Shown here: in pieces, positions 1 to 31,616 of the stretch | Numbering within the stretch: the stretch's first letter is position 1 | Layout: the number at the start of each line of letters is the position of its first letter | IMG/VR virus record: IMGVR_UViG_3300044994_000194 | Span: 1 to 31,616 of that record | Source: a virus | Length of the DNA stretch: 31,616 nucleotides | Reading direction: 5' to 3' (one strand) | Notes under the pieces: generated by a model | The model's input: the letters and a program-made list of their open reading frames with translations, nothing else | Told to the model about the DNA's origin: nothing | The model's database searches: none | Made by a program: the position numbers and the translations under genes

Positions 1-100
1 CCGAACCCCCGAACCACCGACCCCACACCTGGTGGCTACGATCTTCTTTGTCCGGTCGGAGCGTGACGATCGGAAAGATCATGTCTCTCGGAGGTTTGAA

Positions 101-445
101 ATGGCGACTCTCACCCCCATCTCACCGGCAATCAGCGGCGCAACCGTCACTCCGGCGGCGGTTTCTTCCTCTGACTCTTTCGCGAACCCGCGCGGCAACG
201 CGTTCCTCTACGTCCGGAACGGCTCCGGCGGCTCGATCAACGTGACCCTCGTTGCTCAATCGACGCTCCGCCCAGCGGACGGCTCGTTCCCCGCGATGAC
301 CCTCTCGAACAACGTCGTCGCGGTTGGCGCTGGCGCGGAGAAGATCATCGGGCCGATCCCGTCCGCGTTCAATGACGGCAACGGAAACGTGACCGTCAAC
401 TTCTCCGCGACGACTTCTGTCACGGCTGTGGTGATTCAGCAGTAG
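101..445 (+). CDS. Small beta-rich phage structural protein (head-surface type)
   Basis: A 114-residue protein rich in Val, Thr, Ser, Ala and Gly, with alternating hydrophobic residues typical of an all-beta fold and no Cys. The segments GNAFLYVRNGSGGSINVT and GAGAEKIIGPIPSAFNDGNG resemble small proteins often encoded beside phage head genes. Their role is not established; capsid decoration is my inference. I start at ATG 101 because GGAGG lies at 90-94, six bases upstream. An in-frame GTG at 32 would add 23 charged residues and has no ribosome site. It is the first gene of the window, 47 bases before the HNH gene. It could instead be a tail-surface protein. Confidence 0.6.
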   Translation: MATLTPISPAISGATVTPAAVSSSDSFANPRGNAFLYVRNGSGGSINVTLVAQSTLRPADGSFPAMTLSNNVVAVGAGAEKIIGPIPSAFNDGNGNVTVNFSATTSVTAVVIQQ

Positions 446-492
446 GCGACGTTCGTGGTCGCCGACCTCCACGCGCACGCGGAGGATTCGCC

Positions 493-843
493 ATGCCGAA
501 GGCACCGAAAAGACCGTGCACGTTCCCAGGATGCGGTCGTCTGGTCGTCAATGGAAACCGATGCGATGAGCATCGGCGCAAGGCGTTCTCCGATCGACGA
601 GGATCGTCGTCATCACGCGGCTACGGCGCTCGGTGGCGACGGCTCCGTACGCTCGTTCTCCATCGGTCTCCCATCTGCGCGTGCGGGCAACCAGCGACCG
701 AGGTCGATCACGTTCGACCAAAGTCCGAGGGCGGCGACGATTCGATCGCGAACTTGCGTGGCATCTGCCGATCGTGCCACCGGGTGAAGTCAGGGCGCGA
801 AGGCGCACGGGCAAGCACGCTCGCCAGGGGAGGGGGGGGGTGA
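493..843 (+). CDS. HNH endonuclease, packaging-associated
   Basis: A 116-residue HNH nuclease. The core has DH at 72-73, a GG turn at 80-81, N87 and a C92-x2-C95-H96 end, followed by VK. A Cys pair at 62 and 64 likely completes a zinc site. A second Cys/His cluster (C9, C14, C24, H27) sits at the N-terminus. Stand-alone HNH proteins encoded next to phage terminases are known to work with the terminase when the genome is cut at cos sites, and the position just before terS fits that job. GGAGG at 481-485 supports ATG 493. The gene ends in a run of G (four, then nine), giving a Gly-rich tail. Some such genes are instead homing-type nucleases, but position favours a packaging role. Confidence 0.88.
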   Translation: MPKAPKRPCTFPGCGRLVVNGNRCDEHRRKAFSDRRGSSSSRGYGARWRRLRTLVLHRSPICACGQPATEVDHVRPKSEGGDDSIANLRGICRSCHRVKSGREGARASTLARGGGG

Positions 844-1017
844 ATCTCAAGGCGCGAGGCCCGGGGACCGCTCGCCGCCGCTACGAATACGCGAGCGCGG
901 GTTTTGTGGGGGTGAGGCGGCTCTCAACTGGTGGTCATGGCGGCGTTTGGCGGCTGTCGTGGTGCGGTGTGGTGGGGGTTCGGGGGGGGTTCGAGGGGGG
1001 TGGAAGCGAGGCAACTC
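844..1017 (+). other. G-rich noncoding stretch before terS; possible packaging site
   Basis: I see no convincing gene here. The plus strand is strongly biased to G, with runs of 5, 8 and 6 G at 974-978, 982-989 and 995-1000, and a run of 9 just upstream at 832-840. An in-frame ATG at 931 would extend terS upstream, but the extra residues are low-complexity Gly/Trp/Arg and look untranslated. The place between an HNH gene and a terminase gene is where cos or pac sites commonly lie. The G tracts could form a quadruplex. Both ideas are inference. Confidence 0.4.
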
Positions 1018-1566
1018 ATGGGAGAACGCGGACCCCCGCCTAAGCCGACCGTCCTCAAACTGATTGCCGGGAACCCCGGCAAACGCGAGTTGAACTTCGA
1101 TGAGGCGATCCCGGCCCCGATGGAATCGAACGAACCGCCACCGGAGGTCGCGGCGGATCCCCGGGCGGCGTCGATTTGGGGGCGGCTGGTTCCGGATCTC
1201 GCGGCGTGCGGACTGGCGAGGTCGGTCGATTGGCCTGTTCTGACGCGGTATGTCCTGAAACTTTCACGGTGGATCTTCCTCGCGGAAGAGATCAGGCGGA
1301 TCGCGTCGGAGAATCCTTCATCGAAGGGGACGACCTACCCGATCTTCGATGAAAGCGGGCGCGTGAAGTACGTCGCGGAGTTCCCGTGGGCGTCCGAGTG
1401 GCGGACCCTCGATCGAGATCTCCGCGCCGATGAACGTGCTCTCGGGATCTCTCCGTCGGCGCGATCGCGGATCTCCGTCCCATCGGACGTGAAGAAGACG
1501 GAGGACGACCTCCGTCGGGACTTCTTCAGGCGTGGATCGTTCCTTTCCGGCGGGGGGAGTGCGTGA
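1018..1566 (+). CDS. terS: Terminase small subunit, P27-like
   Basis: A 182-residue protein opening with MGERGPPPKPTVLKLIAGNP, which is the hallmark start of P27-type small terminases. The small subunit recognises viral DNA and recruits the large subunit for packaging. The middle (around 45-110) is helical with WGRLVPDLAACGL and WPVLTRYV, and the C-terminus is charged. I start at ATG 1018 because it gives the family start exactly and has GAGG at 1008-1011; the ATG at 931 only adds Gly-rich sequence. The stop overlaps the GTG start of the large subunit in GTGA, so the two are translationally coupled. Confidence 0.88.
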   Translation: MGERGPPPKPTVLKLIAGNPGKRELNFDEAIPAPMESNEPPPEVAADPRAASIWGRLVPDLAACGLARSVDWPVLTRYVLKLSRWIFLAEEIRRIASENPSSKGTTYPIFDESGRVKYVAEFPWASEWRTLDRDLRADERALGISPSARSRISVPSDVKKTEDDLRRDFFRRGSFLSGGGSA

Positions 1567-3158
1567 GCTTCTTCCCAGCGAGGAACGATGGGGAGACTAC
1601 CGCGTGCGGGAGGTTCGTCTTCCGCAATGCCCTCGCGGCTCACGCGGAGGCGTTCTTCGAGCGGTATCTTCGGCACTCGAAGGGCGAATGGGCCGGTCGT
1701 CTCTTCGTCCTCTCCCCGTGGCAACGTTGGATCGTCCGCGAACTCTTCGGGTGGGTCAGGGTCGACAACGGCACGCGAAGATACCGGACGGCGTACATCG
1801 AGATCCCGCGAAAGAACGGCAAGTCGACCTTCTCGGCGGGGCTGGCGCTCTACCTCACGCTGTGCGACGACGAACCTGGCGCGGAGGTCTACTCGGCCGC
1901 CGGCGACAAGGACCAGGCGTCGATCGTGTTCAAAGAGGCGGCGGAGATGGTTCGTCAATGCCGCGAACTCCACGAGCTTTGCGAAGTCCAGACGAAGGCG
2001 ATCGTCGTCCCTGGGACGACCTCGGTCTACCGCGTTCTCTCGTCCGAGGCGTTTACGAAGCACGGGTTGAACGCTCACGGGATCGTCTTCGACGAGCTGC
2101 ACGCGCAACCGAACCGTGAACTGTGGGACGTCCTGACGACCTCCGTCGGATCGCGCCGACAACCGATGACGATCGCGATCACGACGGCGGGGTACGACCG
2201 GGAGTCAATCTGCTACGAGCTGCACCTGTACGCTGAAAGGGTCCGCGACGGGATCGTCGACGACCCGACCTTCCTCGCCGTCATCTTCGCGGCGGATCCG
2301 TCGGACGACTGGACGAAGCCCGAGACGTGGGAGAAGGCGAACCCGAACCTCGGGATCTCGATCTCTCACGAATACCTAGCGGCGGAGTGCAGAAAGGCCC
2401 AGGAGACGCCGGGGTACGAGAACACGTTCAAGCGGCTCCACCTGAACCTGTGGACGGAGCAGGACACGCGATGGATCTCGATTCGGGCGTGGGACGCGAA
2501 CGCCCTCGAAGTCGCGGACGAGTCGTCGCTCCGCGGGCGTCGGTGCTACGTCGGACTCGACCTCTCGACGACGACGGACATCGCGGCGGCGGTCCGCGTC
2601 TACCCGAGGGACGACGGGACGTTCGACGTCATCCCGAAGTTCTACGTTCCGGCGGAGAACGCGGCGAAGAGGGAGCGAAAGGACCGAGTTCCTTACCCGC
2701 TTTGGATACGACAGGGATGGATCATCGCGACCCCCGGGAACGTCATCGACTACGACTTCATCAAGTCTGACCTTCTCGCGCTCGCGAAGGTTGCCGACCT
2801 GAGGGAAATCGCGTACGACCCGTGGTCGGCGACACAGATCGCGCTTCAACTCGAAGCCGACGGGGCGACGTGCGTTCCGTTCCGCCAGGGCTTCGCGTCG
2901 ATGTCCGAACCTTCAAAGACCTTCGAGAAGTTGATCCTGGGAGGGAAGATCCGCCACGGGAACAACCCGGTCCTCCGCTGGATGGTCTCGAACGTCGCGA
3001 TCGAGATCGACCCCGCCGGGAACATCAAGCCATCGAAGAAGCGATCGACGGAGAGGATCGACGGGGTCGTCGGGTGCATCATGGCCTTGGGGCGCGCTAC
3101 TCTTCCCAGCGAGAATGGCCCGTCCGTGTACCAGAAACGAGGCTTGGTCACGATATGA
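1563..3158 (+). CDS. terL: Terminase large subunit
   Basis: A 531-residue packaging motor of the HK97-like Terminase_1 group, a usual length for the family. The ATPase half carries the Walker A region PRKNGKS at 82-88 and Walker B VFDE ending at D177-E178. The nuclease half starts near 325 with YVGLDLSTTTD, where D333 is the likely first metal ligand of the RNase H-like fold; EIAYDPWSA follows. It cuts concatemers and pumps DNA through the portal. The start is GTG 1563, overlapping the terS stop. The end overlaps the portal start in ATGA, showing tight coupling of the packaging genes. Confidence 0.95.
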   Translation: MSFFPARNDGETTACGRFVFRNALAAHAEAFFERYLRHSKGEWAGRLFVLSPWQRWIVRELFGWVRVDNGTRRYRTAYIEIPRKNGKSTFSAGLALYLTLCDDEPGAEVYSAAGDKDQASIVFKEAAEMVRQCRELHELCEVQTKAIVVPGTTSVYRVLSSEAFTKHGLNAHGIVFDELHAQPNRELWDVLTTSVGSRRQPMTIAITTAGYDRESICYELHLYAERVRDGIVDDPTFLAVIFAADPSDDWTKPETWEKANPNLGISISHEYLAAECRKAQETPGYENTFKRLHLNLWTEQDTRWISIRAWDANALEVADESSLRGRRCYVGLDLSTTTDIAAAVRVYPRDDGTFDVIPKFYVPAENAAKRERKDRVPYPLWIRQGWIIATPGNVIDYDFIKSDLLALAKVADLREIAYDPWSATQIALQLEADGATCVPFRQGFASMSEPSKTFEKLILGGKIRHGNNPVLRWMVSNVAIEIDPAGNIKPSKKRSTERIDGVVGCIMALGRATLPSENGPSVYQKRGLVTI

Positions 3159-4915
3159 AGAACCTTCTCTCGACCATCTCGCGCCGATTCCTCTCCCGCG
3201 CTGGGGGGTCAGAACGTCGCGCGACCTCGATCGGCGGCGGCTCAATCTCTGATCCTCCGGGGTGGCTCGAACGTCTGCTGCTCGGAAACAGGGACGTCGA
3301 GGATGTTCCGGTCGAGATCGACGAACGGAACGCGCTCGCGATTCCGGCGGTCTTCGCGTGCGTACGGGCGATCTCCGAGGACGTCGCGAAGTTGCCGATC
3401 CACGTCTACCGGCAGACGGAGACCGGGAAGGAGCGGCTCCGCAACCATCCTCTGGCGAGGCTTGTTCGCGGTCTTCCGAACCCACACATGTCATGGTTCG
3501 ACCTCGCGTCGGCGACGACTGCCCACGCGCTGACGTGGGGGAATGGCTACGTGGAGATCGTCCGCGATGGGAACAACCGCCCATCCGAGCTCTGGCCTCT
3601 TGAACCAGACCGCGTCGAGGTCCGCCGATCAACCGTCAAGCCGGAAGAGATCGTCTACATCTACAACGACCCGGCGCTCGGGAAGAGGCGGACGATCTTC
3701 GACGTCGACGTCCTCCACATCAAGGGTCTCGGCTACGACGGTCTCGTCGGCTACTCGGTCATCGGCTGGGCGCGGAGGTCTCTGGCGCTGACGGCTGCGG
3801 CGGAGAAGTTCGGTTCGTCCTTCTTCGGCAACTCGTCTCTTCCGAAGGGCGTCCTTGAACACCCCGGCGTCCTCGGCGATGAGGCTCAGAAGAACCTCCG
3901 CGAATCGTGGGAGAAGATCCATCGTGGGGTCGGGAACTACGGTCGGGTCGCGATCCTCGAAGAGGGGATGAAGTTCAACTCGATCACGATCCCGCCAGAT
4001 GACGCTCAGTTTTTGGAGACCCGGCAGTTCCAGATCCCCGAGATCTGCCGCTGGTTCCGCATGCCGCCGCACAAGATCGCCGACCTCACTCGCGCGACGT
4101 TCTCGAACATCGAACACTCGTCGATCGAGTACGTCGGGGACACGCTTCTCCCGTGGTTCGTTCGATGGGAGCAGGAGATCCGCAGGAAGTGCTTCACCGG
4201 CGGGGAAGGGAACCTCTTCGTCGAGTTCGTCACGGCGGCGCTGCTTCGAGGCGACCTGAAGTCTCGATACGACGCCTACGCGATCGGTCGTCAGTGGGGA
4301 TGGCTGAGTCCGAACGACGTCCGCGAGTTCGAGAACCTCAACCCGATCGAAAGCGAAGGCGGGGCTATCTACCTCGTTCCGGCGAACATGGCGAACGCCG
4401 ACGTCTTCGCGAAGGCGAAGGAACCCCAGGCCCCCCCGACGCCCCCGACGCCTCCTCCTGGCGGCGACGACGCGATGCCTTCGCCCGTACCAGCGACGAC
4501 CCGCGCCTATCGTGATCTCGTCGTCGAGGCGGTCTCACGCCTGCGGAGAGTCGAGGGCGACAAGATCTCGCGTCACGCGAAGAGAGACGACTCGTTCGCG
4601 TGGATGTCTCAGTTCGTTGCGAACCAACGCGCGGTGGCGGAGGCGGAGTTCAGGCCCCTCGCGATCGCGTACATTGGTTCGGCCCCCGGACGACCACCGA
4701 CCTTCGACTATCTCTCCGAGGCTCGAATCCTCGCTGAGGATCTCGGCGGCGATCACGCGGCCAGGCTCGCGAAAGTAGTATTTTCGGGCAACTGGACGGC
4801 GGACGTCGAGAGGCGCTCTCTCGCGTGGACGGAGGACGTGACGGACGAAGTCGACGCGATCATCGCTCGGATGGAGTCGATCGTCGCGCGGCGCATCGCG
4901 GAGAACTGGCAATGA
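3155..4915 (+). CDS. Portal protein with C-terminal extension
   Basis: A 586-residue protein. Residues 1 to about 420 are an HK97-type portal: NALAIPAVFACVRAISEDVA near the N-terminus, then IHVYR, LTWGNGYVEI, the hallmark FFGNSSLPKGVLEHPG and FRMPPHKIADLT. The ring of portals forms the DNA entry vertex and docks terminase and connector. A proline-rich linker (about 426-440) leads to an extra domain of roughly 145 residues, charged and helical, ending in EDVTDEVDAIIARMESIVAR. Most HK97-type portals are about 400-430 residues, so this is clearly longer. The extension could be a minor head or scaffold-like module fused to the portal. Start and stop overlap neighbours by ATGA. Confidence 0.93.
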   Translation: MKNLLSTISRRFLSRAGGSERRATSIGGGSISDPPGWLERLLLGNRDVEDVPVEIDERNALAIPAVFACVRAISEDVAKLPIHVYRQTETGKERLRNHPLARLVRGLPNPHMSWFDLASATTAHALTWGNGYVEIVRDGNNRPSELWPLEPDRVEVRRSTVKPEEIVYIYNDPALGKRRTIFDVDVLHIKGLGYDGLVGYSVIGWARRSLALTAAAEKFGSSFFGNSSLPKGVLEHPGVLGDEAQKNLRESWEKIHRGVGNYGRVAILEEGMKFNSITIPPDDAQFLETRQFQIPEICRWFRMPPHKIADLTRATFSNIEHSSIEYVGDTLLPWFVRWEQEIRRKCFTGGEGNLFVEFVTAALLRGDLKSRYDAYAIGRQWGWLSPNDVREFENLNPIESEGGAIYLVPANMANADVFAKAKEPQAPPTPPTPPPGGDDAMPSPVPATTRAYRDLVVEAVSRLRRVEGDKISRHAKRDDSFAWMSQFVANQRAVAEAEFRPLAIAYIGSAPGRPPTFDYLSEARILAEDLGGDHAARLAKVVFSGNWTADVERRSLAWTEDVTDEVDAIIARMESIVARRIAENWQ

Positions 4916-5508
4916 CACACGAAACCTTCACGGTTGATCAGGCGGAACGTCGGTCGATCGGGATCTCCGACCTTGAAATCAGACTTGACCAGGGGAAGCC
5001 GACGAGGATCGTCGGCTACGCGGCGAAGTTCGGGGTCCGATCTGAACCGATCTACGGATCCTTTCGCGAGGTCATCGCGAAGGGCGCGTTCGGGAAGAAC
5101 CTTCCCGGCGCTGACATCCGATTTCTGGTTGGGCACGACACCCGCGCGATCCTCGGGAGAACGAAGTCGGGGACTCTTTCGGTCCGCGAGGACGAGATCG
5201 GTCTCCGCTTCGACCTAACCCTCCCGGAGACGACCCTCGCGAAGGACACGATCGAGCAGATCCAGCGGAGAGACCTCGACGCGATGTCATTTGGGTTCAA
5301 GAAGATCGAGGATTCGTGGGGCGAGGATGAGAATGGATTTGCGCTCCGTACGCTTCGCGAGGTTAAGGTCTTCGAGATCTCACTGACTGCGTTTCCGGCG
5401 TACGACCAGACCGAGGTGGCAGTACGCGAGCTGGCGGCGTGGCGTGAGTCGAGGCACCACTCGCGTAGGTCCAGACTTCGCTTGCGGTTGGCCGACCAGC
5501 AGGGATAG
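4912..5508 (+). CDS. Prohead maturation protease, HK97/U35 type
   Basis: A 198-residue serine protease that trims capsid subunits during head maturation. The family pattern is clear: VGYAAKFG near 35, FLVGHD with catalytic His75, DLDAMSFGF with catalytic Ser126, and VFEISLTAFPAYDQTEV with Glu155 and the conserved end. Length is usual for the family. The ATG at 4912 overlaps the portal stop. The Arg-rich C-terminus (RRSRLRLRL) may bind DNA or scaffold; that is inference. It lies directly before the capsid gene, as expected. Confidence 0.93.
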   Translation: MTHETFTVDQAERRSIGISDLEIRLDQGKPTRIVGYAAKFGVRSEPIYGSFREVIAKGAFGKNLPGADIRFLVGHDTRAILGRTKSGTLSVREDEIGLRFDLTLPETTLAKDTIEQIQRRDLDAMSFGFKKIEDSWGEDENGFALRTLREVKVFEISLTAFPAYDQTEVAVRELAAWRESRHHSRRSRLRLRLADQQG

Positions 5509-5517
5509 CATACTGCA

Positions 5518-5537
5518 CCCCCGACCATCGGCGGGGG
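5518..5537 (+). other. Intergenic hairpin between protease and capsid genes
   Basis: CCCCCG at 5518-5523 pairs with CGGGGG at 5532-5537 around an eight-base loop, within a 106-base gap. No T tract follows, so it is not a standard terminator. It may protect or process the message for the highly expressed capsid protein. Confidence 0.35.
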
Positions 5538-5614
5538 ACGTCGTTCGGGTTGGCGCGACCTTCGGCGCGCACCGCGGACGTGATCGACGAACGGGCATCA
5601 CAAGGAAAACTGAC

Positions 5615-6982
5615 ATGCCGACCATCCAAGAACTGCGCGAGCAGCGTGCACAGAACATTGCGGACGCGCGAAAGATCCTCGATCTTGCGACATCGGAGAA
5701 GCGAGATCTGACTGCGGACGAGTCCGCGAAGTCCGACTCTCTTCTCGACGAGGCCGACAAGATCAAGGCGACGATCGAGGAGCGCGAGCGCGCGGAAGAT
5801 CGCGCTCGCCGTCTCGAAGACGCGGAGAAGGAGCTCCGGGAGTCCGGTCGACGGCCCCCGCCCCCGCCGAACCCCAGGCCCGGCGATAACGCCAACGGCG
5901 GTCGGAACGGCGGCGGTCGGGAGGATGCCAACGAGGCCCGCGAGATGACTTGGCGGGTCGCGGGCGGCGAGACCCGTCGGATCCCGATCGACCTCGAGCG
6001 CCGCGGGTCGCGGGCGTACCGCGAAGCCTTCGCGCGGTATCTCGTGAACGGGTCGACGCAGGGGCTGGATCTCCGGGATATCAACCGCGACCGCGAGGAA
6101 CGCGATCTGTCGGCGGACTCGGACCCGGACGGCGGGTACACCCTCGCGCCGACTCAAATGGTCGGTCGCCTCTTGCAGGCGGTCGATGACGCGGTCGTGA
6201 TGCGCCAGTACGCGACGGTCATCCAACTCCGTGGTGCTCAGAACCTCGGCGTCCCGACCCTCGACACTGACATTTCGGATTCGGACTGGACGACCGAGAT
6301 CCAGACCGGCTCGAAGGACACGGCGATGAAGTTCGGCAAGCGCGAGCTGAACCCGACTCCGCTCGCGAAGAGGATCCTGATCTCGCGGAAGCTTCTCCGC
6401 AACTCCGCGATCGGGATCGAGGCTCTCGTCCAGCAGCGTCTGGCGTTCAAGTTCGGCGTCACCGAAGAGAAGTCGTTTCTGACCGGCACCGGCGCGAACC
6501 AGCCTCTCGGCGTCTTCGTGGCGTCGGCGAACGGCATTTCGACCGCGCGCGACGTCCAGACCGGCTCCGCGACCGACTGGACGGCGGATGGCCTGATCGA
6601 CGCGAAGTTCGCGCTCAAGGCCCAGTACTGGCCGAACGCGCGGTGGATCATGCACCGCGACAGCCTGAAGCGCATCAGGAAACTGAAGGACACGACGAAC
6701 CAGTACCTCTGGCAGCCCGGGCTGACGGCTGGCGAGCCCGACAGGATCCTCGACATCCCGTACACCCTCTCCGAGTTCGCGCCGAACACCTTCACCTCCG
6801 GGAAGTACGTCGCCGTCCTGGGCGATCTCCGCTACTACTGGATCGCTGAGGCGCTCTCTCTCGAAGTCCAGCGGCTGAACGAGCTGTATGCCGAGACCAA
6901 CCAGGTCGGGTACATCGGTCGGATCGAATTGGACGGGATGCCGGTCCTCGAAGAGGCCTTTGTCCGGGCGAAGACCAACTAA
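5615..6982 (+). CDS. Major capsid protein, HK97 fold
   Basis: A 455-residue capsid subunit. Residues 1 to about 80 are a charged coiled coil (MPTIQELREQ through RRLEDAEKEL) acting as the scaffold-like delta domain. A Pro/Gly/Asn-rich linker follows (about 86-115). The shell domain begins near 170 with DPDGGYTLAP, a very common start of mature HK97-type subunits after protease cleavage. KRILISRKLLRNSAIGIEA and FLTGTGANQPLGVF are family hallmarks; the end is GMPVLEEAFVRAKTN. AAGGA at 5602-5606 supports ATG 5615. Cleavage near the linker by the protease encoded just upstream is expected; the exact site is inference. Confidence 0.95.
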   Translation: MPTIQELREQRAQNIADARKILDLATSEKRDLTADESAKSDSLLDEADKIKATIEERERAEDRARRLEDAEKELRESGRRPPPPPNPRPGDNANGGRNGGGREDANEAREMTWRVAGGETRRIPIDLERRGSRAYREAFARYLVNGSTQGLDLRDINRDREERDLSADSDPDGGYTLAPTQMVGRLLQAVDDAVVMRQYATVIQLRGAQNLGVPTLDTDISDSDWTTEIQTGSKDTAMKFGKRELNPTPLAKRILISRKLLRNSAIGIEALVQQRLAFKFGVTEEKSFLTGTGANQPLGVFVASANGISTARDVQTGSATDWTADGLIDAKFALKAQYWPNARWIMHRDSLKRIRKLKDTTNQYLWQPGLTAGEPDRILDIPYTLSEFAPNTFTSGKYVAVLGDLRYYWIAEALSLEVQRLNELYAETNQVGYIGRIELDGMPVLEEAFVRAKTN

Positions 6983-7035
6983 TCTCGGAGGAAGAAGTCC
7001 GAAGAGTCCGAAGAGTCAGAAGCAAAGAACAGGAA

Positions 7036-7064
7036 CCCCGGGGGGCGAGCCACGTCCCCCGGGG
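7036..7064 (+). terminator. GC-rich hairpin after the capsid gene
   Basis: CCCCGGGGG at 7036-7044 pairs perfectly with CCCCCGGGG at 7056-7064 (nine pairs, eleven-base loop), 53 bases after the capsid stop. There is no U tract, so full termination is unlikely. Attenuation or mRNA stabilisation would let the capsid gene be expressed above the genes that follow. Confidence 0.45.
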
Positions 7065-7088
7065 ATCCAAGATCAGAAGGGATCGGAA

Positions 7089-7526
7089 ATGGAACTCTCT
7101 CTTGCGAAGAACGTCGCGATTGACCGCGTTTCGAACGCGGTCGCGGCGGGGACGAGCGACATCAACTCGTCATCGGTGGATATGGAGGGCTTCGAAACCG
7201 TGACGTTCATCGTCTCGTTCGGGGCGATCACGGCGACGGCGGTCACATCCATCCAGATCGACCACTCGTCCGACGGTTCGACGTGGAACCCCGTCCTCGG
7301 CTCGAAGGTGACCGTGCCGGATACCGCGTCGAACAAGGTCGCGATCGTCGAGGCGGTCAGGCCCACTCTCCAGTTCGTCCGATGCACCGTCGACCGTGGC
7401 ACGGCGAACGCGGTCGTTGACAGCATCGTCGCGGTCCGATCGGGTCCGCGGAAGGCCCCGATCTCTCAGGGCTCGACGATCGTCGGGACGACGGTCGTCA
7501 TTGGGTCGACGACCGGAACCCCGTAG
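7089..7526 (+). CDS. Small head-associated protein of unknown function
   Basis: A 145-residue beta-rich protein with GFETVTFIVSFGAI, SSDGSTWNPVLGS and a VRCTVDRGTANAVVDSIVAV segment. Similar proteins of this size are commonly encoded just after phage capsid genes, and are probably structural; I cannot name a defined role. AAGGGA at 7077-7082 supports ATG 7089. The gene is bracketed by two GC-rich hairpins, suggesting its expression is uncoupled from both neighbours. Decoration protein is the leading guess. Confidence 0.6.
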   Translation: MELSLAKNVAIDRVSNAVAAGTSDINSSSVDMEGFETVTFIVSFGAITATAVTSIQIDHSSDGSTWNPVLGSKVTVPDTASNKVAIVEAVRPTLQFVRCTVDRGTANAVVDSIVAVRSGPRKAPISQGSTIVGTTVVIGSTTGTP

Positions 7527-7543
7527 CGCGATCCACTCACTCC

Positions 7544-7573
7544 CAGCGTTTCGGGCGACGGCCCGAGGCGCTG
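7544..7573 (+). terminator. Terminator-like hairpin
   Basis: The 13-base arms 7544-7556 and 7561-7573 pair with two G-U wobbles around the loop GACG and are followed by TTTG. This is a strong stem with a short T tract, 17 bases after a stop codon. It likely attenuates transcription after the head genes. Confidence 0.5.
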
Positions 7574-7615
7574 TTTGCAGTCGTCTTCCACCCGCCACAC
7601 GACGGAGAACGCCCG

Positions 7616-7849
7616 ATGAAGATTTCGATGAAGACCCTCGCGTCCGGCCCCAATGGAGTCCTCCGTCCAGGAGAGGTCTACAACCTCTCCGACGAAGAAG
7701 CGAAACAGCTGATCGAAGGTCGGTACGCGGAGGCGGTCGAGGACGCGGCCCCACCCCACGTCACCGACGCGGAGGCGGTCGTCGCCACCGTGGAAGATGA
7801 CGCGGACGAGAATGACGGCGACGAGGACCACGATCTGTCGTCCACCTAA
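7616..7849 (+). CDS. Small acidic protein of the head-tail region
   Basis: A 77-residue protein. The N-terminal half, with VLRPGEVYNLSDEEAKQLIE then GRYAEAV, resembles short phage proteins of the 'PGE..DL.DEEA..LI..G.A' type found next to connector genes. The C-terminal 30 residues are almost entirely Asp, Glu and Ala (EDDADENDGDEDHD). Function is unknown. GGAGAA at 7604-7609 precedes ATG 7616. It ends nine bases before the connector gene. Confidence 0.6.
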   Translation: MKISMKTLASGPNGVLRPGEVYNLSDEEAKQLIEGRYAEAVEDAAPPHVTDAEAVVATVEDDADENDGDEDHDLSST

Positions 7850-7858
7850 GTCACGACA

Positions 7859-8455
7859 ATGTACGCCACCCTCCAAAGCGCCCCTTCGACGGCTCCGGTC
7901 TCACTGGCCGAGGCGAAGTCTCATCTACGCGTCGAGGTCGCGGACGACGACACTTTGATTCAGTCGTACATTGACGCGGCGACGGTGATGGCCGAAGAGT
8001 TCCTTCGGCGTCGGCTGATCACGCAGACGTGGAGGATCTTCCTCGACGGATTCCCCCAGGGAAACGGCGCGATCGTTGTCCCGTACTCTCCACTCGTCTC
8101 GATCTCGGGGTTCAGCTACAAGGATCCGACGACCGGCGCTGACACCCCAGTCTCCGGATCTGTTTACTCGGTCGAGGCTCCGAACGGACCGAACCCGGCC
8201 CGAGGTCGAATCGTGCTCGGGTTCGACCAGCAATGGCCGACTCCACGGGATCAGGCGAACGCCGTGCAGTTCGACGCGGTCGTCGGCTACGGCGCGGCGT
8301 CATCGGTACCGGCGGCGATCAGGTCCGCGATACTTCTTCTCGTGGGGAACCTGTACGCGAACCGGGAATCGGTCGTGACTGGCATCAGCGCGTCGAAGCT
8401 TCCGATGTCGGCGGAGTTCCTTCTCTCGCCCTTTAGGTTGTTCGAGTTCCAGTAG
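7859..8455 (+). CDS. Head-tail connector protein, gp6-like
   Basis: A 198-residue protein of the phage connector (gp6/phiE125 gp8-like) type, which forms the ring beneath the portal. It begins with the hallmark PVSLAEAKSHLRVE, then DDDTLIQSYIDAATVMAEEFL and the hydrophobic beta core VVPYSPLVSISGFSY. The middle FDAVVGYG and helix AIRSAILLLVGNLYANRESVV are also typical. The ribosome site is poor, so translation may depend on the preceding gene. Its place after the capsid and before head closure fits. Confidence 0.85.
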   Translation: MYATLQSAPSTAPVSLAEAKSHLRVEVADDDTLIQSYIDAATVMAEEFLRRRLITQTWRIFLDGFPQGNGAIVVPYSPLVSISGFSYKDPTTGADTPVSGSVYSVEAPNGPNPARGRIVLGFDQQWPTPRDQANAVQFDAVVGYGAASSVPAAIRSAILLLVGNLYANRESVVTGISASKLPMSAEFLLSPFRLFEFQ

Positions 8456-8474
8456 TCAACCAGGAGGCTTTTCG

Positions 8475-8738
8475 ATGGCCGATCCATTCCCATCTCAGGC
8501 TCCATCTCTTATCGGACCGATCGAGAATGGTTTCTCCGTCACTCCGTCTGACGGATCGGATCAACCGCAGGTTTCACGCGCCATCTGGGTCGGCGGTGCG
8601 GGAAACCTCTCAGTGGTGACGCGCGGCGGAGACACGATCACTTTCGTGGGCGTCCCGTCTGGCACGTTGATTCCGATCCGCGCGAAACGGATCCGATCGA
8701 CCGGAACGACCGCGACGAGCATCGTCGCGTTGTACTAG
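8475..8738 (+). CDS. Spike base protein-like, RCAP_Rcc01079 type
   Basis: An 87-residue protein matching the pattern of small spike-base proteins first defined in the Rhodobacter gene transfer agent: VTPSDGSDQPQVSRAIWVGG, GNLSVVTRGGDTITF, then PSGTLIPIRAKRI and TGTTATSIVALY. In the gene transfer agent the family is part of head spikes; here I infer a similar surface or adaptor role. AGGAGG at 8462-8467 is a near-perfect ribosome site for ATG 8475. It sits between connector and head-closure genes. Confidence 0.75.
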   Translation: MADPFPSQAPSLIGPIENGFSVTPSDGSDQPQVSRAIWVGGAGNLSVVTRGGDTITFVGVPSGTLIPIRAKRIRSTGTTATSIVALY

Positions 8739-8745
8739 GTGACCG

Positions 8746-9090
8746 ATGGGCGTCAAGTCCGGCCAACTCGATCGGCGGATCCGGCTCCAACGCCCAGCGA
8801 CGACGACGAACGAGTACGGCGAAGAGATCGTCTCATTCGTCGACGAGGCGACGGTGTGGGCGAGGCTTCTTCCGTTTCCCGGGAAAGAGGAGTTCGTCCC
8901 GTCGGACGGCCACTCCGCGAAACAACCGACGATCTTCGAGATCCGTTTCTTGAAGAACATCGGTCCGAAGTGGAGGGTCGTGTACGACGGCTCGGAGTAC
9001 GAAGTCGAGGACGTCGGGGAGATCGGCAACCGGCGCGAGTCCCTTCGGCTCGTCTGCTACGCGAGGAACGTCGTCTCGGGGAACCAATAG
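8746..9090 (+). CDS. Phage head closure protein
   Basis: A 114-residue head-closure/head-tail adaptor protein (SPP1 gp16-like). Family features are SGQLDRRIRLQRPATTTNEY at the start, VWARLLPFPGKEEF, a central FEIRFL strand and RVVYDGSEYEVEDVGEIGNR near the end. It seals the DNA-filled head beneath the connector. AGGTGA at 8737-8742 overlaps the stop region of the previous gene and drives ATG 8746, so the two are coupled. Confidence 0.88.
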   Translation: MGVKSGQLDRRIRLQRPATTTNEYGEEIVSFVDEATVWARLLPFPGKEEFVPSDGHSAKQPTIFEIRFLKNIGPKWRVVYDGSEYEVEDVGEIGNRRESLRLVCYARNVVSGNQ

Positions 9091-9094
9091 CGAC

Positions 9095-9526
9095 ATGCCT
9101 TCGGTCAACGACAAGATCGTCCTCAACTTCCGCGACGTGCGGAAGAGACTCGAAGACCTCCCGAAGAAGGTCGTCTCGAAGGTCGTCCGTCGCGCGATCT
9201 ATGCCGGAGCAACAGTTATCCGAGACGCGGCCCGCGAGAAGGTTCCCGTCGAAACCGGCGCGCTGAAGAAGTCGATCGTCGCAAAGGCGAACACGAAGAG
9301 AGGCGGGGAGATTTCAGCGTCCGTCGGGGTCGCGAAGAAGAGGTTCGTCAAGGGGAAGAGGGCGGGGCGGTATCCTCGTCGATACGCTCACCTCGTTGAG
9401 TTCGGCACTGCGCACTCCGCGCCGAAGCCGTTTCTCCGGCCAGCGATGGATACGCGGATAGACGCTGTCATTGAGGCGACGAGGCGGAAGATGGTCGAGG
9501 GAATCGACCAGGAGTCGAGGCGATGA
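9095..9526 (+). CDS. HK97 gp10-like tail/neck protein
   Basis: A 143-residue protein of the HK97 gp10 type. Diagnostic parts are AGATVIRDAAREKVPVETGA followed by LKKSIVAK, and YAHLVEFGTAHSAPKPFLRP near the C-terminus. The family sits at the head-tail junction or acts in tail completion. It is very basic, with a lysine/arginine-rich middle (KKRFVKGKRAGRYPRR). The stop overlaps the next start in ATGA. Confidence 0.9.
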   Translation: MPSVNDKIVLNFRDVRKRLEDLPKKVVSKVVRRAIYAGATVIRDAAREKVPVETGALKKSIVAKANTKRGGEISASVGVAKKRFVKGKRAGRYPRRYAHLVEFGTAHSAPKPFLRPAMDTRIDAVIEATRRKMVEGIDQESRR

Positions 9527-9927
9527 TCGAACAGGCGATCGCGAAACTCGTCTCCGACGGCGGGAAGGTCGCTGGTGGAATCTTTCCGGTCGTCAAGCCC
9601 CAGGACGCTTCAACGTTCCCTCTGGTCGTCTACGACCGGATCTCGACGGAGCGCCCGCACTCTCACTCGGCACGGTCCTCGGGACTCGGGATCGCGAGGA
9701 TTCAACTCCGGACGTGGGCGAAGACCTACGCGGACGCGAAGGCTGTCTCGGACGAACTCCGGAAGTTGCTCGATGGGTATGTCGGGACGGTCGTCGTCCG
9801 GTCTGGCTCGTTCGAAATCCAGGCGATTCTTTGTGAAGACGACCGCGACGACTACGACGAGGAGACGAAGCTCTTCGGCAACCAGCTGGACGTCCGCGTC
9901 TGGTACACGGAGGTTGTGCCGGGATAG
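9523..9927 (+). CDS. Tail terminator/completion protein, DUF3168-like
   Basis: A 134-residue protein with the DUF3168 layout: an N-terminal helix (MIEQAIAKLVSDGGKVAGGI), then TFPLVVYDRISTE, a strand IARIQLRTWAKTYADAKAVS and a C-terminal LDVRVWY. Members cap the tail tube and join it to the head. It overlaps the previous gene by four bases and lies just before the tube gene, as in lambda-like orders. Confidence 0.85.
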   Translation: MIEQAIAKLVSDGGKVAGGIFPVVKPQDASTFPLVVYDRISTERPHSHSARSSGLGIARIQLRTWAKTYADAKAVSDELRKLLDGYVGTVVVRSGSFEIQAILCEDDRDDYDEETKLFGNQLDVRVWYTEVVPG

Positions 9928-9965
9928 ACTTGTCGTGGTCCGTACACACCCAGGAGGAACCTGCA

Positions 9966-10391
9966 ATGGCTGCAACAAATGCTCGATCCGGATTCGGCGC
10001 TCTCTTGAAGCGGGGCGACGGCGGCAACGTGGAAGTCTTCACGACGATCGGCGAGGTCGTCAACATCGGCGCGATCGAGACGGGGCTCGACACGGTCGAG
10101 GCGACTCACATGGAGTCACCGTCGGCGCACAAGGAGTGGATCCCGACGCTGCTTGACGCGAAGGAGATCACCGTTGAGTTGAACTATCTGCCTGGCGACA
10201 CCCAGCAGAACAACCTTCGGTCCGACATGTTCAACAGGACGCTTCGCAACTTCCAGTGCACGATCCCAGGATCGTCGAAGGTCGTCTCGTTCGCGGCGTA
10301 CGTGACGAACCTCGGCCCGGCGTTCCCGCACGACGGCAAGATGACTCAGACGTTGAACCTCCGCCCGAACGGCGTCGTCACGATCGCCTGA
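9966..10391 (+). CDS. Major tail tube protein
   Basis: A 141-residue tube subunit. Typical parts are FGALLKRGDGGNVEVFTTIG at the start, then VVNIGAIETGLDTVEATHM, EITVELNYLPGD and a final beta strand ending NLRPNGVVTIA. These match the tail-tube family related to lambda gpV and HK97 gp6. The tube is built from stacked rings and carries DNA. AGGAGG at 9952-9957 is an excellent ribosome site for ATG 9966, fitting high expression. Confidence 0.87.
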   Translation: MAATNARSGFGALLKRGDGGNVEVFTTIGEVVNIGAIETGLDTVEATHMESPSAHKEWIPTLLDAKEITVELNYLPGDTQQNNLRSDMFNRTLRNFQCTIPGSSKVVSFAAYVTNLGPAFPHDGKMTQTLNLRPNGVVTIA

Positions 10392-10443
10392 TACCGCAAC
10401 GGCGGTCTCGGCTTTGTAGTTTTGGAAGAAGGAATCCGCGCGT

Positions 10444-10854
10444 ATGTCGAACCAGACCCCAGATTCTTCCGCTCCCCCCCTCTGGCCGCGATGCGAGATC
10501 GAACTTGCGAACGGGAGGGTCGTCGTTCTCTTCGGACCGAAGACCCTCGCGTCGATCGAGCGCGAGTCGGGCATGTCCTCGATGCAGTTCGCGGAGAAGT
10601 TCTCCGATCCGAAGACTGCTCCTATCTTCGACGTTGGATTGAAGATCATCCTCGGGGCGGTCAAGGCTTCGATCCCAGGTATGACCGAGGATCTTCTCTC
10701 GGAGAGGATCATCCCCGGAACGTTCCTTCCGATCGTCCAGCAGATCGCGGAGAAGTGGGGCGAGGCGGTCGGGATGTCGGCGTCTCCGATCGAGGCAGTG
10801 GACGCTCCGGCGGACCCTCCGAAGGTCGGCGCGGCTTCTCCGTCGTCGACCTGA
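10444..10854 (+). CDS. Tail assembly chaperone, G-like
   Basis: A 136-residue protein between the tube and tape-measure genes, where lambda-like phages carry gpG. It has a beta-rich start (CEIELANGRVVVLFGPKTLA) and a helical middle with DVGLKIILGAVKASIPGMTE, resembling G-type chaperones. The C-terminus is low-complexity (DAPADPPKVGAASPSST), normal for the linker at the frameshift point. G and the frameshifted GT keep the tape measure soluble while the tail assembles. No ribosome site better than AAGAAGGAA upstream is seen. The -1 frame remains open through its end. Confidence 0.75.
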   Translation: MSNQTPDSSAPPLWPRCEIELANGRVVVLFGPKTLASIERESGMSSMQFAEKFSDPKTAPIFDVGLKIILGAVKASIPGMTEDLLSERIIPGTFLPIVQQIAEKWGEAVGMSASPIEAVDAPADPPKVGAASPSST

Positions 10855-11144
10855 TCTCGTGGGCGCGTGTTGAAATCGGGATGACCGTCGAAGAGTTCGA
10901 CGAGACTGATCCCAGGATGATCGCGGCGTACTTCCGCGCGTGGAAGGCGAAGCAGCAGCGAGAGGACTTGCGCGCCGCTATGATCGTCTGTTCGATCGCG
11001 AACCTCTTCCGGAGGAAGGGCGACGATCCGATCGAACCCGGTGATATCTTCCCGTCCCTCCCGAAGACACCTCGCGCGAGGACCAAGGAAGAGATCAGGG
11101 CGAAGATACTCTCCGCGTTCGGTGTTTCGGAGGACGGTCAATGA
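10836..11144 (+). CDS. T portion of the G-T chaperone, made by -1 frameshift
   Basis: This frame, one base back from the G frame, encodes a helical domain starting FSVVDLISWARVEIGMTVEE, then YFRAWKAKQQREDLRAAMIV and a PEDFMP-like PGDIFPSL. That is the T-type pattern. It has no well-placed start codon: ATG 10881 lacks a ribosome site and would cut off the first helix. It is probably reached by a -1 shift before 10852. The given left end is where recognisable T sequence begins, not a start codon. I found no textbook X-XXY-YYZ heptamer; the only plausible spot is C-CCT around 10815. The end overlaps the tape-measure start in ATGA. Confidence 0.65.
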   Translation, partial: FSVVDLISWARVEIGMTVEEFDETDPRMIAAYFRAWKAKQQREDLRAAMIVCSIANLFRRKGDDPIEPGDIFPSLPKTPRARTKEEIRAKILSAFGVSEDGQ

Positions 11145-13591
11145 GTCGGAGTCTCGGATCCCTCCGGATCGACCTCGTTGCGCTGACCGGAAAGTTCGAG
11201 GCGAACTTCCGGTCGGCAACCGGGACTCTCGAAAAGTTCGGGGTCGCGGCGACGAAGATCGGACGGGTGGCGACCGGAGCGTTCGGCGCGATCGCGAAGA
11301 CGGTCTTCTCCCTCCGCGGCGCTCTGACCGGCATCGTCGCGGCGGTCGGCGCGGCGAAGTTGGCGGCATCGTTCCAGCAAGCATCACTTGCTGTGGCGGA
11401 CCTCGGGAAGAAGGCGGCGACACTCGGGATCTCTGTCCGTGATCTCTCCGCGTTCCGGTTCGCGGCGAAGGAATCCAACGTCGAGTTCGACACACTCGTC
11501 AAGATGCTCGGGAAAGCGTCGAAGAACATCGCGACGTTCGTCGCGACCGGCGCTGGTCCTGCGGCCGACGAACTGCGGCGGCTCGGCGTCAATCTGACGA
11601 AAAACGACGGGACTCTTCGCTCGATGGCGGAGATCCTCCCCGAGATTGCGGCGCGTTTCGAGCAGATCTCCGATTCCGGCGAGAAGTTGCGGCTCGCTGA
11701 TGGGATCTTCGGTCGCGAGGGTGGCCAGCAGTTCGTTCAGTTCCTCGAAGACTCCGGAGGGTTCATGGCGAACCTCGCGGAGCAGACAGAACGTGCGCGG
11801 AGGCTCGGCGTCCTCTTTACCGATGAGCAGGTTGATCGGCTGAAGAAGTACAACGACGCGGTGGGGAGGATCTCCGAGGCGTGGCTCGGTTTCCGCGTCA
11901 GGATTCTGACAGAGTTCGCTCCATTCCTCGAAGAAATCGCGAACAAGGTCGCGTCGTTCGTCGCGGCGATACCGAGGATCTTCAGGCGTCTCTCCGAGGC
12001 GATCGGTGCGTACATCAGATCGGTACTCACGCCGGAGCAGGAACGCGCGATCAACACGATTTTCGAATCCATCTCGCGGCTCGTCTCGATCGGCGTGACG
12101 TCCCTCTTGAAGTTGGGGTTCGGTCTTCTCGTTGACGGGGTCAAAATCGCGGCGTCGATGGGGTTTCCGATCCTCAAACTTGCGGCGAACACGCTGATCG
12201 TCCAGCCGGTCGCGACGGCGCTCGATACGTTGTACGGTCTCGCGGAGTCTCTCTTCCAATGGCTGATCGACTTCGAGAAGAAGATCACTACATGGGCGAG
12301 GGGGGTCGCGGCGGACTTGATCGACGTCGTCTCGATGCTGATCGACTCGGTGACGACAAAGATCCGCGACGGTCTCGCGTCAGGCGTCTCACTCGCGGCG
12401 GCGATCTCACCGGTCGCCGGTGAAGTTGCGCGGGCGTTGTCCAGCCGGGCGGAGGGGACGCTCTCGGTTCTCGACCAGATCTCCGCGTCCGTGCGGGGGA
12501 TCTCGGCGGCGTTTCGCAGCGTCGGCATCCAAGACAACCCGGTCCTCGTGTGGATCAGGGATGCCGTCAAAGAGCTTCGAAGGTCGACGTCTGAAGGCGC
12601 TGATGAGATCACTCGCCAACTCGCCGAGACGACCAAGGAAGACTTCGAGCGGGCGATCAGCGCGGCGACGGCTGGCGGATTTCTCTCGACGAAGATCTTC
12701 GCGGAGGAACTCGCGAAGATACGCCCGGAGTTGGCGAAGCTGATCCCGGCGGTCGACTCTCTCCTCGACATTTCCGGCGCGATGAAGGAGACGGCGGTCG
12801 ACGCGGAGTCGATCAGGAACGCGATCGTGGGGGTCGGGAAGGCGATCAAGTCGACGGTCGAGGACTCTTCCTGGGAGAAGTTCTTCATCGGAATGAGGGA
12901 GGCTTTCAGGGACCTCTCCGACGAATCGAAGGACTTCGCGAAGCTTGGACGGGAGACATTCGCGGGGTTCGCCCGCAGCATATCGGGGAACCTCGCGACC
13001 GCACTCGCGAAGGGCGAGGCGTCCTTCCGGAACTTCGGAGAGACGGTCAGGAACGTGGTTGTCGACGTCGTGCAGAACATCGCGCAGATGATCCTTCAGT
13101 TCTACATCATGAGGGCGATCGTCGGCGCGTTCGGCGGCTTCTTCGATGGTCCTGTGGCATCGACTGCCCCCGGCGGAGGTCTTCCGGACTTCACCGGACC
13201 ATCAACGCCGACTTTCGCGGCGAAGGGCGGCGTTTTCGGGTTCGCCCGGGGCGGGATCGCGTCGGGGGTTCTCGGCGGTCCGATGGCGTTTCCGTTCTCC
13301 CACAAGATCGGGGTCGCTGGGGAGGCCGGAGACGAGGTCGGGTTCGCGCCACTCCGGCGCATCGGCGGAGAACTCGGAGTCGCGGCGACGGGCGGTGACG
13401 TGACGGTTCAGGTCATCGACCAGCGCGGATCAGGAGCTCGTCCCGAGGTCTCGACGACACGAGGCGACGACGGGAAGAAGACGATCAGGATCCTCATTCG
13501 CGACGAGGTCCGTCGCGGGATCGGCGAGGGGGAGTTCGACAAGGTTCTCGGGGCGAACTTCGGTCTCGGAAGGAAGGGGACGAAGCGATGA
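11141..13591 (+). CDS. Tape measure protein
   Basis: An 816-residue protein that sets tail length and is threaded through the tube before DNA ejection. The N-terminus is helical, with FEANFRSATGTLEKFG and a hydrophobic segment around 48-70. Further hydrophobic stretches occur near 320-350 and 650-665. The C-terminal third has the typical Gly-rich FARGGIASGVLGGPMAF followed by KIGVAGEAGDEVGFAPLRRI, the familiar 'GEAGPEAIIPL' motif. At roughly 1.5 angstrom per residue the tail would be about 120 nm, an inference. It overlaps both neighbours by four bases. Confidence 0.92.
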   Translation: MSRSLGSLRIDLVALTGKFEANFRSATGTLEKFGVAATKIGRVATGAFGAIAKTVFSLRGALTGIVAAVGAAKLAASFQQASLAVADLGKKAATLGISVRDLSAFRFAAKESNVEFDTLVKMLGKASKNIATFVATGAGPAADELRRLGVNLTKNDGTLRSMAEILPEIAARFEQISDSGEKLRLADGIFGREGGQQFVQFLEDSGGFMANLAEQTERARRLGVLFTDEQVDRLKKYNDAVGRISEAWLGFRVRILTEFAPFLEEIANKVASFVAAIPRIFRRLSEAIGAYIRSVLTPEQERAINTIFESISRLVSIGVTSLLKLGFGLLVDGVKIAASMGFPILKLAANTLIVQPVATALDTLYGLAESLFQWLIDFEKKITTWARGVAADLIDVVSMLIDSVTTKIRDGLASGVSLAAAISPVAGEVARALSSRAEGTLSVLDQISASVRGISAAFRSVGIQDNPVLVWIRDAVKELRRSTSEGADEITRQLAETTKEDFERAISAATAGGFLSTKIFAEELAKIRPELAKLIPAVDSLLDISGAMKETAVDAESIRNAIVGVGKAIKSTVEDSSWEKFFIGMREAFRDLSDESKDFAKLGRETFAGFARSISGNLATALAKGEASFRNFGETVRNVVVDVVQNIAQMILQFYIMRAIVGAFGGFFDGPVASTAPGGGLPDFTGPSTPTFAAKGGVFGFARGGIASGVLGGPMAFPFSHKIGVAGEAGDEVGFAPLRRIGGELGVAATGGDVTVQVIDQRGSGARPEVSTTRGDDGKKTIRILIRDEVRRGIGEGEFDKVLGANFGLGRKGTKR

Positions 13592-14307
13592 GCGCCGATA
13601 CGACTTGGCCCGCCGGTTTGACCAGGACTCCACGCGTCTCGTCGCTTTCGGAGGAGGCGCCCGACGTTCTCGTCCGATCGGAGGTCGACGTCGGTCCGCC
13701 GAAACTCCGGCGGAGATTCACGGGAGATCGGCGGAAGTTCACGGTTGAACTCGACCTCATGAGATCAGAGGTCGCGATCTTCGACGCGTGGTTCCTCAAC
13801 AACTCGACCGGCGCGGGCGGCGGCTCTCGGTCCTTCGCGTGGAAGCACCCGCGACTAGGAACGGCGGCGGATTTTCGGTTCCTCTCGGTCCCGACCTACC
13901 GACCGAGGGCTCCTCGCGGCGATGGAACTGAGTGGTGGCTCGTCGCGTTCGATGTTGAGATGCTTCCAGGGACAGACTCGTCGATCCCAACTCCGGGCGG
14001 CGGTGCTGATCCGTACGGCGGCGGGAACTGGACGCTCTTCGCGATGATTCGCGGCGACAACGAGTCGTTGTCGCTTTCCGAAAATGAAGACAACGGCAGG
14101 GATGACGCGATCTTCTCCGGAGCCGTCTTCGAGGCGGATCCGGCCCCTCCAATTCTGCTCATGGAGATCGTGACGAAGAACTACGGGATCGAGTTCGATG
14201 ACGGCGAGGACGACGAGGACGCGGTCGTCTCCGGTGCGCCATCGTCGTCGTCATCCGTGACGGTTCATGGGTCGTCGTCTACGATACCGATCAGCGGCGA
14301 CTCGTGA
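13588..14307 (+). CDS. Minor tail protein
   Basis: A 239-residue protein. The first 130 residues resemble minor or distal tail proteins: RRRFTGDRRKFTVELDLMRS, then FDAWFLNNSTGAGGGSRSFA and a WWLVAFDVEML strand. These features are shared by proteins that sit between the tube and the tip. The last 100 residues are acidic and Ser-rich (DDGEDDEDAVV, SSSSSVTVHGSSS) and look like an added tail. It overlaps the tape-measure stop by four bases. Exact role is inferred from position. Confidence 0.65.
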   Translation: MSADTTWPAGLTRTPRVSSLSEEAPDVLVRSEVDVGPPKLRRRFTGDRRKFTVELDLMRSEVAIFDAWFLNNSTGAGGGSRSFAWKHPRLGTAADFRFLSVPTYRPRAPRGDGTEWWLVAFDVEMLPGTDSSIPTPGGGADPYGGGNWTLFAMIRGDNESLSLSENEDNGRDDAIFSGAVFEADPAPPILLMEIVTKNYGIEFDDGEDDEDAVVSGAPSSSSSVTVHGSSSTIPISGDS

Positions 14308-14335
14308 TCACACACATCTGCAATGGAGATCGACA

Positions 14336-14773
14336 ATGGCAGGAACCCGAGGCACTCTGACGACATCTGCGGCAATCTCGACGGGGACGACGACGAAGAC
14401 CATCCTCCAACACACCTCTCCGGCGTCGGTCGCCACAGTCGTCAAGAGGGCGTCTATCTCGTTCGACGGCAACTCCCCGACGGCGAACAAGATCCTCGTC
14501 CAACTCGTCAGGTCCGCGACTGGCGGCACCGGGACGTCGCGGAATCCGGTCAAGGTCAACGCCTCCGACTCGGAGACGATCCAGTCGACCGGAAGGGAGA
14601 ACTTCTCGTCCGAACCCTCAGGCGGTACGGTCGTCTTCGAGGAGCTCGTTCACCCGCAGGGCGGATACACCGCTCCGGAAGAGATCAAGGTGAAGGCTGG
14701 CGAGACGCTCGGCTTCGTCGTTCTCGCCCCGGCGGCCGTCAACTGCCGAGCGAGGTTCCTCTTCGAGGAATGA
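14336..14773 (+). CDS. Small beta-sandwich tail protein of unknown function
   Basis: A 145-residue protein rich in Thr, Ser and Val (GTLTTSAAISTGTTTKTILQ, VKVNASDSETIQSTGRENFS), probably all beta. I do not recognise a named family with confidence; the pattern FSSEPSGGTVVFEELVHPQG is seen in small phage surface proteins. GGAG at 14325-14328 supports ATG 14336; an earlier in-frame GTG would overlap the previous gene and has no ribosome site. It lies among minor tail genes, so a tail-tip or surface role is likely. Confidence 0.55.
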   Translation: MAGTRGTLTTSAAISTGTTTKTILQHTSPASVATVVKRASISFDGNSPTANKILVQLVRSATGGTGTSRNPVKVNASDSETIQSTGRENFSSEPSGGTVVFEELVHPQGGYTAPEEIKVKAGETLGFVVLAPAAVNCRARFLFEE

Positions 14774-14788
14774 GCGCGGAGGGAATAG

Positions 14789-15268
14789 ATGCCACGTTCC
14801 CTCTCTTCGGTCGCGAAGGAAGCGATCTTCGCGCAGCAGACGGCGGAGGTCTTCGTCGTCCTCTTGGACCTCGAACACCCGAACTTCGCGGGGACGATCC
14901 GCGTTTGCTCGAATGACATCCCCGTTTCTTCGCGTGGGAACTTGTACGTCCCGTTCCCGTTCGATGTCATCCTCCCGGATGAATCGGATGATGCTGTTCC
15001 GAGGGTGACTCTCCGGATTGACAACGTCGACCGAAGGATCGTCTCCGAACTCCGCTCCGTCGTGACGAACGTCCCGGTGACAGTCAGGATGACAGTCGTC
15101 CTCGCGTCCTCCCCGGACACGATCGAGGTTGGTCCGATGGAGTTCTCCCTCCGAGACGTCGAGTACACGGCGACGACGGTCGAGGGCACGCTTCTCTACG
15201 AGGACGTTTTGAACGAGTCATTCCCGGCGGACTCGTTTACCCCATCAAGGTTCCCCGGTCTCTTTTAG
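14789..15268 (+). CDS. Tail-tip assembly protein, DUF1833-like (lambda L position)
   Basis: A 159-residue protein with the DUF1833 pattern: PFPFDVILPDESDDAVPRVT, LRIDNVDRRIVSELR, VTVRMTVVLASSPDTIEVGP and the end ESFPADSFTPSRFPGLF. Members occupy the place of lambda gpL in tail tips. It is followed after three bases by the giant tip gene, whose first domain replaces lambda gpK, so L-K-(I)-J order is kept. Confidence 0.85.
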   Translation: MPRSLSSVAKEAIFAQQTAEVFVVLLDLEHPNFAGTIRVCSNDIPVSSRGNLYVPFPFDVILPDESDDAVPRVTLRIDNVDRRIVSELRSVVTNVPVTVRMTVVLASSPDTIEVGPMEFSLRDVEYTATTVEGTLLYEDVLNESFPADSFTPSRFPGLF

Positions 15269-15271
15269 GCG

Positions 15272-18200
15272 ATGAGACGACTCCCTGCCAACCCCCCCGC
15301 GTGGGTCTCGAACTACCTTTCGATCCCCTTCCGGGAGAGGGGGCGGTCGACCGACGGCGTTGACTGCTGGGGTCTCGTTCGGCTGGTCTACGCGGAGCGG
15401 TTCGGGATCGCCCTGCCAGACCTTTCCGACCGCTATACGGCGTCGGACGACGGACACGTCATCCGGGACGTCCTGACTTCGGAAGCGGCCCCTGGTGGAT
15501 CCTGGCGGCTCCGGGAGGGGTCTCCGAGGGAGGTCGGGGACGTCGGCGTCTTCCGGATCCGTGGATTGCCATCTCACGTCGGTGTTGCGGTCTCGGAGGG
15601 GCGGTTCCTTCACTCACTCAGGGGGGTTGGTGCGGCGGTCGAGGACTGGACGTCGCCGGTGTGGTCGAATCGGGTCGTCGGCTGGTACTCGTTTGCCGGC
15701 CCCGTCGAGGTCCGAACCCGGAGGTCGATCTTCGAGGCGGTTCCCGGGCGGATCGAGCTCCCGGAGGGCGGATCAATCGAGGACATGGTCAGAGCTGGCG
15801 GGATCGACCCGGAGACGCCGGGGATCCGAGTCTTCCTCGGCGAGCGCGAAGTTCCACGCGATTACTGGGGGAGAGTTCGACCGAAGGCGGGGCGTCGGGT
15901 CGTCGTCGGCGTCGTTCCCGAGGGTGGCGACGGGAAGACAATCGCCCGCGTCCTTCTGACCATCGCGGTCATCGTCGCGTCCGTCTACCTCGGCCCAGAG
16001 ATCGCGTTGTCGCTCGGCTACAAGGCGACTGGGTCGGCGGCGGCGATCTCGACGGCGGTCGTGGGGCTCGTGGGCACGCTGGCGGTGAACTCCCTCATCC
16101 CTCCGCCGAAGCCTGAACTTTCCGGCGCTGGCGACGGTTCTTCGAGGATTTCACCGACGATCTCCGGAGGTCGAAACGAAATCAGACGCTACGCTCCGAT
16201 CCCGGCGATCTTCGGCGTTCACAGAGTTGTCCCGCCCTATGGAGCGCTCCCGTACACGGAGATCATCGGGGACGAACAGTTCCTGCGATGTCTCTTCGTC
16301 GTCGGCTACGGCCCGCTCTCGATCGAGGATCTCAGGATCGGTGAAACGTCGATCGACGAGTTCGACGGCGTCGAGTACCAGATCAGAAACGGCATTGACG
16401 GAGAAGACGGGACGTCGATCTACCCGGGGACGGTGTTCGAGGACGCCCTCTCGATCACTGTGTCTCAGAGCGCCGGTTGGATTCTTCGGACGACCCGCGC
16501 CGATACCGAAGAGATTTCGATCGACTTCACGTTTCCACGGGGGCTCGCGGTTGTCGAGTCCGACGGGACGAGGTCCGAACGGGTCGTCGCGCTCGAAGTC
16601 GAGTACGCACCATCCGGGTCGGGGGCGTGGACGAAGATCAACGCGACATCGCCGACGAACGAGCGGACCCTCGACTACTTCTTCCGAACTCCGGAGTGCG
16701 CAAGGCTCTCTCGCGGGAAGAGGACTGGGGCGAGGATCGAGTGGTCAAACAACGGCGTCTTTCCCGAATCTCCGCCTGCGGAGGTCGTTGCGGCGATCGG
16801 CCAGTCCACGAAACTATCATGGGAGGCGACCGGGTACATCCGAGTCCCGGAGACTGGGGACTACATCTTCGCGATCGACGCCTGCGATGCGGCTGATCTT
16901 CAGATCAACGGGAAGACGGTCGCGTCCTTCTACGGCTCTCACCAGCGGACTGGCGCTCCGAACTACAACTCGAACCAATCGGCTGCGATCAGGCTCCGTC
17001 GAGGCGACCACTCGTTCAGGTTTCGCGTCGAGACGAGAGATGCTGCGTACATGGCGGCGGCGCTCGGTTGGAAGAAGCCCGGCGATTCGACGTTCTCCGC
17101 GATCCCGGCTGATCACTTCGTCTCTCGCAGCGCCGTCGCCTCGTGGAGGAACGACGTCACTCAGGGGTATATCTACCGCGTCTTCGATACGTCAGTGTTC
17201 GGCGGCTCGTCCATCATTGTCTCCGACAACCGGGTCGATGTCATCCGTCGAGGTCTCGGTTGGGCGGTTCCACGCGGGCAGTACGACGTCAGAGTCAGGC
17301 GGACGACGCCAGACTCTACTTCCGACCGGACGATCGACGAAGTCGCGTGGACGGCGCTGCGTTCGATCAACGGGGACGACCCGATCCGCGTCCCGAACCT
17401 GGCGAGGATCGCGCTCCGCATCAAGGCGACTGACCAACTGAACGGCGTGGTTGACACGCTCAACTGTCTCGCGTCGTCGCTCATACCGGACTACGACTCG
17501 TTTACCGGTGAGTGGGTCGTTCGCGAGACTCAGAACCCGGCGTCGTTCTACCGAGCGATCCTGCAGGGACCAGGCAACAAGAAGCCCATCCCGGACTCTC
17601 GGATCGCGCTCTCGGCGATCGAGGCGTGGCATGGCGCGAACGAGGCCAACGGGTTTGATGGGAACTTCGTCTTCGACTACGACGGTACTCTCTTCGAGCG
17701 GCTTCAACTCGTCGCGTCCCTCGGTCGCGCGACATTCGGGATCGAGGACGGGAAGTTCTCGGTCGTCAGGGACACCGCCCAGTCAACCCCGGTCCAGCAT
17801 TTCACACCACGGAACTCCTCCGGATTCAAGGGGCGGAGGTCGTACCCGGACGTTCCGCACGCGATCCGCGTCCGATTCTTGAACGAAGAGAAGGACTTCC
17901 AGCAGGACGAGATGACCGTCTACGACGACGGGTTCGACGCGAACAACGCGACGAGGTTCGAGTCGATGGAGCTCTTCGGCGTGACGAAGCCGTCGCTCGC
18001 GTGGAGACACGGCCGATACTACATCGCGGTCGGTCGGCTTCGCCCGGAAACGTTCGAGCTCTCCGTCGACTTCGAGCACCTGGTCTGCCGTCGCGGAGAC
18101 CTTGTCCTCGTCACCCACGACGTCCCCCTTCTCGGAACGGCAGCCGCTCGTATTCGTCAGGTCGTGAACGACGCATCGTCGCGCCCGGCGGTCGTCGAGA

Positions 18201-19993
18201 TCGACTCTCCGGTCACGATGGAGGCGGGGAAGTTCTACGCGATGCGGGTCCGGAAGAAGGACGGGACGTTCGTCTCCGTCAACATCGCGACGAACCCCGG
18301 CGAACAGACGATCCTGTACCTCGACGCGCCGATCCCGGTCGGGCAACCGGCTCCCGAGGCTGGGGATCTCTTCGGATTCGGGGAGCGCGGCTACGAATCG
18401 CGGGAAATGGTCGTCAAGTCGATTCAGATGGGCGCTGATCTCTCGGCCACGCTCACCCTCGTCGATCACGCGCCTGCGATCCACACGGCGGACGCTGGGA
18501 CAATCCCGCCTTTCGACTCCGGGATCGTCAACCCTCCAACGTGGGACGACGGCCCTGAGGATCCGATCATCGACCGCATCCGTTCTGACGACTTTGTCAT
18601 GGTCAGGGGCGCTGACGGATCCCTCGTTCCAAGAATCGTCGTCTACCTACGCCGTCCGTCTGCGGCGAACCGACCGATCCCCGTCTCGATCCAGGGGCGG
18701 TTCCGAGAGGCTGGGACGGGCGTTCCCTACCGCTACGTCTCGAACGTCCCGGCGGAGGGGCTCTCAATCCCGTTCTTCCCGGTCGAGCAGGGCGTCGAGT
18801 ACGAGCTCGCGGTCCGCTTTCGATCCGCGTCCGGTCGCGTCTCTCGATGGGTCTCCGCGACCGAAGAGGTCGTCGGACACGATCTCCCTCCGCCTGACGT
18901 CGTCTCGTTCTCGGTCGATCAGCTCTCCGACGGGACGAGACGGTACACATTCGACCTCGGGAACGAACCACCGGACGTCGTGGGCGTCCGGATCCGCTAC
19001 GCGACTGGTGGGTCCGGCGCGTCGTGGGAGTCGATGGCGAACCTCGTTGATGGCGACGGCGTCATCGAGGGCGCGTCTCCGACCGACCTCGCGATCCCGG
19101 GCGCTGGGACTTGGCGATTCGCGATCAAGATGGTCGATCGGGGCGGACTCGAATCCGTGAACGCGGTCTTCTTCGAGAAGACCCTCGGCCCCGGACCTGG
19201 CCAGAACGTCGCGTGGATCGAGGACGCGAAGGCCCAGCGTTGGCCCGGTGCGAAGACGAACTGCTTCATCGACGCTCCCGACGGCGGTCTCGTTGCCGGA
19301 TCTCAGAGGACGTGGGCGACTGTCAGGACTCCGTGGTCGCTCTGGCGCACCTGGAACGACGAGCCGTGGCCGACGATCGAGTACGAGCACACGACGACGG
19401 ACGTCGGATTCCTCTTCGACTTCGAGCCGACCGTCGTCGTTGCTGTTGACGGGGACCAGGTCGCGACGGTCTTCTTCGACTACTCCGAGGACGGAGTCGT
19501 CTGGAACGGCTACGCGAACATCCGGTCCTTCGAGGGTCGGACTGTTCGTGGGCGGTACTTCCGGACGAAGATCTCCGTCCAGAACTCCGCGACACACCCG
19601 ATCCCAGCGATCCGGGAGTTCGCGGTCGTCCTCCACGCTCCGACGGTCGTCGAGGTCATCGACAACCTCGACACGAACTCCCTCGGTCCTGCGAACCGAA
19701 TCGGCCCAGGACACTTCTATGCGCCGATCTCGTCCGCGACATTCGCGACAATCCGGACGATCTCCGTCTCGTTCAACGGGACCGGATCAGGCTGGACGTG
19801 GGAGATCGTGAACAAGAACCTCTCCCCCGGCCCGGAGATCCGGATCTACAACACAAACGGCATCCCAACAGACGCTACGATCGACGTGACGGTCCGGGGC
19901 ATCCGGAGCGCCGACGGATCAGCGACCTCGCCGCTCCCGGGAGAACTTCGCTTCAACGTCGGCAGGAACGCGGTCTTTGTCCCGTTCATCTAG
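15272..19993 (+). CDS. Giant tail-tip protein: NlpC/P60 peptidase fused to TipJ with PA14-like domain
   Basis: A 1573-residue fusion. Residues 1 to about 145 are an NlpC/P60 peptidase with Cys32 in GVDCWGLV, His102 in SHVGVAV and His114 in FLHS; such domains cut cell-wall peptides during DNA entry. Residues 150-220 resemble the ubiquitin-like start of TipJ proteins, and 224-275 are hydrophobic with small residues (TIARVLLTIAVIVASVYLG). Tip-barrel sequence follows, interrupted at about 500-620 by a PA14-like domain (GYIRVPETGDYIFAID, LRRGDHSFRFRVE), a glycan-binding fold. Tip sequence resumes to about 1100. Residues 1105-1305 look like two fibronectin-III-like domains, then a beta-rich end. 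Lambda uses separate K, I and J proteins. Roles: wall digestion, tail-tip structure and host binding. Confidence 0.85.
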   Translation: MRRLPANPPAWVSNYLSIPFRERGRSTDGVDCWGLVRLVYAERFGIALPDLSDRYTASDDGHVIRDVLTSEAAPGGSWRLREGSPREVGDVGVFRIRGLPSHVGVAVSEGRFLHSLRGVGAAVEDWTSPVWSNRVVGWYSFAGPVEVRTRRSIFEAVPGRIELPEGGSIEDMVRAGGIDPETPGIRVFLGEREVPRDYWGRVRPKAGRRVVVGVVPEGGDGKTIARVLLTIAVIVASVYLGPEIALSLGYKATGSAAAISTAVVGLVGTLAVNSLIPPPKPELSGAGDGSSRISPTISGGRNEIRRYAPIPAIFGVHRVVPPYGALPYTEIIGDEQFLRCLFVVGYGPLSIEDLRIGETSIDEFDGVEYQIRNGIDGEDGTSIYPGTVFEDALSITVSQSAGWILRTTRADTEEISIDFTFPRGLAVVESDGTRSERVVALEVEYAPSGSGAWTKINATSPTNERTLDYFFRTPECARLSRGKRTGARIEWSNNGVFPESPPAEVVAAIGQSTKLSWEATGYIRVPETGDYIFAIDACDAADLQINGKTVASFYGSHQRTGAPNYNSNQSAAIRLRRGDHSFRFRVETRDAAYMAAALGWKKPGDSTFSAIPADHFVSRSAVASWRNDVTQGYIYRVFDTSVFGGSSIIVSDNRVDVIRRGLGWAVPRGQYDVRVRRTTPDSTSDRTIDEVAWTALRSINGDDPIRVPNLARIALRIKATDQLNGVVDTLNCLASSLIPDYDSFTGEWVVRETQNPASFYRAILQGPGNKKPIPDSRIALSAIEAWHGANEANGFDGNFVFDYDGTLFERLQLVASLGRATFGIEDGKFSVVRDTAQSTPVQHFTPRNSSGFKGRRSYPDVPHAIRVRFLNEEKDFQQDEMTVYDDGFDANNATRFESMELFGVTKPSLAWRHGRYYIAVGRLRPETFELSVDFEHLVCRRGDLVLVTHDVPLLGTAAARIRQVVNDASSRPAVVEIDSPVTMEAGKFYAMRVRKKDGTFVSVNIATNPGEQTILYLDAPIPVGQPAPEAGDLFGFGERGYESREMVVKSIQMGADLSATLTLVDHAPAIHTADAGTIPPFDSGIVNPPTWDDGPEDPIIDRIRSDDFVMVRGADGSLVPRIVVYLRRPSAANRPIPVSIQGRFREAGTGVPYRYVSNVPAEGLSIPFFPVEQGVEYELAVRFRSASGRVSRWVSATEEVVGHDLPPPDVVSFSVDQLSDGTRRYTFDLGNEPPDVVGVRIRYATGGSGASWESMANLVDGDGVIEGASPTDLAIPGAGTWRFAIKMVDRGGLESVNAVFFEKTLGPGPGQNVAWIEDAKAQRWPGAKTNCFIDAPDGGLVAGSQRTWATVRTPWSLWRTWNDEPWPTIEYEHTTTDVGFLFDFEPTVVVAVDGDQVATVFFDYSEDGVVWNGYANIRSFEGRTVRGRYFRTKISVQNSATHPIPAIREFAVVLHAPTVVEVIDNLDTNSLGPANRIGPGHFYAPISSATFATIRTISVSFNGTGSGWTWEIVNKNLSPGPEIRIYNTNGIPTDATIDVTVRGIRSADGSATSPLPGELRFNVGRNAVFVPFI

Positions 19994-20007
19994 AAGGGAG
20001 TCATCGA

Positions 20008-20559
20008 ATGGCGATTACGGTACTCGACGGGAACGGTGTCGCGAGGACGTTCAAGACGACCCTCGACGGCTCCGACCATGTTACACACCAGAAGATTGAC
20101 TCGGTCGCGGGAACGGTCTCGGCGGCCCAGTCCGGTTCGTGGAACGTCGCGATCACAGGCTCGGTTCTCAACGGATCGGGGCGCGTTATGACCGACTCCG
20201 CGCGGAACGGCGACGGCGTCTTCGTCTCGTCGTCGCTTCTCACCGTCAAGCGTGCTTGGGCGAGCCTGGCGGTCGGGACGGACACCGCGTTCGTCGCGGC
20301 GGTGGCGTCGAAGAAGATCCGCGTCATCGCGGTTGTCCTGACAGCCAACGGACCGGCGACGATCGTCTTCAACTCGAAGCCTGCTGGCGCTGGTGTTGCG
20401 ATCTCGCAGACGTTCAACATCGGGAACGGCGTCGGCGCTGGCATCCTCGTTCTCCCCACTGAGGTATGCGGATGGATGGAGACGGTCGCGGGAGAGGGAT
20501 TGACCGCGACGGTTTCGACGAACAGTGTCTCGGCGCATATCCTCTACGTGGAGGTCTGA
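20008..20559 (+). CDS. Tail-tip-associated beta protein
   Basis: A 183-residue protein. The N-terminus has a short repeat-like set of strands (VAGTVSAAQSGSWNVAITGS). The C-terminal 120 residues have KKIRVIAVVLTANGPATIVF, GVAISQTFNIGNGVGAGILV and GLTATVSTNSVSAHILYVEV, a layout common in small phage tail or baseplate beta-sandwich proteins. Role is not established. GAAGGGA at 19993-19999 supports ATG 20008. It lies between the tip protein and the fibre, so a tip adaptor or receptor-contact role is plausible. Confidence 0.6.
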   Translation: MAITVLDGNGVARTFKTTLDGSDHVTHQKIDSVAGTVSAAQSGSWNVAITGSVLNGSGRVMTDSARNGDGVFVSSSLLTVKRAWASLAVGTDTAFVAAVASKKIRVIAVVLTANGPATIVFNSKPAGAGVAISQTFNIGNGVGAGILVLPTEVCGWMETVAGEGLTATVSTNSVSAHILYVEV

Positions 20560-20563
20560 TCTC

Positions 20564-21346
20564 ATGACGTGGCCCGGTTCCCCGACGTTCTCGAAAACGA
20601 ACCTCGATCAACCCTCGGACGACCCGTCGGCGGCGCGGGCGGACCTCTACAACCTCGCCACCGACGTCGAGAACGTCATCGCGGGACGAGGCCAGGCGTC
20701 GGGCGTTGCTCCCCTCGACGCTTCGTCCGAGGTTCCGAGGGCGAACCTTCCGTTCAAGACGCCGCTCCCCAAGATCGCCGCGTGGCAGACGGCAGGATCG
20801 TTCACATGGACGGTCCCGGCTGGGTGCTACCGGATCATTGTTGAGTGCTGGGGCGCGGGCGGCGGCGGCGGCTACGGAAACTCGACGACGCACCACGGCG
20901 GCGGCGGAGGCGCTGGCGGAGGGGCGATCAAGAGTTGGGACGTCACCCCGGGCGAGACGGTGAACATCGTCGTCGGCGGCGCAGGTCAGGGCGGGCTTGG
21001 ACCGACCGACGCGAACGGATCGAACGGCGCGAACTCGACTGTCACGATCGGATCGACGTCGATCATCGGGTACGGCGGCCAGGGAGGCCAGGGCGGCGGC
21101 TCGCGGTTCGGCGGCGCTGGTGGGATTGCCAGCGGGGGCGACATCAACCTTGAAGGCGGAACGGCGATGTCGGGGATTGGATCGACGGGGATGGGGGGAT
21201 TCGGCGGATCAAACTCGCGTTCCGGTCAGGCCCCCGGGCAGGGCGCTGGGTGGGGATTCGGCGGCGGCGGCTACGGCTCGGGGACGAACGGCCCGAACCC
21301 GGCGGCGTCGGGCAAGGCGGGCGGAGTCATCATCTGGTACTACTAG
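20564..21346 (+). CDS. Glycine-rich tail fibre / adhesin
   Basis: A 260-residue protein. Residues 1-85 resemble fibre bases (SKTNLDQPSDDPSAARADLY, LDASSEVPRANLP). Then FTWTVPAGCYRIIVECWGAG starts a glycine-rich domain with many GG and GGG runs, ending GGVIIWYY. Such domains occur in phage fibres and adhesins, where Gly-rich segments can pack as polyglycine helices and loops vary to change host range. GGAGG at 20550-20554 supports ATG 20564. It is the likely receptor-contact protein together with the giant tip protein. Confidence 0.8.
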   Translation: MTWPGSPTFSKTNLDQPSDDPSAARADLYNLATDVENVIAGRGQASGVAPLDASSEVPRANLPFKTPLPKIAAWQTAGSFTWTVPAGCYRIIVECWGAGGGGGYGNSTTHHGGGGGAGGGAIKSWDVTPGETVNIVVGGAGQGGLGPTDANGSNGANSTVTIGSTSIIGYGGQGGQGGGSRFGGAGGIASGGDINLEGGTAMSGIGSTGMGGFGGSNSRSGQAPGQGAGWGFGGGGYGSGTNGPNPAASGKAGGVIIWYY

Positions 21347-21360
21347 GCGGAGGTCTCTCG

Positions 21361-21600
21361 ATGGCGTCCAGCGGACCAAACTACCCCACGACACAGACGG
21401 AGACCGGCTTCGGGAATTCGTGGACGAATCCTTCCCGCGCGGCGGGATCCCCGAACGATCAGGGCGCGACTCTCGCACTCGACGGAGTCTCGAAGAAGTT
21501 GCGGACCGGCCCGGACGGTCTCGGCTTCTCGATCCCGGCTGGCGCCACGATCGACGGAATCAAGGTGACGGTTCTTTCTCGCGGGGGGGTGATCTTATGA
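21361..21600 (+). CDS. N-terminal part of a split beta-sandwich tail protein
   Basis: Seventy-nine residues, with FSIPAGATIDGIKVTVLSRG, a strand motif usually followed in related phage proteins by a second half with DDLWGTTWT and a final VTVYY. Here the frame ends soon after a run of seven G at 21583-21589, and the second half continues in the -1 frame. GGAGG at 21350-21354 gives a good start at ATG 21361. Whether the phage makes a joined product by slippage, two proteins, or the split is an indel or base-calling error cannot be told from sequence alone. Confidence 0.6.
   Translation: MASSGPNYPTTQTETGFGNSWTNPSRAAGSPNDQGATLALDGVSKKLRTGPDGLGFSIPAGATIDGIKVTVLSRGGVIL
21583..21589 (+). repeat. 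Run of seven G at the frame change
   Basis: Seven consecutive G sit exactly where the two halves of the beta-sandwich gene change frame. In the upstream frame the codons read CGC-GGG-GGG-GTG. One G more in the DNA or transcript, or a -1 ribosome slip, would join both halves into about 193 residues. Confidence 0.75.
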
Positions 21601-21941
21601 GTACGGCTGCCCCCGGGACGTACGACATCCTCGCGCAACTCGTCCGCTCGGGAACTCCCGTCGGATCATCGAAGACCGTCGCAGGTCAACAGAACGATCC
21701 CCTCGGTCCGTTCGTTGCTGTAGATCTCGGCGGCGTGGACGATCTCTGGGGTACGACTTGGACGGTGTCGCAGATCAATACCGAACTCGCGGTCGACTGC
21801 TGGTTCGATCTCGGAACCGGGACGGCGGCGTCCCCATTCGAGTTCGACGCGGTCGGCGTGACGGTCTACTACACGCTCGGCGGGAGGACGTACTCCCAAA
21901 CGTGCATTGCGATCGGGATCTCCCCGGTCTTCCGGACCTAG
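21597..21941 (+). CDS. C-terminal part of the split beta-sandwich tail protein
   Basis: An ATG at 21597 overlaps the stop of the upstream half, giving 114 residues: YDILAQLVRSGTPVGSSKTV, VDLGGVDDLWGTTWTVSQIN and VGVTVYYTLGG. This is the expected second half of the same fold, since the first half lacks the DLWG and final VTVYY elements. There is no ribosome site just before ATG 21597, so independent translation would rely on re-initiation. The stop TAG shares the sequence CTAG with the stop of the convergent minus-strand gene. Confidence 0.6.
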   Translation: MSTAAPGTYDILAQLVRSGTPVGSSKTVAGQQNDPLGPFVAVDLGGVDDLWGTTWTVSQINTELAVDCWFDLGTGTAASPFEFDAVGVTVYYTLGGRTYSQTCIAIGISPVFRT

Positions 21942-22366
21942 TTCGTCTTCGGCGCGACGACGGTCGGGAGAATCCCGACTTCTCGATAGACCCGAAGACG
22001 TTCGTCGGACCTCATCGCGAGGTCGCGCGTCTCCGAGAGTTCATTCTCCATCGCCGTAAGTCTTCGCTGGAACGCCTCGTCGACGGCCTGAAGAGGGCGG
22101 ATCCAGGCAGTCCCAGCCGAGCCGACGATGGTGACGACCACCGCGATCGCGGCGATGACCCACCCCCAGTTCGTCTTGTTGGATGCGGCGGCGTCCCTGC
22201 GAATCTCGGCGAAGCCTGCGACAACGTTCGACGAGAGACGATCGACCGATGTCTTCACAGACTCGATCTCGTTCGAGAGGGTGCGTACTCCCACTTCGAG
22301 CGCTGACACCCGAGGGGTCAGTTCGGAGTTCATGGACGGCGGCTCGCCGAGTGGTCCACTCTGCAT
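21938..22366 (-). CDS. Coiled-coil membrane protein, possible holin or lysis accessory
   Basis: A 142-residue protein. Residues about 15-60 form a heptad-patterned coiled coil (LEVGVRTLSNEIESVKTSVD). One strongly hydrophobic segment follows (WGWVIAAIAVVVTIVGSAGT, about 67-88), then a second charged helix (RRLTAMENELSETRDLAMRS). Single-span coiled-coil membrane proteins occur in phage lysis cassettes, but I see no endolysin nearby, so holin is only a guess. I prefer the start at 22366 because GGAG precedes it by about eleven bases; an internal Met at 22333 has no ribosome site. Confidence 0.6.
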   Translation of the reverse strand: MQSGPLGEPPSMNSELTPRVSALEVGVRTLSNEIESVKTSVDRLSSNVVAGFAEIRRDAAASNKTNWGWVIAAIAVVVTIVGSAGTAWIRPLQAVDEAFQRRLTAMENELSETRDLAMRSDERLRVYREVGILPTVVAPKTN

Positions 22367-22401
22367 GGCGTGGAGTCTCCGTATCGAATGGCCGAAGAAC
22401 C

Positions 22402-22424
22402 CCGGGGAGGTCGCCCGTCCCCGG
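22402..22424 (-). other. Short hairpin between two minus-strand genes
   Basis: CCGGGGA (22402-22408) and TCCCCGG (22418-22424) form a seven-pair stem with a nine-base loop in a 71-base gap. There is no T tract on the minus strand, so it is more likely an mRNA stability element than a terminator. Confidence 0.3.
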
Positions 22425-22437
22425 AGTCGAGAATCGC

Positions 22438-23187
22438 CTACCCGTGGATGACTGGCGTCGAGTTGCGGGACTGAGCGGCATCGACCTCGATCTTCCCGAT
22501 CGGCGTCTGGATCGTGTCGAGCACCGCCGAGTGCTTCGAGATCGCGGTCCTGACCTCCGGCGCAATCTCCGCGAGGGCGTCGATCGAGGCGACGATTCGG
22601 TCGATCGCGACGGTCTTCTTCGTGACCTCTCCCTCTAGCTCCATCTTCGCGCGCGCCAGGCGGGCGCCTCGCCAGACAAGGCCGCCGATAATGGGCGCCA
22701 ACGTCGCGGCTCCAGGGATGACCATGCCGATCAGAGACCCGACGTCTGACCCGGGGTTCGGCGTCCCGGGCGCTGACGTCTCGATGATCTTGTCGGCGGT
22801 CGCGATCCTCTTTCCGAGTTCGCTCGAAATTGCGGTCGCGCGGTCGATCTTCGCGAAGGCGTCCTCGATCCGCTTCGAGATCTCGACCATCGACGACGAT
22901 GCGGCGGCGATCGCGGTTTCGACGGCGGCGCGTTCGGCGCTCCCGGCTTCAAGCTGAGCGACCGTGGCGACGAGTCGTTCTCGATCGGATCGGAGGTCGT
23001 CGATCGTCTTCTGCATCGAGGCGACGTTCGCGTTCGCGCGCTTGACGGCGGCGTCGATCTCCGTCTTCTGATCGACGACCCTCTCCCGCTGCTGGCGGAC
23101 GGACTCGGTTGATTCGCACCCGGGAGAGAAGGCGATGATGGGCGCAAGGCACAGGACGGCGACGAGACTGGTCGTTCTGATCTTCAT
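22438..23187 (-). CDS. Lipoprotein-like coiled-coil protein
   Basis: A 249-residue protein. It starts MKIRTTSLVAVLCLAPIIAF then SPGCESTESV, which resembles a lipoprotein signal with a Cys after a short hydrophobic stretch; S-P-G before the Cys is a poor lipobox, so lipidation is uncertain. Residues about 28-120 are a long charged coiled coil. A hydrophobic Gly/Ala region (SLIGMVIPGAATLAPIIGGL) near 155-175 may be a membrane segment or helix packing face. A spanin-like or envelope role is possible but unproved. The start at 23187 is supported by GGAGA a few bases upstream; an earlier in-frame start would run into the terminator at 23240-23278. Confidence 0.6.
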   Translation of the reverse strand: MKIRTTSLVAVLCLAPIIAFSPGCESTESVRQQRERVVDQKTEIDAAVKRANANVASMQKTIDDLRSDRERLVATVAQLEAGSAERAAVETAIAAASSSMVEISKRIEDAFAKIDRATAISSELGKRIATADKIIETSAPGTPNPGSDVGSLIGMVIPGAATLAPIIGGLVWRGARLARAKMELEGEVTKKTVAIDRIVASIDALAEIAPEVRTAISKHSAVLDTIQTPIGKIEVDAAQSRNSTPVIHG

Positions 23188-23239
23188 CGGTGGGTCTCCA
23201 TTCGGCGTGGGAAGTCCGCGCCGTTGCGAATAGTAGGGC

Positions 23240-23278
23240 AAAAAACAACCCGCGCCATCCCCGGAGGGACGGCGCGGG
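23240..23278 (-). terminator. Rho-independent terminator of the LRV-repeat operon
   Basis: On the minus strand an eight-pair stem (CCCGCGCC/GGCGCGGG, 23249-23256 and 23271-23278) extends inward with a TCCC/GGGA helix and a CGGA loop. It is followed by TTGTTTTTTG. This is a textbook intrinsic terminator, 55 bases after the stop of the last repeat gene. Confidence 0.85.
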
Positions 23279-23332
23279 CAGGAGAGGAGAGAGAACCGGA
23301 TGATTCTAGCCCCGGAGGATCGGGTCGAGGAT

Positions 23333-24103
23333 TTAGGGGGCGGCGAGGCGCACGGTCCAGTGCGCGTCCGTCATCGCGCGCTCGCGCTGCTCGGGCGACA
23401 GATTGCCGAGTCCGACGGCGGCGGAACGCACGTACCAGTGAGAATCCGTCAACGCCCGCTCATGCTGATCGGGACTCAGACCGCCGAGTCCGACGGCGGC
23501 AGCACGCACGGCCCAGTGCTCATCAGTCAAGGCCCGCTCAAGCTGCGCGGGCGTGAGATTGCCCAGTCGGGCGGCGTCGGAACGCACGTACTCGCTCGCG
23601 TCCGTCAACGCCCTTTCACGCTGCTCTTGGGTCAGGTCGCCCAGCCTGACGGCGGCGGCCCGCACGTACTCGCTCGCGTCCGTCATGGCCCGCTCGTGCT
23701 GATCGGGACTCAGACCTCCGAGTCCGACGGCGGCGAGGCGCACGCCCCAGTCATCATCAGTCATAGCCCGCTCATGCTGATCGGGACTCAGACCTCCGAG
23801 TCCGACGGCGGCGGAACGCACGTACCAGTGAGAATCCGTCAACGCCCGCTCGTGCTGATCGGGACTCAGACCTCCGAGTCCGACGGCGGCGGAACGCACG
23901 CACCATTCAGCATCCGTCAGGGCCCGCTCATGCTGATCGGGCGACAGGCCGCCCAGTCTGACGGCGGAGGCCCGCACGCACTCGCTCGCGTCCGTCAACG
24001 CCCGCTCATGCTGCTCGGGCGACAGGCCGCCACATTCGACGGCTTCGGCACGCACTTCCCAGTCATCAGCAGTCAGGCGTTGCTCTTGCTCACGTGCGCT
24101 CAT
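23333..24103 (-). CDS. LRV/HEAT-like repeat protein A, ten 26-residue repeats
   Basis: A 256-residue protein built almost wholly from ten 26-residue units of the form ALTDxxWxVRxAAVxLGGLSPDQHER. The D-x5-VR-x-AAV signature and the length fit leucine-rich-repeat-variant or HEAT-like solenoids, which usually bind protein. Variable residues sit between TD and VR: ASEC, AEWC, SHWY, DDWG, ASEY, EHWA, AHWT. Repeats 4 and 9 share SHWYVRSAAVGLG, pointing to recent duplication. AAAGGAG six bases before ATG 24103 fixes the start; an ATG two codons earlier abuts the ribosome site. The last unit is truncated (LAAP). It is the distal gene of a three-gene operon. Function is unknown; host-protein binding or decoy is inference. 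Confidence 0.82.
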   Translation of the reverse strand: MSAREQEQRLTADDWEVRAEAVECGGLSPEQHERALTDASECVRASAVRLGGLSPDQHERALTDAEWCVRSAAVGLGGLSPDQHERALTDSHWYVRSAAVGLGGLSPDQHERAMTDDDWGVRLAAVGLGGLSPDQHERAMTDASEYVRAAAVRLGDLTQEQRERALTDASEYVRSDAARLGNLTPAQLERALTDEHWAVRAAAVGLGGLSPDQHERALTDSHWYVRSAAVGLGNLSPEQRERAMTDAHWTVRLAAP

Positions 24104-24194
24104 GTCCATCTCCTTTCGTCCCGGCGACCAGCCGGATCGGGTCGGCCGTCGGGCCGACATCATCGTCGCGCGATCGCTCAATCTGGCCACTCAT
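24090..24194 (-). CDS. Possible mini-gene coupled between repeat genes
   Basis: Thirty-four residues beginning MSGQIERSRDDDVGPTADPI, ending GHERT. The start overlaps the stop of repeat gene B in ATGA, with GGAAGGAG at a good distance, and the end overlaps the start of gene A by 14 bases. Strong ribosome-site placement argues for translation, perhaps only to couple A to B. Nothing in the peptide is recognisable. Evidence is limited to layout. Confidence 0.4.
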   Translation of the reverse strand: MSGQIERSRDDDVGPTADPIRLVAGTKGDGHERT

Positions 24195-24823
24195 GGCATA
24201 CTCCTTCCGGCGGCGGCGGCCCGCACGTACTCGCTCTCATCAGTTAGCGCGCGCTCGTGCTGGGCTTCGCTCAGACCGCCCAGTCTGACGGCGGCGATGC
24301 GCACTTGCCAGGCAAGATCCGTCAACGCCCGCTCATGCTGATCGGGACTCAGACCGCCGAGTCCGACGGCGGCAGCACGCACGTACCAGTGCGCGTCCTT
24401 CAGCGCGCGCTCATGCTGATCGGGCGACAGATTGCGGAGTCTGACGGCTTCGGCACGCACGGTATCGCTCGTGTCCGTCAGAGCCCGCTCATGCTGATCG
24501 GGACTCAGACCGCCGAGCCTGACGGCGGCAGCACGCACGGCCCACTCACGATCCGTCAACGCCCGCTCGTGCTGATCGCGCGTCAGACCGCCCAGTCTGA
24601 CGGCGGCGAGGCGCACGACCCACTGAGCATCCTTCAACGCCCGCTCGTGCTGATCGCGCGTCAGACCGCCCAGTCTGACGGCGGCGATGCGCACTTGCCA
24701 GGCACGATCCGCAAGCGCCCGCTCGCGCTGCTCGGGGCTCAGGCCGCCCTTCCTGACGGCGGCAAAGCGCACGTACCAGTCATCAGCAGTCAGGCGTTGC
24801 TCTTGCTCACGTGCGCTCATCAT
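24191..24823 (-). CDS. LRV/HEAT-like repeat protein B, eight 26-residue repeats
   Basis: A 210-residue paralogue of protein A with eight units. It shares the N-terminal cap SAREQEQRLTADDW, then carries units such as ALKDAQWVVRLAAVRLGGLT and ALTDREWAVRAAAVRLGGLS. Positions between D and VR differ from those of A (RAWQ, AQWV, REWA, TSDT, AHWY, LAWQ, ESEY). The C-terminus ends abruptly in AAAAGRSMP, as if a repeat was cut and the downstream ribosome site reused. AAAGGAG six bases upstream of ATG 24823 fixes the start. It lies 20 bases after gene C. Same fold and likely role as A. Confidence 0.82.
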   Translation of the reverse strand: MMSAREQEQRLTADDWYVRFAAVRKGGLSPEQRERALADRAWQVRIAAVRLGGLTRDQHERALKDAQWVVRLAAVRLGGLTRDQHERALTDREWAVRAAAVRLGGLSPDQHERALTDTSDTVRAEAVRLRNLSPDQHERALKDAHWYVRAAAVGLGGLSPDQHERALTDLAWQVRIAAVRLGGLSEAQHERALTDESEYVRAAAAGRSMP

Positions 24824-24843
24824 TGCCTTCTCCTTTCGCTTCG

Positions 24844-25248
24844 TTACCGCCGCTCGGTGCGGGCGGCTTCCCGCACTTCCCAGTCCTCATCTCTCAGCGC
24901 CCGCTCGCGCTGCTCGGGGGTCAGGCCGCCATCCATGACGGCGGCGAGGCGTACGGACCAGTGCTCATCAAGCAGCGCCCGCTCGCGCTGCGCGGGCGTC
25001 AGGCCGCCCTTCCTGGCGGCGGCGAGGCGCACGCGCCAGTCATCATCAGTCAACGCCCGTTCACGCTGCGCGGGCGTCAGGCCGCCCTTCCTGACGGCGG
25101 CGGCACGCACATACCGGTCACGATCCGTAAGCGCCCGCTCGCGCTGCTCGGGGGTCAGGCCGCCCTTCATGACGGCGGCAAAGCGCACGTACCAGTCATC
25201 GGCAGTCAGGCGTTGCTCTTTCGTTGTCCTCTCAATGGTGCTCATCAT
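24844..25248 (-). CDS. LRV/HEAT-like repeat protein C, five 26-residue repeats
   Basis: A 134-residue paralogue, promoter-proximal in the operon. After a short distinct start (MMSTIERTTK) it has the shared cap EQRLTADDWYVRFAAV, then five units of the form ALTDDDWRVRLAAARKGGLT, with Lys replacing Leu before GG and PAQRER or PEQRER at the end. AAAGGAG five bases before ATG 25248 fixes the start. The sigma70-like promoter at 25313-25341 lies directly upstream, with a leader of about 60 bases. Together with B and A it forms a paralogue ladder of 5, 8 and 10 repeats. Confidence 0.82.
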   Translation of the reverse strand: MMSTIERTTKEQRLTADDWYVRFAAVMKGGLTPEQRERALTDRDRYVRAAAVRKGGLTPAQRERALTDDDWRVRLAAARKGGLTPAQRERALLDEHWSVRLAAVMDGGLTPEQRERALRDEDWEVREAARTERR

Positions 25249-25312
25249 TTCGTCTCCTTTCTCAGCCGCCCCATCGCGGTTTCTTCGCCGGGATGGTCCC
25301 GGCAACGAGACT

Positions 25313-25341
25313 ATTATCGCCCGGACCACCCCCCGCGTCAA
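25313..25341 (-). promoter_or_regulatory. Sigma70-like promoter of the LRV-repeat operon
   Basis: On the minus strand TTGACG (25341 to 25336) and GATAAT (25318 to 25313) are separated by exactly 17 bases, close to the bacterial consensus. Transcription would start near 25306 and reach gene C at 25248. A-tracts lie just upstream. Confidence 0.75.
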
Positions 25342-25351
25342 CAGTGATTTC

Positions 25352-25378
25352 CCAAAAAATCCAAAAAATCCAAAAAAT
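25352..25378. repeat. Three tandem CCAAAAAAT units (A-tract, UP-like)
   Basis: The nine-base unit CCAAAAAAT occurs three times in a row at 25352, 25361 and 25370, in otherwise GC-rich DNA. It lies about 10-37 bases upstream of the -35 box of the repeat operon, where UP elements act, and may also serve the divergent direction or bend DNA. Confidence 0.6.
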
Positions 25379-25391
25379 CCATCCAAACATC

Positions 25392-25422
25392 TAGACTCCG
25401 CCCAAGATTCACCCGATACTAT
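25392..25422 (+). promoter_or_regulatory. Weak promoter candidate for the rightward early genes
   Basis: TAGACT (25392-25397) and TACTAT (25417-25422) each match four of six consensus bases, with a long 19-base spacer. It lies in the divergent gap and would start transcripts about 40 bases before ATG 25471. Support is modest. Confidence 0.3.
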
Positions 25423-25470
25423 CGTCTGTGGCACGGTTCCGGAGATCGGACCGAAGAATAGGAGTCACCC

Positions 25471-25740
25471 ATGAACATCGTGCGAACCCTCTCGTTCACG
25501 GCCGCGAAGTTCGACGACGGCAAGATCCGCGTCGACGTCTTCGAGGACCATGACATCGCGGCGATGAACTACCACCTCATGAGATCTATCGGCGGACCAC
25601 GTCTGATCATCCTCGGGCGTGGCATGCCGGGCGATACCCGCGAAGAGATCGCCGGGAAGGTCGCGCGGCTCATCGCCAAGGCGGAGGGAAACCTATCCAC
25701 GTTGCCTCGACGTCCCGTCTCTTCTCTCTCCCGGACTTGA
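25471..25740 (+). CDS. Small early protein of unknown function
   Basis: An 89-residue protein, first of the rightward early genes. It has FTAAKFDDGKIRVDVFEDHD, a hydrophobic strand RLIILGRGMPGDTREEIAGK and an amphipathic helix VARLIAKAEG. No catalytic motif is visible and I do not recognise it. AGGAG at 25460-25464 gives a good start. The C-terminal 12 residues (RRPVSSLSRT) look disordered. Confidence 0.6.
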   Translation: MNIVRTLSFTAAKFDDGKIRVDVFEDHDIAAMNYHLMRSIGGPRLIILGRGMPGDTREEIAGKVARLIAKAEGNLSTLPRRPVSSLSRT

Positions 25741-25751
25741 AGTCTCCGGGC

Positions 25752-25843
25752 GTAGGCCATAGCCTACCGTCCCTCCGGCGGGATCGTCCTTCACTCGGGA
25801 CAGTCCCGTATTCGGACCCGATCCCGACGGAGGTCGGGTCCGA
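25752..25843 (+). promoter_or_regulatory. Structured leader with three inverted repeats
   Basis: The 135-base gap holds GTAGGC/GCCTAC (25752-25767), the near-perfect palindrome CGGGAC-A-GTCCCG (25796-25808) and a ten-pair stem TCGGACCCGA/TCGGGTCCGA (25812-25821, 25834-25843). The last can alternatively fold as CCCGAC/GTCGGG (25823-25828, 25833-25838). TTCGGACCCG and GGAGGTCGGGT from this stem recur in the array at 31195-31616. It may be an operator, an RNA switch or an attenuator. Confidence 0.4.
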
Positions 25844-25875
25844 TCAAACACCCCTCCGTCGCAAAGGATCCGGCA

Positions 25876-26268
25876 ATGACGAAGAAGACAGATTGGGAAC
25901 CGTTCTCCGGCGTGGTCTGCGAGAGGCTCCGTCGGCTCCGGGACAAGGCGGCTCGCGCCCGCTCCCAGCGCGATAAGTTGTTCAAGGCGAGGGACGCGGT
26001 GGACGCGGCGCTGAACGAGATCGGGAAGGACGAGGCGAAGAAGCGCGACCGGCTTCTCTCGGAGTACGGCGAGACGGTCCGGAAGATCAAGGATCTCGAC
26101 CACAAGATCCGCGACTTCGACAAGTCGATCGACGAGACGATCCAGCACGCGGACCAAGCCGAACTCTTCGACGACCCGGACACCTTCACCCCCCCGGAGG
26201 ACCCGGACGAGGAAGGCGGGCAAGTTGGCGATGGCGCCAAGGAACCCGAAGGCGCTTCCGAGAACTGA
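25876..26268 (+). CDS. Coiled-coil early protein of unknown function
   Basis: A 130-residue, highly charged helical protein. Residues 15-95 are a coiled coil (RLRRLRDKAARARSQRDKLF, YGETVRKIKDLDHKIRDFDK). The last 35 residues are acidic and proline-rich (DDPDTFTPPEDPDEEGG). AAAGGA at 25863-25868 supports ATG 25876. It could be a scaffold or an inhibitor of a host protein, but nothing in the sequence says which. Confidence 0.6.
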   Translation: MTKKTDWEPFSGVVCERLRRLRDKAARARSQRDKLFKARDAVDAALNEIGKDEAKKRDRLLSEYGETVRKIKDLDHKIRDFDKSIDETIQHADQAELFDDPDTFTPPEDPDEEGGQVGDGAKEPEGASEN

Positions 26269-26279
26269 ACGAACCCCCG

Positions 26280-26310
26280 GCGTCGTCCCGGTCGAGAGAC
26301 CGGGCGGCGC
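26280..26310 (+). terminator. Terminator-like hairpin with GAGA loop
   Basis: Seven pairs (CCCGGTC/GACCGGG) close a GAGA tetraloop at 26294-26297; beyond a one-base bulge six more pairs extend to 26280 and 26310. TTTCCTC follows. It is a strong stem with a short T tract after a stop codon. Confidence 0.5.
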
Positions 26311-26371
26311 TTTCCTCCCCGGTCGCGTCGACCGTGGAAGACCCGGAACTCGAACAAGGAAGGAAAGTAGA

Positions 26372-26761
26372 ATGGCAGAGAAGCCCCCCACGATCAACCC
26401 TCGCGAGATCTCCCTCTATTCGGTCTTCTCGGACGTCGACTCGAAGAACCCGGAGATCCGGCTCCGTCCTCGTCCAGACGTGACGGGCGAAGAGCTGTTC
26501 CGGCAGTCGACGATCATCGCCGTCGAATCGCTTTTGCGCATCCGCGACCTGGCGGTCGAGTTCGCGACGAAGGCGAAGCCAGATCAATTCGACAGCTTCG
26601 TTCGCGACTTCCGGCGGGCGCTCTGTCTTCCCGTCGATGATGCGGAGAAGGACGCGAGCGGTAACTACCGGATACCGGCGGCGATCCCCGGCGTGGAGAC
26701 GGCTGGCGGCGACGAGGTCGAGAAGTTCGACGAGATGACGGGTCCGATGGAGACCCGATAG
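26372..26761 (+). CDS. Early protein of unknown function
   Basis: A 129-residue protein with REISLYSVFSDVDSKNPEIR, a helix-rich middle (FRQSTIIAVESLLRIRDLAV) and FDSFVRDFRRALCLP, ending in an acidic tail. I do not recognise it. AAGGAAGGAAAG at 26356-26367 is a strong ribosome site for ATG 26372; an upstream in-frame start would overlap the preceding gene and hairpin. It is flanked by hairpins on both sides. Confidence 0.6.
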   Translation: MAEKPPTINPREISLYSVFSDVDSKNPEIRLRPRPDVTGEELFRQSTIIAVESLLRIRDLAVEFATKAKPDQFDSFVRDFRRALCLPVDDAEKDASGNYRIPAAIPGVETAGGDEVEKFDEMTGPMETR

Positions 26762-26767
26762 CAAACG

Positions 26768-26792
26768 GCCCCCGGGGACAAGCCCCGGGGGC
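26768..26792 (+). terminator. Perfect GC hairpin after the gene ending at 26761
   Basis: GCCCCCGGGG (26768-26777) pairs perfectly with CCCCGGGGGC (26783-26792) around ACAAG. No T tract follows. It is likely a transcription pause, partial terminator or mRNA-end protection element. Confidence 0.5.
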
Positions 26793-26861
26793 GTCGAAGA
26801 AGGAAGACCGGCGTCCCGGCGCGTGACGATAGGCAGAGTTCTCTCGCGGAGCAATGGTGCC

Positions 26862-27113
26862 ATGCAAACGAAGACGTCGTCGGTGTCTCATCAGAAGAAA
26901 AGGTCGCGGGCCAAGTCGCCCATCAGAGACGCGATCCGCCGCGCCGTGAAGGCGAGGGGGATGACCGGGTACAGACTCGCCAAGGAGCTCCGTGGCAAGG
27001 TCTCGCGGACGGCGGTCTACCGATTCCTTCGAGACGGCAAGACGACCGACGTCGCGACGGCGGAGGCGTTCTTCGAAGTCCTCGGACTTCGCGTCGTCGA
27101 AGATCAGCAGTAG
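26862..27113 (+). CDS. Small helix-turn-helix DNA-binding protein
   Basis: An 83-residue protein. After a basic start (HQKKRSRAKSPIRDAIRRAV) it has a compact helix-turn-helix, GMTGYRLAKELRGKVSRTAV then YRFLRDGKTTDVATAEAFF, of the Cro/CI or Xre kind: helix, turn at GK-VS, recognition helix ending RFL. It may repress or switch early genes. I use ATG 26862 with GGAG at 26848-26851; an in-frame GTG at 26823 adds 13 residues with a poor ribosome site. The palindrome at 25796-25808 is one possible target. Confidence 0.72.
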   Translation: MQTKTSSVSHQKKRSRAKSPIRDAIRRAVKARGMTGYRLAKELRGKVSRTAVYRFLRDGKTTDVATAEAFFEVLGLRVVEDQQ

Positions 27114-27119
27114 CACTCA

Positions 27120-27150
27120 AGCCCCCGTGACCGACGGGTCTCGCGGGGCT
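27120..27150 (+). terminator. Terminator-like hairpin with short T tract
   Basis: AGCCCC (27120-27125) pairs with GGGGCT (27145-27150) around a partly paired loop containing CCG/CGG, followed by ATTTGG. It separates the helix-turn-helix gene from the helicase gene. Confidence 0.45.
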
Positions 27151-27175
27151 ATTTGGCCGAGTGAAGGAAGATCCG

Positions 27176-28885
27176 ATGGCAACCGTGCGAGTCTGCCACA
27201 ATGGTCTTCGTATCGTCGTCGAGTCGCCGTTCGCGTACAAAGACGCGGTCGCTTCCGTACCCACGAGAGAGTGGGATCCGAAGAATCGCGTGTGGCACTT
27301 CGAACCGTATCCCTGGGTCGCGTTACGGCTCGTCGGCGAGATCTCGCGTGTCGCGGGGACGATCGGAGACGACGTGCATGTCGACGACCGCGTCAGATTG
27401 CTCTCGTCGCGGGCGGTCGCGGTTGACACCGCGTCCGGTCCTCTCCTGGACATCAGATTCCACAGGCAAGCTGGATCGAAGCTCACCCCCTGGCGACACC
27501 AGTTCATCGGATCGCGGCTCATCCGAAACCTCGACGCGGTCTACCTCGCGTGGGAAATGGGGACAGGCAAAACGAAGGCTGTCATCGACGCGATCCTCGA
27601 CCTCCACTCGTCGGGACCAAGAAAGGTCCTCATCGTCTGCCCGGTGCCCGTGGTCGATGTGTGGGAGATGGAGTTCGCGAAGCACGTCGAGGACTCAGAC
27701 ACGCGGTTCGTCATCGCGGCGTCTCGACACCGGGCGATGAAGAAGCGCGTTGAGGCGGCGGAGTGCGCCATCGAAAGGGCGGCGGAGACTGGGAGAACGG
27801 CGGTCGTGGTCGTGAACTACGAGTCCTTCGTCCTCGACGGATCGCCGATGCTTCGATTCGCGGAGAACACCAGGTGGAGCCTTCTCGTCGCGGACGAGGC
27901 GCACCGAATGGCGAACCCCGGCTCGAAGACGTCGCGGGCGCTGACATCCAGAATCGGACCGCGATCGGAGAAGCGGGTCTGCCTCTCCGGCACGCCGATG
28001 AGGAATACTCCGCTCGACCTGTATTCGCAGTGCAAGTTCCTGGACCCGGGAATCTTCGGATCGAACCAGCGGCGGTTCCTTGAGCGGTACGCGGTCCTCG
28101 ACTTCTTCGGGAACGTCGTCGGTTTACAGAACACGGCAGAACTCGCGGAGAGGTTCGGTCTCATCGCCTACAGGATCGACAAGAGGACTGTCATCCGTGA
28201 TCTCCCGCCGGTGACTCCGTTCAGGGACCGGATCAGGCGATTCGACCTCTCGGAAGAGGCGATGAAGATCTACAAGACCTTCGAATCTGAACTGGTCGTC
28301 GCGGTCGGTCGCGGGGAGCTGAAGGCGTCGAACTCACTCGTGCAACTTCTCCGGTCACAACAAATGACCTCCGGGTTCGTTCCGATTGACGACGACGCGG
28401 AGGGGAACGGTCGGATCGAGGAAATCGACTCGGGGAAGCGCGATGAGGCGGGGGAGATCCTCGACGAGATCGTCGATACCGAACCAGTCGTCTTCTTCTG
28501 CCGATTTCGGCGTGATCTCGACACGGTCGCGAACCTCGCGAAGGAGCGCGGACGGCGATACTTCGAGTTGTCCGGTCGTGTGAACGAGCTCCGGGCGTGG
28601 CAGCAAGACACCTCAGGATCTGTCATCGGTATCCAGATCCAGTCCGGCGGCGTCGGCGTCGACGCGACCAGGGCGTCCTACGCGGTCTTCTACTCGGTCG
28701 GCTTCTCGTTGTCTGACTACGAGCAGGCGGTCTCTCGGCTCGATCGCCCGGGCCAGAAGAATCCGGTGACGGTCGTCAACCTTGTCGCGAGGGGGACGGT
28801 TGACGAAGCTGTCTTCGGGTCGATTGGGGCGAAGGGGAACGTCGTCGAGGGCGTCCTCGACTATTTACGCAGCAAGATTCGTTGA
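27176..28885 (+). CDS. SNF2-type DNA helicase/translocase
   Basis: A 569-residue superfamily-2 ATPase. The N-terminal 110 residues contain VPTREWDPKNRVWHFEP, similar to a HARP-like DNA-fork-binding segment. Motif I is WEMGTGKT at 126-133, motif II DEAH at 240-243, motif III SGTPM at 271-275, motif V SGGVGVDAT and motif VI QAVSRLDRPGQ at 517-527, typical of SNF2 proteins that move on double-stranded DNA. In phages these are thought to help remodel forks or displace bound proteins. GAAGGAAG at 27163-27170 supports ATG 27176 rather than GTG 27161, which would overlap the ribosome site. Confidence 0.9.
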   Translation: MATVRVCHNGLRIVVESPFAYKDAVASVPTREWDPKNRVWHFEPYPWVALRLVGEISRVAGTIGDDVHVDDRVRLLSSRAVAVDTASGPLLDIRFHRQAGSKLTPWRHQFIGSRLIRNLDAVYLAWEMGTGKTKAVIDAILDLHSSGPRKVLIVCPVPVVDVWEMEFAKHVEDSDTRFVIAASRHRAMKKRVEAAECAIERAAETGRTAVVVVNYESFVLDGSPMLRFAENTRWSLLVADEAHRMANPGSKTSRALTSRIGPRSEKRVCLSGTPMRNTPLDLYSQCKFLDPGIFGSNQRRFLERYAVLDFFGNVVGLQNTAELAERFGLIAYRIDKRTVIRDLPPVTPFRDRIRRFDLSEEAMKIYKTFESELVVAVGRGELKASNSLVQLLRSQQMTSGFVPIDDDAEGNGRIEEIDSGKRDEAGEILDEIVDTEPVVFFCRFRRDLDTVANLAKERGRRYFELSGRVNELRAWQQDTSGSVIGIQIQSGGVGVDATRASYAVFYSVGFSLSDYEQAVSRLDRPGQKNPVTVVNLVARGTVDEAVFGSIGAKGNVVEGVLDYLRSKIR

Positions 28886-28902
28886 CGAAAGGAGTACGTG
28901 GA

Positions 28903-29673
28903 ATGAACGAAGATCGAACCGGTCCGGGACTGACGGACGAAGATCCGTTCGTCCGATACGACGCCGTCTGTGCCGGCGGCCTGGACCCAGCCCAGCACGA
29001 GCGGGCGCTCACCGACGACCACCCGATCGTTCGCCGCGCTGCGGTCTACGCCTGTGGACTGAGCGAATCCCAGCACGAGCGGGCGCTCACTGATGATCAT
29101 TGGATTGTCCGAGCCGCAGCCGCGAGGATTGGTGGGATGAGCGAAGCTCAACTGGACCGTGCGCTCTGCGACAAGTTCCCGTTTGTTCGAATCCCCGCGA
29201 TCGCCGCGGGTAGTCTCCGCGACGATCAATGGGAGATGATGCTGACGGACCCGGACATGTTCGTCCGACGCGCGGCAACCGTTTTCTGCCGTCTGACAGA
29301 CTCGCAACGACAGCGCGCCAAGAACGACGACGACGGCTATGTTCGCCTCGCCGCTGAGTTCTCGGAGAAGTACGGAGGCGTGCCCGTCGTGCCCGACATC
29401 GACGCGGCGATCCTGGCGGCGATCACCGACGGCGGAGGGCTCGACATGAAAAAATGGCACTGCGGGACGACGCACTGCCGGGCAGGGTGGGCGATCCACC
29501 TCGCCGGCGAAGCGGGGTACGAGCTCAAACGGCTCATCGGTCCGCTCGAAGCCGGCGCGGCGATCTACCGACGGTCTCGGCCCGGGAAGAGGATTCCGAA
29601 CTTCTTCGCGCCGCGTCAAGCCGCGCTCGAAGACATACGACGGTGCGCGGCCAGCGCAGGAGGTGCGGCGTGA
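28903..29673 (+). CDS. LRV-like repeat protein D with Cys/His C-terminal domain
   Basis: A 256-residue protein. Residues about 10-165 are six diverged 26-residue units of the same kind as proteins A-C (ALTDDHPIVRRAAVYACGLS, ALTDDHWIVRAAAARIGGMS), with QHERAL conserved in the first ones. The C-terminal 90 residues differ: WHCGTTHCRAGWAIHLAGEA (185-204) and a later SRPGKRIPNFFAP, a pattern I have seen in phage and bacterial proteins of unknown function. C187, H191 and C192 could bind metal. AAAGGAG at 28888-28894 supports ATG 28903. Its stop overlaps the next start in GTGA. It shows the repeat family is older in this phage than the operon alone suggests. Confidence 0.78.
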   Translation: MNEDRTGPGLTDEDPFVRYDAVCAGGLDPAQHERALTDDHPIVRRAAVYACGLSESQHERALTDDHWIVRAAAARIGGMSEAQLDRALCDKFPFVRIPAIAAGSLRDDQWEMMLTDPDMFVRRAATVFCRLTDSQRQRAKNDDDGYVRLAAEFSEKYGGVPVVPDIDAAILAAITDGGGLDMKKWHCGTTHCRAGWAIHLAGEAGYELKRLIGPLEAGAAIYRRSRPGKRIPNFFAPRQAALEDIRRCAASAGGAA

Positions 29674-29972
29674 GCACCGACGATCGAACGCACGGCGTGC
29701 GGCGGAGCATTGCGGTCATGCTCGTGCGCCACGGGCTGTGCCCGACTCAAGCGAGCGCGAGAACGGCGGTCGATGTGGTCATTTCGGAGATCGCCCGAAT
29801 CGCCGTCGCGGGCGACCCCGTCGAGGTCAGGGGTCTCGGAGTCTTCAGGCGGCACGAGCTCCCGGCGAGGACCCTCCGGAATCCGAGGACCGGCGAAACC
29901 GTGGAGGTCCCGGCGTCGTGGATTGTCAGGTTCAGGCCTGGGAAGTACCTTCGCGGGCGGATTGAAAAATAA
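29670..29972 (+). CDS. HU/IHF-like DNA-binding protein
   Basis: A 100-residue histone-like protein. Two N-terminal helices (VRRSIAVMLVRHG, AVDVVISEIARIAVAGDP) lead to VEVRGLGVFRRHELPARTLR, RNPRTGETVEVPA and VRFRPGKYLRGRIEK, the standard HU/IHF beta arms with the conserved NPRTGE. It bends DNA and may assist packaging, replication or recombination. The start is GTG 29670, overlapping the previous stop, with AGGAGG at 29658-29663; upstream in-frame ATGs lie inside another gene. Confidence 0.88.
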   Translation: MSTDDRTHGVRRSIAVMLVRHGLCPTQASARTAVDVVISEIARIAVAGDPVEVRGLGVFRRHELPARTLRNPRTGETVEVPASWIVRFRPGKYLRGRIEK

Positions 29973-30001
29973 CGTTTTTCGACCGGCAATCTGTAGACTA
30001 T
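29962..30001 (+). promoter_or_regulatory. AT-rich segment, possible promoter region
   Basis: TTGAAA at 29962-29967, an A/T stretch and TAGACTAT (29994-30001) occur just before a 112-base gap leading to ATG 30085. Boxes do not fit at standard spacing. ACTATTCGC recurs on the minus strand near 23227-23235, ahead of the lipoprotein-like gene. Weak evidence for a shared start signal. Confidence 0.25.
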
Positions 30002-30084
30002 TCGCGTGGGCGGGAGTACCGTTCACGAGTAGTACGGAGAAACACACCGCTCTACTCCGGGAGCACAGAAGAAAGGAAGAAGCA

Positions 30085-30723
30085 ATGAAGACCGTTGAGA
30101 TCGCATCGCCGAACTTCGCGACGATCGTCTTCCCCATCGTGGGGACCACCCCGTACTGCCAGAACAAGATGACCGCGTCGTCGCGCAAGAAGATGCGAGA
30201 CGCGATGACCGACGGCCAGAAGTCGAGCTCGAAGCGGAAGAGGGAGCCTCGGGACTTCGACCGCGACTTCGAGGAGACCACGCGGAGGACCGCCGACGGC
30301 AAGTACGGGATCCCCGCCCCGGCGTTCAGGCAGGCGATGGTGCGGGCGTGCGACACCGTCGGCTTCAAGATGACCCGCGCGAAGATGTCGGTCTTCATCG
30401 TCGCCGACGGCTACGACCAGGACGACGGGATGCCGCTCGTCGTCTTCACGAAGGGCGAGCCGAAGAAGATGGAGCACGTCGTGACCAACGCGAACGGGAG
30501 CGCCGACATCCGCGCCCGTCCGTTCTGGGAGCCGGGCTGGAAGGCTTCCGTGCGCGTCCGCTACGACGCCGACCAGTTCTCGCCGGAAGACGTCACCAAT
30601 CTTCTCGCGCGTGCCGGAGCGCAGGTCGGCATCGGCGCGGGGAGGGCGTTCAGCCCGAACTCGGCGGGGATGGGGTGGGGACATTTCGAGATCGAGGCGA
30701 CGGCGAAGAAGGGAGCGAAGTGA
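30085..30723 (+). CDS. Phage early protein of unknown function
   Basis: A 212-residue protein. It has FATIVFPIVGTTPYCQNKMT near the start, a basic middle (SSSKRKREPRDFDRDF), YGIPAPAFRQAMVRACDTVG, then FWEPGWKASVRVRYDADQFS and VGIGAGRAFSPNSAGMGWGH. The closing W-PGW...LL..AG...GIG pattern is familiar from uncharacterised phage early-region proteins, but I cannot assign a function. AAAGGAAG at 30072-30079 supports ATG 30085. Its stop overlaps the next start in TGATG, so the two are probably made together. Confidence 0.62.
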   Translation: MKTVEIASPNFATIVFPIVGTTPYCQNKMTASSRKKMRDAMTDGQKSSSKRKREPRDFDRDFEETTRRTADGKYGIPAPAFRQAMVRACDTVGFKMTRAKMSVFIVADGYDQDDGMPLVVFTKGEPKKMEHVVTNANGSADIRARPFWEPGWKASVRVRYDADQFSPEDVTNLLARAGAQVGIGAGRAFSPNSAGMGWGHFEIEATAKKGAK

Positions 30724-31190
30724 TGAAGAAGGCATCGGTCCGATCAGAACTCGAATTCATCCGCCGGATGAACGGCGGCGTCCTCCGCCCGAAGGACGTG
30801 GTCGACTTCGCTCGTGACGAGAGCACCGCTCTCCACGCGAGGTTCGACTGGGACGACTCGTCGGCGGCGGAGAAGTACCGGCTCGAACAGGCGCGGATGC
30901 TCATTCGCTTCGAGGTCCGGATCATCGACGAGAAAAGGGTCCCGGCGTACTTCTCGTTCGCCGAGGACCGCAGAGTCGGGGATTCGTACCGGGCGGTCGT
31001 GGAGATCATGCGCGACGATGAGCTCCGAGAGAAGATGATCGCCCAGGCGCTCCGCGAAGCGCAGGTGTGGGCGAAGCGGTACGAGCGGTTCTGCGAGTTG
31101 CGGACAATCGTCGCGGAGATCGGTCGGGTGATCACTATCCAGGCTCTCGGGAAAAAGAAGAAGAAGAAGAAGTCCAGACTCGCTGAATGA
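30723..31190 (+). CDS. Conserved-type phage protein with lysine-rich tail
   Basis: A 155-residue protein. It starts with GGVLRPKDVVDFARDESTAL, then HARFDWDDSSAAEKYRLEQA and RMLIRFEVRIID, a pattern that recurs in uncharacterised phage proteins; function is unknown. The middle is beta then helical (AQALREAQVWAKRYERFCEL). The end has seven Lys in a row from an AAG tract at about 31151-31172, then SRLAE; this tract could mediate nucleic-acid binding or be prone to slippage. It overlaps the previous stop and ends four bases before the repeat array. Confidence 0.62.
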   Translation: MKKASVRSELEFIRRMNGGVLRPKDVVDFARDESTALHARFDWDDSSAAEKYRLEQARMLIRFEVRIIDEKRVPAYFSFAEDRRVGDSYRAVVEIMRDDELREKMIAQALREAQVWAKRYERFCELRTIVAEIGRVITIQALGKKKKKKKSRLAE

Positions 31191-31194
31191 TCGT

Positions 31195-31616
31195 GGATTT
31201 CGGACCCGGAGCAATCCGGGGCGTGGCGAGGCGGGGCTCGGCGCGGCGTGGCAAGGCGAGGCAAGAGCGCGGCTCCCCCCGACCTCCGAGAGGAGGTCGG
31301 GTGGGATTTCGGACCCGGAGCAATCCGGGGCGCGGCGAGGCAGGGCTTGGCGCGGCGTGGCGCGGCTGGGCGAGGCTCGAGCGCGGCTCCCTCCGACCTC
31401 CGAGAGGAGGTCGAGGGGGATTTCGGACCCGGAGCAATCCGGGGCGTGGCGAGGCAAGGCTTGACGAGGCAAGGCCCGAGCGCGGCTCCCTCCGACCTCC
31501 GAGAGGAGGTCGGGTGGGATTTCGGACCCGGGGAGACCCGGGGCGAGGCCGGGCACGGCTCGGCAAGGCGGGGCGCGGCTCGAGCGCGGCTCCCTCCGAC
31601 CTCCGAGAGGAGGTCG
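31195..31616 (+). repeat. Tandem structured repeat array with GGCNN pentamers; possible ncRNA
   Basis: Four units begin at 31195, 31304, 31418 and 31517; the last is cut by the window end. Each has GGATTTCGGA, hairpin A (CCCGGA-GCAA-TCCGGG in units 1-3), a row of GGCNN pentamers, GAGCGCGGCTCCCTC (one base differs in unit 1) and hairpin B (CGACCTCC-GAGA-GGAGGTCG). Pentamers number 9, 10, 7 and 8. Unit lengths of 109, 114 and 99 bases equal 64 plus five per pentamer. Hairpin A of unit 4 is CCCGGG-GAGA-CCCGGG, a paired change with another GNRA loop. A 109-base step shifts reading frame, so coding is unlikely. The array begins four bases after a stop codon and is probably co-transcribed. Role unknown. 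Confidence 0.85.

Follow-up and report, generated by a model that had tools for sequence, protein, structure and literature searches.

The window analysed here is the 31,616-nt (31.6 kb) virus record IMGVR_UViG_3300044994_000194, positions 1 to 31,616, which carries siphophage genes for a terminase, a portal, a capsid, a tape measure and a J-like tail protein; no integrase was listed among the window ORFs scanned. The repeat genes, the signals around them and their neighbours are the following:

22438-23187, minus strand: flanking gene, coiled-coil and lipoprotein-like
23279-23248, minus strand: intrinsic terminator-like hairpin, 14-pair stem with 11 GC pairs and a T6 tail
23333-24109, minus strand: gene C, 255-258 aa, 10 repeat units
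24191-24823, minus strand: gene B, 210 aa, 8 repeat units, predicted alpha-alpha superhelix
24844-25248, minus strand: gene A, 134 aa, 5 repeat units
25341-25313, minus strand: promoter-like site TTGACG-17-GATAAT upstream of A, 10/12 consensus matches
25352-25381, no strand assigned: A-tract array, 3.3 copies of CCAAAAAAT (TRF), between divergent genes
25471-25740, plus strand: flanking gene of 89 aa
28903-29673, plus strand: gene D, 6 repeat units (28903-29370) and an HCRAGW domain (29371-29673)

An earlier note, made from the sequence, had described three paralogous repeat genes on the minus strand, and this description was borne out. The products of A, B and C are nothing but 26-residue repeats, with VR anchors spaced 26 residues apart, and a 78-nt period was recovered independently by TRF at 23349-24780 (18.2 copies) and 24872-25209 (4.3 copies). 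An AAAGGAG-type ribosome site was read from the sequence before each of the three starts, of which that of C is most likely at 24103 or 24109, in preference to the GTG at 24190. The block had also been placed between tail and early genes, which needs amending on the left side, where the neighbours are two conserved minus-strand membrane/coiled-coil genes and not the tail directly. Our best reading is that A-C occupy a variable site between this conserved gene pair and the siphophage early block. At the end of the contig (31195-31616), a G+C-rich unit of 114 nt occurs four times in an array that is cut by the edge; this array could be origin-like or packaging-linked, or it could mark an assembly breakpoint.

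The signals around the block were examined against shuffled sequences. The near-consensus promoter with its 17-base spacer is present and is the sole match in 4 kb, but with 0.3 matches per 4 kb in the shuffles it is not beyond chance by itself; its credibility comes from its place, which makes it suggestive by position. The site is identical between the strains compared. The A-tracts were found upstream as described, and the terminator downstream was recovered as a strong hairpin with a T6 tail, a consensus match only, which is the strongest of 5 such matches (shuffles give 1.6). The reading of A-C as a putative transcription unit with its own signals is thus supported at the level of sequence motifs.

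The repeats had been labelled LRV, a membership that we reject, since PF01816 reaches only 11.4 bits, in one stretch of the window, against a cut-off of 21.6 bits. PF02985 (HEAT), by comparison, scores over its curated cut-off of 23.5 bits in all four paralogs (A 44.2, B 55.9, C 65.7, D 41.6). The best stretches span about model positions 5-25 of 31, with about 16-19 positions matched, and it is in the 26-residue unit that A-D differ from the HEAT families (PF02985, PF13646). For B, AlphaFold gives a model (pLDDT 94.7) with two antiparallel helices per unit, at unit positions 3-10 and 15-23, which form a superhelix. The best PDB structure match of the model is the alphaRep 4zv6 (Z 17.1, rmsd 3.6, 204 aligned), with the LRV crystal structure 1lrv a close second (Z 15.8, rmsd 5.0, 192 aligned); for repeat proteins, a Z near 13 can reflect merely a shared arrangement, and we therefore limit the claim to a HEAT/LRV-like solenoid. 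The best PDB sequence-profile match is likewise an engineered alphaRep binder (6ft5, 4.9e-24). B thus resembles LRV in its predicted fold, whereas the repeats lie under the LRV Pfam cut-off and the sequence match to 1lrv is weak (8e-4). Among the BFVD matches are proteins of uncultured phages that bear the name Leucine rich repeat variant. The best reading of these predictions is that the products of A-C are HEAT/LRV-like alpha-solenoids without a catalytic domain, and the earlier statement that the repeat products have no enzyme domain holds for A-C.

A few other assignments were considered and judged to be repeat artefacts, namely Cas11 for C (a PADLOC model match at 7.8e-4 without a passing stretch) and the excisionase, holin and Avd families for the repeats (weak PHROG matches). 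Distant relatives of the repeats are few. A tblastn search of 50,697 phage records with B, D and a typed repeat composite gave no match, a null that low-complexity filtering makes weak, and a single-sequence search with D found no relatives. Besides two contigs of the same species, the sole cellular match is a Sideroxydans MAG (L124, 5428-6279), in which three 26-residue units stand at the end of a protein; the gene beside it resembles a cytosine methyltransferase by eye.

The likeness to alphaRep extends to the two-helix unit and to variable residues of the second helix that flank its VR pair. AlphaRep is artificial and its motif is 31 residues long, whereas the repeats in A-C are natural, have 26 residues and two extra variable positions (13 and 14), and their binding is putative. 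Variable surface positions are common in solenoids. Across the 19 full repeat units from which variability was taken, variability is highest at positions 13, 14, 16 and 19, and the residue is invariant at positions 1, 5, 7, 8, 9, 12, 17, 18 and 21. Codon positions 1+2 at the four variable positions differ in 0.63 of unit pairs, as compared to 0.26 for fourfold-degenerate third positions at invariant codons, a yardstick that is depressed by codon bias; codon 18 alone reaches 0.67 and is as variable as the hypervariable positions. In alphaRep (PMC3754942), the variable positions are 18, 19, 22, 23, 26 and 30. Aligning the VR pairs, a register that rests on our inferred VR numbering, puts alphaRep 18, 19, 22, 23 and 26 opposite unit positions 15, 16, 19, 20 and 23. 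The fit is good at 16 and 19 and partial at 15 and 23, alphaRep 23 faces the nearly constant position 20, and positions 13 and 14 have no counterpart among the variable positions of alphaRep. Both the partial agreement with the alphaRep register and the hypervariable positions support a putative recognition surface, and a binding role for the products of A-C is plausible.

Tandem DNA repeats readily expand and convert, and it could be argued that the arrays are simply duplicated repeats that drift without a function. We consider this very improbable, given that the three frames are intact and have ribosome sites, that the scaffold codons differ synonymously only, and that the variable positions outpace the fourfold sites.

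The comparison of strains suggests how the repeats change. A second strain of the same species (L008, contig 3300044998_001055) could be aligned to the window over 13.9 kb, in which 101 substitutions were observed. B and C together contain 38 of these in 1,410 nt (27 per kb), as compared to 63 in the other 12,459 nt (5.1 per kb), so that the two genes are about five times denser in differences than the remaining aligned DNA; the densest flank stretch of 1,410 nt has 19. Counted as tracts, the differences number 13 in B and C and 39 elsewhere (binomial p 0.0017). There is only 1 substitution in A, and fast change is hence not general to the operon. For 11 of the 13 tracts, the alleles of the second strain co-occur in another repeat unit of the window, where 2,000 null draws gave 5.1 tracts on average and at most 10. 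The clearest example is a set of 10 changed bases in unit 3 of B that are identical to unit B8; the other 2 of the 13 tracts have no donor unit. Silent and amino-acid-changing codon differences number 7 and 8 in B, 7 and 6 in C, and 23 and 26 in the flanks, for which eight genes or parts of genes (11,052 nt) were compared; silent and replacement changes are both raised in B and C, as conversion between repeats predicts. A further strain, L007, shows 3 differences from the window. As regards a diversity-generating retroelement, no reverse transcriptase was listed for the window ORFs scanned against PHROGs, in a contig that may be partial.

The earlier note had proposed a comparison of relatives for presence or absence of the block. 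A search of 35 records with B found the repeats in 2, both of them contigs of the same species, and not in the other 33, most of which are fragments or too distant for the site to be compared. Profiles of each gene of the flanking pair located the site in 1 of 28 records and in no record beyond G005, a scan with the flanking coiled-coil gene returned just three contigs that were already known, and a search with the helicase gave three remote relatives. The one relative with a verifiable site (n=1) is thus G005, a collinear 41 kb record with 81% identity to the window phage in TerL, 73% in J and 72% in the helicase. Both minus-strand flanking genes are kept in G005, with 45% identity for the coiled-coil, lipoprotein-like gene, as is the 89-aa gene opposite (40% over 68 aa). 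A-C are missing, and the 2.2 kb between the flanks holds a beta-helix gene together with two small genes on the minus strand. No match to the repeats or to D and its HCRAGW domain was found in G005, and the HCRAGW profile had no matches at all in the 28 records, which makes this zero weakly informative.

With A-C missing and the other genes in place in this single relative, the block behaves as cargo. The note's suggestion of a moron-type insert fits in several respects, in that A-C have their own signals by consensus, have no enzyme domain and are missing from G005; the part that did not hold is that the unit is self-contained, for which gene D is the reason. A-C resemble the phage morons in these putative signals and in their absence from a relative (n=1). 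Alternatively, A-C may be ordinary phage parts, such as scaffolds for assembly or adaptors in lysis that belong with the minus-strand pair, since they adjoin these two conserved coiled-coil/membrane genes on the same strand. However, a terminator-like hairpin stands between A-C and the pair, and G005 retains the pair without A-C, and we regard such a role as improbable.

Two other features of the site in G005 were observed. The beta-helix protein (L116, 3429-4850) begins with dockerin-like DFNNDGVF motifs, which we take to be typical of planctomycetes and which hint at a planctomycete host. Furthermore, two near-identical palindromes of the form AGTCCCG-NNN-TCGGGACT lie beside divergent genes (L116, 5454-5471 and 5843-5860) and look like candidate repressor operators.

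When the protein encoded by B was searched against the window, a further match appeared at 28927-29355 on the plus strand, within gene D. This fourth paralog, which the earlier note did not list, is located in an early, replication-type block, after a gene for an SNF2-type helicase and before an HU-like gene. The first unit of D is similar to that of A-C, while its repeats are visibly more diverged from one another than are those of A-C. Contrary to the picture of a self-contained repeat operon, the same repeats thus occur together with an extra domain elsewhere in the genome: the repeat is not confined to the cargo block, and A-C are not its sole home in the phage.

Only D contains the C-terminal domain, which matches phrog_31265 (function unassigned in PHROGs) at 1.4e-22 and is not found in A-C. 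No Pfam family was found for the domain, and its model (pLDDT 83) had no Foldseek match in the PDB at E 0.001, with a best VIA-align Z of 2.0; its sequence resemblance to ribosome-binding factor A (0.0015) is weak and was judged to be due to chance. A motif scan of viral contigs identified 19 loci (L127-L145), in all of which a repeat array precedes the HCRAGW domain: 10 pentapeptide, 5 Cys-rich and 4 12-mer arrays. An alignment of 19 domains shows no variation in the core H-C-x-T-T-H-C-R-A-G-W except at x. A profile scan reported 410 relatives, and array classes were read for the best 79 of these, which comprise 67 pentapeptide arrays (2 ending at a contig edge), 3 12-mer, 1 Cys-rich, 3 hexapeptide and 2 LTSIGG arrays, 1 array with SQGASLTAPVLA repeats and 2 loci without a clear array (L148, L165). 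In the union of both scans (92 loci, 6 contig places being shared), 90 loci have arrays, with classes assigned by regular expression and by eye. The domain in these other loci follows at least six unrelated kinds of array, from the pentapeptide, Cys-rich, 12-mer and hexapeptide arrays to others, and is C-terminal in D as well. No HEAT-like array was seen among the 92 loci examined, and D therefore represents a further array class.

By tblastn, the domain of locus L141 had one match among 50,697 phage records and one among 72,556 plasmid records, where the annotation is that of a pentapeptide repeat protein, and the domain of D itself matched 2 phage records. Three loci in which the domain stands behind left-handed-beta-helix-like hexapeptide arrays (L146, L166, L169) have sample numbers near those of the strains of this phage. 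By eye, the HCRAGW genes at L132, L140, L145 and L166 adjoin RecT-, exonuclease-, cytosine methyltransferase- or primase-like genes, and a location in the early region seems to be common for these genes.

The presence of D raises the possibility that the four genes form one system, in which A-C, as partners or regulators of D, would compete with the solenoid-HCRAGW protein or form assemblies with it. The four genes lie in one genome and have the repeat in common, D begins with a unit similar to the first of A-C and sits between the SNF2-type helicase and the HU-like gene, and G005 is without a match to either the repeats or HCRAGW, so that A-C and D could come and go together. Yet a second repeat ORF was not detected by regular expressions in 17 of the 19 motif-scan loci, and in the remaining two (L131, L133) the second repeat gene itself carries the domain; the greater divergence among the repeats of D also speaks against it. 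On balance, we think such a partnership unlikely.

We favor, with a probability of about one half, the hypothesis that A-C constitute an accessory cargo operon for alphaRep-like proteins that act by binding and whose diversity arises through conversion between repeats. The conserved residues would form the scaffold of the solenoid, and the about four to six variable positions per unit, at the start of the second helix and along one face, would form the recognition surface. Conversion between units would reshuffle these surfaces, which might enable the phage to retarget its binding. The proteins would most likely bind, and thereby block or sequester, a protein of the host or of a rival; we infer binding and sequestration, and likewise the target, the timing and expression in a lysogen. 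D would join the same solenoid to a conserved domain at its C-terminus, one that is coupled to other arrays in other phages, and A-C may be stand-alone versions of the recognition part of D. A more tentative proposal, less likely than not, is that phages share a modular recognition system, in which a single conserved and early-expressed HCRAGW domain would carry, in different lineages, unrelated solenoid or repeat arrays (pentapeptide, Cys-rich, 12-mer, hexapeptide, HEAT-like 26-mer and others) as exchangeable, recombining recognition surfaces; this phage would also make the arrays by themselves, from its cargo operon, as free binders or decoys.

In the one open-access library searched we recognised neither a HEAT-type phage cargo nor the HCRAGW motif, although descriptions may exist elsewhere. 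If the hypothesis of a cargo operon is true, A-C would be the equivalent in nature of an engineered library of binders, with surfaces that are reshuffled by recombination between repeats and no reverse transcriptase seen. Likewise, if one small domain does indeed stand behind at least seven unrelated repeat classes, the HEAT-like class included, this would point to a common phage function that is as yet unnamed.

What the first reader, a model, noticed from the sequence alone, without database searches (positions are those of the whole stretch)
31195..31616. Tandem repeat array whose unit length changes in five-base steps
Every unit has a constant 64-base core with two GNRA-loop hairpins plus 9, 10, 7 or 8 copies of GGCNN; unit lengths of 109, 114 and 99 fit 64+5n exactly. 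GGC is held while NN varies, with some columns alike between units (second pentamer mostly GGCGA, fourth GGCTY). Stem conservation with loop and pentamer variation points to a structured RNA or a protein-binding array rather than simple junk DNA. I know of no described phage element with this design; short tandem repeats of other unit lengths are known elsewhere.
Basis: partly seen in the sequence, partly recalled or inferred. Interest (0 to 1): 0.8.

Follow-up and report, generated by a model that had tools for sequence, protein, structure and literature searches.

The report
Phage guide-RNA array (VIPR system)
The repeat is a set of guide RNAs from a phage-encoded, CRISPR-like VIPR system, in which the variable letter pairs between constant GGC triplets probably spell out which rival virus's DNA to switch off; it is a good new example of a kind first described in a 2026 preprint.

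Summary
Window 31195-31616 holds four units of 109, 114, 99 and at least 100 bases: a 64-base spacer with two GNRA hairpins, alternating with 9, 10, 7 and 8 GGCNN pentamers. It starts 4 bases after a two-gene operon on the same strand. The first gene (30085-30723) is a relative of Vipr, an ancestral CRISPR-type RAMP protein: a profile of its family matches the solved SUSP1 Vipr chain at E=5e-41, and its own clade alone at 5e-7. The array is therefore a vrRNA (guide) array of a Viral Interference Programmable Repeat system (PMC13142463, 2026 preprint), in which GGY is scaffold and the NN pairs specify a target with one skipped base. Scanning IMG/VR for (GGCNN)8 by DNA alone, 85 of 120 loci carry this protein, against 2 of 120 in a period-6 control; 360 of 367 runs lie on its strand. 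The 5n length rule is guide length. Particular here are the accessory gene (not detectably SUSP1's vap1) and discrete hairpin-bounded units, in a clade whose relatives mostly use run-on arrays punctuated by GGCAGGC. No target was found. Transcription and function are inferred. In passing: some VIPR arrays are punctuated by tRNA-like minihelices.

The parts
30085..30723 (+). vipr: RAMP-fold protein (212 aa), relative of SUSP1 Vipr; phrog_4652
   Evidence: Family profile vs PDB 36pp_D 'SUSP1 Vipr protein' E=5.3e-41; window-clade-only profile E=5.4e-7; AF2 pLDDT 93, best Foldseek matches are Csm3/Cas7-type subunits, E~1e-5, prob 1.00; glycine-rich loop GIGAGRAFSPNSAGMGWG; phrog_4652 E=1.1e-13.
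30723..31190 (+). accessory gene in the vap position (155 aa), phrog_15946; start overlaps the vipr stop (ATGA)
   Evidence: phrog_15946 E=3.3e-16. The same family adjoins Vipr in 55 of 113 tree rows, nearly all in one strongly supported clade. Not detectably related to SUSP1 vap1. AF2 pLDDT 95.8 but no significant PDB fold match (best E=0.25).
31195..31616 (+). vrRNA (guide RNA) array, four units, cut by the contig end
31220..31264 (+). guide 1: 9 GGCNN; NN = GT GA GG TC GC GT AA GA AA
31329..31378 (+). guide 2: 10 GGCNN; NN = GC GA AG TT GC GT GC TG GA TC
31443..31477 (+). guide 3: 7 pentamers, the fifth imperfect (GACGA); NN = GT GA AA TT GA AA CC
31542..31581 (+). guide 4: 8 GGCNN; NN = GA CG AC TC AA GG GC TC
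31205..31220 (+). leader hairpin (GNRA, GCAA loop) before guide 1; copies at 31314-31329, 31428-31443 and 31527-31542 (the last with GAGA loop and one compensatory pair)
31274..31306 (+). tail hairpin (GAGA loop) after guide 1; copies at 31388-31420, 31487-31519 and 31591-31616 (cut by contig end)

Best explanation
This is the guide-RNA array of a phage-encoded VIPR (Viral Interference Programmable Repeat) system. The phage makes a Vipr RAMP protein (30085-30723) and an accessory protein (30723-31190); the array starts 4 bases downstream and is probably transcribed with them and cut into units of about 100 nt. Each unit is a guide of 7-10 GGCNN pentamers bounded by a short GNRA hairpin at the 5' side and a longer GNRA hairpin at the 3' side (tail). 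Vipr subunits would coat the guide one per pentamer, holding GGC as scaffold, while the NN pairs base-pair with DNA of the form NNxNNxNN. The complex would sit on, and repress, DNA of a competing phage, prophage or satellite. Changing the number of pentamers changes guide length by five bases, which explains the 64+5n rule. Shown here: the repeat anatomy, homology of the adjacent protein to Vipr, its RAMP fold (predicted), and family-wide linkage and strand agreement. Inferred from the preprint's work on other members: transcription, RNP formation, the one-base-skip code and repression. Inferred without direct support: one subunit per pentamer, co-transcription with the operon, the processing route, and the target.
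For: Profile of the window protein's family hits PDB 36pp_D 'SUSP1 Vipr protein' at E=5.3e-41; window clade alone 5.4e-7. AF2 model pLDDT 93 matches Csm3/Cas7-type RAMP subunits. Of 120 IMG/VR loci chosen only by the DNA pattern (GGCNN)8, 85 encode this protein; with a GGCNNN period-6 control, 2 of 120, and one of those two also has GGYNN tracts. 360 of 367 pentamer runs lie on the strand of vipr, none inside it, G+C of loci 39-76%. Reverse test: 19 of 25 loci found by protein alone have a tract of at least 5 GGYNN on the gene strand, 0 on the other strand. Positive control: SUSP1 itself shows GGY/NN tracts flanking vipr-vap with the same tract finder. Published description of vipr + vap + vrRNA of GGY/NN repeats plus structured tail, copurification, one-base skip and phage repression: PMC13142463.
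Against: No transcript, binding or target evidence for this phage. Exact one-skip targets of guides 1 and 2 are absent from IMG/VR; guide 4 and a shortened guide 1 give 5 hits each, scattered over unrelated genes and no more than chance. Guides of 7 and 8 pentamers are shorter than the 9-16 reported for SUSP1 and P. fulva, and guide 3 has one broken GGC. The accessory protein is not SUSP1's vap1. Six of 25 protein-found relatives lack a recognisable tract, though several loci are short or low in G+C. The preprint is recent and I could not read its supplement.
Confidence: 0.93

Rival explanations
1. The array is a Vipr-bound RNA but not a DNA-targeting guide: for example a decoy or a self-regulatory element that titrates Vipr or controls the operon.
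For: Array lies directly behind its own operon; no target found in IMG/VR; one guide has a broken GGC and two are short.
Against: NN positions vary strongly between units and loci while GGY is held, as expected for guides; family members were shown to be programmable guides (PMC13142463). Natural targets can simply be missing from the database.
Confidence: 0.04
2. DNA-level binding array (iterons, replication origin or partition site) read by a phage protein as double-stranded DNA.
For: Tandem binding sites next to replication or partition genes are common in phages and plasmids (general knowledge).
Against: 360 of 367 runs share the strand of vipr, which a double-stranded site would not require; the adjacent protein has an RNA-binding RAMP fold; hairpins with GNRA loops point to RNA.
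Confidence: 0.02
3. Protein-coding repeat: the open frame 31187 onward (ATG overlapping the preceding stop) is translated.
For: The frame is open to the contig end.
Against: Unit length 109 is not a multiple of 3, so the frame shifts from unit 1 to unit 2; steps are of 5, not 3; several frames are open on both strands because of G+C content.
Confidence: 0.005
4. Assembly artefact or slippage at the contig end.
For: The contig ends inside the array; repeats often break assemblies.
Against: Units differ in guide sequence and length, and the arrangement recurs in more than 100 independent loci.
Confidence: 0.005

Closest known systems
VIPR system of Escherichia phage SUSP1 (type II; PMC13142463; PDB 36pp)
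   Same: vipr + small accessory gene, vrRNA array on the same strand downstream, GGY/NN pentamers, structured elements between guides, units of about 100 nt.
   Different: Window uses GGC almost only (SUSP1 mostly GGT), 7-10 pentamers, GNRA hairpins in place of SUSP1's pseudoknotted tail, and an accessory protein of another family (phrog_15946) with no detectable similarity to vap1. Vipr lies in a separate clade.
VIPR loci of the window's own Vipr clade (Cyanophage Cy-LDV1, Rhodoplanes serenus phage-like plasmid NZ_LR026982, Bradyrhizobium L257, viral contigs L002/L003/L063)
   Same: Same vipr-vap pair (44-54% Vipr identity), GGC pentamers on the gene strand.
   Different: Most have run-on arrays in which guides join at GGCAGGC (a 4-base step) without hairpin spacers; the window array has no GGCAGGC and has discrete hairpin-bounded units.
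Class 1 CRISPR-Cas effector backbone (Csm3/Cas7)
   Same: RAMP fold with glycine-rich loop, guide RNA with periodic unpaired positions.
   Different: No Cas genes or CRISPR repeats; 5-base rather than 6-base period; guide information in NN pairs only.

Membership tests
VIPR | Vipr protein: small RAMP homologue with glycine-rich loop | tested here: met
   PDB 36pp_D E=5.3e-41 for the family profile, 5.4e-7 for the window clade; RAMP fold.
VIPR | GGY/NN tandem pentamers in an intergenic stretch next to vipr | tested here: met
   33 of 34 pentamers GGC.
VIPR | Minimal locus: vipr plus a vap gene | tested here: met
   Second gene overlaps vipr and co-occurs with it across the clade. Whether it is one of the named vap1-6 could not be checked (supplement not readable); not vap1 by sequence.
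VIPR | Constant structured 3' tail after each guide | tested here: met
   64-base spacers, 97% identical, z=-3.78, two GNRA hairpins. Covariation inconclusive. The tail is not that of SUSP1.
VIPR | 9-16 pentamers per vrRNA (as reported for the SUSP1/P. fulva clades) | tested here: inconclusive
   Two guides have 9 and 10; two have 7 and 8. Across 328 tracts in Vipr loci most lie at 7-15, so the published range may be clade-specific.
VIPR | vrRNA transcribed and bound by Vipr | not testable with these tools
   Needs RNA-seq and pull-down.
VIPR | Targets follow the one-base-skip rule | tested here: inconclusive
   No exact target for guides 1 and 2 in IMG/VR; chance-level hits for guide 4 and shortened guide 1; local all-against-all test without power.
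VIPR type II (SUSP1-like) | Groups with SUSP1 Vipr and carries vap1 | tested here: not met
   Window in a separate 42-row clade (support 100/99); vap not similar to vap1.
CRISPR-Cas | cas genes and CRISPR repeat-spacer array | tested here: not met
   Neither protein has a Pfam family and there is no cas match in PADLOC-DB; the repeat is GGCNN pentamers with hairpin spacers, not a repeat-spacer array.
Hammerhead-interspersed or other known Rfam RNA | Match to an Rfam family | tested here: not met
   No match for the whole window at gathering cut-offs or for 31000-31616 at E<=1.

The most novel reading that the evidence does not exclude
A VIPR variant in which each guide is an autonomous hairpin-guide-hairpin unit closed by two GNRA tetraloops, arisen inside a Vipr clade that otherwise uses run-on GGCAGGC-punctuated arrays, so that guide punctuation has been invented repeatedly (GNRA hairpins here, tRNA-like minihelices, hammerheads and pseudoknots elsewhere).
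Probability: 0.4. Interest if true: 0.5.

Novelty: new member of a known kind. Interest (0 to 1): 0.45.

Why it matters
VIPR is proposed as a relative and forerunner of CRISPR effectors. This locus adds an uncultivated phage with a complete vipr-vap operon and at least four readable guides, from a clade apart from the one studied in the laboratory. It gives family-wide evidence independent of the preprint, from DNA pattern alone and with a control, that GGYNN arrays and Vipr belong together and on one strand. If the guides' targets are found they name the phage's competitors. The variety of punctuation between guides bears on how guide RNAs were first matured before CRISPR repeats.

Tried and rejected
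Known RNA families: none in Rfam, including permissive search of the array. Targets: exact one-skip patterns of guides 1 and 2 in IMG/VR, none; guide 4 and the first eight pairs of guide 1, five hits each in unrelated genes, mixed reading frames, chance level; within the window up to 3 mismatches for guides 1 and 2 and 2 for guide 4, none. Guide-side test of the skip rule: NN pairs resemble codon positions 1-2 more than 2-3 or 3-1 (KL 0.17 against 0.27 and 0.40), but no codon model beats a uniform one, so not used. All guides of the fetched loci against 2.2 Mb of fetched DNA at skips 0-3: background in all. Relatives carrying the window's tail hairpin: none in IMG/VR by exact 20-base pattern; array against phage records by distant blastn, none. 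Accessory protein: no Pfam or NCBIfam family, no significant fold match. Promoter between the genes and the array: no sigma-70-like site. Covariation of the window hairpins: too few variable units. Literature searches for pentamer repeats in phages before the Vipr lead gave nothing useful.

Full report
OBSERVATION. The array is as described. Units start at 31195, 31304, 31418 and 31517 and measure 109, 114, 99 and 100+ bases. Spacers between guide tracts are exactly 64 bases each, so unit length is 64+5n with n = 9, 10 and 7; the fourth tract has 8 and its unit is cut by the contig end. Only one pentamer of 34 breaks GGC (GACGA in unit 3). The pattern is far beyond chance. The hairpins are stable but hardly vary, so covariation cannot be judged. 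The window is a linear IMG/VR virus record of 31,616 bases.

SURROUNDINGS. The array starts 4 bases after the stop of a gene (30723-31190) whose start overlaps the stop of another (30085-30723). Both first matched only PHROG families of unknown function, phrog_15946 and phrog_4652. A distant relative of the first gene (L002, 47% identity) had GGCNN arrays on both sides of it, so the array and the gene were examined together.

LINKAGE. I scanned IMG/VR for the bare DNA pattern (GGCNN)8; the scan stopped at 120 stretches. With the profile of the 30085-30723 family, 85 of the 120 encode a member. In a control of equal size with period 6, (GGCNNN)8, 2 of 120 do; only 1 of the 120 control loci has a tract of at least 5 GGYNN, and it is one of those two. 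Of 367 pentamer runs in the linked loci, 360 lie on the strand of the gene, 265 downstream, 95 upstream, none inside. In reverse, 25 loci fetched by protein alone (24 genomes and one plasmid) gave 19 with a tract on the gene strand and none on the opposite strand. Cyanophage Cy-LDV1 and Mycobacterium and Gordonia phages with this gene also carry GGYNN tracts on its strand.

IDENTITY. The family profile hits one solved protein, 36pp_D 'SUSP1 Vipr protein', at 5.3e-41; the window's own clade alone gives 5.4e-7. The AF2 model (pLDDT 93) matches Csm3/Cas7-type CRISPR backbone subunits. The preprint PMC13142463 describes VIPR: a phage-encoded RAMP protein Vipr, a vap gene, and vrRNAs of 9-16 GGY/NN repeats with a structured tail, which recognise DNA through NN pairs with one skipped base and repress competing phages. 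SUSP1's own locus, run through the same tract finder, shows the expected arrays.

MECHANISM. Shown here: anatomy, homology, predicted fold, linkage and strand. Taken from the preprint for other members: transcription, RNP formation, the one-skip code, repression. Inferred for this phage: the operon and array are co-transcribed (4-base gap, no promoter-like site seen), the hairpins mark guide ends, and the guides aim at competing elements. Guides 1-3 resemble each other column by column, so the array probably grew by duplication of whole units followed by change in NN, mostly by transitions.

WHAT IS PARTICULAR. On a tree of 113 Vipr sequences the window lies in a 42-row clade (support 100/99) whose members nearly all carry the phrog_15946-type accessory gene; SUSP1 lies elsewhere. 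Most relatives in that clade use run-on arrays in which guides meet at GGCAGGC. The window array has no GGCAGGC and discrete hairpin-bounded units. The preprint names staggered and hammerhead-interspersed arrays; whether the GNRA-bounded form is in its supplement I could not check. I therefore file it as a new member, not a new kind.

LIMITS. No target found. No expression data. The preprint is not peer reviewed and its supplement was not readable here, so type and vap number are unassigned. The Vipr profile used for the 85/120 count includes sequences from those same loci; the first-pass search started from the window sequence alone, and the period-6 control used the same profile.

IN PASSING. 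In four VIPR loci (L022, L110, L096, L007) guides are bounded by tRNA-like minihelices: an acceptor-like stem of 5 or more pairs and a GGTTCGANNCC T-arm. Over 8 distinct copies 96% of cells pair, with 24 cells changed on both sides against 7.8 in shuffles (0 of 500 reach it). The copies were picked by a filter that asks for pairing, so the count leans towards the structure; the T-loop motif itself was found first by sequence alone. The preprint's main text does not mention tRNA. This suggests processing of vrRNAs by host tRNA enzymes.

Noticed in passing
L110 (minus strand, about 2956-3226 of the reversed locus), L022 (minus strand, 4262-4610 of the reversed locus), L096 1488-1820, L007 3780-3830: vrRNA guides bounded by tRNA-like minihelices (acceptor-like stem plus GGTTCGANNCC T-arm) with compensatory changes across copies; suggests maturation by RNase P/Z. 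Not mentioned in the VIPR preprint's main text.
   Followed up: partly
L002, L003, L124, L125, L130, L257 and other loci of the window's Vipr clade: Run-on GGCNN arrays in which guides end in GGCAGGC, a 4-base instead of 5-base step; probably the 'staggered' arrays of the preprint.
   Followed up: partly
window 23249-25434, minus strand: About 22 copies of a 78-base repeat coding a 26-residue HEAT-like unit (LTPEQRERALTDxDxYVRxAAVxxGG), in separate frames (23336-24190, 24194-24823, 24847-25434); Pfam HEAT E=1.3e-18. A further HEAT gene lies at 28882-29670 on the plus strand.
   Followed up: partly
328 GGYNN tracts in Vipr loci: First base of NN is a purine in 69% of 3,852 pentamers and TA is depleted (0.62 of expected), while the second base is even. 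May reflect targets in sense orientation or an RNA-binding preference.
   Followed up: partly
L004, L008, L070, L012 and about 30 other loci: (GGCNN)8 arrays without a detectable Vipr in the stretch held; 14 of 35 have the tract within 900 bases of an end. The rest may be orphan arrays, divergent Vipr, or simple repeats (L020, L084).
   Followed up: no
Mycobacterium phage Pippy gp48-49 (L125), Gordonia phages Pipp (L126) and ODay (L127), Cyanophage Cy-LDV1 (L124), Rhodoplanes serenus plasmid NZ_LR026982 (L130): Cultured or named elements with a Vipr relative, the same accessory family and GGY arrays, annotated as hypothetical proteins; laboratory-ready material for this clade.
   Followed up: partly
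window 29663-29965: Small gene that looks by eye like an HU/IHF-type DNA-binding protein, directly upstream of the vipr leader; no Pfam hit at 0.001.
   Followed up: no
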